DNA of 64,000 nt from Anaerolineae bacterium (GTDB lineage: Bacteria > Chloroflexota > Anaerolineae > Aggregatilineales > Phototrophicaceae), in the NCBI GenBank assembly GCA_026645945.1, contig JAPKMO010000005.1, positions 1-64,000 on the forward strand, given 5' to 3'. The notes below the pieces were generated by a model. It was not told the origin of the DNA, did no database searches, and worked only from the letters and a program-made list of their open reading frames with translations. Positions within the stretch are counted from its first letter, which is position 1. Each line of letters begins with the position of its first letter. Of this stretch, positions 1-64,000 are shown one piece after another. The translations under genes were made by a program, and so were the position numbers.

Positions 1-558
1 GTGGAAGATTCCGACCGGATGATCGCAGCAACCGAACAGCAAATCCGGGAGCGCATCGGGCAGTATATTTACGGAACGGATAACGAACGTATCGAGTCGG
101 TTCTTGTCCGCCTGTTACTTGAACATGGCGCGACGCTGGCCGTCAGTGAAACGGGGATCGGCGATACGGTGAGCCGGGTCATCGAAGCGGTAGAGCAGGG
201 TAAACAAGTCATACAGGTTGTGGAAACCCACCCCTTACCCGATGTTTTGCGCGCCGCGCTTGGGGTAGACGAGGCGACACCTATTCGCGCCCTGGCCGAA
301 CAGGCCGCCGAAAGGCTTCAAAAACAATCGAACGCGGCAGCGGCTATCGCCATTGTCAGCGACCCGGATTTACGCGAACGCGCCGACAGCGAAGGCGGAA
401 CGGCGATTGCCGTTTTTATGCCGGGCAATGTTCGCTCGCGGGTTTATGGTTTTGGCGGCCAATCCGATCTGGCGGCTGCCTGGGTCAGCTCGTGGTCTTT
501 ATCCATGCTGTGGCGGATGTTAAAAGAAAAATGGGACATGCCGGAGCAGAACCGTTGA
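1..558 (+). CDS. CinA C-terminal (nicotinamide-nucleotide amidohydrolase-like) domain protein, probably truncated by the window start
   Basis: ORF track; 'IYGTDNERIESVLVRLLLEHGATLAVSETGIGDTVSRVIEAV' resembles the CinA-C 'IYGxdxexLexvvxxLLxxxgxTLAvAESCTGG' region; the ORF starts at base 1. Confidence 0.7.
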   Translation: MEDSDRMIAATEQQIRERIGQYIYGTDNERIESVLVRLLLEHGATLAVSETGIGDTVSRVIEAVEQGKQVIQVVETHPLPDVLRAALGVDEATPIRALAEQAAERLQKQSNAAAAIAIVSDPDLRERADSEGGTAIAVFMPGNVRSRVYGFGGQSDLAAAWVSSWSLSMLWRMLKEKWDMPEQNR

Positions 559-1154
559 ACGCCGAACTGGTGCGGCTTTTCATGGAAGCCGGTTTGTTGC
601 AGTTCGGGCGCTTTCAGGACTCATCAGGCACGCGCCCGTTTTTAACCAACCTGGACTACCTGCCGGCATATCCGGACATCCTCAAACAAGTCGTGGCAGA
701 AACGCGGCTGCACCTGGACGGTTTGGCCGTTCAGCGGCTGGTCGCCACCCCCGAAGCCGTGCCGTTTGGGGTTGCACTGGCGCTGGAAACCGGGATTTCC
801 CTGGTTTACAGCCGAGGGCAGGGTAAAGAGGCCGTTTATGATCTGGCCGGGGCATATAACATCGGCCACGCTTCGGTTTTACTGGTCAATACGACCGAAA
901 CACTGCTTTTTCTGGGGGGTTTTATCGCGGGCGCACGCCGCGTGGGGCTGGACATCCATACAGCAGTCGCCATTTTTGATCCGGGTACAACAGTGCCAGA
1001 CATCACGGCGCGCGCGATTATAAACCTGCCCGATGCGCTTGAAATCCTGGCCGCCCAGGGCGAACTGCCCATTCAGCAGGCATTAACTGTGCGGGCATGG
1101 ATTGCCGAGCAGCGCGCAGCAGCTACTCCTCATCCAGGCGCAGTAAGGCCATAA
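555..1154 (+). CDS. Orotate phosphoribosyltransferase-like (PyrE fold) protein with degenerate PRPP motif; TTG start overlapping the upstream stop
   Basis: '[36 protein letters not shown]' resembles the OPRT N-terminus; expected 'VVDDVxTTGGS' reads '[13 protein letters not shown]'. Confidence 0.6.
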
Positions 1155-2925
1155 AGGCTTCCTGCGGTAGTTCCACCTGTCCGACCATCTTCATGCGCTT
1201 TTTGCCCTTTTTCTGCTTTTCCAGCAGTTTCTTTTTGCGCGTGATGTCGCCGCCGTAACACTTCGCCAGTACATCTTTCCGCAGGGCGCTGACATTGGCA
1301 CGAGAGATAACGCGCTTGCCAACCGCTGCCTGAATCGGCACGGCGAACAACTGGCGCGGAATTAACTCCTTAAGTTTGCTCACCAACCGCTGGCCTTTGT
1401 GGTAGGCTTCATCACGGTGAACAATCAGCGCCAGCGCATCTACCGGTTCGTTATTGACCAGCACATCCAGTTTCACCAGGTCTTCCGGCTGGTATTTGTC
1501 AAACTGGTAATCCATGCTGGCGTATCCGCGCGTGATGCTTTTCAAGCGGTCGAAAAAATCCACGATGATCTCTGACAGCGGTATGCGATAGTGCAAAATC
1601 ACGCGCGTGGCGTCCAGGTATTCGGTCGTCACGTATTCGCCGCGTTTTTTAATCACCAGATCCATCACCGGGCCGATAAATTCCTGGGGCGTGTATATTT
1701 GTATTTTCATCCAGGGTTCGCGGATTTCAGCGATGGTGTTTTCGTCCGGCATCTGCGCCGGGCTGTCCAGCGTGATGACCTCGCCGGTATGAAGTTCGAC
1801 CTGATATTCCACGCTGGGAGCAGTCGCCAGGATGTCAAGATCGTACTCGCGCTCAAGCCGTTCCTGCACGATTTCCATATGGAATAAGCCCAGAAAGCCC
1901 ACCCGAAAACCGAAATTGAGCGCCTGAGAGGTTTCAGGCTCGTAGGTCAGCGATGCGTCGTTGAGCTGCAATTTTTCAAGCGCATCTCGCAGATCGGGGT
2001 AATCATCGTTATTGGTGGGGTAAATGCCGGCAAAAACCATCGGCTTGACTTTTTTATAACCCGGCAGTGCCTCGTCTGCGCCGTTGATCGCCATCGTCAC
2101 CGTATCGCCGACCCGACATTCCTGAACTGTCTTCAGGCCGGTGGCGATATACCCAACTTCGCCCGCCTCCAGCGAATCAACGGGCTGCATATTCGGCGTG
2201 AAGACGCCGATCTCGACCGGTTCAAAACGCGCCCCGGTCGCCATCAAACGCAGAACGGACTTTTTGCCGATTTTTCCGTCGAAAACGCGAATGTATGCAA
2301 CCACCCCTTTATACGAATCGTAGTGCGAGTCGAAAACCAGCGCGCGCAGCGGCGCTTCAGGGTCGCCCTTCGGCGACGGAACGCGCCGGACAATGGCATC
2401 CAGCACATCCTGAACGCCGATTCCCTGTTTAGCGGAAACGTGAATCATCTGATCGGCTGCTATGCCTAACAGGTCTTCTAACTCTTTGGCTACCTCCGCC
2501 GGCCGCGCCGCCGGCAGATCAATCTTGTTGATAACCGGGATGATTTCGAGGTCCTGCTCCAGCGCCAGATAAAGGTTAGCGAGCGTTTGCGCTTCGATGC
2601 CCTGGCTGGCATCCACCACCAGCGCCGCGCCTTCGCAGGCTTGCAGGGCGCGGCTGACTTCATAATTAAAGTCCACATGCCCCGGCGTATCAATGAGGTT
2701 AATCTCATATTCCTGGCCGTCGGCGGCTGTATAGGTCATTCGCACGGCAGACGCTTTGATCGTCACGCCGCGCTCGCGCTCCAGATCCATGCTGTCCAGG
2801 AGCTGTTCCTGCATCTGACGCTCGCTCACCGTATTGGTGATCTGCAACAACCGATCAGCAAGTGTGCTTTTGCCGTGATCTATATGGGCGATAATCGAAA
2901 AATTACGGATGTTCTCGCGGCTCAT
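1123..2925 (-). CDS. lepA: Elongation factor 4 (LepA) GTPase
   Basis: '[22 protein letters not shown]', 'DTPGHVDF', 'NKIDLP', full length 600 aa with LepA C-terminal '[15 protein letters not shown]'. Confidence 0.98.
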
Positions 2926-3005
2926 GGGCGTTTGACAACCTGTTCTTGAATGCGGCTATTATAACGTGGGAGAGATGCAGAAATATAGAGCGCGTAACTG
3001 CGGCG

Positions 3006-3788
3006 TCATTCATCAAAAACGCCGCGAATGAGCGCGGGGATGTCCGCCGATTCGTCACCGTTCTTCCAGCCAAGCCAGGCCAGGAACTCAATATTACCGG
3101 CAGGGCCTTTGATGGGGGAAACAGTCAAACCTTTGAGCGCAAAACCCTGGCCGCGCGCGAAGGCCAGCACAGCTTCCAGCACGCGCGCATGTACGCGGCG
3201 ATCTTTCACCACGCCGCCCTTACCAACTTCCTCGCGCCCGGCCTCGAACTGCGGTTTGATGAGCGGGATAACATCAGTCTGCGCCGCCAGCCAGCCGGTG
3301 ATCGCCGGCAGCAGCAGCCTGAGTGAAATGAAAGAGGCATCTACCACAACCAGATTGACCGGCTCCGGCAGAGTTTCGATATAACGCGCGTTGGTGCGCT
3401 CCATCACGACAACGCGCGAGTCCTGCCGCAGCGTGTAGTCCAGTTGGCCGTAGCCCACATCAATGGCGTAAACACGCGCCGCGCCCGCCTGGAGCAGACA
3501 GTCGGTAAAACCACCGGTGCTGGCGCCTACGTCGGCGCAGATACGCCCCGCCGCCTCGACCTTAAAAATATCTAATGCGTGGGCCAACTTTTCGCCGCCC
3601 CGGCTCACAAAACGCGGTTTGCTTTTGACCGTGATGAGCGCATCGGCGCTCACACGCGTTCCGGGTTTGTCAATCACAGCGCCGTTCACCACCACCTCAC
3701 CCGCCATGATGATAGCACGCGCTTTCTCGCGGCTTGGGGCTAGGCCGTGTTCATGGAGCAAAAGGTCAAGGCGCTGTTTGGCGGTCAT
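3006..3788 (-). CDS. tlyA: TlyA-family rRNA methyltransferase (S4 domain + FtsJ-like)
   Basis: 'RLDLLLHEHGLAPSREKARAIIMAGEVVVNG', 'VSRGGEKLAHAL', 'DVGASTGGFTDCLLQAGA'. Confidence 0.95.
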   Translation of the reverse strand: MTAKQRLDLLLHEHGLAPSREKARAIIMAGEVVVNGAVIDKPGTRVSADALITVKSKPRFVSRGGEKLAHALDIFKVEAAGRICADVGASTGGFTDCLLQAGAARVYAIDVGYGQLDYTLRQDSRVVVMERTNARYIETLPEPVNLVVVDASFISLRLLLPAITGWLAAQTDVIPLIKPQFEAGREEVGKGGVVKDRRVHARVLEAVLAFARGQGFALKGLTVSPIKGPAGNIEFLAWLGWKNGDESADIPALIRGVFDE

Positions 3789-3789
3789 G

Positions 3790-6036
3790 TCAATCGCGTA
3801 TCAGATAGATGGTAATGTCGAGCGGGTTGGCGGTTGTTTCGTCCACAACGATACCATCGGCGTTGATCGGCAGGTAGCCTTTAGCGGCGATGATCGCGCT
3901 GTAGGCAATTTCGACCGTCTCGGTACTGAATTGAAGCGGGCGGTCAATCTGGAAACGCCCGTTCCGGTCAGTAACGGCCAGCGCGTACACCTGGTTTTGA
4001 CTCCAGGTAAATTCACTCACCGAGTAATCCTCGCTAATCAGCACAAAGGCCACGCCGGGGATGCCCTGGCCGGAGTTTGCGTCCAGGATTTGGCCGCGCA
4101 GTTGAACGCCGCCGGCCTGGGCAAAGGTATCAATAGGAAGCTGGCCGATGCCAACCTGAGCGCGCGCTGAAAGAAGCTGTACATTGTTCACCAGCAAATC
4201 TATTCTGTATGCTCCATCAGGAATCCCACCCGGCGCGCTGAGGCGAACCAGGAAATTCTGGCCGCTTTCCAGTGTATTCCAGGGGGCGGTTTGCTGGTAA
4301 AAAATCTCGTTATCCACCGTCCAGCGCATTGTCCACAGCGTACCGGGAGCGATCTGCTGCCAGTCAAAACGCGCGTACAGGCTGGCGATTCCCGCAGGGA
4401 AGCTGCTTAACGGCGCGGAAGCAATCGCTTCTTCGGGCGTGCCGGCGGTTGTAAATCGCTCGTTTCTAAAAATTTCGGGCAGCGCGCCCTGCGCCGCGCC
4501 GGCAATCGTAAAATCTGAGGTGGCAGCCAGCCGGTTAGTAATGTAAAGCTCCAGCCGGTAGCTTCCGGGGGGCAGGCCGGCCTGCGAACTGATGCTGGTG
4601 GTTGCCGAGCCGGAAGCTCCGGCGTTCCAGGTGTTCGTCTGGCGTGAAAACTCAGTCCCGTCCAGATACCAGATGGATGTCCATTCCGTTCCATTTTCCA
4701 TATTCAAAAAAAGAAAACGGGCGGTCGCAATATTGCCGGTGGGCAGCACAAAACCATTGCCAAACGGGTTATTCTGCAAATCAAACAGGGCAAAAATGAT
4801 GTCGCTGAAAGTCGGCGCGGTTTCGGGCGCACCGCCGATCACTAAGCGGGCAGTTGGCGCGGCGATGCCATTAGCAAACAGGGTGAACTCATAAACGCCG
4901 TTCGGCCAGGGTTGGCCGCTGCTGCCGAGATACCACAGGCCGCGTGTGCCGCCGCTCCAGCGCACTGGTGCCAGACTGAAGGTGGGGTTGGGGATACCAT
5001 CGGTCGTCACACGCAGTTCGTAGACGGTTTCCGGCGTCATGTTCTCGTAATCAAAAAACAGGTACAGGCTGTTACTGCCCGCCGGCAGACTGCGAATAAC
5101 CGACGTGGGCATACCTGCTTCATTGACGGAAGGCGAAAAAAACAGGCGCTTGAAGTTTGGCGTTCCGCCACCGCCGACCTGAGCAGTCGGCACGTTCAGC
5201 AGATCAAGCGACAGGCCGAGGGACGCAGCGCGAAGCAGTGGCCGCGCAAAATTGGATGGACGCAGCGCGTTGATAAAACCGCCGACCGGGATGCAAATAT
5301 CGCTGTTGTTCACCGCGTTATCAAAATTAGTGTCCTGGATGGGCTGACAGGTTGTATCCAGCACCCCGGCAGCCAGCGGCGCTGTCGTCGGGATGGCGAT
5401 TAACTCACCGTCCTGGTTGTATGCCGCGCCGCCAGTCATCGTCCCCGGAATAACCGCGCTGGTTTTGATCCACGACTTTTCGCCGCCGCCGGGTTCGGCG
5501 ACAAACCCGATAACCGTGCCGCGCCGCACATCAACCGGGTCATCCCCAATCCCCGGATACCCGATCACGGTGATGGTTTCGTCCAGCTGAACCGTATCCG
5601 AGTCGGCCAGCTCAACAAAAGGCAGCGCCAGCGTCCCCGCTTCGATTAACCGCCCGTCAAGTTCCCGCGTAATACGGAGCAAAGCCAGATCAATCCCCGG
5701 CGAAGCCTGCGCGATTTCTGCCCGGTAACGCAGAATCGGCGGTTCGTTCAAATTATTGCTGATGCCGATGATGAGCGTCTCGCCGGGACATGCCTGGCTG
5801 ACCAGCGTATTATGCGCGTTAGTCAGTATCAGACCATCGCGTTTGACGATAGTGCCAGAACCGATACAGGTAACGAACAGATCATCGCCGACATTACGCG
5901 CCTGCACAACGAATACGGTGGCGCGTTGAAGGCGTTCAATATCCAATCCGGCGCTCTCTTGTGCGTAAACAAGCAGTACTGAGGCCAGCAAAGGAACGAA
6001 CAGTGAAACCAGCAGCAAACGGCGCATAGGTATCAA
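3790..6036 (-). CDS. Secreted trypsin-like serine protease homologue with C-terminal beta-rich repeats; catalytic Ser position is Thr
   Basis: signal peptide; 'GSGTIVKRDGLILTNAHNTL' (His), 'GIDLALLRI' (Asp), 'VIPGTMTGGAAYN' in place of 'GNSGGP'. Confidence 0.75.
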   Translation of the reverse strand: MIPMRRLLLVSLFVPLLASVLLVYAQESAGLDIERLQRATVFVVQARNVGDDLFVTCIGSGTIVKRDGLILTNAHNTLVSQACPGETLIIGISNNLNEPPILRYRAEIAQASPGIDLALLRITRELDGRLIEAGTLALPFVELADSDTVQLDETITVIGYPGIGDDPVDVRRGTVIGFVAEPGGGEKSWIKTSAVIPGTMTGGAAYNQDGELIAIPTTAPLAAGVLDTTCQPIQDTNFDNAVNNSDICIPVGGFINALRPSNFARPLLRAASLGLSLDLLNVPTAQVGGGGTPNFKRLFFSPSVNEAGMPTSVIRSLPAGSNSLYLFFDYENMTPETVYELRVTTDGIPNPTFSLAPVRWSGGTRGLWYLGSSGQPWPNGVYEFTLFANGIAAPTARLVIGGAPETAPTFSDIIFALFDLQNNPFGNGFVLPTGNIATARFLFLNMENGTEWTSIWYLDGTEFSRQTNTWNAGASGSATTSISSQAGLPPGSYRLELYITNRLAATSDFTIAGAAQGALPEIFRNERFTTAGTPEEAIASAPLSSFPAGIASLYARFDWQQIAPGTLWTMRWTVDNEIFYQQTAPWNTLESGQNFLVRLSAPGGIPDGAYRIDLLVNNVQLLSARAQVGIGQLPIDTFAQAGGVQLRGQILDANSGQGIPGVAFVLISEDYSVSEFTWSQNQVYALAVTDRNGRFQIDRPLQFSTETVEIAYSAIIAAKGYLPINADGIVVDETTANPLDITIYLIRD

Positions 6037-6632
6037 AATTCCAGACTGGACAGAAACTGTTGGAAGCGCGGGTAGTTCTGGTCATACGTGCGCGCATCCG
6101 ACAAAAAAGTAATGATAATGGCCTGCCCTCTTGAGATGGTGAGAATATCCAGCCCTTCAACAACGACCGGGATGCTTTGAAGAAACGGGTCCGACTCGGC
6201 GGCGACGAACGTATACGTTACAGCGGTCGCCTCGATCTCGTCGGGCAGCACGTAAGGCTCGATTGCGAAGACGGTGTAGCTGGACAGAGTTTGCGACCGG
6301 CTTAATGTGAGAGCATCAATCAGGTTGCGCGTGGAGGTGATGGCACTGACCGGACGCGCCGCTACCTGGATGGTGGTCTTAAAACCGACCTGCGTTACAT
6401 CACGCACGCGAAAAATATAATTGCCCTGTTCATCAATCAGCCAATTTTCAGGATATTCTGCCCGGATGCCGGCTTGGTTGTTACTGTAAACGACCGTCGC
6501 GTTTAACACGCCATCACGAAGATTCATGCCAATGAAAAGGCTGAACAGACCCAAAAACAGCACGATATAATCACTCCACCGCTGCCGCAGGCTTAATTCG
6601 TCACGCTGCGAGGTAATCTCAACGACTGCCAT
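6033..6632 (-). CDS. Hypothetical membrane-anchored protein, translationally coupled to the protease homologue
   Basis: ORF with N-terminal TM segment 'YIVLFLGLFSLFIGM'; 4 bp overlap with downstream CDS. Confidence 0.65.
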   Translation of the reverse strand: MAVVEITSQRDELSLRQRWSDYIVLFLGLFSLFIGMNLRDGVLNATVVYSNNQAGIRAEYPENWLIDEQGNYIFRVRDVTQVGFKTTIQVAARPVSAITSTRNLIDALTLSRSQTLSSYTVFAIEPYVLPDEIEATAVTYTFVAAESDPFLQSIPVVVEGLDILTISRGQAIIITFLSDARTYDQNYPRFQQFLSSLEF

Positions 6633-6637
6633 CGGCG

Positions 6638-7528
6638 CTACTCCACAACGGCCTCACGTTCGCGGCGCTCGGCACTGTCGTACAAAAATGCGATAATGAG
6701 TGAAAGCGCAACCAGCAGCGCGGCAGCAAAACCCAGGCCGAACAGAAATTTCGGCGGGCTGATTTCCAGACCAAAACTTGGATTTACCAACCCCGCTCGC
6801 ACCGGAATAGCGATGCCTGTTATCAGTGCGGCCAGCGCAATGGTGCTGGGGACAAACAGGGGAGTCGGCAGACCAAAGCGCAGTTCGGCCAATCCATAGC
6901 CGACGATCAGACTGGTGACGAGGTGAAAAACAACATGCTCGAAAACCCGCCCGGCTGCCACATCCGGCGACGGCGAACCATCAAATACAAATCGGAGATT
7001 TAAAACGGTCGCATAACCGATGGCTGCGGCAGCGCCATAGGCCACACCATCCAGCCGTGTCCGAAAATGATCCGGCCAGGCGGCATAACGAATCACGATA
7101 TACTTCACCATCTCCTGAACGGTTCCTGCCGTGAAGGTATAACCAATAATTCGGCTGATGGCGCTGGACAGCGGCAGCCAGCGATCAACCTGAAAAAACT
7201 CCTCGACCAGCGGAATCCCAACGGCATTAGCGGCTAAGCCGGTGATGAGCGCAACAGCCAATAAGCGACGGCGCGGCTGCGGGACCGAACGCTCCGGCCA
7301 CCAGGAAAAGGCCAGCCATAAAGCCGCCGGCATCAAAGCCAGCGCCAGGCCCAAAATCGGGTGGAAACGAACAGGAATCCGCACGCCCAGGATATTTGCC
7401 AGAAAATACAACAGCGCGGCTGTCAGGAATAAAACACCAGACTCGATGGCGATGCTCCGCCAGGGACGGCGGTAGGGATGTATTTCTTCCTTTTCCTGGG
7501 GTGGGGTGAGCAGGCTTAAACGGGACAA
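6638..7528 (-). CDS. PrsW-like polytopic membrane protein (divergent)
   Basis: multiple TM helices; 'VQEMVKYIVIRYAAWPDHFRTRLDGVAYGAAAAIGYATVLNLRFVF' and 'VFHLVTS' align with PrsW EExxK / DG-Y-G / H motifs. Confidence 0.55.
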   Translation of the reverse strand: MSRLSLLTPPQEKEEIHPYRRPWRSIAIESGVLFLTAALLYFLANILGVRIPVRFHPILGLALALMPAALWLAFSWWPERSVPQPRRRLLAVALITGLAANAVGIPLVEEFFQVDRWLPLSSAISRIIGYTFTAGTVQEMVKYIVIRYAAWPDHFRTRLDGVAYGAAAAIGYATVLNLRFVFDGSPSPDVAAGRVFEHVVFHLVTSLIVGYGLAELRFGLPTPLFVPSTIALAALITGIAIPVRAGLVNPSFGLEISPPKFLFGLGFAAALLVALSLIIAFLYDSAERREREAVVE

Positions 7529-7601
7529 AACGAAATAACCTGTTTTGCTTACAATCGCTGCGCTATACTTTCAAATCGAATCGTAGCGCATAGTTCTCCT
7601 C

Positions 7602-9209
7602 ATGGAAAGGCACAGTATGCAGCGGGTATTGAGACTGCTGGGTTGGTTTGTTTTGGTATTGATGATGGCCGCCTGCGGGGGTGACAGTTCCGGGTCACAG
7701 ACCAGCGCGGACAGACGCCTGATTTACGGCTTGACGCTACAACCCAGCGGCATTGACCCGCACATCAACAGTTCGTCCGAACTCGGCATCCCGCTGCGGC
7801 AGGTTTACGATACGCTGGTCTACCACGACCCGGCAACCGCCGCTATTGTCCCCGGCCTGGCCGTTGAATGGGCGGTCAGTGATGATGGTTTGACCTATAC
7901 CTTTAAACTGCGTCAGGGCGTCACGTTCCATGATGGCACGCCGTTTAATGCACAGGCGGTTGCCGCCAACCTTGATCGCATCGTTGATCCGGCCACCGCC
8001 TCTCAAAAAGCTGTTTTTTTGTTGGGGACATATACCGGCTACGAGATAGTGGACGAATACACCATCCAGCTTAAACTTGCGGAGCCGTACAGCCCACTGT
8101 TAGACTCGTTAAGCCAGGTTTATCTGGGTATCGCCAGCCCGACGGCTCTGGCGGAATACTCGACCAGCCGCTATCAGTTTCATCAGGTTGGTACAGGGCC
8201 GTTTCGTTTTGTCGAATACGTGCCAGGCGACCGCATCGTGCTTCAGCGCAGCCCGGATTACCAATGGGGGCCGGCGTTTTATCAAACCGGTAATATCGAA
8301 ATGATTGAATTTCGCTTTTTTACCGATGCGCCCACCCGCGCGGCAGCTATCGAAAGCGGCGCAGCCCAGATTATGGGTGAACTGCTGCCGACCGATGCCA
8401 GGGCATTAACTGCCAACAGCGCCATCCAGCTTTTGCCGGTGACGATACCGGGGCAGCCGCTCCAATTTCTTATGAACACACGGCGTTTTCCGACCGATAA
8501 TCGCATCGTGCGGCAGGCACTTTTGTTCGGCGCAAACCGGAACACCATCATTGACACCGTGTTCCAGCGATTTTCTCCGGTTGCCTGGGGACCCATTTCG
8601 GCCAACACACTGTTTTACAGCCGCGAAATGATCGGCCTGTATGCCCAGGATACCGGGCAGGCTCAAACCCTTCTGGCTTCGGCAGGTTTCCAGGACAGCA
8701 ATAATAACGGTTATCTCGATGTCGGCGGCATTGAGCTGGAAGTGACCGTCATCGTGCCGCCCTGGGGTTTAATACCGGAAGTCGCCCAGTTATTGCAGGA
8801 TCAATGGCGCGCTATCGGCGTGCGCGCCGTCCTGGAGCCGGTGCCGACACGCAGCGCGCTGTTAGAGCGGGTTAAAGAAGGCCAGTACAATCTGGTAGCG
8901 TTTTACAGCTTCGGCCTTGACCCGGTTTTTTTGAACCAGTATTTCCTCGGCGACAGCCCCGATAACTGGACGGGATACAGCAATCCCGACCTCGACAACA
9001 TCCTGCGCGAAGCAGCGCGGACCGGCGACCCGAACACCCGGCGAAGCCTGTACGCACAGGCACAGCGTATCATTATGGACGAGGCGCTGATTTTGCCGAT
9101 TCGGGATTACGTGAACCTCAACGCCGCCAGCGCCGCGCTGAAAGGTCTGACCTTCGACTCTTACGGCTGGTTTCCGCTTTTGAATGCCGTGACGGTGGCC
9201 GACAGCTAA
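7602..9209 (+). CDS. ABC transporter substrate-binding lipoprotein, peptide/Ni (SBP_bac_5) family
   Basis: lipobox 'LVLMMAACGG'; 'YTFKLRQGVTFHDGTPFNAQAV' signature. Confidence 0.93.
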   Translation: MERHSMQRVLRLLGWFVLVLMMAACGGDSSGSQTSADRRLIYGLTLQPSGIDPHINSSSELGIPLRQVYDTLVYHDPATAAIVPGLAVEWAVSDDGLTYTFKLRQGVTFHDGTPFNAQAVAANLDRIVDPATASQKAVFLLGTYTGYEIVDEYTIQLKLAEPYSPLLDSLSQVYLGIASPTALAEYSTSRYQFHQVGTGPFRFVEYVPGDRIVLQRSPDYQWGPAFYQTGNIEMIEFRFFTDAPTRAAAIESGAAQIMGELLPTDARALTANSAIQLLPVTIPGQPLQFLMNTRRFPTDNRIVRQALLFGANRNTIIDTVFQRFSPVAWGPISANTLFYSREMIGLYAQDTGQAQTLLASAGFQDSNNNGYLDVGGIELEVTVIVPPWGLIPEVAQLLQDQWRAIGVRAVLEPVPTRSALLERVKEGQYNLVAFYSFGLDPVFLNQYFLGDSPDNWTGYSNPDLDNILREAARTGDPNTRRSLYAQAQRIIMDEALILPIRDYVNLNAASAALKGLTFDSYGWFPLLNAVTVADS

Positions 9210-9214
9210 CGGCT

Positions 9215-10129
9215 ATGTGGCTGGTTGGGCGTATTTTTTCTGCGCTGTTTACGGTCTGGCTGGCCGTAACGCTCGTTTTTTTTGCGCTGCGGCTGCTGCC
9301 GGGGGATGCTGTTCAGTCGCAGCTCATTCAAAGCGGCGCAAGCGCAGAGGTTATCGCCGTCCGGCGGTCGCAGCAGGGTTTGGATGCTCCCTGGCCGGTG
9401 CAGTATGGACGCTACTGGCTGCGGTTCGTACAGGGTGATTTAGGCTATTCCCTGTTCGACGGGCAGGCCGTCACCGATCTGATTTTTCAGCGGCTTGGGC
9501 CGACTTTACATCTGGCAGGCGGGGCGCTGCTGGTCGGCTGCATCCTGGGATTAAGCCTGGGAATCGCGGGCGGGATAAACTCCTTTTTTTCACCGGCGGC
9601 GCAGGTGGCGATCAATATTGCGTTAAGCACGCCGATATACTGGACGGGAACGCTGGCGATCTGGTTATTCGCCGTGCAGATGGGGCTGCTGCCGTCTGCC
9701 GGCGAGGATGGCCTACCGGGACTTATTCTGCCTGTGGCCGTGTTGGGATTTCACACCGGCGGCGGAATCGGACAGGCGGTTGAAACCAGCGTGCGCGAAA
9801 ACCTCAATGCGGATTTCGTCCGCACAGCGCGCTCAAAAGGGCTGCCGGAGGCGCTCGTGCTGCGCCGTCATGTGCTGCGGGTTGGGCTGCTGCCGGTCAT
9901 CACCGTGATCGCGCTGCAAACCGGCTTCCTGCTGGGTGGGGTAGTTATCACCGAGAGCCTGTTCGTGCGCCCCGGCCTGGGACGCCTGCTGCTGGATGGT
10001 ACCCTCCAGCAGGATTACCCGGTTGTTCAGGGGGTTACCGCCCTTACGGCGGCTGCCTACACGTTCCTGAATGCTGCCGCAGATATGCTTTACATCTGGT
10101 TTGACCCCCGGATAGCGGCGCGCGTATGA
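9215..10129 (+). CDS. Peptide-type ABC transporter permease (DppB-like)
   Basis: 'VRTARSKGLPEALVLRRHVLR' permease EAA-loop; DppB-like topology. Confidence 0.92.
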   Translation: MWLVGRIFSALFTVWLAVTLVFFALRLLPGDAVQSQLIQSGASAEVIAVRRSQQGLDAPWPVQYGRYWLRFVQGDLGYSLFDGQAVTDLIFQRLGPTLHLAGGALLVGCILGLSLGIAGGINSFFSPAAQVAINIALSTPIYWTGTLAIWLFAVQMGLLPSAGEDGLPGLILPVAVLGFHTGGGIGQAVETSVRENLNADFVRTARSKGLPEALVLRRHVLRVGLLPVITVIALQTGFLLGGVVITESLFVRPGLGRLLLDGTLQQDYPVVQGVTALTAAAYTFLNAAADMLYIWFDPRIAARV

Positions 10130-10902
10130 AATGGCCTTTGACGCTGCTTGGTCTGGCGTCTGTCGCCCTGATTTTTGCGCCCTGGGTCGCGCCGTATGAC
10201 CCCATGCAGACCGCGCCCGATCAAACGATGCAGCCGCCCAGCGTCGAGCATCCTTTTGGCACGGACGCTTTTGGCCGCGATGTTTTCAGCCGACTGCTCT
10301 ATGGCGGGCAGCGCACATTGGCGATAAGCATTCTTGCCACCGCTGCGACCGTTCTGGTCGGATTGTGTCTGGGGCTGGCGGCTGTGGCTGCCGAGGGATG
10401 GTTTGGGCGTGTGGTGCTGTCGTTCATCAACGCGCTGCTGGCCTTTCCAAGTTTGCTGCTGGCGCTAATTATCCTGACGCTGCTTGGGACGGGGGCAGTT
10501 CCTCTGGCATTGGCCGCCGGGCTGTCCCAGGTCGGCGCGTATGCGCGCATCGCGCGTTCGGCGGTAATCGCAGTGCGCCCAGCGCTTTATATCGAGGCGG
10601 CGTTGGTGATGGGAGCGGACAGCCGCCACATTTTTCTGTGCCATATCCTGCCCAACATCCAAACGACGATCACAGCTTATGCCGGCGTGATGTTCAGCTA
10701 CAACCTGTTAAACAGCGCAGCCCTCAGCTTTTTAGGGCTTGGCGGCGCGCCGGGTGTGCCGGATTGGGGAGTCATGCTGGCAGAGGGGCGAGCCGTTCTG
10801 CGCGCTGCTCCCTGGATGAGCCTCGCGCCGGGAATCGCCATTACCCTCACTGTTATAGCCATTAACCATCTGGCGGCGGAGGTTAATCACCGCTTTCGAT
10901 GA
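10126..10902 (+). CDS. Peptide-type ABC transporter permease (DppC-like)
   Basis: 'HPFGTDAFGRDVFSRLLYGGQRTL'; 4 bp overlap with DppB-like gene. Confidence 0.92.
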   Translation: MKWPLTLLGLASVALIFAPWVAPYDPMQTAPDQTMQPPSVEHPFGTDAFGRDVFSRLLYGGQRTLAISILATAATVLVGLCLGLAAVAAEGWFGRVVLSFINALLAFPSLLLALIILTLLGTGAVPLALAAGLSQVGAYARIARSAVIAVRPALYIEAALVMGADSRHIFLCHILPNIQTTITAYAGVMFSYNLLNSAALSFLGLGGAPGVPDWGVMLAEGRAVLRAAPWMSLAPGIAITLTVIAINHLAAEVNHRFR

Positions 10903-11674
10903 GTGTGCCGGGCTGCGCGCTGCCAAGCAGAGTCTCCTTCAACAGGCCGGGCTGCCGGCCATCTATCACCCGTATCTGCAATCCTTCAACTTGCTGTGCC
11001 AGGGAAAGCATATCGCGCACTTTGGTTTTCATCCCGCCGGTGACATCCGTCCCCGCCGAGCCGCCCAGGGCATGGGCGACAGCATCAAAATTCCGAGCTG
11101 TGATAACCGGGATAACCACGCCGTCAGTATCCAATACCCCTTCGACTTCCCCCAGCAGCAGGATGCGCTCAACGGGCAGGTGATGGGCGAGGTAGAAGAA
11201 GATGGTTTCGGTCGAAATGATCGTTCCGCCCCGAACCTCGTCTAACGAGACATCGCCATAAACCAGCGGCACGATACCGTTTGAGAGCGCGTGACGGATG
11301 GGGGCGAGCGCCATGCTAACCAGCGCTCCATCGCGGCTTGACGCCGACGCAGATGGCTGGATGCGCCATACCGGGACGCCTGCCGCTTGCAGCGTTCCTG
11401 CTACCAGATAATTCAGTTCGGCGGCCACCGTTGCGACACGGGCGAAGGCCCGCCATTCATCAGGCGTGCGGACGCCGTGAATGGTGTCGTACTGGGTGGC
11501 GGCAAAATGACCGAACGAGCCGCTGCCATGCCCGATGAGCAAACGCAGACTTTCATTCTGCTGTTGGGCTTCGGCGATTTCGCGCGCCAGCCGGGAAACT
11601 ATTTCCTGGCGAAAGGCCGCTTCAACGCGCTTGTCGGTGATAAGCGACCCACCGAGTTTAATAAAGGTCAGCAT
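10883..11674 (-). CDS. Isopentenyl phosphate kinase (amino-acid kinase family)
   Basis: 'LTFIKLGGSLITDK', 'LLIGHGSGSFGHFAA', 'GGSAGTDVTGGMKTKV' typical of IPK (conserved His in GSGSFGH). Confidence 0.9.
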   Translation of the reverse strand: MLTFIKLGGSLITDKRVEAAFRQEIVSRLAREIAEAQQQNESLRLLIGHGSGSFGHFAATQYDTIHGVRTPDEWRAFARVATVAAELNYLVAGTLQAAGVPVWRIQPSASASSRDGALVSMALAPIRHALSNGIVPLVYGDVSLDEVRGGTIISTETIFFYLAHHLPVERILLLGEVEGVLDTDGVVIPVITARNFDAVAHALGGSAGTDVTGGMKTKVRDMLSLAQQVEGLQIRVIDGRQPGLLKETLLGSAQPGTLIESGD

Positions 11675-11676
11675 TT

Positions 11677-12648
11677 TTACCCTACCGTTGTTTCGTACAC
11701 GTGTTTTGCGCCAGCTCGGCTCAGCGCCGCCCGCACGGTCGCTTTGTTTTCAGGCGCAACTAATGCGATCATGTTGCCGCCACGCCCGCCGCCAGAAAGT
11801 TTTGCGCCCCATGCGCCAGCATCCAGCGCCGCCCTCACCAGTTGGTCGAGTTCGTCGGATGAGACGGTAAGCTGCTGAAGGTAAGCATGATTTTGCGTCA
11901 TCAGCGCGCCAAGCCGGGGAAGATCGCCTTGCTCAATGGAGCGGCGCGCCTGGGAAACCAGATCGCCTATTGCACCCAAAAGGGGGGTGATTCGCTCTGG
12001 CTCTGTCTCGTACAGGCGGCGCACGTCGCTAACAGCAACTTTTGTTAATGCCCCGCGCCCAGTATCGGCAATCAACAGCGTGAAGGGCGCGGCGGCTGTA
12101 AAAGTCTGGATGGGGTGATTTCGCACAAAAAAGATCGGCTGCTCGTATACGATCACCGTGTTATCAATGCCGCTGGGCGTGCCATGATGAATTTTCTCGA
12201 CCTCATAGACAATTGTATTCAGTGTGGAGTTATCCAAAGGGTTTCCTAACGCGGCGCTCAACGCCCGCCCCAGGGCGGCAGAAACCGCCGCGCCGCTGCC
12301 CAGGCCGCTGGCAACCGGAATTTGAGACTCTATTGTGGCGGTCAGGTCGGGGAGCGGGCATTTAAGCGTTTCGAGAACCAGGCGAACGGTCATCTCCAGC
12401 GCATCCGTGACCGCCTCTTCGTGGAGGCAGACGTTAGAAGGCAGGAAACGCTCCAGGTCGCCGGCGATCAGGCGCAAACCGCGCTCGCCGCTCTGGTGAT
12501 GTTGAATCCGAACCGTAACACGCAGGTCGGAAACCGGGATAGCAATGGCCGGCTGGTCATAAACAACTGCGTGTTCCCCGCACAAAATCACTTTTGCCGG
12601 GGCGCTGGCGGTAAAAACTTCGTATTCAGGAAAGGCTTCTGGGTACAT
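11677..12648 (-). CDS. mvk: Mevalonate kinase (GHMP)
   Basis: 'SAPAKVILCGEHAVVYDQPAIAIP', 'PVASGLGSGAAVSAAL', 'HGTPSGIDNTV', 'KLSGGGRGGNMIAL'. Confidence 0.93.
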   Translation of the reverse strand: MYPEAFPEYEVFTASAPAKVILCGEHAVVYDQPAIAIPVSDLRVTVRIQHHQSGERGLRLIAGDLERFLPSNVCLHEEAVTDALEMTVRLVLETLKCPLPDLTATIESQIPVASGLGSGAAVSAALGRALSAALGNPLDNSTLNTIVYEVEKIHHGTPSGIDNTVIVYEQPIFFVRNHPIQTFTAAAPFTLLIADTGRGALTKVAVSDVRRLYETEPERITPLLGAIGDLVSQARRSIEQGDLPRLGALMTQNHAYLQQLTVSSDELDQLVRAALDAGAWGAKLSGGGRGGNMIALVAPENKATVRAALSRAGAKHVYETTVG

Positions 12649-13507
12649 AAAGGATAAAAACGAATGACAGTCCCCACAACAAGAGCGCGAGCTGCAAGGG
12701 CCGGTCTTTTAACACGACTTCATCCGGGGCGCTGCCTTCCCCTTTGACATGGATGAGGTACAGGTAGCGGAACAGCCCGTACAGGACAAAAGGCACGGTT
12801 ATCATCGCCAGGTTATTGCCGGCCAGCAGGATGGACGGTGCTTCAATAGTATATAAAATATAGGCCAGCAGCGTGCTGGTGGTCACAATGCGGAGCATAT
12901 CGTCCAGCAGCGGCAGGTTATAATGATCGAAAATCGGGCGGGTGTTGGCGGCGTTATCGCCCAACGACAGAAGCTCCTGGCGGCGTTTGCCGATTGCCAG
13001 AAACAGCGCCAGCAGCGCCGTGCAGGTGTATAACCAGGGCGAAAACCGCGCCACCTCAATTACCAGGACACCCCCGGCCACGCGCAAAACATACCCGGCT
13101 GTGATGGTGAGAATGTCTATCAGGACAACGTGTTTGAGTATGAGCGAGTACGCTACATGCAGAACGATATATGCTGCTAGGACTGCCGCATAACGAGGGC
13201 TGTAGAGCAGCGCCACGCCGACGGAAAACACGGGTATCAAAACAGCTGTGGTTGTCGCCAGCGAGCGGGGCAGCTGGCCGGATGGAAGCGGGCGGTTCCG
13301 CTTTTTGGGGTGCTGGCGGTCGCGTTCGATGTCAACCAGATCGTTGACAATGTAAATGGCGCTGGCCGCCAGACAGAGCAGGATAAAACTGAGGGTGACG
13401 CGCAAAAAAGGCTCGCGGTCGAACAATTGACCGTCGAAAACCAGTCCGGCGTAAATGATGATATTTTTCGTCCACTGCTTGGGACGCATGGTTTTGAGCA
13501 AAGCCAT
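12626..13507 (-). CDS. UbiA-family prenyltransferase (decaprenyl-phosphate phosphoribosyltransferase-like); internal Met preferred as start
   Basis: 'MALLKTMRPKQWTKN', 'YIVNDLVDIERDRQHPKKRNRPLPSGQL'. Confidence 0.85.
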   Translation of the reverse strand: MALLKTMRPKQWTKNIIIYAGLVFDGQLFDREPFLRVTLSFILLCLAASAIYIVNDLVDIERDRQHPKKRNRPLPSGQLPRSLATTTAVLIPVFSVGVALLYSPRYAAVLAAYIVLHVAYSLILKHVVLIDILTITAGYVLRVAGGVLVIEVARFSPWLYTCTALLALFLAIGKRRQELLSLGDNAANTRPIFDHYNLPLLDDMLRIVTTSTLLAYILYTIEAPSILLAGNNLAMITVPFVLYGLFRYLYLIHVKGEGSAPDEVVLKDRPLQLALLLWGLSFVFILYVPRSLS

Positions 13508-13623
13508 CAAGGCCCGCAAAGCGCACTCCTTCGATTGGGAGCAATACAAATTCCAATTATAATCGAGACCTGACAATGCTCCACCCCTGAACCGGGAGCC
13601 AGAAAGAAGGGATACACCCACCT

Positions 13624-14613
13624 ATGAGCGAGACACATTCCGCCACCGCCCGCGCACACCCGAATATCGCCTTCATCAAATACTGGGGGAATGCGGACGA
13701 TAATCTGCGGCTGCCGGCGAATCCCTCTTTAAGTATGAACCTGGATGGATTATATACACAAACGACTGTTACCTGGCTTTCCGAGCCGAACGCCGACCAC
13801 CTGATTCTGAACGGCTTGCCCGACACAGGAACGGCGTTCAGGCGGGTTTCGGAATTTCTTAATATCCTGCGCGAACGGCTGAATATAACCGGCTCGGCAC
13901 AGGTCGAATCGTTCAACAATTTTCCGATGGGCGCGGGTATTGCGTCGTCGGCTTCGTCTTTTGCGGCGCTCACCCTGGCGGCGGTTTCGGCAGCCGGGAT
14001 GCAGCTTTCGGAACGCGCGCTCTCCGCGCTGGCACGTCTGGGGTCAGGGTCAGCAGCGCGTTCGATCCCAGGTGGTTTCGTTGAATGGTTTACCGGCCAG
14101 TCGCATGATGAATCGTTTGCCGAAAGTTTCGCGCCGCCGGATCACTGGGACATCGTGGACATTATTGCGGTGGTGAGCAGTGAGCACAAAACGGTTGTCT
14201 CGCAAGAGGGACACCGCTCGGCCAATACCAGCGACCTCCAGGCCGCGCGGGTGGCCGGGGCTGCGGAACGATTGGCAGCCTGTAAAACAGCCATCCTGTC
14301 CCGCGATTTTGAGCGTTTTGCAGAAGTGGTCGAACACGACAGCAACCTGATGCACGCCGTCATGATGACCAGCCGACCGCCGCTGTTTTATTGGCTGCCG
14401 CCCACGCTGGAGGTGATGGCGCAGGTTCGGCAGTGGCGCGCCGATGGGCTGAAGGTTTGTTATACCCTGGATGCTGGGCCGAATATCCATTGTATTTGTG
14501 CAAAAAATGATGCCGAACAGGTAAGGCAAGAACTGTCTGCCCTGTCAGGTGTGGTGGATGTGCGAATCGCAGGCCCCGGCGGCCCGGCGGCCCTGGTGGA
14601 TGTGAACGGTTAA
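13624..14613 (+). CDS. mvaD: Diphosphomevalonate / phosphomevalonate decarboxylase (GHMP)
   Basis: 'AHPNIAFIKYWGNADDNLRLPANPSLSMNL', 'PMGAGIASSASSFAAL', 'GSGSAARSIPGGFVEW', 'YTLDAGPNIHCI'. Confidence 0.9.
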   Translation: MSETHSATARAHPNIAFIKYWGNADDNLRLPANPSLSMNLDGLYTQTTVTWLSEPNADHLILNGLPDTGTAFRRVSEFLNILRERLNITGSAQVESFNNFPMGAGIASSASSFAALTLAAVSAAGMQLSERALSALARLGSGSAARSIPGGFVEWFTGQSHDESFAESFAPPDHWDIVDIIAVVSSEHKTVVSQEGHRSANTSDLQAARVAGAAERLAACKTAILSRDFERFAEVVEHDSNLMHAVMMTSRPPLFYWLPPTLEVMAQVRQWRADGLKVCYTLDAGPNIHCICAKNDAEQVRQELSALSGVVDVRIAGPGGPAALVDVNG

Positions 14614-14714
14614 TGAGCGTTGCGTTCCATATCTTGCTTATCCAAAGCAGACGCCCGTATAATTTAAAAAGCAAGATTGTCTAAGCGAGTGCCTCGCTGT
14701 GAGGAATTCCATTA

Positions 14715-16160
14715 ATGTTTGACTTCCTGTTGGGTAACGATCCGCTGTCCGGCATTATCGCGTTTTTCCTGGTTCTGATACCCCTAATCCTGATCCATGA
14801 AATCGGCCATTTCCTTGCAGCGAAGCTGGCCGGAATCACGGTGCTTGAATTTGGTATCGGGTTTCCGCCGCGCGTTACCAGGCTGTTTACCTGGCGCGAG
14901 ACCGAGTTCACCCTGAACTGGCTGCCGCTGGGTGGGTTCGTGCGCCCTCTGGGTGATGATATTGTGAGGCCGCTGAATGACGAGGCGGTTGAACATGATC
15001 GCCACGAGGCGCTTTCGCGCGTTAATATTCAGACCACCAAATCGGTCAGCGAAGCAACGCCCGTCCAGCGCATTGTTTTCCTTTCTGCCGGCGCGCTGGC
15101 GAACTTTCTCACCGCAATCGTGCTGTTTATGTTTGTTGCCCTAAGCGGCCTGCCAGAACCAATCGGCGGAAGCGTTGAGGTCATCCATGCTGCTGCCGGC
15201 TCGTCACTGGCGGAAGCTGGCTTGCAGGATGGTGACGTTATCCTGAGACTGAACGGCCAGACCTTTGATGATGCAGATGATTTTATCAACCGCCTCCAGG
15301 CGATGGGTGGACAGCCGGCCACGATCACCATTCAGCGCAGCAGTCAGAAAGAGCCGCTTACGCTGACCTTCACCCCCGCGTCTGAAACTGCCCGAACAGA
15401 AACCGGCAGTTATGCCCAGATCGCCGGAATTGTGCCGGGCGCGCCCGCCGACCGGGCTGGCATACGGCCCGGAGATATTGTGACTGCTTTTAACGGCGCG
15501 CCGATTAACAGCCTCGACCATTTTAAGGAATTGACTCAACAAAATGCGGGAAAAGAAATCACGATTTCCTTGCAGCGCGGCGACGAGGCGTTTGATGTGA
15601 CGCTGACGCCGCGCACGAACCCGCCGGAGGGGCAGGGCGCGATGGGCATCGTCATCTGGCCGGCGTTTGGAAGTGCCGATTTGGGTTTGATCTACCGGGA
15701 TGGTTTCGTCCAGGAAGTTCGTGTTGCCCAGCCGTTCGACAAGGCAGTTCAGTATGGTTTTGAGCGCGTAGGTTTTGTGGTAGCGACGACAGCCAGCATT
15801 CCCGCCCAATTGGTCAGCGGGGCGCTGACGGCAGACGAAGCGCGTCCGGTCAGTATCGTGGGTTTAAGCCAGATCGGCGGGGTTGCTTTGCAGCAAAGCA
15901 TCGAAGAAGGCCGACCGGAAGTTATTGTCAACTTCATCGCGGTCATCAGCGTGGCGCTGGGGTTCTTTAATTTACTGCCGCTGCCGGCGCTGGACGGCGG
16001 ACGAATCTTGTTCGTGCTGATTGAGATCGTGCGGGGACGACCGATTGCACCGGAGCGGGAAGGTTTGATTCATCTGGTCGGGTTAGTGTTATTACTCTCG
16101 CTGTCCGCGATTGTGATCTTGAACGATGTTCTGAACCCGGTCACCAATCTTATCCGGTAA
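14715..16160 (+). CDS. rseP: Site-2 protease RseP with two PDZ domains
   Basis: 'LILIHEIGHFLAAKLAGI' (HExxH), two PDZ-like segments, 'FNLLPLPALDGGRI' (LDG motif). Confidence 0.93.
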   Translation: MFDFLLGNDPLSGIIAFFLVLIPLILIHEIGHFLAAKLAGITVLEFGIGFPPRVTRLFTWRETEFTLNWLPLGGFVRPLGDDIVRPLNDEAVEHDRHEALSRVNIQTTKSVSEATPVQRIVFLSAGALANFLTAIVLFMFVALSGLPEPIGGSVEVIHAAAGSSLAEAGLQDGDVILRLNGQTFDDADDFINRLQAMGGQPATITIQRSSQKEPLTLTFTPASETARTETGSYAQIAGIVPGAPADRAGIRPGDIVTAFNGAPINSLDHFKELTQQNAGKEITISLQRGDEAFDVTLTPRTNPPEGQGAMGIVIWPAFGSADLGLIYRDGFVQEVRVAQPFDKAVQYGFERVGFVVATTASIPAQLVSGALTADEARPVSIVGLSQIGGVALQQSIEEGRPEVIVNFIAVISVALGFFNLLPLPALDGGRILFVLIEIVRGRPIAPEREGLIHLVGLVLLLSLSAIVILNDVLNPVTNLIR

Positions 16161-16174
16161 ATTGAGGAGCGGAA

Positions 16175-17152
16175 ATGGACTTTGACCGCGACACCAAACC
16201 CGCCCAAAAACCAGCCCTGGATGTTACGCTGGCTGCGCTCCGCGCCGAAGAACCCGGCGCGGTTGCGGCGGCCATCTATTACGGCCTATCCGATCTGACG
16301 GATGCTGAGATTAAAAAACTGCAACCCGCGTGGTCAGCTTTATCAGCCGAGTATCGCCGCAAAGTGATGCGTGAACTGGCGGAAGCCAGCGAGACAGACT
16401 TTGAACTGGATTATGCCGCTGTTGGGCGGATGGGGCTGCAAGATGAGGACGCGCAGGTGCGCGCGGCAGCAGTTGAGGCACTGTGGATAGATGAATCGCC
16501 CGAACTGATGGCGCGGCTGATTGAACTGGCCCAATGGGACGAAGCCAATGAGGTGCGCGCGGCAGCCCTGGTTGCGCTTGGTCGTTTCGTATTGTTAGGA
16601 GAATACGGCGAACTGCCGGAAGATCAGGTTACAAAGCTGCACGAGATTATCATCAACCTGTGGACGGATGAGCAGGAGGACTTAAATGTACGGCGGCGGG
16701 CGCTGGAAGCAATCGCAAACAGCAGCCACGAGATTGTTCCTGATGCCATAGAGGAAGCTTACCACAGCTCGGAGCGATTGATGAAAATCAGCGCGGTTTT
16801 TGCGATGGGGCGAAGCTGCGATGAACGATGGAACGACCGGGTTTTGCGCGAGATGAGCGGCCTGGACGCCGAACTCCGCTACGAAGCGGCTAGGGCGGCA
16901 GGAGAAATCGGCATAACTGAGGCTGTGCCGCTGTTGGGACGGCTCGCAATGGGAAACGACCGGGAAACGCAGGAAGTGGCGATCTGGTCGCTGGGCGAAA
17001 TTGGCGGCAGGGATGCCCTGCGTATCCTGAGCGCGCTGGCGGATGATGCCAAAAAAGCTGAGGATGATGATCTGATCGAAGCAGTGAATGAGGCCATCAG
17101 CAGTGCCAGCCTCATCGGTGAAGACCTTGATTTCGATGATGACGGCGGTTAA
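16175..17152 (+). CDS. HEAT-repeat protein
   Basis: repeated 'DEDAQVRAAAVEALW', 'ANEVRAAALVALGRF', 'ELRYEAARAAGEIG' units. Confidence 0.85.
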   Translation: MDFDRDTKPAQKPALDVTLAALRAEEPGAVAAAIYYGLSDLTDAEIKKLQPAWSALSAEYRRKVMRELAEASETDFELDYAAVGRMGLQDEDAQVRAAAVEALWIDESPELMARLIELAQWDEANEVRAAALVALGRFVLLGEYGELPEDQVTKLHEIIINLWTDEQEDLNVRRRALEAIANSSHEIVPDAIEEAYHSSERLMKISAVFAMGRSCDERWNDRVLREMSGLDAELRYEAARAAGEIGITEAVPLLGRLAMGNDRETQEVAIWSLGEIGGRDALRILSALADDAKKAEDDDLIEAVNEAISSASLIGEDLDFDDDGG

Positions 17153-17178
17153 CCGCCTCAACCGACCTTAAAGTTCTG

Positions 17179-17213
17179 AGCGCCGCTTCATGTAGAGCGG
17201 CGCTTTGATTTTT
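17179..17213 (+). terminator. Intrinsic terminator downstream of HEAT-repeat gene
   Basis: AGCGCCGCT-tcatgtag-AGCGGCGCT followed by TTGATTTTT. Confidence 0.8.
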
Positions 17214-17289
17214 GCCAGACTACCTGTTTCGCGTTAAACTTTTCGACGAAATTCCACTTCGGTGTACTTTAAGGAAAAGGGAAGTTAAG

Positions 17290-18519
17290 ATGAACCGAAA
17301 ACTCGTTTCACTCCTGTTTGTTTTTTTAATGGTTTTTCTATCCTTCGGCGTCATAACCGCTCAGGATGAGGTAGAAAAACCCCTGGTTGGTTTCTGGGAG
17401 TCCTGCCCAACGCCATCCAATCTTCCCGCAACCGTCACGGTCGGCGCGATTTTCGGGTTGAGCGATGCCGTCGCGGTCTACGGCGTCCCTCAGCGCCAGG
17501 CGGTGGAACTGGCGGTGGAAGAAATTAACGAATCCGGCTACCTGGGCGAGACGGTTTTTGAGGTCAGATTTGAAGACTCGGCGGGAAACCGCGACCAGGC
17601 GATTTTCGCCATGACCAAACTGGTCGAGGAAGATAAAGTACTGGCAGTTCTCGGCCCAACGCTGTCGTCGGAGGCTTTTGCCGCCGACCCGATTGCCCAG
17701 GAAAACAGCACGCCGGTAATGGGAGTGAGCAATACTGCCCTCGGACTCACCGGCATGGGGGATTTTGTGTTCCGCAACAGCTTGCCGGAAGCTGCCGTTA
17801 TCCCCGGCACGATTGCCCAGGCTAAAGAAGTTCTGGGGTTGGAAAAAGTCGGTCTGTTGTACGGTAATGATGACGATTTTACCGTCAGTGGTTATCAGGT
17901 GTTCCGGCAGGCGCTTCTGGATAACGAGATCGAAATTCTGGGCGAAGAAACTTTCGCTAAAGGCGATCTGGACTTCAACGCGCAGTTGACGAATCTCATC
18001 AGCCAGGAGCCAGATGCGCTGGTGGTTTCGGCGCTGGCTGCCGAAGCGACACAGATCATCCTGCAAGCGCGCGCTCTCGACTACAATGGGCCGATCATTG
18101 GAGGAAACGGTTTTAACTCCCCGGCGGTGCTGCGCGATACAGGCGAAGCGTCCGAAGGGTTGATCGTCGGCGGCGCGTGGAACTATGGCAACCCGAACCC
18201 CACCGAGAGCAGCGTGCGTTTTGTGGAAATGTACGAGGCGAAATTCAACCAATCGCCCGATCAGTTCGCCGCGCAGTCCTATACCGGCGCGTGGCTGATG
18301 GCGACGGCCATCCGCTGCGCCGATTTTGGGGCGGATGCAGATCTGGCGGAACAGCGCCTGGCGATCCGCGATGCGCTGCTCCAGATTCGGGATTTTGACA
18401 GCCCGCTGGGTGTGTTCAGTTTTACAGAGGATCGTGAGCCTTTGCATGATCCAATCGCGCAGATCGTGAGCGGCGGCAAGTTCGAGCCTCTGGCCGTCGT
18501 GATGGGTGAAAGTGGCTAG
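17290..18519 (+). CDS. livK: Branched-chain amino acid ABC transporter substrate-binding protein
   Basis: signal peptide 'MNRKLVSLLFVFLMVF'; Peripla_BP_6-like sequence; followed by liv permeases and ATPases. Confidence 0.93.
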   Translation: MNRKLVSLLFVFLMVFLSFGVITAQDEVEKPLVGFWESCPTPSNLPATVTVGAIFGLSDAVAVYGVPQRQAVELAVEEINESGYLGETVFEVRFEDSAGNRDQAIFAMTKLVEEDKVLAVLGPTLSSEAFAADPIAQENSTPVMGVSNTALGLTGMGDFVFRNSLPEAAVIPGTIAQAKEVLGLEKVGLLYGNDDDFTVSGYQVFRQALLDNEIEILGEETFAKGDLDFNAQLTNLISQEPDALVVSALAAEATQIILQARALDYNGPIIGGNGFNSPAVLRDTGEASEGLIVGGAWNYGNPNPTESSVRFVEMYEAKFNQSPDQFAAQSYTGAWLMATAIRCADFGADADLAEQRLAIRDALLQIRDFDSPLGVFSFTEDREPLHDPIAQIVSGGKFEPLAVVMGESG

Positions 18520-18560
18520 AAGAACAGCCAGCCTTAATAAACGCCGACGATGATGATTCG

Positions 18561-18583
18561 GGGGATGGTTCCTCGCCATCCCC
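18561..18583. other. Intergenic hairpin between livK and livH
   Basis: GGGGATGG-ttcctcg-CCATCCCC, no U-tract. Confidence 0.55.
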
Positions 18584-18618
18584 GGATTACAAATTGGTCA
18601 CCTGGCGCACATTAATTC

Positions 18619-19503
18619 ATGAACATTACACAGCAAATCGTTAATGCTATCTGGTTAGGCGGGGTGTACAGCCTGTTTGCGCTGGGGTATGCGCTGGTTT
18701 TCAGCGTGCTGGGCGTGCTGAACCTTGCCCACAGCGCAGTTTTTATGTGGGGCGCTTTTATTGGACTGGTCGCCGTTACGCAGCTTAATGTATCGGTTTG
18801 GGCGGCTATACCCCTGGCAATGGTGGTTTCGGGCGTAATCAGCATCGTGCTAGACGTGCTTGCTTTTGCGCCCCTGCGCCGCCGGAATGCGCCGCGCATT
18901 TCGCAGCTCATCAGCAGCATCGGCGCGGCTATCCTGCTGGTTAATATCGCCCAGCTTATTTTCGGCACACAGCCGCAGCGATTCCCGCTTGGCAGCATCC
19001 CCAGCGACCCGCTTGAAGGGCTGCCGATTCGTATCACACCCATCCAGATCATCATCCTGCTGGTCGCCATCACCCTGATGGCAGTGCTGCAATATCTGGT
19101 CGTCCGCACGCGGGCCGGCCAGGCGATGCGAGCGGTGGCCTTTAACCAGCGGGTTGCCAGCCTGCTGGGGATAAATTCTGGAAATGTCTTCAGGATGACC
19201 TTTTTCCTGGCTGGCGCGTTAGCGGGTGCTGCCGGCGTATTATTCGGCCTGGCTTATAATACGATCACGCCGTTTATGGGCGATTCGGTCGCCTTAAAGG
19301 GACTGACGGTCATTGTTCTGGGCGGTCTGGGGAACATCCAGGGCGCGGTAGTGGGCGGATTCGTGGTGGCCGCCTTAGAAGTTTTCAGCATCGCCGCCGG
19401 CGGCAGCAACTACCGCGAGGCATTTGTTTTTACGCTGCTCTTTTTGATTTTGTTGTTCCGTCCGCAAGGTCTGGTGGGGCAGGCCGCAGAAACCCGCGCC
19501 TGA
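18619..19503 (+). CDS. livH: Branched-chain amino acid ABC permease LivH
   Basis: 'GGVYSLFALGYALVFSVLGVLNLAHSAVFMWGAF'; 'VLGGLGNIQGAVVGGF'. Confidence 0.95.
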   Translation: MNITQQIVNAIWLGGVYSLFALGYALVFSVLGVLNLAHSAVFMWGAFIGLVAVTQLNVSVWAAIPLAMVVSGVISIVLDVLAFAPLRRRNAPRISQLISSIGAAILLVNIAQLIFGTQPQRFPLGSIPSDPLEGLPIRITPIQIIILLVAITLMAVLQYLVVRTRAGQAMRAVAFNQRVASLLGINSGNVFRMTFFLAGALAGAAGVLFGLAYNTITPFMGDSVALKGLTVIVLGGLGNIQGAVVGGFVVAALEVFSIAAGGSNYREAFVFTLLFLILLFRPQGLVGQAAETRA

Positions 19504-19519
19504 CGGTCGGATACACCGC

Positions 19520-19543
19520 GCTTCCCGGCACGTGCGGGGAAGC
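19520..19543. other. Intergenic hairpin between livH and livM
   Basis: GCTTCCC-ggcacgtgcg-GGGAAGC. Confidence 0.5.
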
Positions 19544-19556
19544 TGAGAGATAACCT

Positions 19557-20489
19557 ATGGATTTGCTCCGCAGTATCGGCATTACCGAAATCGTGTTCCA
19601 GCTTATGCTGGTGAATGCAATCCTCGGTTTGAGCATTTACCTCACGCTCTACACGGGCATGTTTTCTCTGGCAAACGCCGGGTTTATGGCAATCGGCGCT
19701 TATGTCGGCGTCGTTCTGACACAGAACTACGATCTGCCGTTGTGGGCTGCCCTGATCGGCGGCATGATCGCTGCGGGGATTGTGGCCGTACCAATCGGCC
19801 TGCCCGTCCTGCGGCTGCGCGATATTTATCTGGCGATTGCGACAATCGGCTTTGGCGAGGTCGTGCGGATTCTGATCTTAAACTTTGACACGCTGGCAAG
19901 TTCTATCTCCGGTGAGAGTGTGCAGCTCACACGCGGGGCGTTGGGCATCACCGGCATCCCTAAAATTACTGAGACATGGCAGCTTTTATTGTTTCTGGTC
20001 GTCACGGTTTATATCCTGGTACGGCTGCACCGTTCGCGGTTTGGCCGGGCAATGGCCGCCATCCGGCAGGACGAGCAAGCAGCAGCGACGATGGGGATTA
20101 ATGTCGTTTATATTAAAAATACCGTTTTTATTTTCAGCGCCATCCTGGCTGCCTCGGCAGGTGTTCTCAAAGCGCACTTGACGCGGACGATCAGCCCCGG
20201 TGATTATGGATTCGATCAGGTAGTGAACATCCTGGCTTTCGCCGTTCTAGGCGGAACTTCGACTTGGCTGGGGCCGATTGTAGGCGGTTTCGTGCTGACA
20301 GCCCTGCCAGAAATCCTGCGCGAATTTAAACAATATCGAGGTATCGTCAATGGGGTAATCCTGCTGGTGGTGATTGTATACCTGCCCGGTGGGCTTGTGA
20401 ACATCAACGGCTGGAAGCGCCTGTGGCGGCGCATACGCGGCCAGCCGAGCGTTATAGAGCGAATCCAACAAAATACCAGATCAGGCTAA
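19557..20489 (+). CDS. livM: Branched-chain amino acid ABC permease LivM
   Basis: LivM-like topology; 'AVLGGTSTWLGPIVGGF'. Confidence 0.95.
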   Translation: MDLLRSIGITEIVFQLMLVNAILGLSIYLTLYTGMFSLANAGFMAIGAYVGVVLTQNYDLPLWAALIGGMIAAGIVAVPIGLPVLRLRDIYLAIATIGFGEVVRILILNFDTLASSISGESVQLTRGALGITGIPKITETWQLLLFLVVTVYILVRLHRSRFGRAMAAIRQDEQAAATMGINVVYIKNTVFIFSAILAASAGVLKAHLTRTISPGDYGFDQVVNILAFAVLGGTSTWLGPIVGGFVLTALPEILREFKQYRGIVNGVILLVVIVYLPGGLVNINGWKRLWRRIRGQPSVIERIQQNTRSG

Positions 20490-20512
20490 ACGATTTTAAG
20501 AGGCGGCCTACG

Positions 20513-21301
20513 TTGCTTGAACTTAAAAAGGTCTCGCGTTTGTTTGGCGGTTTGCAGGCGCTCCATCAGGTTGATATGCGCGTCCCTGAAGGGCGCATCG
20601 TCGGTTTGATCGGGCCGAACGGCGCGGGTAAAACGACATTAATTAACAACATCAGCGGGCTTGACCACCCAACCAGCGGCACTATTCATTTTGAAGGCCG
20701 TGAAATTCACAATCTGCCGCCCCACCGGATTACCGGCCTGGGGATTGCGCGCACCTACCAGAATATTCGATTATTTGGGGAAATGACCGTTCTCGAAAAC
20801 CTGCTCATCAGCCAGCATGGTCGCGGGCGGGCGACAGTGTTTGATTCACTGGTGTTTACGCCGCGTTTCCGCGCCGAGGAGCGGCGCTTAAAAAATGTCG
20901 CTTTACAGCTTCTGGAGCGTTTTCAACTGGGCGGTATGGCGCATCTGCTGGCGGGAAACCTGCCTTATGGCGACCAACGCCGCCTGGAGATGGCGCGCGC
21001 GCTGGCAACCGGGCCAAAACTGCTGCTGCTGGATGAACCCACCGCCGGCATGAACCCGATTGAAACCGAGCAATTGGGCCAGCAGATTCTTCGGCTGCGC
21101 GACGAACAGTTAACAGTATTGGTCATTGAACATGATATGTCGCTCATTCATCAGGTTTGCGACGAAATATATGTATTAAACTTCGGCCAGATCATCGCGC
21201 ACGGCGCGCCTGATGTTATTAAACATAACCCGCAGGTCATCGAAGCATACCTGGGGCAGGAAGAAGATACCGAATTAGAAAGCGAACGGGAGAGAAGTTA
21301 G
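20513..21301 (+). CDS. livG: Branched-chain amino acid ABC ATPase LivG (probable TTG start)
   Basis: Walker A 'GPNGAGKTT', 'LLDEPTAGMNP', 'HGRGRAT..'; ORF extends to 20423 but that overlaps livM. Confidence 0.93.
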   Translation: MLELKKVSRLFGGLQALHQVDMRVPEGRIVGLIGPNGAGKTTLINNISGLDHPTSGTIHFEGREIHNLPPHRITGLGIARTYQNIRLFGEMTVLENLLISQHGRGRATVFDSLVFTPRFRAEERRLKNVALQLLERFQLGGMAHLLAGNLPYGDQRRLEMARALATGPKLLLLDEPTAGMNPIETEQLGQQILRLRDEQLTVLVIEHDMSLIHQVCDEIYVLNFGQIIAHGAPDVIKHNPQVIEAYLGQEEDTELESERERS

Positions 21302-21306
21302 CCAGT

Positions 21307-22014
21307 ATGGCATTACTGGATGTGCGCGATTTGCACGTCAGCTACGGCGCGATTAAAGCCCTGCGCGGTGTGTCGTTTAAGGTGGAACCGGGGCAGGTCA
21401 TCAGCCTGGTTGGCGCGAACGGCGCGGGCAAAAGCACCACCCTCAACGCAATCAGCGGCTTGCTCAAACCTGTACGGGGGCAGATTGTTTTTAACCAGAC
21501 AGATATTACAGGCTGGCGCGCCGACCGCGTGACCGCCTCCGGTCTGGTACAGGTGCCGGAAGGTCGGCAGATAATTGCCACGATGACGGTGCTGGAAAAC
21601 CTGATGCTGGGGGCGTACCCGCGAACAGATCGAGACAGCGTGGATGCCGATCTTGAGAGCATCTTCAGCCGTTTTCCGCGCCTTTACGAGCGGCGCTACC
21701 AGAGAGCAGGGTCGTTGAGCGGCGGCGAACAGCAAATGCTGGCGGTCGGGCGAGCATTGATGGCGCGACCACGTTTGTTGATGCTGGACGAACCCAGTAT
21801 GGGGTTGGCGCCGTTGTTAGTGAATGAAGTCTTCCGGCTGATTGCCGGCATCAAGGCGCAGGGAATCGCCATCCTGCTGGTCGAGCAGAATGCGCGGAAG
21901 GCGCTGCAACTGGCCGATTATGCTTATGTGCTGGAGCGCGGCCAGATTGTCCAGGAAGGGGATGCCGCCAGCCTGCGGGAAGACGTGCGCGTTATCTCAG
22001 CCTATCTGGGATGA
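21307..22014 (+). CDS. livF: Branched-chain amino acid ABC ATPase LivF
   Basis: Walker A 'GANGAGKST', 'LSGGEQQMLAVGRALM', 'MLDEPSMGLAPLLV'. Confidence 0.95.
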   Translation: MALLDVRDLHVSYGAIKALRGVSFKVEPGQVISLVGANGAGKSTTLNAISGLLKPVRGQIVFNQTDITGWRADRVTASGLVQVPEGRQIIATMTVLENLMLGAYPRTDRDSVDADLESIFSRFPRLYERRYQRAGSLSGGEQQMLAVGRALMARPRLLMLDEPSMGLAPLLVNEVFRLIAGIKAQGIAILLVEQNARKALQLADYAYVLERGQIVQEGDAASLREDVRVISAYLG

Positions 22015-22037
22015 TTTTTACCGTAACAGATAAGCAA

Positions 22038-22061
22038 GCGCGTCCTTTTTAGGGGACGCGC
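22038..22061. terminator. Hairpin between convergent livF and SCP2 genes (possible terminator)
   Basis: GCGCGTCC-tttttagg-GGACGCGC inverted repeat; weak T-tract. Confidence 0.5.
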
Positions 22062-22089
22062 CCATAGTCGTTTTGGGATGAGGCGGCGG

Positions 22090-22422
22090 TTACTGCTGGA
22101 ACATCGTCTGCATTTTCATCGCCAGGCCCATGTCGCCCTCGATTTTGAGCTTGCCGCTCATGAAGGCCTGCATGGCATTGATCTTCCCGGTTGATACGGC
22201 GTACCAATCATCGGCAGCGGCCTTCAGGGTCATTTTGGGGTTTTCGGCCTGCCCCTCGCCGGCGGTGCAGACGCCCTCAACGATCTTTAACCAGTAGAGG
22301 CCGCCGTTTTCACCGCTGAGATTGAACTGGATGACCGCGTTAACACCTTCGGCTTTGGAAGGGACGAAGCGTTCGTTCGCCATAGTGGGAAAGATTTGCG
22401 CGATTTCTTCGCGGGTTGCCAT
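22090..22422 (-). CDS. SCP2 sterol-binding domain protein
   Basis: 110 aa; 'NAVIQFNLSGENGGLYWLKIVEG...KMTLKAAADDWYAVSTGKINAMQAFMSGKLKIEGDMGLAMKM'. Confidence 0.9.
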   Translation of the reverse strand: MATREEIAQIFPTMANERFVPSKAEGVNAVIQFNLSGENGGLYWLKIVEGVCTAGEGQAENPKMTLKAAADDWYAVSTGKINAMQAFMSGKLKIEGDMGLAMKMQTMFQQ

Positions 22423-22550
22423 TTTTGCTTTGCTCCTGCTTTAACAACAATTGGTTAAACGAAGATGGATGATACGCCTGTATCACCGTTCCGCCGAATA
22501 GTATACAATTAATTGCATTAATACCCAAAATTTTGACGCGGAGTTCTGTC

Positions 22551-23831
22551 GTGAAAAAATTGACCTGTGCGCTTCTTGCTATAATTTTCGGGTTCGCAGC
22601 GCCCTCGCTGTTAAAAGCGCAAGATGACCGAACCACATTTCCCTCTTTGCCGGGGCGCATCGCATATGTCGGCCCTGACCAGAACATTTACAGCCTGAAC
22701 CTGATTGATAATGACCTGCTGCCTCTGACGACAGATGGTTCTCGGACCCGGATTTACCGCTGGCCGACCTGGGCTGCCGATGGGCGGCTGGCTTATTTTC
22801 TCACCAATCGCAGCGGCGAAATGATCGTTACGGAGGTCTTCATCTCCGAGGATGGCAGCACTCCGGGGCGACCCGTTTACAGCGGCGAAAACGAGTTTTT
22901 TAACTATGCGTATTGGTCGCCCCAAAACTGCATCGAAACCGAACGCTGCCGCGACCTGGCCGTTCTTTTAAGCAGCGAAGCAGCCGGCGGACTGTTTGTC
23001 GAACTCATCCGGGATGGTCTAGCCGAGCAGTTTAATCGTTTGGCCGGCGTTGGCAGCCCCTTTTACTTTAGCTGGAGTCCCGATGGCAGCCGCATGGTCT
23101 GGCAGCGCAACAACCAGCAGCTTGCGATTTATGATGCTGCCGGCGCATCGGTCGAACCGCTGCCGCTGATTCCGGGCGTGTTTCGTGCTCCGGCATGGTC
23201 TCCGATAGATGACCGTCTGCTGGTCGGCCTTTTGAACCAGAATGACAATACAAATGAACTCGCTGTCGTCGCAAACGGTGAAAGTCAGATAATAGCGGCG
23301 GCGCTTGGCGGGCCGGTCGCTTTTTCCTGGTCGCCGGATGGAAATTATGTTGCTTACACCGACCGCAGCGGGCCGCTGACAGTCGTGGACGCGCATACAG
23401 GGGAAACACTCGCGCGCAGCCCGATCACCGGTGTTTTTGCCTTTTTCTGGTCACCAGACAGCCGCACCCTAGCTTACGTTACGCTGGCGACGCCGTCGGG
23501 TTCTTTCAGCGTCGGTTCGCCGCCCCAGGTTAAAATGGCCGCCGCCGTTCAGGATGCGATCAGCATTGCCTGGTCAGTGCTGGACATATCAACCGGAGCA
23601 AACCGGCGTTACGGCGCATTTTCCCCAACCCAGGATATGTTGTATATGCTGGTTTATTTCGATCAATTCGCGCAGAGCCATCGTTTATGGTCGCCAGACA
23701 GCCGGTATCTGATCTACGCCGAGGTAACGCCCAGTAATGAAGCGTCTATCAACCTACTCGACACAGCCCAATCCAATACGGTGCCGTTTTCGATTGCCAG
23801 CGGTTTCATTGGCATCTGGAGTTTTAAATAA
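22551..23831 (+). CDS. Secreted WD40/TolB-like beta-propeller protein (GTG start)
   Basis: signal peptide 'MKKLTCALLAIIFGFAAPS'; repeated 'FSWSPDGSRMVW', 'FSWSPDGNYVAY', 'FFWSPDSRTLAY'. Confidence 0.85.
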   Translation: MKKLTCALLAIIFGFAAPSLLKAQDDRTTFPSLPGRIAYVGPDQNIYSLNLIDNDLLPLTTDGSRTRIYRWPTWAADGRLAYFLTNRSGEMIVTEVFISEDGSTPGRPVYSGENEFFNYAYWSPQNCIETERCRDLAVLLSSEAAGGLFVELIRDGLAEQFNRLAGVGSPFYFSWSPDGSRMVWQRNNQQLAIYDAAGASVEPLPLIPGVFRAPAWSPIDDRLLVGLLNQNDNTNELAVVANGESQIIAAALGGPVAFSWSPDGNYVAYTDRSGPLTVVDAHTGETLARSPITGVFAFFWSPDSRTLAYVTLATPSGSFSVGSPPQVKMAAAVQDAISIAWSVLDISTGANRRYGAFSPTQDMLYMLVYFDQFAQSHRLWSPDSRYLIYAEVTPSNEASINLLDTAQSNTVPFSIASGFIGIWSFK

Positions 23832-23868
23832 CAGCGTGCGCAGTGCGCGGCTTCGATATTGGGGCCTT

Positions 23869-25413
23869 ATGGCAGCGGCAGTGTTTGCGGGTATTTCGGC
23901 CTGCACACAAAGCCAGCCGAATGTTGTTATCATAACGGCAACATTCCAACCTATCGAAAGCATCGTGGTCACACCAACGCTGCCGGATGATACAGCGCCG
24001 CTGTTACCCTCCATCCTGCCGGTTGAAAGCCCAACGCCCGACCCAACCCGTCCCGCAGCCGTTGTAACAACCGCGACCGAATATGTAGTCCAGCCGGGCG
24101 ACACTTTATATGCCATCGCGCAGGCTAACGGCGTCAGCCTGGAGGCGCTGCTGGCCGCCAACACGCAGATCATAGATCCTAATCTGCTCTCGGTTGGACA
24201 GGCCATTAATCTACCTGACCCGCCCAACGAAACCACCGGCGATTTTAAAATTATTCCCGACAGCCGTCTAGTACGCGGGCCGGGAAGCGGCGCGTTTAAC
24301 GTGGCCGGATTTATCGCCCAGCAACCTGGTTATGTCAGCATAGCGACCGATGTTGTGGATGACCGGGTGCTTTCGGCGGCGGAGGTGGTGCAGCGGGTTT
24401 CGCTGGAATACAGCGTGGATGCTCGTCTGCTGCTGGCGCTGCTGGAGTACCGGGCCGGATGGCTGACGAAGACGGAACTGTCCGACACGCAGAAGATTTA
24501 TGCAATGGAGGGGAGAGCTTCGCCGGCAGGGTTTGATCGAAGCGGTTTATATCGCCAACTGGCCTGGGCGGCCAACCAGCTTAACCGGGGTTATTATGGC
24601 TGGCGTTATCGCGGCCTGGCAAACCTGGAATTCGAGGATGGCACGCGCCTTCGTTATACGCCCGGACTGAACGCAGGTACGGTCGGCGTGCAGTATTTTC
24701 TAAGCCAGAATACTGCCTATGCCGATTGGACACAGCAGATTGGAGCGGAGGGGTTTTATCGCTTATATACGACTTATTTTGGAAACCCATTTGCCGACTC
24801 GATTGATCCACTTGTCCCGGCTGCCGTTCAGCAGCCGCCGATGACACTGCCTTTTCCGCAGGGGCAGACCTGGTTTTTTACCGGTGGGCCACATGGCGGA
24901 TGGGGGAGCGGCAGCGCGTGGGCGGCCATTGATTTCGCGCCGCCCGATGATCGCCCGGATGGCAGCCCGGCCTGTTACGTGTCCGAATATCCCGCAGCCG
25001 CCGTTGCGCCTGGGATGGTCGTCCGCAGCGAAGGTGGCAGCGTTATACTCGACCTGGACATGGACGGTGATGAAACAACTGGCTGGACGGTGTTATACCT
25101 GCACATCGCCTCGGAAGGGCGGGTGGCGGCTGGAAGTATTTTGCAGGCCGGCGACCTTATTGGCTATCCTTCCTGTGAAGGCGGTTTTTCCAACGGCACG
25201 CACATGCACATCGCCCGGCGTTATAACGGCGAATGGATTCCATCTCACTGCGATCAATGCGCTCCGGGTTACGAAACGCCGCCCTTTGTTTTAGGTGGGT
25301 GGACGGTCTATGGCCTTACCAATCAGGAATACCAGGGTTATCTGCAAAACGGCAGCGAGCGGCGCATCGCGGAGCAGGGACGGCTTATACCGGATAACCG
25401 TGTATCCTGGTAG
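23869..25413 (+). CDS. Lipoprotein-like LysM domain + M23-type peptidase domain
   Basis: 'YVVQPGDTLYAIAQANGVSLEALLAANTQI' LysM; 'LYLHIASEG...AGDLIGYPSCEGGFSNGTHMHIARR' M23-like. Confidence 0.85.
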   Translation: MAAAVFAGISACTQSQPNVVIITATFQPIESIVVTPTLPDDTAPLLPSILPVESPTPDPTRPAAVVTTATEYVVQPGDTLYAIAQANGVSLEALLAANTQIIDPNLLSVGQAINLPDPPNETTGDFKIIPDSRLVRGPGSGAFNVAGFIAQQPGYVSIATDVVDDRVLSAAEVVQRVSLEYSVDARLLLALLEYRAGWLTKTELSDTQKIYAMEGRASPAGFDRSGLYRQLAWAANQLNRGYYGWRYRGLANLEFEDGTRLRYTPGLNAGTVGVQYFLSQNTAYADWTQQIGAEGFYRLYTTYFGNPFADSIDPLVPAAVQQPPMTLPFPQGQTWFFTGGPHGGWGSGSAWAAIDFAPPDDRPDGSPACYVSEYPAAAVAPGMVVRSEGGSVILDLDMDGDETTGWTVLYLHIASEGRVAAGSILQAGDLIGYPSCEGGFSNGTHMHIARRYNGEWIPSHCDQCAPGYETPPFVLGGWTVYGLTNQEYQGYLQNGSERRIAEQGRLIPDNRVSW

Positions 25414-25464
25414 AAGATACTGGTATAATCCCGACACGATGTGAACGAATGCAGGTGATTCTAT

Positions 25465-26289
25465 TTGATGAAACGACTTCGACAATTGAGCGTGGGGTTG
25501 TGGTTTATTCTGGTTGTCTGGTGGGGATGGGGCGCGCGTGCCGATGAGGCCGGGCAGGTGGCGGTCAGCCCGACGCCGGTCCCAATCAACCTACCAAGCC
25601 CCATACCACTTGATGCCGCTCAACCTAACCTAACGACGGCGACACCCACACGCACGCCAACGCCAATTGGCCCGGCGATTCTTGAGGCTAAATCAGAAGC
25701 GAACGTAAGACTGCAACCTGACCCCGACGCTGAACTGCTGGGAACCATACGGGCGGGTGATTTTTATCCCATCATTGGGCGTTATTATCGGTGGTTGCAG
25801 TTCCAGTACGATTCTTCGCCAAACGGGTTGGGATGGGTTTTCGACGAGCTGGTTAATGTCGTTGGCGATGAAACCGCCATTATTGATTTGAGCGTTCAGG
25901 AAGCCCCAACCATAGACACTGCCGCGCTGGAGCAAACAACCGCCTTTGAAGCAATCACCCTGACACCCGGCGGCCTGCTGACCGCTACCGCCAATGCGCG
26001 CGTCATCACGCTTCCCGGTCTTCCATTGGGCGATGCCGCCGGTTCGCTCCCGGAAAGCACGGCAGAAGTTCCGGGGTCGGCAAACCTGCTGCCGACTTTC
26101 ACCATTCCGCCCAATCTGGTGCCTGCCACGCCCACTCCAGCATCCAGCAGCGCGCTGCTGGCTACCGCTACCCCGTCAAACGCGATTTCGTCTCTGCCCA
26201 TATCCGGCGGTGTGCCGCCAATCGTGCCAATTCTGATTTTGGGGGCAGGCGGCATACTGGGTATTGCTGTCAGCTTCTTCCGGCGATAA
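25465..26289 (+). CDS. Secreted SH3-like domain protein with Pro/Thr-rich linkers and C-terminal TM segment
   Basis: 'AKSEANVRLQPDPDAELLGTIRAGDFYPIIGRYYRWLQFQYD'; C-terminal 'GVPPIVPILILGAGGILGIAVSFFRR'. Confidence 0.75.
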   Translation: MMKRLRQLSVGLWFILVVWWGWGARADEAGQVAVSPTPVPINLPSPIPLDAAQPNLTTATPTRTPTPIGPAILEAKSEANVRLQPDPDAELLGTIRAGDFYPIIGRYYRWLQFQYDSSPNGLGWVFDELVNVVGDETAIIDLSVQEAPTIDTAALEQTTAFEAITLTPGGLLTATANARVITLPGLPLGDAAGSLPESTAEVPGSANLLPTFTIPPNLVPATPTPASSSALLATATPSNAISSLPISGGVPPIVPILILGAGGILGIAVSFFRR

Positions 26290-26292
26290 TAA

Positions 26293-26319
26293 AACGCCCG
26301 CCGAACTCCAGCGGGCGTT
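26293..26319. terminator. Bidirectional terminator-like hairpin between convergent genes
   Basis: AACGCCCGC-cgaactcca-GCGGGCGTT. Confidence 0.7.
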
Positions 26320-26345
26320 CCGATATACACACGGTTAAAAACTAC

Positions 26346-26774
26346 TTAATGGCTGCAACTCCCACAGCCGCCGGAGCTATCGGCATCGCCACTGTGAGCG
26401 GTTTTGAACGAGTGGCCGCAGCCGCAGGAAGAAACGGCATTGGGGTTATCAATACGGAACCCACCGCCCATCAGGCTGTCAATATAATCAATCGTCGCGC
26501 CTTGCAGGTACATGATGCTCGTCGGGTCAACCACCAGACGAACGCCTTCGATCTCAACCACCGTATCGAAATCGCGGGGAGCGGCCTCAAACGCCATACC
26601 ATACTGCAAACCAGAGCAGCCGCCGCCGGATACAAAAACCCGCAGAACATGATTGGGAATCTCACGCTGCTCCAGCAGTTTTTGGATGACCTGTACAGCG
26701 GCCGGCGTTACGGTCAAAACTGCGGTGTCGAGCATATCGGTCTGCATGATAATTTCTTCATTCGCGGCCATCAA
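26346..26774 (-). CDS. Iron-sulfur cluster carrier protein, IscA/ErpA (HesB) family
   Basis: 'CSGLQYGMAFE' and 'SSCGCGHSF' give the conserved three cysteines. Confidence 0.93.
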   Translation of the reverse strand: MMAANEEIIMQTDMLDTAVLTVTPAAVQVIQKLLEQREIPNHVLRVFVSGGGCSGLQYGMAFEAAPRDFDTVVEIEGVRLVVDPTSIMYLQGATIDYIDSLMGGGFRIDNPNAVSSCGCGHSFKTAHSGDADSSGGCGSCSH

Positions 26775-26869
26775 ATTTATCTCCTCGATTTCTGGCTGTT
26801 GACGACAATGTTAGCCATTATATCATGGCTATCCTGAAGCGTCAATTAAACAGACTGATGTCATTAAAA

Positions 26870-27508
26870 TTACTCGCTGCCGCCATTTGGAACCAGATAA
26901 GCGCACGTGCTGTCCCCGCGTGACATACGCGACTGAAGGCGTGGCACTACCCCCAGCAGGGATGAAATCAAATGCATGTCCATATCGCACAGTGCATGAT
27001 TATGCTCCGCGATGTGATGATAGGGGCAGTTATTGGTCTGGATCAAATAACCATCCGGGTGTTTTTCCCAGCGGGCGTTGTAACCATGCTGGTTCAGGTA
27101 TTCGACCACGACGTTCAGCCGGTCAGGAAGCGGCAGGCCCGGCCCGATGGCAGCATCGCTCGCCATACGGTCGGCCACGCCCTCCAGAATCACGTTGATC
27201 TGTTTCGGCGGAAGCTGGCCGGCGAGCTGCTCGATGAGGTGCGCCGCCAGCGGTTTATAATTGTTCGGAAAATATTCCTTGGCGGCCTCGGTCAGCATAT
27301 AAACATGCTGTGGACGGCCAGGCGCATTGCGGTGACGTAACTGCGGCGTTGTTATCAGATTTTCGTCCTGTAAACGGGCGAGATGATGACGCACGGTTAC
27401 AGCGGTGATGGCTCCACGTCGTTTACGCAGGTCGGCCACAATGTCATCTACGGTCGCCTCGCCTCGCTCGCGGAGGATGTTCAGGATAAACTGGCGTGTT
27501 TCTTGCAT
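26870..27508 (-). CDS. SufR-like winged-helix transcriptional regulator (Fe-S responsive)
   Basis: N-terminal 'MQETRQFILNILRERGEATVDDIVADL' wHTH; Cys-containing C-terminus 'NNCPYHHIAEHNHALCDMDMHLISSLLGV...STCAYLV'. Confidence 0.8.
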   Translation of the reverse strand: MQETRQFILNILRERGEATVDDIVADLRKRRGAITAVTVRHHLARLQDENLITTPQLRHRNAPGRPQHVYMLTEAAKEYFPNNYKPLAAHLIEQLAGQLPPKQINVILEGVADRMASDAAIGPGLPLPDRLNVVVEYLNQHGYNARWEKHPDGYLIQTNNCPYHHIAEHNHALCDMDMHLISSLLGVVPRLQSRMSRGDSTCAYLVPNGGSE

Positions 27509-27741
27509 TTCTTCTAACCCATCCTTGTTGCAGGTAACGGGCTGCTTGATTCGAGCGTTATTGCAGGTTATACTTCCGCCGGTGTTGATCCGGGCGCTGG
27601 TGATTTCAATCGTCAATATTGCTAACTACCATCTTAATAAAGTCTATCATTTTTAGGCGGTGAATGTCAAATAGCTCGTCCTGACGCTGCAAGCCCTGCG
27701 GCGTTGTTTATCATTTTTCCGTTATCGAGGACTGCTGCATC

Positions 27742-28578
27742 GTGTTTACGGTAGCTTTTCAGGGAATTCACGGAGCCTACTCAGAACAGGCCATCCGGCA
27801 GCATTTTGGCGATGAGGTTGATGTTTATCCCTGCCAGACATTAAGCGACCTGTTTAATGTTATTCAATCCGGGCAGGTCACATATGGGCTGCTGCCGGTC
27901 GAAAATGCACTGGCCGGCGCCGTCAGCCAGTCTTACGAACTGCTGATGGACTATGACCTGCGTATCCAGGCCGATGTTATTCTCCATGTGCATCATGCGC
28001 TGCTGGTTTTACCCGGCCAAAAACTCGAAGAGCTGGAGTGCGTGCGGTCTCATCCACAGGCGCTGGCACAGTGTGAACAATTTATCAAAAGAAATGGGCT
28101 GAAGGGCATTCCCTGGTACGATACCGCCGGCGCGGCGCACGATCTGGCGCAGGACTGCGCCCCCCATACCGGCGCGATTGCCAGCGAACTGGCCGGACAG
28201 CTTTATAATCTCGATATTCTGGCAACCGAAATCGAGGATGTATCCTTTAACTTTACGCGGTTTTTTATCCTCGGCCACGACGACCCGCCGCGCGCCGAAT
28301 ACAACAAAACTTCGCTGGTATTCGCAACCCGGCATCGTCCGGCGGCGCTGTACGACTGCCTGGGCGAGTTCGCAACGCGCGGGCTAAACCTGACCAAAAT
28401 CGAGTCGCGCCCGCGCCGCAACCGACCCTGGGAACCTATTTTTTACCTGGACGTTGAAGGACACTGGCAGGATGCCGTGTTCCAGGAGGCGCTGGCGCGG
28501 TTGGTACAGCGCGCCTCTTTTGTCAAAATGTTGGGTTCGTATCCTGCTGTCAAAACCGGACAATCGGTAGGGATTTAA
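27742..28578 (+). CDS. pheA: Prephenate dehydratase with ACT domain
   Basis: 'VAFQGIHGAYSEQAI', 'YGLLPVENALAGAV', 'FTRFFILGHD', 'NLTKIESRPRRNRPWEPIFYLD' (ACT ESRP motif). Confidence 0.95.
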   Translation: MFTVAFQGIHGAYSEQAIRQHFGDEVDVYPCQTLSDLFNVIQSGQVTYGLLPVENALAGAVSQSYELLMDYDLRIQADVILHVHHALLVLPGQKLEELECVRSHPQALAQCEQFIKRNGLKGIPWYDTAGAAHDLAQDCAPHTGAIASELAGQLYNLDILATEIEDVSFNFTRFFILGHDDPPRAEYNKTSLVFATRHRPAALYDCLGEFATRGLNLTKIESRPRRNRPWEPIFYLDVEGHWQDAVFQEALARLVQRASFVKMLGSYPAVKTGQSVGI

Positions 28579-28582
28579 GCAA

Positions 28583-29686
28583 ATGGATAATAGAGAATAT
28601 CCTGACAAACTCGATGTAGCGGTACTCGGCGCGACCGGCGCCGTCGGCCAGCGGTTCATTCAACTGCTGGAAAACCATCCCTGGTTTCGTGTTGCCGAAG
28701 TGATCGGCTCAAGCCGGAGCGCCTCGCGCCCGTATGGTGAAGCCGTAAATTGGGTGCTGGACAGCAGCGCGCCGGAGTCGGTGGCAAGCCTGACCATCAA
28801 GCCGTTGGAAGCAGCCTTGACGTCACCACTGGTTTTTTCAGCTCTGCCCAAAGAAGCGGCGGAAACCCGCGAAATCGAACTGGCCGCTGCCGGACATGTC
28901 GTCTGCACCAATGCCTCGGCCAACCGGATGGTCGTGGATGTGCCGCTGCTGCTGCCGGAGGCTAACGCCGAGCATGTGCGGCTGGTGGACATTCAGCGCG
29001 AAAGACGCGGCTGGACAACCGGCGCGATCATTGCCAATTCCAATTGTACGGCCATGCCGGTGGTGATGGCGTTGGCACCGCTGCGCGTTTTTGGCATTAA
29101 AAAAATTCTCGTCGTCAGCGCCCAGGCGATCAGCGGGGCAGGGTATCCCGGTGTGGCTTCGCTGGATATTCTCGACAATATCATCCCCTATGTCAGCGGT
29201 GATGAGGATAAACTCGAAACAGAGCCGCTGAAAATGCTTGGCGCGCTTAATGGAGACAGCATCATATGGCTAGATGCGGCTGTCAGCGCGGCGTGCAACC
29301 GTGTTCCGGTTGTGGACGGGCATCTTGTTAATGTGTCAGTAGAACTGGCGGCGCGTCCAACGATGGCGGAAATCATCGAAGCGTGGGAAACGTTCCGGGG
29401 GCCGGCGCCGGTGCCGCAGCTTCCGAGCGCGCCTGAAAAGCCGGTGCAGTATCTCCCACAGGTTGACCGCCCTCAGAGCCGCCGCGACCGGAATGCCGGG
29501 AATGGCATGGCGACATCCGTAGGTCGTCTGCGCGAATGCGCGCTGCTGGGATATAAATTCGCCGCGCTTTCACATAATACGATTCGCGGCGCGGCAGGAT
29601 GCAGCATCCTGAACGCAGAGCTGCTGGCTGTAGCCGGGTACCTGGCAGACTTTCAACCGGCTGCTGCCGTTTTCGGCGCGCAGTAG
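28583..29686 (+). CDS. asd: Aspartate-semialdehyde dehydrogenase
   Basis: 'VAVLGATGAVGQRFIQLLENHPWF', 'IIANSNCTAMPVVMAL' catalytic Cys. Confidence 0.95.
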   Translation: MDNREYPDKLDVAVLGATGAVGQRFIQLLENHPWFRVAEVIGSSRSASRPYGEAVNWVLDSSAPESVASLTIKPLEAALTSPLVFSALPKEAAETREIELAAAGHVVCTNASANRMVVDVPLLLPEANAEHVRLVDIQRERRGWTTGAIIANSNCTAMPVVMALAPLRVFGIKKILVVSAQAISGAGYPGVASLDILDNIIPYVSGDEDKLETEPLKMLGALNGDSIIWLDAAVSAACNRVPVVDGHLVNVSVELAARPTMAEIIEAWETFRGPAPVPQLPSAPEKPVQYLPQVDRPQSRRDRNAGNGMATSVGRLRECALLGYKFAALSHNTIRGAAGCSILNAELLAVAGYLADFQPAAAVFGAQ

Positions 29687-29766
29687 AATACGCCGCAGCC
29701 CGTATGAAGTTCTTCGCAAGCTACGGTTTTAAGATGTGACGATACGCTTCTGGGAGGATATACTGC

Positions 29767-30975
29767 GTGAAAGTTTTTATTGCGGGAATTGACGGCTATC
29801 TGGGATGGGCATTGGCGCAATATCTGGCTGCGCGTGGTCACAAGGTCGCCGGAAACGATATGTTCTACCGGCGGCAGTGGGTCGAAGAGGTGGGCAGCCA
29901 TAGTGCCATCCCGGTCTATAGTTTGCCGGAGCGGTTGGCGGCGTTCCGCGCGCGTTTTGGCACGGATATTCTTTTCCGCGAAGGAGATTTGCTGGACTAT
30001 ACGTTTCTCAAATCGTTCCTGGCGGATTTTCAGCCGGATGCAATTGTTCACTTTGCCGAAATGCCGTCCGCACCGTATTCGATGATAGACCAGGCTCATG
30101 CTGCCTTCACCCAGCATAATAACGTTATCGGCAGCTTAAATGTGTTGTGGGCTATCAAAGAAGCCTGCCCGCAGGCGCATCTCATCAAACTGGGAACAAT
30201 GGGCGAGTATGGGACGCCGAATGTAGATATTCCCGAAGGATTTTTTGAAGTTGAGTTTCGTGGGCGAAAGGATGTTCTGCCGTTCCCGCGTCAGGCAGGC
30301 AGCTTTTACCATTGGAGTAAAGTCCACGACTCGAACAACACCATGTTCGCCTGCCGCATCTGGGGGCTGCGGGCGACCGACATCATGCAGGGTGTAGTGT
30401 TCGGTACGCGGATAGATGAGATGGGCGAAGACCCGATTTTACGAAGCCGGCTGGACTTCGACCAGTGTTTTGGCACGGCGGTGAATCGGTTCTGCTGCCA
30501 GGCGGTTATCGGCCACCCGCTTACGCTGTACGGGCGCGGCGGGCAGACGCGCGGCTTTTTGCCCCTGCGGGACTCGATGCAGTGTTTAACCATCACAATT
30601 GAAAACCCGCCCAAAGCAGGCGAGTACCGGGTTTTTAATCAATTCGAGGAATGTTATACCGTAGAGGAACTGGCTTACCTGGTGCAAGAAGTCGGCAGCG
30701 AAATCGGGCTGAATGTCGAGATTCATCACTACGATAATCCCCGCACAGAACAGGATAAACACTACTACAACCCCGACCGAAACCATCTGATAAACCTGGG
30801 CTACCAACCAACACACGATGTCCGCGCTGAGGTTCGAATCATGCTTCAAGACCTGTTGCAGCACAAAGCTCGCATCATGGAAAAGGAGGATATTCTTGTT
30901 CCCGACATCCGCTGGGATGGTAGCCGGCGGCGGTCATTCATCATTGACGAACAGCGGGTCGCGCCTCAGTCTTAG
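29767..30975 (+). CDS. sqdB: UDP-sulfoquinovose synthase-like NAD-dependent epimerase (SQD1/SqdB)
   Basis: 'GIDGYLGWALA', 'VHFAEMPSAPYSMID', 'KLGTMGEYGTPNVDIPEG', 'RKDVLPFPRQAGSFYHWSKVHDSNN', 'LRATDIMQGVVFGTR'. Confidence 0.88.
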   Translation: MKVFIAGIDGYLGWALAQYLAARGHKVAGNDMFYRRQWVEEVGSHSAIPVYSLPERLAAFRARFGTDILFREGDLLDYTFLKSFLADFQPDAIVHFAEMPSAPYSMIDQAHAAFTQHNNVIGSLNVLWAIKEACPQAHLIKLGTMGEYGTPNVDIPEGFFEVEFRGRKDVLPFPRQAGSFYHWSKVHDSNNTMFACRIWGLRATDIMQGVVFGTRIDEMGEDPILRSRLDFDQCFGTAVNRFCCQAVIGHPLTLYGRGGQTRGFLPLRDSMQCLTITIENPPKAGEYRVFNQFEECYTVEELAYLVQEVGSEIGLNVEIHHYDNPRTEQDKHYYNPDRNHLINLGYQPTHDVRAEVRIMLQDLLQHKARIMEKEDILVPDIRWDGSRRRSFIIDEQRVAPQS

Positions 30976-31026
30976 CCCGGAGAATCAGTCAATACAGCCG
31001 ATCATCATAACGAGGAGCAGTACGCG

Positions 31027-32340
31027 ATGATCCAATTCTGGGAATACAGCCGGTTAACACCGGATCAACTGACGAAGATCATGCGGCGCGCCGAGACCGA
31101 TATTCGAGACCTACTGCCGCTGGCGCAGGAAGTCATCAATCGGGTACAGGTAGAGGGCGATACCGCCGTTGTGGATTATACGCGCAGGTTTGATGCCGCC
31201 GGCTTCACTGCCGATCAACTGCGGGCAAGCCCTCAGGACTTCACACAGGCGCGGGCGGCGCTTAACCCGAAGGTCGTGGATGCCATCCAGCAGGCGCACG
31301 ACAATATCCGCCGTTTTCACGAGGAACAGATGCCCGAACCGCTGTGGTTTGTCGAAGTGCAGCCGGGTATTATGGCCGGAGAGAAAGTTTCCCCTGTTGC
31401 CAGCGCGGGACTATACGTGCCGCGTGGCAAAGGGGCATTTCCATCGGTCATGCTGATGCTGGCTGTACCGGCCAAAGTGGCCGGCGTGCCGCGCGTGGTG
31501 GTAGCGACACCGCCAACCCCGGAAGGTAAAGCTGATGCGGCTTCGCTGGTGGCAGCGGAAATCTGCGGCGTGGACGAAGTATATGTTGTCGGCGGTATGC
31601 AGGCGGTAGCCGCGCTGGCGTATGGCACGCAAACGCTGCCGCGCGTGCAGAAGATCATCGGGCCGGGCAGCAGTTATGTTTCGGCGGCCAAGCGGCTGCT
31701 GTACGGTGTGGTAGATGTCGGATTGCCCGCTGGTCCAAGTGAGTCCATCATCCTGGCCGACGAACACGCCGACCCGCGCCTGGCGGCGCTCGATTTGCTG
31801 GTAGAAGCGGAACACGGCCCGGACTCGGCAGCTATCCTGGTCACGCACAGCCGCGAGGTCGCGGAACGCGCGCTGGAACTGCTGCCGGGTTATATCGCCG
31901 AGCTGCCCGAATGGCGGCAGGGCTTTGTCAAAAATGTGCTGTCGAACTACGGCGGCGTGCTGCTGACGAGCAGCCTGGATGAATCGATCCAGTTTGTCAA
32001 CGATTACGCGCCGGAGCATCTTGAAGTGCTGACCGCCGAACCGTTCGTTACACTCAACAAAATTAAAAATGCTGGCGAAATCCTGCTTGGCTCGCTGACC
32101 CCCATCCCGACGGCGAATTACTGCCTGGGGCTGAATGCCATCCTGCCGACCGGCGGTTTCGCCAAAAGTTTTTCGTCGGTCAGCGTGCTGGACTTCCTTA
32201 AGCGAAGCGGTGTGGGGTATCTATCCCGCGAGGGGTATATACGTTTGCAAGGTGTCACAGCTACGTTGGCCGATTATGAGGATTTTCCTGCCCACGCGAT
32301 GGCTATCCGCAAACGTAACAGCATCATCGGAATTGCATGA
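31027..32340 (+). CDS. hisD: Histidinol dehydrogenase
   Basis: 'YVPRGKGAFPSVMLMLAVPAKVAGV', 'GPGSSYVSAAKRLLYG', 'DLLVEAEHGPDSAA', 'NDYAPEHLEV'. Confidence 0.97.
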   Translation: MIQFWEYSRLTPDQLTKIMRRAETDIRDLLPLAQEVINRVQVEGDTAVVDYTRRFDAAGFTADQLRASPQDFTQARAALNPKVVDAIQQAHDNIRRFHEEQMPEPLWFVEVQPGIMAGEKVSPVASAGLYVPRGKGAFPSVMLMLAVPAKVAGVPRVVVATPPTPEGKADAASLVAAEICGVDEVYVVGGMQAVAALAYGTQTLPRVQKIIGPGSSYVSAAKRLLYGVVDVGLPAGPSESIILADEHADPRLAALDLLVEAEHGPDSAAILVTHSREVAERALELLPGYIAELPEWRQGFVKNVLSNYGGVLLTSSLDESIQFVNDYAPEHLEVLTAEPFVTLNKIKNAGEILLGSLTPIPTANYCLGLNAILPTGGFAKSFSSVSVLDFLKRSGVGYLSREGYIRLQGVTATLADYEDFPAHAMAIRKRNSIIGIA

Positions 32341-33566
32341 ACGAACGACTTCAAGCAATTCAACAGATGCAGTTTCGAGACAGAAGCGGGGCGGAAGCCC
32401 TGCTCCTGTCTTTTGTGCGGGAAGTGTACTCGCCCCATGTCACAGCGGTTGAACTCCGTCCGCTGGCTGTATCGCTGAATTCGTTCAACGGCTTCCTAAC
32501 GCTGACTGATGGCCGCCGGTATTTTTTTAAGACCCATACCGAATCGGACACGGTGATCAGGGAATACTACAATGCGGCGCTGCTGGCCGAAGCCGGTTAT
32601 CCGGTCATCCAGCCGATTTTCAGCTCCACCGAAGCAGGCAAACAGTTTCTGGTCTATGAGGTTATCAGCGCGCCGTCGGTTTTTGATACGTCCTGGGCGA
32701 TTGAAAGCGGCCAGCAGCCGGATATGCTTCAAGCTTTAGCCCGCGCGCAGCAGGCGGCAGATGACAATCTGCTGCATATTTACCACGCCACTTTACAGCC
32801 ACAGACGGCCACAGAAGCGGCCCAGGCACCGATTCACCAGTTGTTTTATCACCGGCTGGCCGGTGGGCGCTTATCCCGTTTTTATGCAGATGCAGCGGCG
32901 ATCAACCTGCCTGGTGGCGAAACTGCCATCAGCGACCTTTTCGCCGTCCGGTGGATTATCAACGACCAGGTTTATTCGGACAATCTGCGGACAATCATCG
33001 AGCGGGCAACACACCTGCTTAATCCCGCCCAGGCCGGCCCTTCGATCATCGGGCATGGAGACGCCCATAACGGCAATATCTTCATCGAGCAGGGCGGGCT
33101 GCTGTATTTCGACCCGGCCTTCGCAGGGCGACACCATCCGTTGCTGGATGTGGTCAAGCCGCTTTTCCACAATGTTTTTGCGATGTGGATGTATTTCCCC
33201 CACGAAAAACGCGCGCAAACGCCGATTACGCTAAAGCGCGAGGGGGATGCCTGGCGGGTGCAGTACGAGTATCCCCTGCATCCCGTTCGAGAGATGTTTT
33301 TCCGCAGTAAAATCGAGCGTGTCCTGCTTCCGCTTTTGCCCGATCTGCGGCGGCGTGGTTGGCTGCGGGATGATTGGCGGGAATACCTCAAAGCGGCGTT
33401 GTTCTGCTGTCCGTTCCTGACCATGAATCTGGCCGACGGTGAGAAGTTCCCATCAGAAATCAGCCTGCTTGGCCTATGTATGGCGGTCGAAATGGGGGCG
33501 GAAAGCCAGGGTACACGCAGCATTCTTGACCGCACACTGGATGAAGTCGCGCCAGAAGTTCGCTAA
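32337..33566 (+). CDS. Aminoglycoside phosphotransferase (APH)-family kinase, ATGA-coupled to hisD
   Basis: 'IIGHGDAHNGNIFIEQGGLLYFDPAFAGRHHPLLDV' catalytic HGDxHxxN and DP(A)F motifs. Confidence 0.8.
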   Translation: MNERLQAIQQMQFRDRSGAEALLLSFVREVYSPHVTAVELRPLAVSLNSFNGFLTLTDGRRYFFKTHTESDTVIREYYNAALLAEAGYPVIQPIFSSTEAGKQFLVYEVISAPSVFDTSWAIESGQQPDMLQALARAQQAADDNLLHIYHATLQPQTATEAAQAPIHQLFYHRLAGGRLSRFYADAAAINLPGGETAISDLFAVRWIINDQVYSDNLRTIIERATHLLNPAQAGPSIIGHGDAHNGNIFIEQGGLLYFDPAFAGRHHPLLDVVKPLFHNVFAMWMYFPHEKRAQTPITLKREGDAWRVQYEYPLHPVREMFFRSKIERVLLPLLPDLRRRGWLRDDWREYLKAALFCCPFLTMNLADGEKFPSEISLLGLCMAVEMGAESQGTRSILDRTLDEVAPEVR

Positions 33567-34567
33567 CGCAGCGCCTCCAGCAGCCGCGCAAACGTCGGCG
33601 ACTGTTCCATAAAAACATAACGCACCGGCGTGACGACAGTCTGCGTCCCGCCGATGTCTCGCAGGTACTCGACCGCTTCCAGCAGCTTTTTGCCGGAGAC
33701 GATGACCATGACTGTGTGCCACCGGCTGTCCGGCTGTGTGCCGTAGATCGGCGCGATGGTAGGCCCCTGTAAACCCTGCGTGACGGGGTTGCCGGCGACT
33801 TTCCGGGCAACCGACTCCGCATCATCTCCCTGGATATTGACCGTTAGCTGATAGTAGTTCCGCCCGATCAACGCGCCGTCAATATATTCCAGCAGCCCTC
33901 GCAGTGTGTTCAGCATCGCCGGTTTTTCGCGCAGTATGCGGCGGTTGCCGACCAAACACGCCTGCGATTCGATGATGATACCATCCGGCAGAACTTTTAG
34001 ATGGTTCTCTCGCAGCGTCGTGCCGGTTTGTGTCACGTCCACGATGATGTCGGCATAACCAAGCGTCGGCGCTGCCTCGATAGCGCCTTCGGCATTAACA
34101 AGTGTGAAGTGGTGGATTCCCTGGTTGTGGAAAAACCGCCGCGTAAGCGTAGGGTATTTGGTCGCAATCCGCAGAGTCTGCCGGTGGTTCTCTCGAAAAT
34201 CGAGCGCGATGTCGGCCAGATCGAGCAGGCTGTCTACATCTGCCCATGTTTCGGGTACGGCCACCACCAGGCTGCAATGCCCATAACCCAGGCCATCATG
34301 AATAACCAGTACATCCTGGTGCGGATGTTCGTGAACGACATCCAGCCCGGTTATGCCGACCGGCACTGTGCCGTCGGCCACTTTATAAAGCACGTCATTG
34401 ACCCGCTGGAACAGGATGGCAACGTTGGGAATCGCCGGCATCAGGCCGGTGTACTGGCGCTGGTTCGGTTTTTCAACGCGCAGGCCGCAGTCGCGCAAAA
34501 AATTGAGCGTCGGGTCAGCAATCGCGCCTTTGCTCGGCAGCGCGAGGGTCAGAAGATTATCACTCAC
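33563..34567 (-). CDS. hisG: ATP phosphoribosyltransferase
   Basis: 'LTLALPSKGAI', 'DVTQTGTTLRENHLKVL' signature, C-terminal HisG regulatory-like region. Confidence 0.93.
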   Translation of the reverse strand: MSDNLLTLALPSKGAIADPTLNFLRDCGLRVEKPNQRQYTGLMPAIPNVAILFQRVNDVLYKVADGTVPVGITGLDVVHEHPHQDVLVIHDGLGYGHCSLVVAVPETWADVDSLLDLADIALDFRENHRQTLRIATKYPTLTRRFFHNQGIHHFTLVNAEGAIEAAPTLGYADIIVDVTQTGTTLRENHLKVLPDGIIIESQACLVGNRRILREKPAMLNTLRGLLEYIDGALIGRNYYQLTVNIQGDDAESVARKVAGNPVTQGLQGPTIAPIYGTQPDSRWHTVMVIVSGKKLLEAVEYLRDIGGTQTVVTPVRYVFMEQSPTFARLLEALR

Positions 34568-35934
34568 GGCTGGTTTCCCAACAGGCTTGCAAGGCGGTTT
34601 ATGTCACTCAAGCTGAACACTTCTGCGCCGAAGGAAATACGCTGCTGCTCATCCACTACCAGCAAGGGCGAGCCGTTTCGTGCTTGCCCCGGCGGCATCA
34701 GGCAAACCGGAATGTGCTGTTCCCGCAGGTGGTCAGCCCAAATGGCCGCTGCCAGAGCATTCTCAGGCGCGAAGGAGATGGTTACTAAAAACGGACTGAT
34801 ATATGTTTCGGCAGGCAGAAGATCAAGTATATGATCGGCATAATAAGCAAACCCAACGGCAGGCACGTCGCGCCGGCTGCCCAGCAGACGCGCCATCTCA
34901 TCATATCGCCCGCCGCCGCCCACATGCCTGCCATCTGCCGTTAGCTCAAAGACGATACCGGTGTAATAGGCCCATGTGCGCGCGAGATTCGGGCGTATCG
35001 TCAGGTTTTCATCCGGTATCTGATATGCCTGTAGAAGCTGAACTGTTTGTTTCCACTCGGCCAGCGTTTGCCGGGATGCCACATCCTCAGGCGCGACCAG
35101 CGAATCCATAATCTTAAAGGCTTCAGCCGGCGGGTCATTGACGGCGTTCCAGCATTCTAGTTCGTCCAGAGCGTGAATGATCTGCGGCCTCTCGGCGCTG
35201 TGCTGCCGTTTCTGAACGAGCCGGCGCGCGACTTCCTGATGTGTTCGTCCGCCCATTGTCCGAGTGCGGCTCAGTACATCCAGGAGTGTTTCCAACGTAT
35301 TGGCCGGGTTTATCTCGTCACTTCGGGCAAGCACAGAGCCGCCAAGCACGAAACGGTCAAGCTGTTCCAGAATAAACGGTTTCCCTTTATGTGGATCGGC
35401 CAGTGCCGGCAGATGGTTGAGGACAAAACGTTCCATCCGGCTGTCCAGGCCAAAGCGCGATAAAATCCGGCGCATCAGCCGGGTATGCCCAATGGTGACG
35501 CGCCAGTTGTGAATGCCGATACGATCAAACCCACGCGCAGCCATACTGATAATCTCAGCATCAGCCGCAGTCCCCGACAAGCCGATCAATTCCGCGCCGA
35601 TGCTGAGGCGCTGGTAATCACCAGATGATCCATTTGGGTCATCTTCAAATATCTGCCCGCAAAACTGCCACCGCACTACATCGTCGCTGTCCAGTTGAAC
35701 GTACCGGTATGCCGCAGCAGCCGTAAATTCGGGGCGGAGCGCCAACTGCCGCCCATGTTGTTCAAAAGTAAACAGTTTGCCAATCGCCTGATCGCCCGCT
35801 TTAATGAGGAAAAGGTCTGCCGGTTCAATAACGGGCAGTTCGATCAAATCATAACCATAAAGCGCCATGTGCTGATACAGCTCTTGCGCGACCTGACGCG
35901 CCAGGCGCGGATGGACAGATTGTTTTGGCTGCAC
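34564..35934 (-). CDS. hisZ: HisZ-like ATP phosphoribosyltransferase regulatory subunit / class II HisRS paralogue
   Basis: 'LFTFEQHGRQLALRPEFTAAAAYRY' motif-2-like; coupled to hisG by 4 bp overlap. Confidence 0.82.
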   Translation of the reverse strand: MQPKQSVHPRLARQVAQELYQHMALYGYDLIELPVIEPADLFLIKAGDQAIGKLFTFEQHGRQLALRPEFTAAAAYRYVQLDSDDVVRWQFCGQIFEDDPNGSSGDYQRLSIGAELIGLSGTAADAEIISMAARGFDRIGIHNWRVTIGHTRLMRRILSRFGLDSRMERFVLNHLPALADPHKGKPFILEQLDRFVLGGSVLARSDEINPANTLETLLDVLSRTRTMGGRTHQEVARRLVQKRQHSAERPQIIHALDELECWNAVNDPPAEAFKIMDSLVAPEDVASRQTLAEWKQTVQLLQAYQIPDENLTIRPNLARTWAYYTGIVFELTADGRHVGGGGRYDEMARLLGSRRDVPAVGFAYYADHILDLLPAETYISPFLVTISFAPENALAAAIWADHLREQHIPVCLMPPGQARNGSPLLVVDEQQRISFGAEVFSLSDINRLASLLGNQP

Positions 35935-35997
35935 GTCTTTGGGAACTCCGTCTGGTAAATGGTTTCATGATAGCGCGCTTTATGATGATGACAAGAG

Positions 35998-37047
35998 TCA
36001 CTTGTACTCGCCGCTGCTGTAGACCAAAACAGCGGGGCCGTTTTCCTTGTCGGCAGAAGCCAGCGTTCCCATTTCTTCGGCGACCCACATATATAACCAG
36101 TGCGCGTCGGTGATGCTCAGGTTGACGCAGCCATGACTGCGGCGGTAGCCAAAACCATCGTGCCAGTAAGCCCCATGCAGCGCGCGCCCTTCGTCAAAAA
36201 ACATCGTCCAGGGGACTTCTTCCAGAAAATAATAATCATCCCCCACCTTGCCGCCGCTCATATCCTTCCGCGCGCGGCGGAAATAGATGTGGTACAAACC
36301 TTCATTTGTGGGCCAAATAGATCGGCCCGACGAGATCAACGTGGCAAACACCGGGCGTTCATCCTCATAAGCGATCATAACCTGTTCGTACAGATCAATG
36401 CTTATCCATTTGGCGGTGTCCACCTCGGCGGGGCGCTCAAGTGGCATAATTCGCGCGACATGATGCTGGTGAACCCATGCGTTCACACCGACCTGGTACC
36501 AGGTTTCTCCATCAATGACTATGGAGGAATACAAGTTGAGGTGGGTGTAGCGATAAATAAGTGGATTAGACTCGCTGGGGTTTCCGCCCGGTATACGGCT
36601 GGGGTGTAGGTTAATCAGCGCCCAGGCAGTCAGGTATGGTGGTTTTTCTTCCGGCAGCAGCACTCCGGTGAAATGCGAAATGACCCCGCTGCTGTCGCTT
36701 AAATCGCTTTCTCGAACCCATTCCCCGGCGTTGATCTGCGCCCAGCCGTTTTGTTTTCCGAGTACCGTGACGAAGTTAAACCCATCCTCTATCGAGCGAA
36801 TCGGGCTGCCATTGGGCGCGTCAAAAACCCGCACCGCTCCGTTCAAACGATGATACCAGCGGTCGTACAGCCGGCTGCTGTCCACCGGTAGGGGCGTAAC
36901 AACCGGTTTGGGGTAGGCTTTAATCTGCGATTCCGATACCTCAACCCAGGTATCAACACACAGGGCTTCGGTGTCACATTCCACCTGAGCGGACTGAGCG
37001 GAGAGTAGTGAAGTCAGAGCAGTTAAAATCAGCAAAATCAGCTTCAT
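35998..37047 (-). CDS. Secreted L,D-transpeptidase (YkuD)
   Basis: signal peptide; 'GAYWHDGFGYRRSHGCVNLSITDAHWLY' (H...SHGC). Confidence 0.92.
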   Translation of the reverse strand: MKLILLILTALTSLLSAQSAQVECDTEALCVDTWVEVSESQIKAYPKPVVTPLPVDSSRLYDRWYHRLNGAVRVFDAPNGSPIRSIEDGFNFVTVLGKQNGWAQINAGEWVRESDLSDSSGVISHFTGVLLPEEKPPYLTAWALINLHPSRIPGGNPSESNPLIYRYTHLNLYSSIVIDGETWYQVGVNAWVHQHHVARIMPLERPAEVDTAKWISIDLYEQVMIAYEDERPVFATLISSGRSIWPTNEGLYHIYFRRARKDMSGGKVGDDYYFLEEVPWTMFFDEGRALHGAYWHDGFGYRRSHGCVNLSITDAHWLYMWVAEEMGTLASADKENGPAVLVYSSGEYK

Positions 37048-37283
37048 AATTCACCTGTGTTGACTTGTTGGTTGTTCCTATTTTATGAATGGATGTCGGG
37101 TGTTCACTCGACGCAAAACCGCCGCCGATCATTCGGGATTAGTACTAATTTGCCACTCGATTGCGGTATTGTCATGATCGTTTTATACTCAACTACAACA
37201 AAGCGAAACCGGCTTTTTTAACATATACTTATACTTAAAAGCCCGGACAGAACCGGAACAGACTGATTTCAGGAGACAACCCG

Positions 37284-38843
37284 ATGAAACTACGACTGCT
37301 CTTGAAGGTTTTATTACTCCCGATATTATTGGGGGGTCTGCTGCTTGGGCAGGGTGTTTTGGCTTCCGAGCCGATGCAGCAAGTCCAGTTTGTTACACCC
37401 AGATTGATCGTGAATACCAGTTTCCTGAACGTGCGCTCCGGACCCGGCATACAGTACAGCGTTCTGCTGACCGTCGTCGGAGGTACAGAACTGCCCGTCC
37501 TCGCGCGCGCCAGGGATAATGTCTGGTTCCAGGTTTCCACCGTTGTGGGGGTTGGGTGGGTTAACATTCAGTACACCATCCCACGCGGCAGTTTTGAATT
37601 GGTTCCGATCATTAACACGTCGGACATCAGCGCCTTTGCGGTGCTGCCCAATGTTCCGGCATCTCTGGCGCTGCCGGCGATTATTAACGGGCAGGGTGGA
37701 GGCGGGGGCGGCCCGGTTGTCGTCGCGCCGGTGGCGGCGGCTGGCGTTCCCTCAACGGGCGGCCCGATTCGGATTGTGTTTGATAACGGCCAGCGCGTGA
37801 CCTCTGTCCGTCCTGGCGAGCGTTTCCGTGTGACGATCAACGTGGAAGCGGTGAATATCCGCACCGAGCCTTCCGACGGCGCGCCCGCGCTCGGCACATT
37901 GTTCCGCGACATCAGCAACGACTACACGCTGGTGAGCAGCGCCCGCGATGCCAATGGAACGGAATGGTTTGCTGTAGATGCGCCTGATATTGGAACCGGC
38001 TGGGTTGAAGGGCCCAAAACGCGCGTTCGGCTGTCCAGGGTTTCAGGTCAGGTTATGGTCGTTACGGCGCAAACGCTCTCGCTGCTTGATTCGCCGGGCG
38101 GCAGCGGCACTAATATGCCGGTCCTTAATAATGGTGACGAAGTGTTTCTGGTTGGGGCCAGCCAGGACGGTAACTTCCTCCAGGTTGAGCTGGCCGGTGG
38201 GCAGCGTGGGTGGCTTCCATCGAATGCGCTTTCTGCCCGAACGGATACGCCGACCGACCGGATTGACCTGTCGAAAGTGCCGACGTCCGCGGCCAGCGCG
38301 GCGGTCGTCGTTCAGCCATCCGCGCCTGCGGGTGTTGTTGTCGTTCCCACTTTTCCGCAGTCATTTGGCCTGGACACTCCGCACGTTATCGTAAATACCG
38401 GCTTTTTGAACATCCGCAGCGGCCCCGGCGCTCAGTACACTGTTCTGGCTACCGTTCCGGGCGGCACGGAGCTTCCGGTGCTTGGAATCATGAAGGATCG
38501 CGTCTGGTTCCTCGTTCAGGGTGTCTTTGGCAGGGGTTGGGTGAACAGCGAGTTTACGCTGTTCCGGGGCAGTATTGATGCCGTTCCCGTTATTCATGAG
38601 GCGACCGGCATCGTCTCGACACCGGTCGCTGTCGTCGCGGCCAGCGCAGTTGCATTATATGCTGCCCCTGGGACGAACTTCGGCGTCATCGGCAATCTGG
38701 CCGGGCCGATTGAAGTCCCGATTGTGGCGCGAACGATTGACTCGCAGTGGCTTCAGCTTAATACACCGCTGGGTTTTGGCTGGGTGCTGGCCTCGCAGGT
38801 CATTTTGCAGGGTGATCTCAGCCTCGTTCCTATTGTAGGCTGA
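37284..38843 (+). CDS. Secreted multi-SH3 (SH3b) domain protein
   Basis: repeated 'FLNVRSGPGIQYSVLLTVVGGTELPVL' units; signal peptide. Confidence 0.85.
   Translation: MKLRLLLKVLLLPILLGGLLLGQGVLASEPMQQVQFVTPRLIVNTSFLNVRSGPGIQYSVLLTVVGGTELPVLARARDNVWFQVSTVVGVGWVNIQYTIPRGSFELVPIINTSDISAFAVLPNVPASLALPAIINGQGGGGGGPVVVAPVAAAGVPSTGGPIRIVFDNGQRVTSVRPGERFRVTINVEAVNIRTEPSDGAPALGTLFRDISNDYTLVSSARDANGTEWFAVDAPDIGTGWVEGPKTRVRLSRVSGQVMVVTAQTLSLLDSPGGSGTNMPVLNNGDEVFLVGASQDGNFLQVELAGGQRGWLPSNALSARTDTPTDRIDLSKVPTSAASAAVVVQPSAPAGVVVVPTFPQSFGLDTPHVIVNTGFLNIRSGPGAQYTVLATVPGGTELPVLGIMKDRVWFLVQGVFGRGWVNSEFTLFRGSIDAVPVIHEATGIVSTPVAVVAASAVALYAAPGTNFGVIGNLAGPIEVPIVARTIDSQWLQLNTPLGFGWVLASQVILQGDLSLVPIVG
37392..37616 (+). 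repeat. SH3b repeat copy 1 within the 37284-38843 CDS
   Basis: 'VTPRLIVNTSFLNVRSGPGIQYSVLLTVVGGTELPVL...GVGWVNIQYTIPRGSFELVPIIN' parallels copy 2. Confidence 0.75.
38373..38597 (+). repeat. SH3b repeat copy 2 within the 37284-38843 CDS
   Basis: 'DTPHVIVNTGFLNIRSGPGAQYTVLATVPGGTELPVL...GRGWVNSEFTLFRGSIDAVPVIH' parallels copy 1. Confidence 0.75.
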
Positions 38844-38872
38844 AATCTCGACTGTGCGCGCTATTTTTAGAG

Positions 38873-38904
38873 ACGCTCCGATAAACCGGGCCGGAGCGTT
38901 TTTT
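38873..38904 (+). terminator. Intrinsic terminator after SH3b protein gene
   Basis: ACGCTCCG-ataaaccgggc-CGGAGCGT followed by TTTTTG. Confidence 0.85.
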
Positions 38905-38923
38905 GCTTTGTGGAGAATATAAT

Positions 38924-40978
38924 ATGGAAGAACTGATAAACAGACTCAAGGGGCGAGGAAAAGAGCCTGTACCGCGCGCTGCGTCGGCCATCTTTGGCTC
39001 ATTCGGCAGCCCCGGCAGAGTACTTATGTCAACCGGGCCGAGGTTGAAGATCGGCCTGTGGCCGATTCAGAGCGTCATGCCCGAAGCCGCAATGGGAATC
39101 GCGGCTTTAATCGGTTATCTGCTCGAACGATGGCCGAATATTCGCGTATATCGTTTGTTTGCCCGTTTAGAGGGTGAACCGCAAACATACCAGTGGACAG
39201 TAAACCAATCTCAGTTCGGCGTGGATGACTGGGAACTGGACGGACTGGATGAAAACGTCGCCATCTGGGGCGCGCTGTCAAAGACGGATACAGGTTGGAA
39301 ACTGGCTTTTGAGGTTGAAAATGATCTGGCAGATGAAGGCGACGATCTGCGGACATTCAGTCATGAGGCCGGTCAGCTTGGCGAGTTAATCGCCTGGCTG
39401 CCACAGGCAGCCGACCAGATTGCCGATTATCTGGATGCCGGTGATGTTTACCATCCCGCCTATAGTACCGTGCTGGAATTAATCGAGACGGATATAGAAC
39501 GTCTGTTGGCCGATTTGTTTCATTGGGAGTTGAATCTGTTTCTGTCCCTGTGGGGGCGAGAGTGGCATCCTGAACAGATCAACAGCGATTTAGACGGGCT
39601 GTTTAATCACAGCGCGGCCTTAAAAGATGTGGGCGCGTGGTCAGTTGCAAATGCTTTCGGACACGCTTTAAGTCCGGTTTTTGACCCGGTTGGCGAGGCG
39701 CTCGTACCGCGTGTGCCGGATATATACGAACGGTACAAGCAGTACGAATTCACGGCAGCTTTTATAGCCTTTCCGCTTCACCAGTTTGACTATCGAGACG
39801 AAGCCTACGGCCTGCTGGAGGAAAACATAAACCAGCATCCTGAAAGCGTTTCGGCTTACCTGGAGCTTGCCGATTTATACGGTCGCGGTGGAGAGCTGGC
39901 CGCTGTCGTGGACGTGTACCAGCGCGCGATTGAGTCGGACATTGTATCCGCTGAGCTGTTCAGGCGTTATGCCGGACTGCTGCTTTTGCTGGATACAAAC
40001 AACATCGCGTATGGTGTGGGCGCGCGCCAGCATACCTTAGCCGGGCGGTCTTTTGTTGAGGGGTTTGTTTTAATTGATCCAGAAGAAGTCGAATCGGACT
40101 GGCTGCGGTGGGAGGCCGTTGAAGCATATCGGGAAGCGCTTGACCGAGAGCCGGATGACCTTGAAACCCATCAGCATCTCGTAATACAGCTTGCCGAACT
40201 GGGTGATGAAGAAGTGTGGGATGCCCTAGCCGAACTGGTCAAACGCGATACCGATGGCGAACGGGCGCGCAGCGTGGTAGACGCGCTGTACGGTATCGAG
40301 GACGTGTCACCGGCAGTTGATATATTCCGCGATGCGGCCAGGAAAAATCCCGATCAGGTTATGTTGAAGTTTAATCTGGCGGCGGTCTACTTGATGAATG
40401 ACGAGCCGGATGCAGCGCGGGCCGAACTGGAAGCAGCTGCGGCTATGACGGATAACCCGCAGTGGCGCTCGGAAATTGATCGTTTGATGCTGTCTGTGGA
40501 TGACCCCGATTTTGAGGCGCGTTTTGGCGAAATCAGCGATCTGGTGGGTGCAGGTGCTCAGTTGAACGCTGCCGACGTTGAGTTCCTGGAAAATGCGTTG
40601 GATAACGCGCCTAACTTTGCCGAGTGTTACACGCTTTTAGCCAACGCTTACGTGGCCTGGAACGAACATGATGATGCCCTGGAGGTGCTGTTAGATGGAC
40701 AGCGCCGTTTTCCTGACAACCCTGATATTTTGACACTATTGGGGCGCGTTCTGTGGAACGGCGGCGAAAAAGAACTGGCCTTCGACTACCTTAACAAAGG
40801 TCTGGCGCAAAATCCAAATCATGTGCCGCTGCTGGTGACGACCGCACAGTATCTGTTTGATAACGGCCAGGATGAAACCGCCAGGACGCTGCTGCTGCGC
40901 GCCGAGGCGCTTGATCCGCGACATCCGATGCTTAACGCGGTGAGGGCTTATATCGCGCGCGCTGTTAAGACAGAATAA
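38924..40978 (+). CDS. TPR-repeat protein with uncharacterised N-terminal domain
   Basis: internal ATG after terminator; 'EAYREALDREPDDLETHQHLVIQLAELGD', 'NAPNFAECYTLLANAYVAWNEHDDALEVLL' TPR-like. Confidence 0.8.
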   Translation: MEELINRLKGRGKEPVPRAASAIFGSFGSPGRVLMSTGPRLKIGLWPIQSVMPEAAMGIAALIGYLLERWPNIRVYRLFARLEGEPQTYQWTVNQSQFGVDDWELDGLDENVAIWGALSKTDTGWKLAFEVENDLADEGDDLRTFSHEAGQLGELIAWLPQAADQIADYLDAGDVYHPAYSTVLELIETDIERLLADLFHWELNLFLSLWGREWHPEQINSDLDGLFNHSAALKDVGAWSVANAFGHALSPVFDPVGEALVPRVPDIYERYKQYEFTAAFIAFPLHQFDYRDEAYGLLEENINQHPESVSAYLELADLYGRGGELAAVVDVYQRAIESDIVSAELFRRYAGLLLLLDTNNIAYGVGARQHTLAGRSFVEGFVLIDPEEVESDWLRWEAVEAYREALDREPDDLETHQHLVIQLAELGDEEVWDALAELVKRDTDGERARSVVDALYGIEDVSPAVDIFRDAARKNPDQVMLKFNLAAVYLMNDEPDAARAELEAAAAMTDNPQWRSEIDRLMLSVDDPDFEARFGEISDLVGAGAQLNAADVEFLENALDNAPNFAECYTLLANAYVAWNEHDDALEVLLDGQRRFPDNPDILTLLGRVLWNGGEKELAFDYLNKGLAQNPNHVPLLVTTAQYLFDNGQDETARTLLLRAEALDPRHPMLNAVRAYIARAVKTE

Positions 40979-41573
40979 TCGCCTGCGAACGCCCGGCGGT
41001 TAGTTCGTTTACAGCCTGGGCGAACGCCGGAAAATGTTCAACCGGCAGACGAATGATGAGTGTCACCTCGCTCGCGAAGGTTTCATCTTCAATTTTGCCT
41101 TCGTATTTGGCGGCTAATCGCTTGATTGTTTCGTAGGCGGCATAAGAAAATTCGATGCCGACCACGCAGCGCGCCCGTTTCTCCTGCGTTTTTAAGCTTG
41201 CGAGGACGGCGCGCGCTGCGTCGCTGTAGGCGCGCACCAGCCCGCCGGTGCCAAGCTTTGTGCCGCCGAAATAGCGCGTGACGACGATAATAATATCCCC
41301 GATGTTTGAGCCGCGAAGTACGGCCAGTACCGGTGGCCCGGCTGTGCCGGATGGTTCGCCGTCGTCGCTCATACCTTCGATGGTGCTGTTGCCGTACCCA
41401 ACGCGAAAAGCATAAACATGATGGCTCGCATCCAGCATATCGCTGCGGATACGCTGGATAAACTGCCGGGCTTCATCGCTGGATGTCACGCAAGCAGCAG
41501 TGGCGATAAACCGCGAGTTCGATACAGTGGTTGTGATGCGGTTTTCTTCCGCCGGAATCAGGTAGCTGCTCAT
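40965..41573 (-). CDS. yigZ: YigZ/IMPACT (UPF0029) family protein
   Basis: 'SRFIATAACVTSSDEARQFIQRIRSDMLDASHHVYAFRVG...MSDDGEPSGTAGPPVLAVL'. Confidence 0.93.
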   Translation of the reverse strand: MSSYLIPAEENRITTTVSNSRFIATAACVTSSDEARQFIQRIRSDMLDASHHVYAFRVGYGNSTIEGMSDDGEPSGTAGPPVLAVLRGSNIGDIIIVVTRYFGGTKLGTGGLVRAYSDAARAVLASLKTQEKRARCVVGIEFSYAAYETIKRLAAKYEGKIEDETFASEVTLIIRLPVEHFPAFAQAVNELTAGRSQAIILS

Positions 41574-41577
41574 AACT

Positions 41578-43878
41578 TCAAGTGAAAGATAATGTGCCGT
41601 TTATATATTCGCACAACGCGATCAGAGGTAGGGCAGGGCGAGCGGCGAAAGGCCCGCCCTGATGCCCATAATGGCCGGTATTCCACAATATGATAAGCTC
41701 TTTACGCGCCCGCGTGATGGCTACATAAAGCAGCCGAAGCCGCTCGGCGGCATAATCCAACCGCGCCTGCTGCGTAGCCCGGCCTTCGATATAGTCAAAT
41801 GGTTGTCGTAATACTGAAGTCTGCTCAAGTAGTTCCGCTTCGATATTAAGCCCATCACGCACAAACCATTTTTCTCCGATGTAAACATCGTCCGGTCGGG
41901 CTGAGGGGAAAGAATAACTGTTTACCGAAAGCAGATAAACACGATCCCATTCCAGGCCTTTGGCGGCGTGCATGGTGGCAACAGTCACCACGCCGGGTCG
42001 GGGCGCATACCCTTCAATGACATCTTCTGTCCTGAGGAAGCGGCGCTGGTTCTCTCGAATGGCTTTCAACTCGCCGACCGCGAAACCTAACGAGTTGGAC
42101 GCTGCCGCCTGCTGGGCAGCCCGGACAGACAGCGCGATTCGATAGCTTAACGCCAGATCGGTTGGGTTTCCAAACAAATCGTGCGCGATGAGCAAAATAA
42201 GCTGGTCAGCAGGCAGATATGCCGCCCGAAGCCATCTTTGCGCGTGCAGCCGGAAGTTCTGGAGGTCACGCAGCAAAACGGGGGATAAACTGGTGATATT
42301 GAGAACGTCTGTCCAGCTTGTGCCATCGGCAGGCCAGAGGAAAGACTCTACATATTTACAGCGCGTAATGGCGGCTTCAACGGTCTTTATGCCGGACTCA
42401 TCAGATTGTTCATTATCGGGTTGGTTTTGTTCAATCGCTGCTGCGCGTTTTCGCCATGCTTCGGCATATACGCGGGATAAACTGGCGGGGTTGATCGGTT
42501 CGGCGAGGTAAGTCAGAACGATTTCCAACGTTTGGGCGATAAGACGAACGCCTGCCGTAGTTTGAAGCAGTTCTTCGTTGGGGATATTATGCCGCTTTAA
42601 CACATCCAGCAGCCTGTAACCGTGCCGGTTTTCAGGCACAAGTACCGCAGCCGTTTTATCCGGGTTTTCGGGCAGCCACCGCATAAGGCTGCTGGCAACC
42701 AGCCGCAGTTCTTCATCCGATGAAACATCTTTTTCGGGTTGATAATGTATGTGTACCATGGTTTCGCCAATAGAGGGATTGGGCTGAGGGTCACCCGGCG
42801 GAACGGGCTGAATGAAGTGATCTTCAAACGTATGGCGCAGGTCAACAGTTGGGTGCATCTGCGCCGTCCATTTTATGAGCGCGTTAGCCAGGTCGGCAAT
42901 GGGACGACCGGAGCGCCCGGACTGGTGCAGGCGAACCAGAGCAACGTTGGATTCGCGCGCAAATGACCGGAGATAACGCGGGTGGGCTGTGGTGAATGTT
43001 GTATTGATTGCCTGGTTAGGGTCGCCAACGCGCGTCCAGTTCCGGTCATTTGACAGCAGGCGGAGCAGACGCTCTTGCAGCAGGCTGCTGTCCTGCGCCT
43101 CGTCCTCAAGCACGTAAGGCCAGCGTTTTTGGAGGCGCTTCAGGAAATCTGCGTTTTGTTCCAGAACAAACAGCGCGTGAAGGATGAGATCGTCAAAGTC
43201 CACCGCACCCTGGAACTTGAGCCTGCGCTGGTATTCGTCATATATCTGCGTCGTAAAATGGAGCAGCGAATGACGAGACAAATCGGGTACGGCATATAAA
43301 TCACCGGGGGTTAACGAATAATCTTTGCAGTGTTTGATGAACCGCTCGCAAAGCTGTATTGCCAGCTCAGGGAGCTGCCGCTCATACACATTGTGGAATC
43401 GTTTCGGGTTTTCTCGAACTCCGGTGGCTAAATACGGGTCGAATTCGCCGCGCCTGGATCGAAATGCGGCCTGCGTTAAGTCGCGTATGATGTGCCGGGA
43501 AGCCTGTTCATCAAGGATGTGGAAATCGTCGCCCAGTCCGGCCAGCGCAGGCCGGTCACGCACAATATCGTGTGCCAGACCATGCAGGGTGCGAATACGA
43601 TAACCGACATCAGGCAGCAGGTCGCGGTCGTGTTGAAGGATATGCCGGATCCGTTTACGCAGGCTGTAAACGGCGCTGTTGCTGAAGGTTACGACCAGAA
43701 TCTCCGTCCCGTTTAAAATTTCCTTTGCTGAAAGTTTCCCGACGAGCTGTGCGGCAAGGTGCGCGAGCGTGAACGTTTTGCCGCTGCCCGGCGTTGCAAT
43801 CACGGCCATCTTGCCGGTTTTATGGTGGATAATCTCCTGCTGCGCCTGGCGTAAAAGAGGATTGAGTAAGCTGGTCAT
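41578..43878 (-). CDS. UvrD/PcrA-like SF1 DNA helicase without obvious nuclease domain
   Basis: 'MAVIATPGSGKTFTLAHLA' (I), 'VLEDEAQDSSLLQERLL' (II), 'WTRVGDPNQAI' (III), 'VATMHAAKGLEWDRVYLLSV' (V), 'LRLLYVAITRARKELII' (VI). Confidence 0.93.
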   Translation of the reverse strand: MTSLLNPLLRQAQQEIIHHKTGKMAVIATPGSGKTFTLAHLAAQLVGKLSAKEILNGTEILVVTFSNSAVYSLRKRIRHILQHDRDLLPDVGYRIRTLHGLAHDIVRDRPALAGLGDDFHILDEQASRHIIRDLTQAAFRSRRGEFDPYLATGVRENPKRFHNVYERQLPELAIQLCERFIKHCKDYSLTPGDLYAVPDLSRHSLLHFTTQIYDEYQRRLKFQGAVDFDDLILHALFVLEQNADFLKRLQKRWPYVLEDEAQDSSLLQERLLRLLSNDRNWTRVGDPNQAINTTFTTAHPRYLRSFARESNVALVRLHQSGRSGRPIADLANALIKWTAQMHPTVDLRHTFEDHFIQPVPPGDPQPNPSIGETMVHIHYQPEKDVSSDEELRLVASSLMRWLPENPDKTAAVLVPENRHGYRLLDVLKRHNIPNEELLQTTAGVRLIAQTLEIVLTYLAEPINPASLSRVYAEAWRKRAAAIEQNQPDNEQSDESGIKTVEAAITRCKYVESFLWPADGTSWTDVLNITSLSPVLLRDLQNFRLHAQRWLRAAYLPADQLILLIAHDLFGNPTDLALSYRIALSVRAAQQAAASNSLGFAVGELKAIRENQRRFLRTEDVIEGYAPRPGVVTVATMHAAKGLEWDRVYLLSVNSYSFPSARPDDVYIGEKWFVRDGLNIEAELLEQTSVLRQPFDYIEGRATQQARLDYAAERLRLLYVAITRARKELIILWNTGHYGHQGGPFAARPALPLIALCEYINGTLSFT

Positions 43879-45923
43879 GGTGTTGAAGTGCGTGTCCGGT
43901 CAAACATCTGTTGAAGGACGAAAGTCAGCCGCCCGCGCTGCTCGTATCCGCTGGCGCTGATGTCACAAGCTGCGGCAAAAACTCCTTTGTGGCATCTTCG
44001 CAGCAGGCCCAGGATCAGGCTGCGAAGGCGAGTTTTCTGCGCTGCCGTCTCTAAATCATCCGTCCACATATCTCCACCGGGGAAACCCCGCCGCAGAACG
44101 TAAGGGTGCGTTAGCGGCTGTTCAATTCTTTCAGTCCAGCCGTCGTCCCCGATATCCAACCAGAATTGATAATCCACACGCAGATCGCGGGTTAAATACG
44201 TATGTGCCGGGCCGATGAAAACAGCCTCAACAGGTTCAAGGTCAGCATCTGGCGATACTAAACCATCCAATGTCAGCCGGACGAAGCTGCGCATAATCTC
44301 GGTCCAGTTATCGTCTTCGCCGTTATAAACCGCTTCAGTAAAACTCCGGGCCGCCGCCACAAAATTGTTTATGGGCGCGCGAAAGGAAACATCCGAACAG
44401 CCCGCGAACCCCGGCTGTAGGATTACCTCTTCAGCAAAACGGCTGATGAAACCATCTGGCGGCGACGATGCGATTTCCGCTTGGTGCGCTGTAAACCAGG
44501 AAAACATCTGCTCATAATGCTGGCAGATTGACTCGGTCAGCCTGGTTTGCACAGGCTCGGTAAGCTTCTCAAGCCCGACAAGCTCGCCGTTTCGGTATAC
44601 AACTTGCGTTAACAACGCCGCCCTTACTGGGTCTAACCCTTCGACAGCCGTTTGCAGCGCGAAGGACACTTCTGCCGGCTGTGGCCGCGCCTCAGCTTCC
44701 TCAATGCACAATCTCAGAAAGATCACCACTGCCTGAACAATTGGTTCCAGGATGAGCGGGCGAGAAGGGCGGTAGCTTTTTGCGGGGATGCCAACAGAAT
44801 CGAAACGCGATTGTAGGGCAAAAAGCAGCGAATCGCTTAGATAGGGCGCGATGACAGCTATGCGCTTGGGGGCGACATTCTTTTGATGAACCAACTTCGT
44901 AATTTCCGCAGCGCAGCAGTCAATCATCTGCGGATAAAACGTTGTCGAAACAAAATGAAGGGCTGGCGAGCGACCACTGATGACGGGCAGTGTATCAGCA
45001 GGGGAGTCCCGCAATAGAGCATCAGCGATTTCCACAATACCGAGCATACCGGCGGAAAGGCTGGCCGGTTTTTCCCAGATGGCACGATCTGAACAAACAT
45101 CCGCAAGCAGATAAGCATGGGCCGGGTCTGCCCCTAAGAATGTTCTGAAGCCGCCGTCAGTGTCGTAAATGATGATCGTTTTGTGAACATACTCCATGCA
45201 CCAGAATATAAAATCATGCGCCAGCGCGCCCATCTCCTCTACATTGTCGGCAGCAAGATAATCATATGACCGCTCAAAATGTTCCTGGAATTCGTTTATA
45301 TCAAGCAGGTTTTCTACAAGCAGCCGAATCTGTAAGGCATAATCAAGCAGCCCGCGCTTCAGACAAAAATTTTGGTAGCTGTGAGCAATTCTGATAACGG
45401 TGTGGTAAATGTCCCGTTGTTCTCCCTTGGCGTGAATCAGGCGGTTTTCTGCTTCATCTAGCGCCAAGCCTGCCAGTGCTGCGTTGTTGATGCTGTCCAG
45501 AATCTGCAAGGCGATGCGATAGGCGGGCAGGTGAACGCCGTCAAAAACGCCAGTTTCTAGATAGGGTCGAGCGAATCGTGTGATGTAGTATCCTGCCAGA
45601 TCAGATGTTAAAAATACTGGCTCCTGTACCGCCGCGTCAACTGGCAGTACCTGTTTAAGCAGCGGCCAGAAGCGCCGGATAGACCGACGAGCGAAGCTGC
45701 TTAAAGTCACAATCAGCGGGTTTTTGCGTCCGGGTGGGATGCTGATGTCCTGTTGATAGGGGATATTGAGCTGAGAGGGCGGCACTAAAACGAGCACCCG
45801 TTCAGGAGCGATGCCCTGTTTTTGAATCGCGCGATTTAAATGCTGGATGACGGCGCGCGTTTTGCCGCTTCCGGCAGGTCCTTCCAGAAAAAGAGAGCGT
45901 TGGAAAGCGGGTAGAGTAGGCAC
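43875..45923 (-). CDS. AddB/UvrD-like protein with intact Walker A but degenerate downstream helicase motifs (GTG start)
   Basis: 'LFLEGPAGSGKTRAVIQHL'; 'YLAADNVEEMGALAHDF', 'IIIYDTDGGFRTFLGADPAHAYLLADV', C-terminal 'LRSLILGLLRRCHKGVFAAACDISASGYEQRGRLTFVLQQMF'. Confidence 0.7.
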   Translation of the reverse strand: MPTLPAFQRSLFLEGPAGSGKTRAVIQHLNRAIQKQGIAPERVLVLVPPSQLNIPYQQDISIPPGRKNPLIVTLSSFARRSIRRFWPLLKQVLPVDAAVQEPVFLTSDLAGYYITRFARPYLETGVFDGVHLPAYRIALQILDSINNAALAGLALDEAENRLIHAKGEQRDIYHTVIRIAHSYQNFCLKRGLLDYALQIRLLVENLLDINEFQEHFERSYDYLAADNVEEMGALAHDFIFWCMEYVHKTIIIYDTDGGFRTFLGADPAHAYLLADVCSDRAIWEKPASLSAGMLGIVEIADALLRDSPADTLPVISGRSPALHFVSTTFYPQMIDCCAAEITKLVHQKNVAPKRIAVIAPYLSDSLLFALQSRFDSVGIPAKSYRPSRPLILEPIVQAVVIFLRLCIEEAEARPQPAEVSFALQTAVEGLDPVRAALLTQVVYRNGELVGLEKLTEPVQTRLTESICQHYEQMFSWFTAHQAEIASSPPDGFISRFAEEVILQPGFAGCSDVSFRAPINNFVAAARSFTEAVYNGEDDNWTEIMRSFVRLTLDGLVSPDADLEPVEAVFIGPAHTYLTRDLRVDYQFWLDIGDDGWTERIEQPLTHPYVLRRGFPGGDMWTDDLETAAQKTRLRSLILGLLRRCHKGVFAAACDISASGYEQRGRLTFVLQQMFDRTRTSTP

Positions 45924-45925
45924 GA

Positions 45926-47074
45926 TCAGGGCAGGTCCAGATCAGGGTTGGTGCTGATGAATGCGCTGAATACCGGCGGTTCAATGATGACACGATTGCC
46001 TTGAATACGTAAGAGCCGCTTTTGGGAAAGCGCCGCAAAAGTCTGTTTGGTTGATAAATCGTTAATGTCAATATTGGGTTCGGGACGGGCGAACTCTTTG
46101 AGTATCGCCTGTTCCAGCGGCGTTAAGCTGGCCCAGATGGTCTTACATTCCACCCGAACTGCTCTACGAAACGCCAGCTGGCGGACAATATGATCGGCTT
46201 TGGTCATAATAGTATCCGGGTCAAGCTGCTCCAGAGTGTCAAGCGCGCGGAAACCCGCTCGGAGTAAACCAGCATAGCGCCCGGTAGCCCACAAAAGAAA
46301 GTTTAAGGTGTAATCATCGTAGCTGCGCTCGTTGCGGCGAGCCAGACCTTCCAGCATTCTACGAGCATCTGTTTCATTGTAAGGCCCAACGTAATATACA
46401 CTGTCATTAAAAAGTTCTGCAAACGGCTCAATATCAAGTGGATGAATGCCCAGGCTTTGAGAAACATCAGGAATTGACGCCCGCGTGAACGTAAGGTAAG
46501 AAAGCTGGTTTTTGTTGCTGTCCCGTATGCCGCGTAAGGTAAGGAAAAATTTTACGGGCAGCTCGCGCAGCATCTCCTCAAATTCATCGAACATAAACAC
46601 GATCTGGACGCCGCGCTTCATGAAAAGTTCCAGGCCAAGCTCAAAGTAGCGCAGCCCCATGTAGGCATACAGCGGATTCGTGCCGTCCTGAAGCGTCTGG
46701 TAGGTTTCGTAAAACATGCGCCCGTCGTTTTCTCCCAAAATGTCAAAGGGATAAAATGCTAGGAAAAGCCGGTGCATCATCAGCTCATACCCGGCCCAGC
46801 AGCGTATTTGTTCGGCATCAGGGCTGTCAGAGGGTAGGGGTCCCAAAAGGCTGGGGTCAATAATGATCGCTTTAAACAGCTTGCCCTGGGCGACCTCTTT
46901 CATATAATAGGCCTGCACTTCAGGGTCGGCCAGATGTTGTAAAAGATTGGACTTCCCGACGCTCCCCACGCCGACCAATGAACATGAGTCCGACGCGCGC
47001 CAGCGTTCCATAACGTAGCCAACTTCATCTTGCCGAAAGGTGATCGGCTGACTACGAGTACGGGAATTTTTCAT
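45926..47074 (-). CDS. AAA/STAND-type ATPase with C-terminal winged-helix-like region
   Basis: Walker A 'SLVGVGSVGKSNLLQHL', Walker B 'QIVFMFDEFEEML', sensor-like 'LSYLTFTRASIP', C-terminal 'LTPLEQAILKEFARPEPNIDINDLSTKQTFAALSQKRLLRIQGNRVIIEPPVF'. Confidence 0.8.
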   Translation of the reverse strand: MKNSRTRSQPITFRQDEVGYVMERWRASDSCSLVGVGSVGKSNLLQHLADPEVQAYYMKEVAQGKLFKAIIIDPSLLGPLPSDSPDAEQIRCWAGYELMMHRLFLAFYPFDILGENDGRMFYETYQTLQDGTNPLYAYMGLRYFELGLELFMKRGVQIVFMFDEFEEMLRELPVKFFLTLRGIRDSNKNQLSYLTFTRASIPDVSQSLGIHPLDIEPFAELFNDSVYYVGPYNETDARRMLEGLARRNERSYDDYTLNFLLWATGRYAGLLRAGFRALDTLEQLDPDTIMTKADHIVRQLAFRRAVRVECKTIWASLTPLEQAILKEFARPEPNIDINDLSTKQTFAALSQKRLLRIQGNRVIIEPPVFSAFISTNPDLDLP

Positions 47075-47146
47075 CTTGGCATCTCCTGGCGTAGGCGATT
47101 TCTAGCTTGGATTGTAGTACGAAATTTCGCCCTGCGGCAAACGCTG

Positions 47147-47857
47147 TCAGATCTCCAGGTGAAAGGGATTAAAACGTGTGTAATGATCGTAATAATCCTC
47201 ATCCTCGGCGGCTTTTAGTGCGTTTATTATCTTTATTGTAGCAGGTGTAAATAATATCTCGGTGCCGACTTTCAGGATGTAATTGGTGATTATCAGCGAC
47301 AGCATGGCGCTGACGGGAAAAACGCCTAACAGTACGGCTATTGAAAAGAAAGTTGTTGTGTCTACTGCCTGACCGACGATGGTGCTGGTGATGGTGCGCG
47401 ACCAGATCAAACGCCCTCGTGTGGCTACCTTCATCTTAGCCATCACGTAGCTGTTGCTGAATTCACCAACCCAGTACGCAACTAGACTGGCGACGATTAA
47501 CCCGCTGATGCCGCCCAGGATAGCATCGTAGGCCGTCTGACCCGCATACCGCTGCCAATCGCTTTCGCCCGGCAGCACGCCGGCCAGCCATACAAAGGCC
47601 CCCATCAACGCCGTCGCAAAGAATCCTGCCCATATCACACGCCGAGAGCGCGCGTAGCCGTATACTTCAGTGAGGATGTCTCCAAAGATGTACGAGATCG
47701 GGAAAACCAGCGTGCCGGCATCAAAGATTAATCTGACGGGGCCAATGTCTATGCCCAGGTCAATAATTTTGGCGCTGCTGAGGAGGTTGCTGAGCAGCAG
47801 CACAGTTACAAACAGGGCCATGATAAGATCATAGAAACGATACTGTTTAGCCTGCAT
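47147..47857 (-). CDS. VUT/YhhQ-family queuosine precursor transporter
   Basis: 'LVFPISYIFGDILTEVYGYARSRRVIWAGF', 'ISGLIVASLVAYWVGEFSNSYVMAKMK', 'IVGQAVDTTTFF'. Confidence 0.92.
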   Translation of the reverse strand: MQAKQYRFYDLIMALFVTVLLLSNLLSSAKIIDLGIDIGPVRLIFDAGTLVFPISYIFGDILTEVYGYARSRRVIWAGFFATALMGAFVWLAGVLPGESDWQRYAGQTAYDAILGGISGLIVASLVAYWVGEFSNSYVMAKMKVATRGRLIWSRTITSTIVGQAVDTTTFFSIAVLLGVFPVSAMLSLIITNYILKVGTEILFTPATIKIINALKAAEDEDYYDHYTRFNPFHLEI

Positions 47858-48181
47858 TTTATTCCCATTCTCCGTCGAAATAATCTGCCCAATTTGACTA
47901 CAAAAATATCATATAGTCCAGTGTTCCCCTATTCTGCGAAGCGGCCCCGCTAAAATACTCCCTGCAGCGGAGAGTAAACCAATTACTTTGTGATAAGAAA
48001 CATTATCGTGAGTAATTGTTGCCCGATAGACTTTGGAGCAGGTAGAATTCCCGGTAGTGCCATTCGGCCAGCGATAACATGACAAAGCTCAATACTGTTA
48101 AATCATTAAGGATTTTATACTGCAAGCGTTAAGGACAATCCAATCTCATCCTGGTTCGCCCCAGGTTGATACGAGGCATTC

Positions 48182-49732
48182 ATGGCAGAAGAAGACCGGC
48201 GTATTACCGAACTGCGCGCGATACGGGAAAAAGTGCGGCAAGGCGGCGGCGCTGACCGCATCAAAAGACAGCACAGCAAAGGTAAACTGACTGCCCGCGA
48301 AAGACTGGATTTGCTGCTTGACCCAGGCACGTTTAACGAGTTAGAGCCTTTTATTACCCACCAGCTTGATGAAGAAAGCGGCGCCAACCGCTACCTGGGC
48401 GACGGCGTCATAACCGGCTATGGGCAAATTGATGGCCGCACAGTATATGTTTATGCACAGGATTTCACCGTTTATGGTGGCACGCTGGGCGAAATGCACG
48501 GCCATAAAATCTGCCGTGTGATGGACCTGGCGCTGCGGAATGGAACACCAATCATCGGCCTGCTGGATTCCGGCGGTGCGCGTATCCAGGAAGGTGTCAA
48601 AAGCCTGGGCGCTTATGCCGAGATTTTTCGTCGTAATGTTCAGTATTCCGGCGTTATACCGCAGATCAGCGTTCTACTCGGCCCTTGTGCCGGCGGCGCG
48701 GCGTATTCCCCTGCCCTGACCGACCTCATCATCATGGTCGAGAAAAACTCATATATGTTCCTAACCGGGCCAGAAGTCATCAGGACAGTTACAGGCGAAA
48801 TTGTTGATCCTGAAACGTTAGGCGGTACGGACGTGCATCAGAGCGTCAGCGGCACAGCGCACCTGGTGTCAAAATCGGAACAGGATGCATTGTTTTTGTG
48901 CCGAAAGCTTCTTGGTTTTCTTCCTTCTAATAATGTAGAAAACCCTCCATACATTAATCCAGTGGATGACCCGCTGCGGATGGATGAGGAACTCAACTCA
49001 ATTATCCCTCTTGACCCGTCAGCGCCCTACCAGATGCACGAGGTCATCCAGCGTATTGTAGATCAGGAGTCCTTTATAGAAATTCAGCCTGGTTGGGCGC
49101 AGAATGCAATCGTCGGGCTGGCTCGAATCGGCGGCCACAGCGTAGGGATTGTCGCACAGGAGCCAAATATTATGGCCGGCGTGATTGACATCAACGCTTC
49201 TGACAAAATCACGCGCTTCGTGCGTATGTGCGACTGTTTTAATGTGCCAATCATCACTTTCGTTGATTCACCCGGTTTTCTGCCTGGCATTGACCAGGAA
49301 CATGGCGGTATTATCCGGCACGGCGCGAAGGTGCTGTACGCTTATTCCGAAGCAACCGTTCCCAAAATCAGCGTTATCACGCGCAAAGCCTACGGCGGCG
49401 CTTATGTGGTGATGAGCAGCAAATATCTGGGAACAGATGTCAATTATGCCTGGCCGAGCGCGGAAATCGCCGTAATGGGGGCTGAGGGCGCTGTCAACAT
49501 TGTTTATAAGAACCAGATTGCCGCTGCCGCCGACCCGGCAGCCGAACGCGAACGTTTAATCCAGGAATATAGGCGGCAGTTCAGTAATCCCTATTATGCG
49601 GCAGGTGCGGGGTACATTGACGACATCATCGAACCCAGAGAAACGCGGGTAAAACTCATCGCCTCGCTAGCCGCGCTGAGAGATAAATACGCCCCTGCTC
49701 CGCCGCGCAAACATGGCAACATACCGGTATGA
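48182..49732 (+). CDS. mmdA: Methylmalonyl-CoA decarboxylase/propionyl-CoA carboxylase carboxyltransferase subunit
   Basis: 'GKLTARERLDLLLDPGTFNELEPF', 'LGPCAGGAAYSPALTDLIIMV', 'FVDSPGFLPGIDQEHGGIIRHGAK', 'RKAYGGAYVVMSSK'. Confidence 0.95.
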   Translation: MAEEDRRITELRAIREKVRQGGGADRIKRQHSKGKLTARERLDLLLDPGTFNELEPFITHQLDEESGANRYLGDGVITGYGQIDGRTVYVYAQDFTVYGGTLGEMHGHKICRVMDLALRNGTPIIGLLDSGGARIQEGVKSLGAYAEIFRRNVQYSGVIPQISVLLGPCAGGAAYSPALTDLIIMVEKNSYMFLTGPEVIRTVTGEIVDPETLGGTDVHQSVSGTAHLVSKSEQDALFLCRKLLGFLPSNNVENPPYINPVDDPLRMDEELNSIIPLDPSAPYQMHEVIQRIVDQESFIEIQPGWAQNAIVGLARIGGHSVGIVAQEPNIMAGVIDINASDKITRFVRMCDCFNVPIITFVDSPGFLPGIDQEHGGIIRHGAKVLYAYSEATVPKISVITRKAYGGAYVVMSSKYLGTDVNYAWPSAEIAVMGAEGAVNIVYKNQIAAAADPAAERERLIQEYRRQFSNPYYAAGAGYIDDIIEPRETRVKLIASLAALRDKYAPAPPRKHGNIPV

Positions 49733-49762
49733 AACACCAGCATGTAAACCTGGATTTGGCTG

Positions 49763-50083
49763 ATGAACCTTGACCTGACTTATGCACTGCAAATCACATT
49801 AATCGGCATGAGCCTTGTTTTTGGGGCAATTGTGCTGCTTTGGGGCATTATGGTGGTGATGGTGCGTTTGATGAACCCGCCCGCGCAGCCGGACTCCGCA
49901 GCGCAGGAAATGCCCTCAGAAGCCGAATTGAAGCAGCGTGCCGCCGCTGCTGCCGTGTCCCTTGCATTATCGAAACAGTTGCAACAGGAAGCGCATCTCT
50001 TTCCCCTGCCCCCCACCGCTTTCGTCAGCGCATGGCAGGCCGTAACGCGCTCAAACCAGCTCCGTCAAAGAGGCCCACGATGA
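49763..50083 (+). CDS. mmdD: OadG/MmdD-like small membrane subunit
   Basis: single TM 'ITLIGMSLVFGAIVLLWGIMVVMVRLM'; located between mmdA and the biotin carrier gene. Confidence 0.85.
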   Translation: MNLDLTYALQITLIGMSLVFGAIVLLWGIMVVMVRLMNPPAQPDSAAQEMPSEAELKQRAAAAAVSLALSKQLQQEAHLFPLPPTAFVSAWQAVTRSNQLRQRGPR

Positions 50084-50508
50084 TATACCGGGTAAAAATC
50101 GCTGACCGGGTTTTCACGGTTGAGATTGCCAACCTGCAAGATAGGCCGATTATCGCTCTCGTAGATGGTGAGCCGATTGAGGTCTGGCCTGAAGATGAAC
50201 CCCGCCCTACCCCAACGCCATCCGCTCCACCCAAAAAGCCATCTGGCGCGGCTGCACCCGCGCGCATGGTAGTCGCCAGCAACGGCGCGACCAATAAAGT
50301 TCTGGCCCCTATTCCGGGCGTCATTGTCTCCATTGCCGTCCAGCCGGATGCTGAAGTCGTTTTCGGCCAGGAACTATGTGTCCTGGAGGCGATGAAGATG
50401 AAAAACGCCGTTCGGGCGACCAAAGCCGGGCGCATTGGCTCGATTTACGTTTCGATTGGTCAGCAGGTTAAACATCATGATGTCCTTATGGATTATACCG
50501 AGGCATGA
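50080..50508 (+). CDS. mmdC: Biotin carboxyl carrier subunit
   Basis: 'VLEAMKMKN' biotinylation motif, Pro/Ala-rich linker; ATGA overlaps on both sides. Confidence 0.93.
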   Translation: MIYRVKIADRVFTVEIANLQDRPIIALVDGEPIEVWPEDEPRPTPTPSAPPKKPSGAAAPARMVVASNGATNKVLAPIPGVIVSIAVQPDAEVVFGQELCVLEAMKMKNAVRATKAGRIGSIYVSIGQQVKHHDVLMDYTEA

Positions 50509-51635
50509 ATACTCAAGAACTGATCGTCGAGCTTTCTAAGGGCATCGTAAACCTGACAATCGGCCACCTTGTCATGCTCCTCGTAGGCGGCATCCTCATC
50601 TATCTGGCTGTCGCTAAGGAGTATGAACCGGTGCTTCTGCTGCCAATCGGCTTTGGCTGTATCCTCGCCAATATTCCTTTAACCGGCATGACCGATGGTC
50701 AGGGATTATTTGCGGTTTTGCACAGTGCGGGCATTGCCAACGAGCTGTTCCCCCTGCTCATCTTCATCGGCGTGGGCGCGATGATTGATTTCAGCCCATT
50801 ATTGTCGCAGCCTCGGATGGCGCTGCTCGGCGCGGCGGGCCAGTTTGGTATTTTTGCGACACTTATTCTGGCGACATTGATCGGGTTTCCGCTGAACGAA
50901 GCGGCCTCAATCGGTGTCATCGGCGCGATAGATGGCCCGACTTCGATTTTTGTGGCGACCAAATTGGCGCCGAACCTCCTGGCGCCCATTGCAGTTGCCG
51001 CCTACTCCTATATGAGTTTAATTCCGATTATCCAACCGCCGCTGATGCGGCTGCTGACCACCCGTGACGAACGGCGGATACGCATGGTTTATGCGCCGAC
51101 GCCGATTTCCCGGCGCGTATTGATCGCCTTTCCGGTCGTTGTTACGCTGGTCATCGGCATATTGGTACCGGACGCTACCCCGCTCATCAGTATGCTGATG
51201 CTCGGCAATTTACTGCGCGAGAGCGGCGTTGTTGAAAGATTGAGCAAGGCTGCTCAGAACGAGATTATTAACATTGCCACGCTGTTTTTAGGGTTAACCA
51301 TCGGCTCGACCATGAGCGCCAGTAGTTTTTTGAACACGCAGACTGTCGCCATCCTGCTGCTGGGGTTGTTCGCCTTCGTCCTTGATACAGTCGCCGGCCT
51401 TATTTTCGGTAAGATTCTCTGCATATTAAGTGGGCGGCGGATTAATCCGCTGTTGGGTGCAGCCGGCATAAGCGCTTTCCCGATGGCTGGTCGCCTGGTC
51501 GCCCGTATGGCGCTCGACGAGGATTTTGATAACATGGTTCTCATGCACGCGATGGGCGCTAATACGGCTGGGCAGTTGGGCAGCGTGATGGCCGGCGGCG
51601 TGCTGCTGGCACTTGTGACCGGCATCCTCGGCTGA
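50505..51635 (+). CDS. mmdB: Sodium-translocating decarboxylase beta subunit (OadB/MmdB)
   Basis: 'GVGAMIDFSPLLSQPRMALLGAAGQFGIFATL', 'GAIDGPTSIFVATKLAP', 'MHAMGANTAGQLGSVMAGG'. Confidence 0.95.
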   Translation: MNTQELIVELSKGIVNLTIGHLVMLLVGGILIYLAVAKEYEPVLLLPIGFGCILANIPLTGMTDGQGLFAVLHSAGIANELFPLLIFIGVGAMIDFSPLLSQPRMALLGAAGQFGIFATLILATLIGFPLNEAASIGVIGAIDGPTSIFVATKLAPNLLAPIAVAAYSYMSLIPIIQPPLMRLLTTRDERRIRMVYAPTPISRRVLIAFPVVVTLVIGILVPDATPLISMLMLGNLLRESGVVERLSKAAQNEIINIATLFLGLTIGSTMSASSFLNTQTVAILLLGLFAFVLDTVAGLIFGKILCILSGRRINPLLGAAGISAFPMAGRLVARMALDEDFDNMVLMHAMGANTAGQLGSVMAGGVLLALVTGILG

Positions 51636-51715
51636 TGTGGTATTGATAAGCGCGCCGGTGGGGTGTTAGAATTTCCCCGCACAGATTTTTGAGCCTCGCT
51701 GTTATAAGGTTAATC

Positions 51716-52735
51716 ATGAATACTCAGAAAAAGCGGGTTTTATCCGGCATACAACCCTCTGGCAATCTTACTATCGGCAATTATATCGGCGCGCTGCGGC
51801 AGTGGGTTGAAGAACAGGAACATTACGAATGTTACTTTTGTATCGTTGACCTTCATGCGATCACCGTGCCGCAAGACCCGGCTGTACTGCGCGAGAAAAC
51901 GCGGGAAGTTGCTGCCCTGTATATCGCTTCGGGGCTTGACCCGGAGAAGGTCACGATTTTCATCCAATCGCATGTGACGGCTCACGCCGAACTAGGCTGG
52001 ATTCTAACCTGTTTGTCGCCGCTGGGGTGGTTGTATCGGATGACGCAGTTCAAGGATAAAGCCGCCAAACAGCAGCAGGAATCGGTGGGCGCGGGTTTGT
52101 TAAACTATCCTGCCCTGATGGCCGCCGATATTCTGTTGTATCAGGCTCATGCTGTCCCGGTTGGTGATGACCAGCGCCAGCATCTGGAGTTCACGCGCGA
52201 TCTGGCGCAGCGGTTTAATTCGCTGTATGGGGAAACGTTCATCATTCCTGAAGTAATGGTTCCTAAAGCCGGTGCGCGGATCATGGGGCTGGATAACCCC
52301 ACCGCTAAAATGAGCAAAAGCGAAGATTCCGAGTATCATGCTGTTTATATGTTGGACAGCCCCGCGCAGGTCAAGAAAAAAATCATGCGCGCTGTGACGG
52401 ACTCACTGGCCGAAATCGGGTTCAGCGATGACCCGGCGCGGGCCGGGGTCAATAACCTGCTCACTATCTATCAGGCTTTATCAGGGCAAACCGGTGATGA
52501 GGTTATGCAGCAGTTTACCGGTAGGGGTTACGGTGATCTCAAAAAGGCCGTCGTGGAGCAGGTGAACAGCCATCTGGAGCCGCTGCAAGCGCGTTACAAT
52601 CAGTTGATTCACGAGGCTGGTTATCTGGACGGTATCCTCGCCAGGGGTGCGGAAAAAGCTGCCGAAACTGCCGAACGCACGCTGAACACCGTTAAAGAGC
52701 GCATTGGTTTCCTGCCAAACAGATCGCGCCGCTGA
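51716..52735 (+). CDS. trpS: Tryptophanyl-tRNA synthetase
   Basis: 'VLSGIQPSGNLTIGNYIGAL' (HIGH-like), 'KMSKSEDS' (KMSKS). Confidence 0.97.
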   Translation: MNTQKKRVLSGIQPSGNLTIGNYIGALRQWVEEQEHYECYFCIVDLHAITVPQDPAVLREKTREVAALYIASGLDPEKVTIFIQSHVTAHAELGWILTCLSPLGWLYRMTQFKDKAAKQQQESVGAGLLNYPALMAADILLYQAHAVPVGDDQRQHLEFTRDLAQRFNSLYGETFIIPEVMVPKAGARIMGLDNPTAKMSKSEDSEYHAVYMLDSPAQVKKKIMRAVTDSLAEIGFSDDPARAGVNNLLTIYQALSGQTGDEVMQQFTGRGYGDLKKAVVEQVNSHLEPLQARYNQLIHEAGYLDGILARGAEKAAETAERTLNTVKERIGFLPNRSRR

Positions 52736-52815
52736 GGGTTTGGATTGTCCAAGTAAGGAGAGCAAAACGCTGTTTTCGGTACGATGAAGGATGAAGATGG
52801 CGTTGTTGTTATGTG

Positions 52816-52888
52816 CGCGCCCAGAGGGATTCGAACCCCCGACCGCCGGTTCCGAAGACCGATGCTCTATCCACTGAGCTATGGGCGC
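52816..52888 (-). tRNA. tRNA-Arg (anticodon TCG)
   Basis: Reverse complement folds: GCGCCCA/TGGGCGC acceptor, anticodon arm TCGGT-CTTCGGA-ACCGG, T-loop GGTTCGAATCC. Confidence 0.93.
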
Positions 52889-52923
52889 ATCTGACGTGTA
52901 TTGTAACCCACTTTTCGCGCGCG

Positions 52924-55266
52924 TCAACTGGCGGCGCGCGCGTCCAGCAGCCGCAAGTTGTGGCGGGTCACTTCCAACGCCACCGGGTCGTTTATCCGTT
53001 TCTGGATGGATTCTGCCGCTGTAAACAGGCAGCGCGCTTCGTCCCAGGCTTCGGCGCGCATCATCAATGCGCCCAGGTTGGCCTGCGCCCGCGCCAGCGC
53101 GAACGGATCGTGTTGGGTTTCCAGCAGCGTAACGGCAGACGAAAAGTACGACCGGGCAGCTTCCCAATCTTCGGCCTGTTCGCAGGCTCTCGCCAACAGC
53201 GTGTAGGCGCTCGCCAGTTCTGCGGAATTGTCGCTCGTCTCTAATACAAGCTGATGCGCGGCGGTCCGGCATGGTTCGATCTGCCCTTGTAGCAGCCAGG
53301 TTTCGCCCAGCAGAAAGCGCACGCGTCGGGTCTGCGGCAGTAGGCTTAACATCGCTAATGCGTTCTGCGTATCGCCCCTGTCTACGGCAATCTGCGCCTT
53401 TTCACCCTCGATGGTGTGTAGCAAATCTTTGTCCTGGTAACGGCGCGCGATTCGCTCCGCGCGGGCAAGCAGCACGATAGCCCGTTCGTATGCGCCTTCC
53501 TGTCGCAGCAGAACGGCGAGTTCCAGCGATGCGCCGGCCTGGTCTGAAAACGCGCCCGCGCGCCCGGCCTGAAAGATGATTGTCTCAAGAATCTGCTGCG
53601 CCTGCCCCCACTCCCCTACTTTGCGTAAACAGACTGCGTGCGCGATCTGTGCCTGAGGGTTAAGAAGATGGCTGTATGTTTGAAACAAATGCTTCCAGAC
53701 AGCGTAACGTCCGCGTTGTAAACCTTCGCGCCAGATGGCGTTAATCCAGTTTCGGCGTTGTTCGGAGTCAATTTCCGGCCAGCCCGCAAGCAGAATATGT
53801 TCAAGAACCTCGTAAAGATATGGCGCTAACGGCTGTGTCGGAACGAGTTCGCCGATCAATTCCCGAATGATGGCTTTCGCTTCGCTCCGATTCTGGCTTG
53901 CGATAAAGTGGCGCGCCGAGCCGGTCAAAGTAGCGCTCGTTTGCATAAAACCCGCCGGCTCTAGAAGGTGCTTCCGCAAGAGTTCGGCGACTGCTCCCCG
54001 ACTGATGTGAGAAGGCCAGATATTCAGCAGATGATCTATACTAACTGCCCCCGGCGGACACAGCGCGAGCGCGAACCAGGCTCGCCGCGCTTGGGGCGTT
54101 AGCTGTGCATAACTTTCAACAAAGAGCTGTTCGACACTGTGCGCGATCAGCGCCTCCCGGTTAAATATGTGGATGTTCTGGGCTATCAGGCTGATGGCAA
54201 GCGGATTGCCACCCACTTCCTGCCACAGCGGCTCGTCCGGCCAGTCCTCTTTTTCGGGGTAATTGATCGTAAGCCATGTTCGGAAAAGCGCCGCCGCGTC
54301 TGTGGAGGGCAGTTCCGGCACTATGATATGCGCGCAGTCAGGCAGCGCGAAATGCTGGCGGCTGGTTAAAATAACCTGAGCGGCAGCGAGTTCATCCAGG
54401 AAAATTTTTAGTACATCCGCATCCAGCCATTCTATACCGTCTAGGACAATCGCTACACGATACAACTGCAAGTAATCCTGGAGTCTGGTGCGTCTCACAT
54501 CTGGGATCAGCCTTTCGTGGAGTTGGTGACGAGCAAATTCCACAGTCTCCGGCGCACCAATCCAGATTAACTGCTCGAAAGCCTGTGTTTCGATCTGCCG
54601 ATGCAGCAAAACCCGCACCAGAGCAGTTTTGCCGATACCCGCTGCGCCGGTTAGCAAAACATGCGGTGAGGTTTGCAGGACATTCAGGATGTGATTGAGC
54701 AGTTTATCTCGTCCGATGAAAATGTTGTGTCCGCCGGATGACGGCAGCTCACTGTATAAACGGCGTTTTCGCTGCTGGGCGCGCGCTGCCCACTCTGCCT
54801 GGATAAGTTTTTCGATGAATCTTTTGAGGGCGTGCTGCTGGTAGCGCCGTAAGGTGCGCTCATCCAGGTGCAGCGTTGAGCAGAACGCAGTTTGCGAGAT
54901 GTTTAGGTCAACGCGGACATACCGGCAGTATAACCAGTCCCAACCGATCAACTCAGGAGAGGCTGAAGCAGCGTCGGCAGCCAGTGTGGACAATAGGCTG
55001 CCGGCACTGGTATCCCGCCAGAGTGGTGACAGCCCCAAATTGCGGCGCAAGGCTTGAAGCTCACTGGAGATCAGCTCCGTCAAAACGGCATTCAGGGCAA
55101 AAATGCGGTCATGCTGAATAGGCGGGATGTCCAGACGGGTCAGGTATTCATCTACCAGCCAGAGATGCTGTAACGGGCTGAGGGGTTTTTCTATGGACGT
55201 ATACAGTAAAGACTCAAGCGCCGCACGTACAGTTTCGTGACTAATGAACGGTTCACCAGATCGCAT
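52924..55266 (-). CDS. HTH + STAND (NB-ARC/AAA) ATPase + TPR protein
   Basis: 'ISQTAFCSTLHLDERTLRRYQQHALKRFIEKL' HTH-like; 'HVLLTGAAGIGKTALVRVLL' Walker A; 'RVAIVLDGIEWLD' Walker B; C-terminal TPR-like 'FALARAQANLGALMMRAEAWDEARCLFTAAESI'. Confidence 0.85.
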   Translation of the reverse strand: MRSGEPFISHETVRAALESLLYTSIEKPLSPLQHLWLVDEYLTRLDIPPIQHDRIFALNAVLTELISSELQALRRNLGLSPLWRDTSAGSLLSTLAADAASASPELIGWDWLYCRYVRVDLNISQTAFCSTLHLDERTLRRYQQHALKRFIEKLIQAEWAARAQQRKRRLYSELPSSGGHNIFIGRDKLLNHILNVLQTSPHVLLTGAAGIGKTALVRVLLHRQIETQAFEQLIWIGAPETVEFARHQLHERLIPDVRRTRLQDYLQLYRVAIVLDGIEWLDADVLKIFLDELAAAQVILTSRQHFALPDCAHIIVPELPSTDAAALFRTWLTINYPEKEDWPDEPLWQEVGGNPLAISLIAQNIHIFNREALIAHSVEQLFVESYAQLTPQARRAWFALALCPPGAVSIDHLLNIWPSHISRGAVAELLRKHLLEPAGFMQTSATLTGSARHFIASQNRSEAKAIIRELIGELVPTQPLAPYLYEVLEHILLAGWPEIDSEQRRNWINAIWREGLQRGRYAVWKHLFQTYSHLLNPQAQIAHAVCLRKVGEWGQAQQILETIIFQAGRAGAFSDQAGASLELAVLLRQEGAYERAIVLLARAERIARRYQDKDLLHTIEGEKAQIAVDRGDTQNALAMLSLLPQTRRVRFLLGETWLLQGQIEPCRTAAHQLVLETSDNSAELASAYTLLARACEQAEDWEAARSYFSSAVTLLETQHDPFALARAQANLGALMMRAEAWDEARCLFTAAESIQKRINDPVALEVTRHNLRLLDARAAS

Positions 55267-56053
55267 TGGGAAAAGTATTCACACCCGCATGTATTCCCAC
55301 TCGTTTGTACATCTGGAAGCCGGTGAAGGGATGTCCCAGAATGCCGTCATGGATAGCCCAGGCGCGGCCACGAACGGTCTTCCAGGCATCCGGCTGCCGG
55401 AACGTTTTATCTGCGGATAATTTCTGGTGAAGTTCGCCGCCGGGTTGGAATTGTTCGTTGATACGCACCATTTCCCGGTAGCCCCGAATGTAGTTGAAGC
55501 CATATTTCTCAAATAAAATAGCATTGTGGTAGGCCAGCGGCTCGATCAAAAACAGATCATGTCCCATCCTGGTGATGAACTGCTCGAACAGCGGCACGGC
55601 GTATTTAAAGTAGCGTAAACCCCGCCGAATTTGCCCCGGTGCTAACCCCGCTTTCATGGCTGCTTCTTCGGCGATCAGGTTTCGGCCAGTTGTCCCCAAA
55701 TGGGTTGAATTGCCATATTCGTCCACATCAATGTTAAAACGCTGCGACTCAAGGTCATTGATGACCACCAGCAGCACCAGCAGTTGATTATTAAACGTGT
55801 CCGCCATGTTGAGATACAGCATGGGGTCAATGCTGCTGACACAGTGTCGAACCGAGATTTCCATTGCCCGGCTGCCTTTAGGACAGCGAAAATGAACGGC
55901 TGGCTGCCCGTTTACTGTCAGGGTGTCGTAATCCACGCCATAGTTGGTAAAAAGCCACTCTGGCAGCAGGCAGCGGTAGATGTTCCGCTTCTGGTCTTCG
56001 GGCAGGTCATTGATTTCACGTATGGATGACGGCCAGCGGTCATTATCTGTCAT
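55253..56053 (-). CDS. Uncharacterised protein, 14 bp overlap with downstream STAND gene
   Basis: long ORF in operon context; no confidently recognised domain (weak acetyltransferase-like 'NAILFEKYGF'). Confidence 0.65.
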   Translation of the reverse strand: MTDNDRWPSSIREINDLPEDQKRNIYRCLLPEWLFTNYGVDYDTLTVNGQPAVHFRCPKGSRAMEISVRHCVSSIDPMLYLNMADTFNNQLLVLLVVINDLESQRFNIDVDEYGNSTHLGTTGRNLIAEEAAMKAGLAPGQIRRGLRYFKYAVPLFEQFITRMGHDLFLIEPLAYHNAILFEKYGFNYIRGYREMVRINEQFQPGGELHQKLSADKTFRQPDAWKTVRGRAWAIHDGILGHPFTGFQMYKRVGIHAGVNTFPNAIW

Positions 56054-56058
56054 AGGCG

Positions 56059-56526
56059 CTAATAATTTTCCTTCAAGACCCTTCTGATTTCACGGTCGGA
56101 GTCGCGTTTAGCGATTGATGCCCGCTTGTCGTACAGTTTTTTGCCTTTTGCTAGCGCAATTTCGACTTTCGCCAGCCCACGTTCCAGGTGAATGTTGATT
56201 GGAATTACAGTATAACCACGTTCGCGCATCTTCGTAATAAGCTGGGCGATCTCCCGCCTGTGGAGTAGAAGTTTTCGCGGGCGGAGCGGGTCGCTGTGGC
56301 CGAACCGACTGGCCTGTTCATAAGGTGCGATATGCACGCCGACTAACCACAGTTCGCCTTTGCGTTCCTCAACGTATCCTTCTTGCAGGCTGACGTTGCC
56401 GGCGCGAATAGACTTGATCTCAGACCCCTGGAGCGCAATCCCCGCCTGATAGGTGCCCTCAATGTGGTAATCGTGGGATGCTTTTTTGTTTCTGGCGACG
56501 ATCTTAATGCCGTTTTTCTGGCTCAT
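56059..56526 (-). CDS. smpB: SsrA-binding protein
   Basis: 'ASHDYHIEGTYQAGIALQGSEIKSIRAGNVSLQEGYVEER', 'LYDKRASIAKRDSDREIRR'. Confidence 0.97.
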   Translation of the reverse strand: MSQKNGIKIVARNKKASHDYHIEGTYQAGIALQGSEIKSIRAGNVSLQEGYVEERKGELWLVGVHIAPYEQASRFGHSDPLRPRKLLLHRREIAQLITKMRERGYTVIPINIHLERGLAKVEIALAKGKKLYDKRASIAKRDSDREIRRVLKENY

Positions 56527-56532
56527 ACGGGT

Positions 56533-57762
56533 TCAGCTTTGCGCGTCTAACAGCTGCTTCGACAGGATACGTATCGCTTCCCCTAACTCAACATCGCGTC
56601 CGTTAGGGTCGGGAATGATGGGATAATCCGGCTGCAATCCATCCCCATCAAGCTGGCGGCGGTTGGGTGTCAGCCATTCTGCCGATGTAACATGCAGGGA
56701 GGATTCATCCGAAAGCCGGAATATCTGCTGCACCGTCCCTTTGCCATAGGTGGCCTGACCGATTAAAATGCCGCGCTGGTGGTCGCGTATCGCGCCGGCC
56801 ACCAGTTCGGCGGCGCTGGCCGTCCCTTGATTGATAAGAACTGCCAGCGGCAGGTGTATTTCCTGGCCGCCGTTTTCAGCATTGATAGGCCTTTCTCCGC
56901 CGTTGTTGCGCTCATAAGCGACGACTAACCCGCTATCCAGGAATTGGCCTGCCACTGCGATTGACTCCACCAGCAGGCCGCCTGAATTATTGCGAAGATC
57001 GAGGATTAGTCCTTCAAGCTGGCTATCCTGCTGTAGTTTCTCGATAGTCGCAGTCAGCTCTTCCGGCGTTCGGCTGGTGAAGCGTTGTATCTGTATATAG
57101 CCCAGATTCGGTGCTTCTGATAAAACCCGCCCAATCACCGACGGCACATTGATAACAGCAAATGGGATAAAAACGGTGTATTCTTCGCCGCCGTTTGGGT
57201 GAATGGCTGTGATTTCTACCCCATTGCCATCTTTAACTTCGCCGCGCAGCATTTGGTCTACCGCATCTTGCTGGATGCTTAGCTCGATGGTTGTGTCGTT
57301 TACGGCCTTCAGGATGTCGCCCTCGCGGACGCCGGAGGCAAAGGCGGGGCCGTCCGCAAAAGGATAAAGGATGATTTCCCCGGTTTCAGAACGCTGTATT
57401 TGAACGCCTATTCCCCCATAAGCTCCCGCCAGAACGTCCGACTCGCTTTGTGCGACAGGGGGGTCAATTAAAAAGGTGTAACGATCATTCAAAATGCTCA
57501 GGACGCCTCGTATGGCCGCATATTGGCGCGCGGCGAGGTCAGGCTGCTGTCTTAGATAGTGCTGGTCGAGCAGGTTTTGCACCTCATTAAGCAGCGGGTA
57601 GCCAGTTGAGTCGGAAGATGCGGATACGACCACTGCCGGGAAGTCCAGCACGCCGCGAAAGAAAAAACCGGCGGCGAACATAACCACCATGCTGATTCCC
57701 GTCAGCGCCCCAAATAATAAAGAGCGTTTGTAGTGTCGTAGGCTTCTGGAAAATTCTTGCAT
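56533..57762 (-). CDS. C-terminal processing peptidase (S41) with PDZ domain
   Basis: PDZ 'GGIGVQIQRSETGEIILYPFADGPAFASGVREGDILKAVND'; 'VLINQGTASAAELVAGAIRDHQRGILIGQATYGKGTVQ' catalytic Ser/Lys. Confidence 0.94.
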   Translation of the reverse strand: MQEFSRSLRHYKRSLLFGALTGISMVVMFAAGFFFRGVLDFPAVVVSASSDSTGYPLLNEVQNLLDQHYLRQQPDLAARQYAAIRGVLSILNDRYTFLIDPPVAQSESDVLAGAYGGIGVQIQRSETGEIILYPFADGPAFASGVREGDILKAVNDTTIELSIQQDAVDQMLRGEVKDGNGVEITAIHPNGGEEYTVFIPFAVINVPSVIGRVLSEAPNLGYIQIQRFTSRTPEELTATIEKLQQDSQLEGLILDLRNNSGGLLVESIAVAGQFLDSGLVVAYERNNGGERPINAENGGQEIHLPLAVLINQGTASAAELVAGAIRDHQRGILIGQATYGKGTVQQIFRLSDESSLHVTSAEWLTPNRRQLDGDGLQPDYPIIPDPNGRDVELGEAIRILSKQLLDAQS

Positions 57763-57868
57763 TCCAACCCGTTTATATGTTCTACTATGTGTTATCCACA
57801 TTGTAGCATTGCATTTAAAAACCGCACAGGGTTTATGTGCCTGGCCTGGCTGCTTAGAGGGGCAGGAA

Positions 57869-59506
57869 ATGTCTGAACCGAGTTCGCCGCTGCTTCTGGT
57901 CGCCGATGACGAAATCCACACTACCGTTATGTTGGAGCGCATCTTCGAGCGCGAGGGATTTCGAGTCAAAAGTGTGAATGACGGCCTGGCTGCGCTTGAG
58001 GCCGCGCAGCGTCTTTCGCCTGATCTAATTCTGTTGGATATTCAAATGCCGGGTATGAATGGCTTTGATGTGCTTCGGTCGCTGCGTGACAGCGGTCGGA
58101 CGAACACTATCCCGACCATATTGATTACGGCGAAGGCACGCCAGCCTGAGGATGTCGCTCATGGGCTTAACTTGGGCGCTGATGATTATATCCACAAGCC
58201 GTTTGACCCACGCGAGTTGGTGGCGCGCGTTCAAAGCAAGATTCGCGCGCATCAGCTAGAAGACGCGCTTCAGCGCCGCACTCAGGAACTGGAGGCCCTG
58301 CTGCGCGTAGGGGAGCAGCTTAATCAGCATCTTGAAGTCCAGGATTTGCTTAGTCTGGTGACGTATCTGGCGCTGGATTTGCTGCCCGGATCGGTGGCTG
58401 CGATTTATCAGGTGGATGATTCGGGTGCGCTGGTGGACTATTATACTCAGGCAAAGTATGAAGCACTCGTTGACGAGCGGCTGGGAGATGCTGATTGGGT
58501 GAAGCGCGTCTGGCAGCAGCTCGATCACAGCCTGATGTGGCCGGGCAAAGAGCCGCCGATGATCGAAGGTTATGCCAGCGGTATGATTGTGCCGCTCCAG
58601 CACGGCGCAAATATCCTGGGGATGCTGATGCTGCTTTCGACCGATATACACTTTGATGAGAATCATCTACGATTATTCAGAGAAATCGGCAGGCAAACCA
58701 CGCTGTCTTTGCGGAACGCCCAGTTATATGAAATTCAGGCCAATTACGCGCAGCATCTCGAAGATATGGTTGCGGCTCGAACGGCGGAGCTAAAATCTGC
58801 CCAGCAGCTTTTGATCCGCGCCGAAAAACTGGCTGCAATCGGCCACCTGGCTGCCAGTATCGCTCACGAAATCAACAATCCTTTGCAGCCCATCCTCATT
58901 AACCTTGAAGATATGATGGAAGACATTCGGGATCAGTCGCCTATTGATATTCGCGCCTTGCAGACCATCCAAGAGAGCGTGGAACGGATTCGGAGGATAG
59001 TCAGCCAACTGCTGGAATATACCGGCAAGCGCAGCACAGCAGCATCCGGCTTGCAGTTGTTGGATGTTGGCCGCGTTCTGGAAGGCATTATCCAGTTAAA
59101 TCGCAAGCTGTTTGAGAAGGAGGGGATTACCATTATTTCACAGTTATCCCCCCTGCCCTCAATTTATGGTAGTAAAGACCAGCTTGAGCAGGTTTTTATG
59201 AATATGATGTTAAATGCACAGGCGGCGATGGAACGCGGGGGCAAGCTGTATGTGCGATCCTGGTTAGACCGGGATAATATTATTATCGAGTTTGCGGATA
59301 CCGGACATGGCATCGCGCCGGACCAGATAGACAAAATATTTGATCCGTTTTTTTCGACCAAACCGACCGGGACCGGGTTGGGGTTGTTTGTCAGCTACGG
59401 CATTATCCAGGGCCATCATGGGACGATTCAGGTGCAGAGTGAAGTTGGCGTCGGAACGACCTTTACCATCCATCTGCCGGTTCAGTCGGAGTCCTCATCC
59501 TCATAG
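57869..59506 (+). CDS. Hybrid response regulator (REC) - GAF-like - histidine kinase
   Basis: REC 'ILLDIQMPGMNGFDVL'; 'AAIGHLAASIAHEINNPLQPI' H-box; 'GTGLGLFVSYGIIQGHHGTI' G-box. Confidence 0.93.
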   Translation: MSEPSSPLLLVADDEIHTTVMLERIFEREGFRVKSVNDGLAALEAAQRLSPDLILLDIQMPGMNGFDVLRSLRDSGRTNTIPTILITAKARQPEDVAHGLNLGADDYIHKPFDPRELVARVQSKIRAHQLEDALQRRTQELEALLRVGEQLNQHLEVQDLLSLVTYLALDLLPGSVAAIYQVDDSGALVDYYTQAKYEALVDERLGDADWVKRVWQQLDHSLMWPGKEPPMIEGYASGMIVPLQHGANILGMLMLLSTDIHFDENHLRLFREIGRQTTLSLRNAQLYEIQANYAQHLEDMVAARTAELKSAQQLLIRAEKLAAIGHLAASIAHEINNPLQPILINLEDMMEDIRDQSPIDIRALQTIQESVERIRRIVSQLLEYTGKRSTAASGLQLLDVGRVLEGIIQLNRKLFEKEGITIISQLSPLPSIYGSKDQLEQVFMNMMLNAQAAMERGGKLYVRSWLDRDNIIIEFADTGHGIAPDQIDKIFDPFFSTKPTGTGLGLFVSYGIIQGHHGTIQVQSEVGVGTTFTIHLPVQSESSSS

Positions 59507-60553
59507 TGATTTCCAGCGTGCCTGGAATTCTTCCTCGCTGAGTTCGCCGCTGGCGTAGTCCTGTGCGTCGGCTGCCGCAGCTACGATCAGCAGCAGCAGT
59601 GTATCGTCTTGGCAGTTTACCATGCGCGCGCCTATGGCGTCCGTCTGGGCGGGTAAAGGCTGCCGCGCCAGGGTGTCCATCACAATCGGCAGTGCTGATC
59701 GCAGGTCTGGCCCGGCGGTCACGCATATGCCCACCAGCAGGGTGCTGCCGAGGTTGGTCTGCTCGATGCTGGCCGGCTCGCCTGTGAGTTGAAAGCCGCT
59801 GAGAGCTTCGATGTAATTTGCCAGGTCGGCGGGGAATGCGCCGGTGGTGGTAGCTTCAGGTAAAATTTCTGGTGTTTCTAAAATAGTGTCTGTGGGAATA
59901 AGTTCTGCCGTTGTCTCAACGGTGGTAGGCTCGATAAATGCTTCTGGGGTTATCTCGGCCAGGGCGGTTAAATCCGGCGCAAATGCAGCCAGTGTTTCAG
60001 TAGGATTGGCAGCGGAAATATCGGCGGTAGGCGTGATGGTCGCCGGCGTTTGAGGGCGGGAAGTTATGATGGCAACGGCGACGATGACGAGAACGATGAT
60101 GGTTCCTAAAACGGCTAGAGGCAGCAGCCGTGAACCCGATGCCTCTTTTTCGGCTTCCTCTTCTTCGTCTATGTCAATATCCAGGTCGGCATCATCGAAA
60201 TCTATAAATTCATCTTCGGCTGCGGGTAGATCGGGAAGTGTGGCCGGAATATCGGCCAGGAACGCTGGTTCCATCTCGCTGACAGGAGCAGCCGGGTGCG
60301 AGGCAACCTGTTTTTCCACCTGTTCCAGCAGATTGATAATATCTGGGTCGTTTGGATTTAAACTTGCTGCTCGTTTAAGCGCGTCGCGCGCTGTATCTGC
60401 ATCGGTTACGGCATGGGCGTACAGCCACCAGACGTTGGGATTATCCGGCTGTGTGTTCAGAAGCGGCGTAAGAAGTTTCCGCGCATCTTCTAATTTGTCA
60501 ACCTCGATCAGGTTGAAAGCCTCCGCTAAAATTCGCTCGGTCTGTTCGCTCAT
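59501..60553 (-). CDS. TPR-like/membrane protein, cytoplasmic tetratricopeptide + TM + extracellular domain
   Basis: 'LLTPLLNTQPDNPNVWWLYAHAVTDADTARDALKRAASLNPNDPDIINLLEQV'; TM 'LLPLAVLGTIIVLVIVAVAIITS'. Confidence 0.7.
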   Translation of the reverse strand: MSEQTERILAEAFNLIEVDKLEDARKLLTPLLNTQPDNPNVWWLYAHAVTDADTARDALKRAASLNPNDPDIINLLEQVEKQVASHPAAPVSEMEPAFLADIPATLPDLPAAEDEFIDFDDADLDIDIDEEEEAEKEASGSRLLPLAVLGTIIVLVIVAVAIITSRPQTPATITPTADISAANPTETLAAFAPDLTALAEITPEAFIEPTTVETTAELIPTDTILETPEILPEATTTGAFPADLANYIEALSGFQLTGEPASIEQTNLGSTLLVGICVTAGPDLRSALPIVMDTLARQPLPAQTDAIGARMVNCQDDTLLLLIVAAAADAQDYASGELSEEEFQARWKSL

Positions 60554-60681
60554 GTGATCTCCCATAGCGGGATGATGAAGTTATTTTCTCGCAGTTTACA
60601 CGCAAGTATGTTTACTCGCAAGGCGTTCACATGGGGTGAAAACAAAATCCACTCTGGTCAAGAGTGGATGCTGTTAGCTGA

Positions 60682-60762
60682 TGCCTCGGAGAGGACTCGA
60701 ACCTCCACGCCCAAAGGGCACAGGCCCTCAACCTGCTGCGTATGCCATTCCGCCACCGAGGC
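60682..60762 (-). tRNA. tRNA-Leu (anticodon GAG)
   Basis: Reverse complement: GCCTCGG/CCGAGGC acceptor, anticodon arm GCAGG-TTGAGGG-CCTGT, long variable arm, T-loop GGTTCGAGTCC. Confidence 0.93.
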
Positions 60763-60929
60763 ACTGATATGTTGTTGTTTATTATACCCCTCCCCTTTTG
60801 ACTGTCAATTCTTTTGTCGAAGTTTCTGGCTGCCTCGTTCATGACCATAGAATAAAGCTTTAACTTTTGTTATACTATTGAACCCTGATGATGGCTTTCA
60901 AAGCAAAACTGACTTGAGGATGGCCCACT

Positions 60930-61946
60930 ATGCGTATCGTGGTAGATGCGATGGGCAGCGACGAATGCCCGGTTCCCGATGTTGCCGGTGCAGTTATGGC
61001 TGCTCAGGAATGGAATGATGCACTGTTCCTGGTTGGCGACCCCCAGCGCGTTCGTCAGGAACTTGATCGGCACAACACACGCGGTTTAAACGTGGAGATT
61101 GTCCCGGCAGCGCAGCAGATTTTGATGACCGACAAACCCGGCGTAGTCGGGCAATCAAAGCCCCATTCATCAATGCACATTGGTATGAACATGGTGAAGG
61201 ATGATCTTGCGGATGCCTTTGTGACTGCCGGCAATACCGGTGCGGCAATGGCGATTGCAACGCTTTTTACCCTGCGGCGGATACAGGGAGTGCGGCGTCC
61301 CGCGTTGAGTTCGATTTTTCGGGTCGGCACTCAAAACCTCATACTGCTGGATATTGGTGCGAATGCCGACTCAAAACCGGAGTGGCTTGGGCAGTTTGCT
61401 ATGATGGGAAAAATCTATGCTCAGCAGGCGCTGGGTATTCAAAATCCGCGTGTGGCGCTGCTTTCAAATGGGGAGGAAGAAGGCAAAGGCAACCAGCTTA
61501 TTCATGAGGCTCAGGCGCTTCTGCAATCCCTGGATCTGCGGTTTATCGGTAATGTAGAGCCTAAAGATGTCTTCAGGGGACAGGCAGATGTTGTTGTCGC
61601 CGATGGTTTTGTTGGGAATATCGCCGTTAAATCCTTTGAAGCTGCGGCTGGCCTGTTGTTCAATCTGATTCGGACGGAGATTAAAAGCGATCTGGTTTCG
61701 ACGATGGGCGGGTTGTTAGCACGCCGGGCTTTCCTCCGGGTTTATAAACAGGTAGACCCTTTTGAGGTTGGCGGCGCGCCTCTTTTGGGGGTGAATGGTG
61801 TTGTGATTATAGGTCATGGTCGGTCGAACGCGAAAGCCGTTAAAAATGCTATTCGGCAAGCGCGGTTGGCCGTTGAAGGTCGTATTGTTGAGCATATTCA
61901 GGCCGGTCTGGAAAAGCATTCCGATATAAAAATGGGTGCTGGATAA
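60930..61946 (+). CDS. plsX: Phosphate acyltransferase PlsX
   Basis: 'RIVVDAMGSDECPVPDVAGAV', 'GNTGAAMAIATLFTLRRIQGVRRPAL', 'DGFVGNIAVKSFE'. Confidence 0.97.
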   Translation: MRIVVDAMGSDECPVPDVAGAVMAAQEWNDALFLVGDPQRVRQELDRHNTRGLNVEIVPAAQQILMTDKPGVVGQSKPHSSMHIGMNMVKDDLADAFVTAGNTGAAMAIATLFTLRRIQGVRRPALSSIFRVGTQNLILLDIGANADSKPEWLGQFAMMGKIYAQQALGIQNPRVALLSNGEEEGKGNQLIHEAQALLQSLDLRFIGNVEPKDVFRGQADVVVADGFVGNIAVKSFEAAAGLLFNLIRTEIKSDLVSTMGGLLARRAFLRVYKQVDPFEVGGAPLLGVNGVVIIGHGRSNAKAVKNAIRQARLAVEGRIVEHIQAGLEKHSDIKMGAG

Positions 61947-61978
61947 CAGATTCGGAATGGCTGATAAGTGAGGTTGTC

Positions 61979-63241
61979 ATGGAACTACTACGAAATGGTC
62001 GTCCGCGAGTGGTCATTACAGGGCTGGGTGCTGTGACTGCGCTTGGGCCGGTTAAGGCGCTTTGGGAAAGTTTAAAAGCAGGCCGGTCTGGGATTCGCCG
62101 TATTGAGACCATCCCCATAGATCACGTGCCTGTGAAGATTGCCGGCGAAGTGCGCGAATTTGATGCGTCAGAATATATAGACCGCAAAGAAATTCGCCGG
62201 ATGGGCCGCGCGTCTCAGTTTGCGGTGGTCGCTTCCAGGGCGGCGCTTGATGATGCCGGGTTAACGATCGAAGACATCGAGGCTGAAGGCGAGCGTGTTG
62301 GTGTGGTGATCGGCTCATCCCTGGGCGCGCACGAAATGGCGGAGCAAAGCACCTTCAAATACAAAACCTCCGGGTATTTAAAACCCAATCCGTTGGGGCT
62401 TATTAACTCCCTGCCGAACATGCCTGCACACTACGTCAGCCGGTTTTTGAGGGCTTTAGGGCCGCTCAATGCGCCCTCGACCGCCTGCGCCGCCGGCACG
62501 CAGTCTATCGGCGAAGCCAGCGAGCTGATTAAAAATGGGCGCGCGGATATGGTTCTGACGGGCGGTGTTGAATCTGTTCTTCAGGATTATGCGATTGCTG
62601 GTTTCGATGCCATGAACGCCCTCGCCAACGAGTACAATGACAACCCAGAAGCTGCAAGCCGTCCCTTTGATGCCAACCGCTCCGGTTTTGTTTTTAGTGA
62701 AGGCTGCGGCGTCGTTGTAGTCGAAAGCCTGGCCCATGCACTGAAGCGTGGGGCGCGTATCTACGCCGAGGTGCTGGGACACGCTTCGGCTTCGGACGCT
62801 TTCCATATCGCGGCGCTCGACCCGGATGGCGGCGGCGCGATGCGTTCGATGCGCTGGGCGCTGGAAGATGCTCATCTTAACCCGGAAGATATTCAGTACA
62901 TCAACGCGCATGGCACGTCAACGAAAGCCAATGATGTGATGGAAACGCTGGCGATCAAACGGGTTTTTGGCGAACACGCCTACAATCTGGCGGTGAGTTC
63001 AACCAAGAGTATGCTTGGTCACGCTCTAGCCGGTTCGGGCGCGATTGAGGTCATCGCCTGCGCGCTGAGCTTGATCGAACAGGTGCTTCACCCGACCATT
63101 AACTACGAAACGCCCGACCCGGAATGTGACCTGGATTATGTTCCAAACGTCGCGCGTGAGGTCAAAGGACTGAAGTATATTCTGTCAAACAGCTTTGGTC
63201 TGGGTGGTCAAAACGCCTCGATTGTTCTGGGCGCGATCTGA
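61979..63241 (+). CDS. fabF: Beta-ketoacyl-ACP synthase II
   Basis: 'VVITGLGAVTALGP', 'APSTACAAGTQSIGEA' active-site Cys, 'INAHGTSTKAND', 'STKSMLGHALAGSGAIE'. Confidence 0.97.
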   Translation: MELLRNGRPRVVITGLGAVTALGPVKALWESLKAGRSGIRRIETIPIDHVPVKIAGEVREFDASEYIDRKEIRRMGRASQFAVVASRAALDDAGLTIEDIEAEGERVGVVIGSSLGAHEMAEQSTFKYKTSGYLKPNPLGLINSLPNMPAHYVSRFLRALGPLNAPSTACAAGTQSIGEASELIKNGRADMVLTGGVESVLQDYAIAGFDAMNALANEYNDNPEAASRPFDANRSGFVFSEGCGVVVVESLAHALKRGARIYAEVLGHASASDAFHIAALDPDGGGAMRSMRWALEDAHLNPEDIQYINAHGTSTKANDVMETLAIKRVFGEHAYNLAVSSTKSMLGHALAGSGAIEVIACALSLIEQVLHPTINYETPDPECDLDYVPNVAREVKGLKYILSNSFGLGGQNASIVLGAI

Positions 63242-63277
63242 ATTCCCTCGACCTATATCCAATCGTTTGTTAACCTG

Positions 63278-63303
63278 AACGCGCGGCAGACCCCGCGCGT
63301 TTT
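63278..63303 (+). terminator. Terminator-like hairpin after fabF
   Basis: AACGCGCGG-cagacc-CCGCGCGTT followed by TT. Confidence 0.65.
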
Positions 63304-63353
63304 AGGTTCCCTGCGGTTATAATGAAAGATGTAAAAGTACAAGCGAGTCGAAA

Positions 63354-64000
63354 ATGGAAAAACTGGAACAGGTTGACCTGTTAATCACCAAGGGCGAGGT
63401 CAAACGCGCGGATGTGCTGATCGCCAGGAAGCTGCGTTCCGATCTAAATACAGCCGAGCGCGCCGAACTGCTTTTACGCCGGGCGCGCGTGCGTCTGTTA
63501 AGCGCGCGCCCTGATGATGCGCTGGACGATCTTCGGGCTGCACGCGAGCTGCTGCAAGATAATGGTTTTGAAACGCCGCAGAATATGGAACTGCTTGGTG
63601 ACTGCCATCTTGCCCGCTTTGAACTGGCAAGTGTGGGTTTTGCTGACCGCCAATCTTTACTGGCGGCAGAACAAACCTATACACGGATTCTTGAGATATT
63701 CCCCCAGTATGGCAATCTGGGGTGGATTTATTACCAGCTGGGCCGTGTGGCGATGGCAAGCAATCAGAGCGAACGCGCGGTGAGTTTGTTTCAGCAGGCG
63801 CTGCTCAGCCCGGCTTATGTAGGCGCCTTAACCGCTTATTGTTACGAGCGGCTTGGCTTCATCGCCTTTTACGAATGGCGTGATCTGGATAAAGCTGTCG
63901 GGTTTTTGAACCGCGCGGTGGATACGTTTCCCGCTTCGGAAGACCGCGTCTGGTTGGTTCAGGTGCATCTCAGGCGCAGCCGCGTTCTGCGGCAGATGCA
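63354..64000 (+). CDS. TPR-repeat protein (3' end beyond window)
   Basis: manual translation from ATG at 63354: 'MEKLEQVDLLITKGEVKRADVLIARKLRSDLNTAERAELLL...YYQLGRVAMASNQSERAVSLFQQALLSP' open to the window end. Confidence 0.75.
   Translation, partial: MEKLEQVDLLITKGEVKRADVLIARKLRSDLNTAERAELLLRRARVRLLSARPDDALDDLRAARELLQDNGFETPQNMELLGDCHLARFELASVGFADRQSLLAAEQTYTRILEIFPQYGNLGWIYYQLGRVAMASNQSERAVSLFQQALLSPAYVGALTAYCYERLGFIAFYEWRDLDKAVGFLNRAVDTFPASEDRVWLVQVHLRRSRVLRQM

Follow-up and report, generated by a model that had tools for sequence, protein, structure and literature searches.

A candidate split AddAB-like helicase–nuclease of Anaerolineae, with its nuclease missing from one clade

Two adjacent genes of an Anaerolineae bacterium, MID and UVRD, probably encode the pair of motor-type subunits in a split, AddAB-like helicase–nuclease of this class (probability roughly 0.6). 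Under this reading the separate nuclease subunit, NUC, has been lost in the clade of the genome analysed, and the neighbouring ATPase gene, AAA, is unrelated to the machine. Three bacterial end-processing machines are generally recognised, RecBCD, AddAB and AdnAB, and in all of them the motors are fused to nuclease domains. The window, meaning the whole stretch of 64,000 nucleotides that was analysed, carries the genes on its minus strand. A sequence-only reading of the same DNA had placed three minus-strand genes at the coordinates and junctions below, and the open reading frame positions agree.

AAA gene, 45926-47074, minus strand: 382 aa, ATG start; P-loop ATPase with a STAND / Orc-Cdc6-like fold; syntenic neighbour of yigZ.
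MID gene, 43875-45923, minus strand: 682 aa, GTG start; degenerate SF1A motor subunit, AddB/AdnB-like, without a nuclease domain.
UVRD gene, 41578-43878, minus strand: 766 aa, ATG start; intact UvrD-like SF1A helicase, without a nuclease domain.
UVRD-yigZ junction, 41574-41577, no strand: 4 nt; site of the stand-alone nuclease, often also of RecJ, in other lineages.
yigZ (UPF0029/IMPACT family), 40965-41573, minus strand: conserved right-hand neighbour; marker of the ancestral locus.

The AAA/MID gap is 2 nt, MID and UVRD overlap by 4 nt, and yigZ starts 4 nt beyond the end of UVRD. This last junction therefore has no space for a nuclease or RecJ remnant.

UVRD is the intact helicase. Pfam profile search identifies UvrD-helicase (E 1.7e-48) and UvrD_C (E 1.2e-19) domains, and SF1A motifs I, Ia, II, III, V and VI are near-invariant across 50 loci, which bears out the original assignment of motifs I, II, III, V and VI. 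The protein terminates at aa 766, and the profile search returns no PDDEXK_1 match. Four of its motifs are located as follows.

Motif I, ATPGSGKT, 43774-43797, minus strand: aa 28-35.
Motif II, DEAQ, 43093-43104, minus strand: aa 259-262.
Motif V, THxAKGLEWDRVYL region, 41935-41976, minus strand: aa 635-648.
Motif VI, RLLYVAITRA, 41707-41736, minus strand: aa 715-724.

MID is the degenerate motor, with a weak UvrD-helicase match (E 1.6e-8, Pfam profile search). The reference for its motif III is GDxDQSIYxxRGAD of UvrD/PcrA.

Motif I / Walker A, EGPAGSGKT, 45858-45884, minus strand: aa 14-22; Lys invariant in 79/79 homologues.
Degenerate motif II, DNVEE, 45234-45248, minus strand: aa 226-230; Asn (75) or His (4) in the position of the catalytic Glu.
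Degenerate motif III, IYDTDGGFRTFLGADP, 45123-45170, minus strand: aa 252-267; without the Gln and Arg of the motif.

All 79 homologues are thus without the Walker B Glu, and across them the motif III Gln is missing too. By sequence alone MID is not set apart from other SF1A helicases: ADDB_N matches the window's MID at E 0.029, below the cut-off (1e-4 to 8e-4 for some relatives), hhalign comparison of the profiles of MID and of NUC, the nuclease described below, with single AddA and AddB sequences is uninformative, and a PDB sequence search with MID as query gives no match. The AF2 model is confident (pLDDT 86.9). Among known structures it resembles UvrD with the best E-value (6e-23), AddB (4cej_B) at E 2.2e-19 and TMq 0.63, and AdnB (6ppr_B) at TMq 0.69, the top structural match by TM-score. 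Neither the profile search nor the model reveals a PD-(D/E)XK nuclease in MID. Three early proposals are upheld by these results: that the middle protein has a Walker A followed by degenerate motifs (seen throughout the 79 homologues), that it is an inactivated AddB-like motor (fold match to AddB/AdnB, Walker B Glu lost), and that neither motor has a nuclease motif (no PD-(D/E)XK match in MID or UVRD).

The two motor genes form a conserved unit. Both are present in 43/61 relatives and both absent in 14/61; a single motor occurs in only 4/61, and in 2 of these the UVRD gene is broken off at contig ends. The MID family is near-core in its class, being present in 33/41 sampled Anaerolineae genomes. 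No full-length relative was found in other classes of the phylum Chloroflexota, nor any relative in the viral contigs searched. Several genomes assigned to the window's genus are without the pair, and genome absences are inflated by MAG incompleteness.

In most genomes with the pair the motors are accompanied by NUC, a stand-alone AddB/Cas4-type Fe-S PD-(D/E)XK nuclease of ~280 aa encoded by a separate gene (PDDEXK_1 E about 1e-26). Its motifs CxxCx5C and D[WYF]K[TS] are found in 38/38 sequences. NUC occurs in 36/43 genomes with both motors and in 0/14 with neither. In the class sample it is present in 28/31 MID+ vs 0/8 MID- genomes (Fisher p 2.7e-6, uncorrected for relatedness); the NUC-less MID+ genomes of this sample outside the window's clade number 3/31 (G204, G306 and G346, the last with a weak match only). 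The NUC gene often comes next after UVRD in the operon, with RecJ often following, and is also often found at unlinked loci. Caldilineaceae ORFs of 1146-1320 aa after MID, considered as fused helicase–nucleases, are Amidase_2 and NHL-repeat proteins. The sequence-only idea of a nuclease-less two-motor machine thus fits the window's pair as a derived state; it does not describe the ground state, since almost all others have a separate NUC.

The split machine is apparently the sole AddAB/RecBCD-type machine in many Anaerolineae genomes. AddB_N has no match in 16 genomes of five families (f2, f4-f7), and 14/16 scanned genomes have no UvrD-type ORF >1000 aa. Some genomes hold both the pair and canonical AddAB, so the split machine is not always alone. 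The window's genome is one of them, with an AddB of 1088 aa and an AddA of 1181 aa in the order addB-addA.

Likeness to AddAB extends to several features. Each combines one active UvrD-like motor with one degenerate SF1A subunit that keeps its Walker A, an AddB-type Fe-S PD-(D/E)XK nuclease is associated in most genomes, and the B-before-A order (MID before UVRD) matches the addB-addA order of the window's genome. The split machine differs in that its nuclease is a separate protein of ~280 aa rather than the AddB C-terminus, UVRD is without the C-terminal PD-(D/E)XK nuclease domain of AddA, and the subunits are short (682/766 aa vs 1088/1181 aa for canonical AddB/AddA of the window's genome). 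The window's clade moreover has no associated nuclease at all, and RecJ is often part of the operon in relatives. AddAB forms a stable two-subunit complex with Chi-regulated resection; for MID and UVRD a complex is predicted. AdnAB also consists of two SF1A motor-type subunits, and AdnB is the best TM-score match of MID. In AdnAB both subunits have nuclease domains and AdnB is itself an active motor; in contrast, MID and UVRD have no nuclease domain, and MID has lost the Walker B Glu.

The nuclease is missing from the whole clade of the window: no NUC orthologue is found in its five genomes, the window's own included (G000, G005, G006, G008, G013), and the operon RecJ is gone as well. The sister locus L105 retains the order AAA-MID-UVRD-NUC-yigZ. 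The four NUC-minus rows of the site comparison belong to one lineage; the loss is therefore a single event. MID is accelerated in this clade, with 18-23/101 otherwise near-invariant sites changed (0-9 in the NUC+ rows checked), and 7-9/159 sites have changed in UVRD. The clade nevertheless keeps both motors under purifying selection, alongside canonical AddAB.

It is unlikely that the pair is a functionless remnant on its way out. The loss of NUC and RecJ, the acceleration of MID, the presence of canonical AddAB and the same-genus genomes without the pair would all suit such decay. Against it, the ORFs are intact in the window and its relatives, dN/dS is ~0.2 for MID and ~0.12 for UVRD across deep divergence, and all UVRD motifs and the MID Walker A are preserved. 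That five genomes have kept the pair, with MID identity as low as 49%, points to a use. Similarly improbable is that a different nuclease, encoded at some other locus, is recruited as a substitute for NUC, which would leave the machine a nuclease. Candidates exist: RecJ (C88), a CRISPR-cluster Cas4 (C49) and a TM0106-like nuclease (C229); the Cas4 and TM0106-like assignments come from inspection of ORFs and neighbours. All three are unlinked to the pair, however, and none is a NUC orthologue; the relaxed MID sites argue, indirectly, for loss rather than a swap of a bound nuclease. Nor is a hidden NUC to be found among the other PDDEXK_1 proteins of the genome, which are AddA, AddB, the CRISPR Cas4 and the TM0106-like protein.

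Observed gene content, motifs, fold, co-occurrence, loss and selection lead to a model of the split AddAB-like machine in which complex formation, strand polarity and biological role are predicted. (i) UVRD would be the only active motor, moving 3'-5' by family. (ii) MID retains Walker A without the catalytic Walker B Glu and would therefore bind ATP without hydrolysing it, serving like AddB as a structural or DNA-reading partner. (iii) In the ancestral form NUC would be a separate protein, its gene usually placed behind that of UVRD and often followed by RecJ. (iv) For want of an AddA-type nuclease domain, this ancestral machine is expected to cut back mainly the 5' strand, leaving a 3' tail for RecA. 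(v) In the window's clade the pair would be a helicase without its own nuclease and probably opens DNA ends or forks so that separate nucleases, such as the genomic RecJ, can act in trans; alternatively, it may be an accessory helicase. (vi) Standard end processing in this clade would fall to canonical AddAB. (vii) AAA would simply be an unrelated neighbour of yigZ.

A bolder version is put forward only tentatively. Anaerolineae may possess a distinct class of end-resection machine that replaces RecBCD/AddAB in many genomes and consists of an active motor, a scaffold that binds ATP and, together with RecJ, a detachable Fe-S nuclease for the 5' strand; the window's clade, having shed the nuclease, would then hold an AddAB-like helicase that is naturally nuclease-free and has taken on a new role. 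If true, a class-wide variant with a separate, losable nuclease subunit would show how such complexes assemble, and nuclease and motor functions would become genetically separable in nature. Nature would have run a nuclease-loss experiment in the window's clade, and the MID sites freed once NUC was gone give a testable prediction of where it docks. NUC would be expected to dock on MID near E108, N144, K147, R184, R367, F451, F497, R529 and E657.

A search for a split MID-UVRD-NUC system found no description within the literature collection covered. Operons and fusions of UvrD with a Cas4-like protein (pfam12705) have been reported, the unfused pairs 'mostly Clostridiales' and with a possible role in DNA repair (Phylogenomics of Cas4 family nucleases, PMC5704561). 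Likened by description, they share with the split machine a UvrD-like helicase and a Cas4/AddB-like nuclease in one operon; they differ in that the portion of that account considered mentions neither a degenerate MID subunit nor RecJ (PMC5704561).

The third gene, AAA, encodes an ATPase, as first proposed: Walker A and Walker B are present. The C-terminal part is helical, closing with a small strand hairpin and then a helix, and no family match is found in Pfam, NCBIfam or PADLOC. In fold the protein is similar to the Orc/Cdc6 and STAND ATPases, proteins that can act as loaders or switches. The sequence-only reading envisaged a three-component nuclease-free machine in which AAA would regulate or load the two motors. 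The three genes lie side by side and share one direction in the window, as they do in four related genomes, AAA lies immediately upstream in locus L105 and two genes away in L106, and its dN/dS of ~0.05 indicates very strong constraint. Against such a machine, AAA occurs without MID in at least 7/61 relatives, is missing from many MID+ genomes, and is near MID in only 5/79 readable MID neighbourhoods of the named collection. In 13 family members yigZ follows it immediately, without intervening motor genes, and its rate of evolution is far below that of MID, which is not what a co-evolving partner would show. AAA is a widespread gene in its own right, ancestrally adjoining yigZ, and no conserved part of the machine. 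Co-conservation of the trio thus fails, only MID and UVRD forming a conserved unit; AAA is rejected as a dedicated partner on account of its distribution and its synteny with yigZ, and regulation or loading by AAA loses its basis. The three-component machine is very unlikely.

A role in anti-phage defence was also suggested. In a PADLOC scan UVRD matches GajB (E 3e-41, its best score) and RTasHel (E 4e-38); this is generic similarity, expected of any UvrD-like helicase, and UvrD-type helicase domains are all that the scan matches. Gabija shares the UvrD-like helicase domain and differs in context and in its GajA (TOPRIM/ATPase) partner, which is found neither in the neighbourhoods nor in the PADLOC scan of the trio. 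A defence system, Gabija-like or other, in place of repair is the least probable reading, despite the PADLOC matches and the patchy presence within the genus: no GajA, reverse transcriptase or defence gene adjoins the pair, its relatives are absent from viral contigs and near-core across the class, and its neighbours in the window (yigZ, a Vut_1 transporter, a TPR protein and a carboxylase-like gene) are housekeeping genes.

The conserved unit at this locus is a pair of motor genes, and the set of three that includes the neighbouring ATPase gene is not. All three minus-strand ORFs and their junctions match the positions claimed for them in the sequence-only reading:

AAA, 45926-47074, minus strand, ORF of a P-loop ATPase
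MID, 43875-45923, minus strand, ORF with a GTG start, degenerate SF1A motor, AddB/AdnB-like
UVRD, 41578-43878, minus strand, ORF of a UvrD-like SF1A helicase
yigZ, 40965-41573, gene of the UPF0029/IMPACT family

The trio is joined by a 2-nt gap and a 4-nt overlap, and yigZ starts 4 nt past the end of UVRD. Against Pfam, UVRD matches UvrD-helicase (E 1.7e-48) and UvrD_C (E 1.2e-19), MID matches UvrD-helicase weakly (E 1.6e-8) and AAA has no significant match. The same search gives no nuclease domain in either motor, as had been claimed. Comparison with NCBIfam yields sub-threshold similarity only.

The earlier account of the motors, an intact UVRD and a MID with degenerate motifs after Walker A, is borne out by their homologues. 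UVRD keeps its SF1 motifs across 50 loci (I, PGSGKT; II, DEAQ; III, GDPNQAI; V, HxAKGLEWDRVYL; VI, RLLYVxITRA). MID retains the Walker A lysine in 79/79 homologues. Its motif II reads D-N-x-E-E, the catalytic Glu being replaced by Asn (75 homologues) or His (4), and its motif III, YDxDGGYRxFLGADP, lacks the usual Gln and Arg. The MID model (pLDDT 86.9) shows a complete SF1A fold and no additional domain. UvrD is its top structural match by E-value; by TM-score the matches are AdnB (TMq 0.69) and AddB (0.63). Placement with AddB is not given by sequence alone (ADDB_N in Pfam, E 0.029), and comparison of a MID profile with single AddA and AddB sequences gave no informative signal.

MID and strong UVRD orthologues each occur in 45 of 61 related whole genomes. 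They are found together in 43 and are both missing from 14, and AAA occurs independently of them, so the proposed co-conservation of all three genes is not upheld. MID stands without UVRD in two genomes (G023, G050) and UVRD without MID in two (G052, G060), where a contig end cuts the UVRD gene. Most of the genomes are MAGs, which makes such absences soft. UVRD immediately follows MID in most loci of the relatives, and in 53 of 79 MID neighbourhoods from a collection of named genomes. That collection gave 324 relatives; the best 80 of the 324 bear Chloroflexota/Anaerolineae titles, among them Anaerolinea thermolimosa and entries under the names Thermoflexus and Litorilinea. Sampling across the phylum showed full-length MID in 33/41 genomes of the same class; other classes gave short, weak SF1 matches, none full-length. 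No MID relatives were found in viral contigs.

AAA orthologues are found both with and without the motor pair: MID is missing from at least seven genomes that carry AAA, and many MID-bearing genomes have no close AAA. Of the 61 relatives, those with AAA immediately before MID are the genomes of the window clade (G000, the window's genome, with G005, G006, G008 and G013). The window's family includes 13 genomes where AAA sits directly upstream of yigZ with no motors between (L043, L048-L049, L051-L059, L061), and several of these loci carry a Vut_1 transporter gene on the other side and a TPR gene past yigZ, like the window. Most simply read, AAA and yigZ are old neighbours, and the motor pair stands between them in the window clade. 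The operon-like layout described earlier is therefore real, but the suggestion that AAA regulates or loads the motors is unsupported; a functional link between AAA and YigZ is possible. Both motors are under purifying selection (dN/dS about 0.2 for MID, 0.12 for UVRD), whereas AAA is far more conserved (about 0.05). The AF2 model of AAA (pLDDT 90) is similar to archaeal Walker ATPases and to Orc/Cdc6 or STAND-type ATPases.

A stand-alone PD-(D/E)XK protein of about 280 aa (NUC; PDDEXK_1, E about 1e-26) is encoded after the pair in other genera, and often a RecJ of about 775 aa comes next. The order is MID-UVRD-NUC-RecJ-yigZ, with yigZ adjoining in several loci. All 38 NUC proteins collected carry CxxCx5C and D[WYF]K[TS], 31 of them also the strict N-terminal cysteine motif C[PAQ]RR[FY]; GxxFH and QxxxY motifs appear in the alignment. 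Judged by what is established for AddB and Cas4, NUC is an Fe-S cluster nuclease of their kind. It occurs in 36/43 relatives with both motors and 0/14 with neither (UVRD was counted in these 61 relatives). An independent class-wide sample, searched for MID and NUC, gave NUC in 28/31 genomes with MID and 0/8 without (Fisher p 2.7e-6, ignoring phylogeny). Since NUC and MID often sit at unlinked places in that sample, their association is more than a matter of synteny. Family f2 has another PDDEXK_1 gene, encoding about 340 aa, directly upstream of MID (L132:6944-7963; G037:C48:122766-123167; G050:C68:8507-8932; G055:C234:2063-2464), NUC also being present in most. The operon RecJ (L070-L072, L106-L111) may be a specialised paralogue; its extension gave a weak HTH match in one protein.

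NUC has been lost in the window clade, all five genomes of which keep the pair. G001 and G033 also lack it, probably owing to a contig end and 74% completeness. PDDEXK_1 proteins of the window genome are a canonical AddB (1088 aa), AddA (1181 aa), Cas4 and a TM0106-like protein. A CRISPR adaptation cluster (G000:C49, L099) reads as Cas1, Cas2 and Cas4 with PDDEXK_1, named by reading ORFs. The genome's single RecJ (591 aa, G000:C88) lies away from the locus, is 32-36% identical to the operon type and is about 185 aa shorter. The window clade has a nested position in the MID tree, and its sister is locus L105. Ordered AAA-MID-UVRD-NUC-yigZ, L105 is an intermediate: RecJ is gone from the locus and NUC is kept. 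After NUC loss, 18-23 of 101 MID sites otherwise at least 95% conserved have changed, against 0-9 in the NUC-bearing rows checked; UVRD changes (7-9/159) fall inside the range of such rows. Eleven of the MID sites differ in every one of the four NUC-minus rows; L105 keeps nine of these eleven intact. Pairwise MID divergence relative to UVRD is 1.45-2.0 in the window clade and mostly 0.6-1.4 elsewhere. These changes, which follow a single loss in one lineage, are as would be expected if MID holds NUC.

A mechanism can be proposed from these features. (i) UVRD would translocate 3'-5' and unwind. (ii) MID, with ATP bound, would clamp or read the other strand, as AddB's inactive helicase domain does. 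(iii) Degradation of the 5'-ended strand would fall to RecJ and to NUC, a nuclease of the AddB type. (iv) Because no AddA-type nuclease is present, the 3' strand would need no Chi switch to escape degradation. (v) In the window clade the unwinding part alone would be left in the operon; its likeliest uses would be with single-strand nucleases in trans, or in a fork or anti-recombination role. In the genomes concerned this split machine may be the main end-processing enzyme, because 16 genomes of families f2 and f4-f7 gave no ADDB_N match, 14 of 16 genomes scanned for UvrD-type helicases had no such ORF above 1000 aa, and only 6/31 MID-bearing genomes of the class sample passed the ADDB_N cut-off. 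The argument is of moderate strength, ADDB_N being a narrow model that misses most control genomes having other types. We rate the system as a variant of the AddAB kind, further derived in the window clade. UvrD-Cas4-like fusions and unfused operons, the latter 'mostly Clostridiales', have been described (PMC5704561). The section of that Cas4 phylogenomics work reporting them mentions neither a degenerate second motor nor RecJ. No published description of the split system was found in a literature search that omitted most subscription journals and all preprints.

The operon is broken up in some lineages: in G014, MID (L081) is on a different contig from UVRD and NUC (L082), and in several Caldilineaceae loci MID is solitary (L131, L155, L163, L165, L171, L180). 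Genomes assigned to the window's own genus carry either of two MID lineages about 34% identical (G001, G003, G004, G012 and G014 versus the window clade), or none, while their AAA proteins are 58-72% identical. Either the motor pair may have been replaced horizontally, or the genus may be drawn too broadly.
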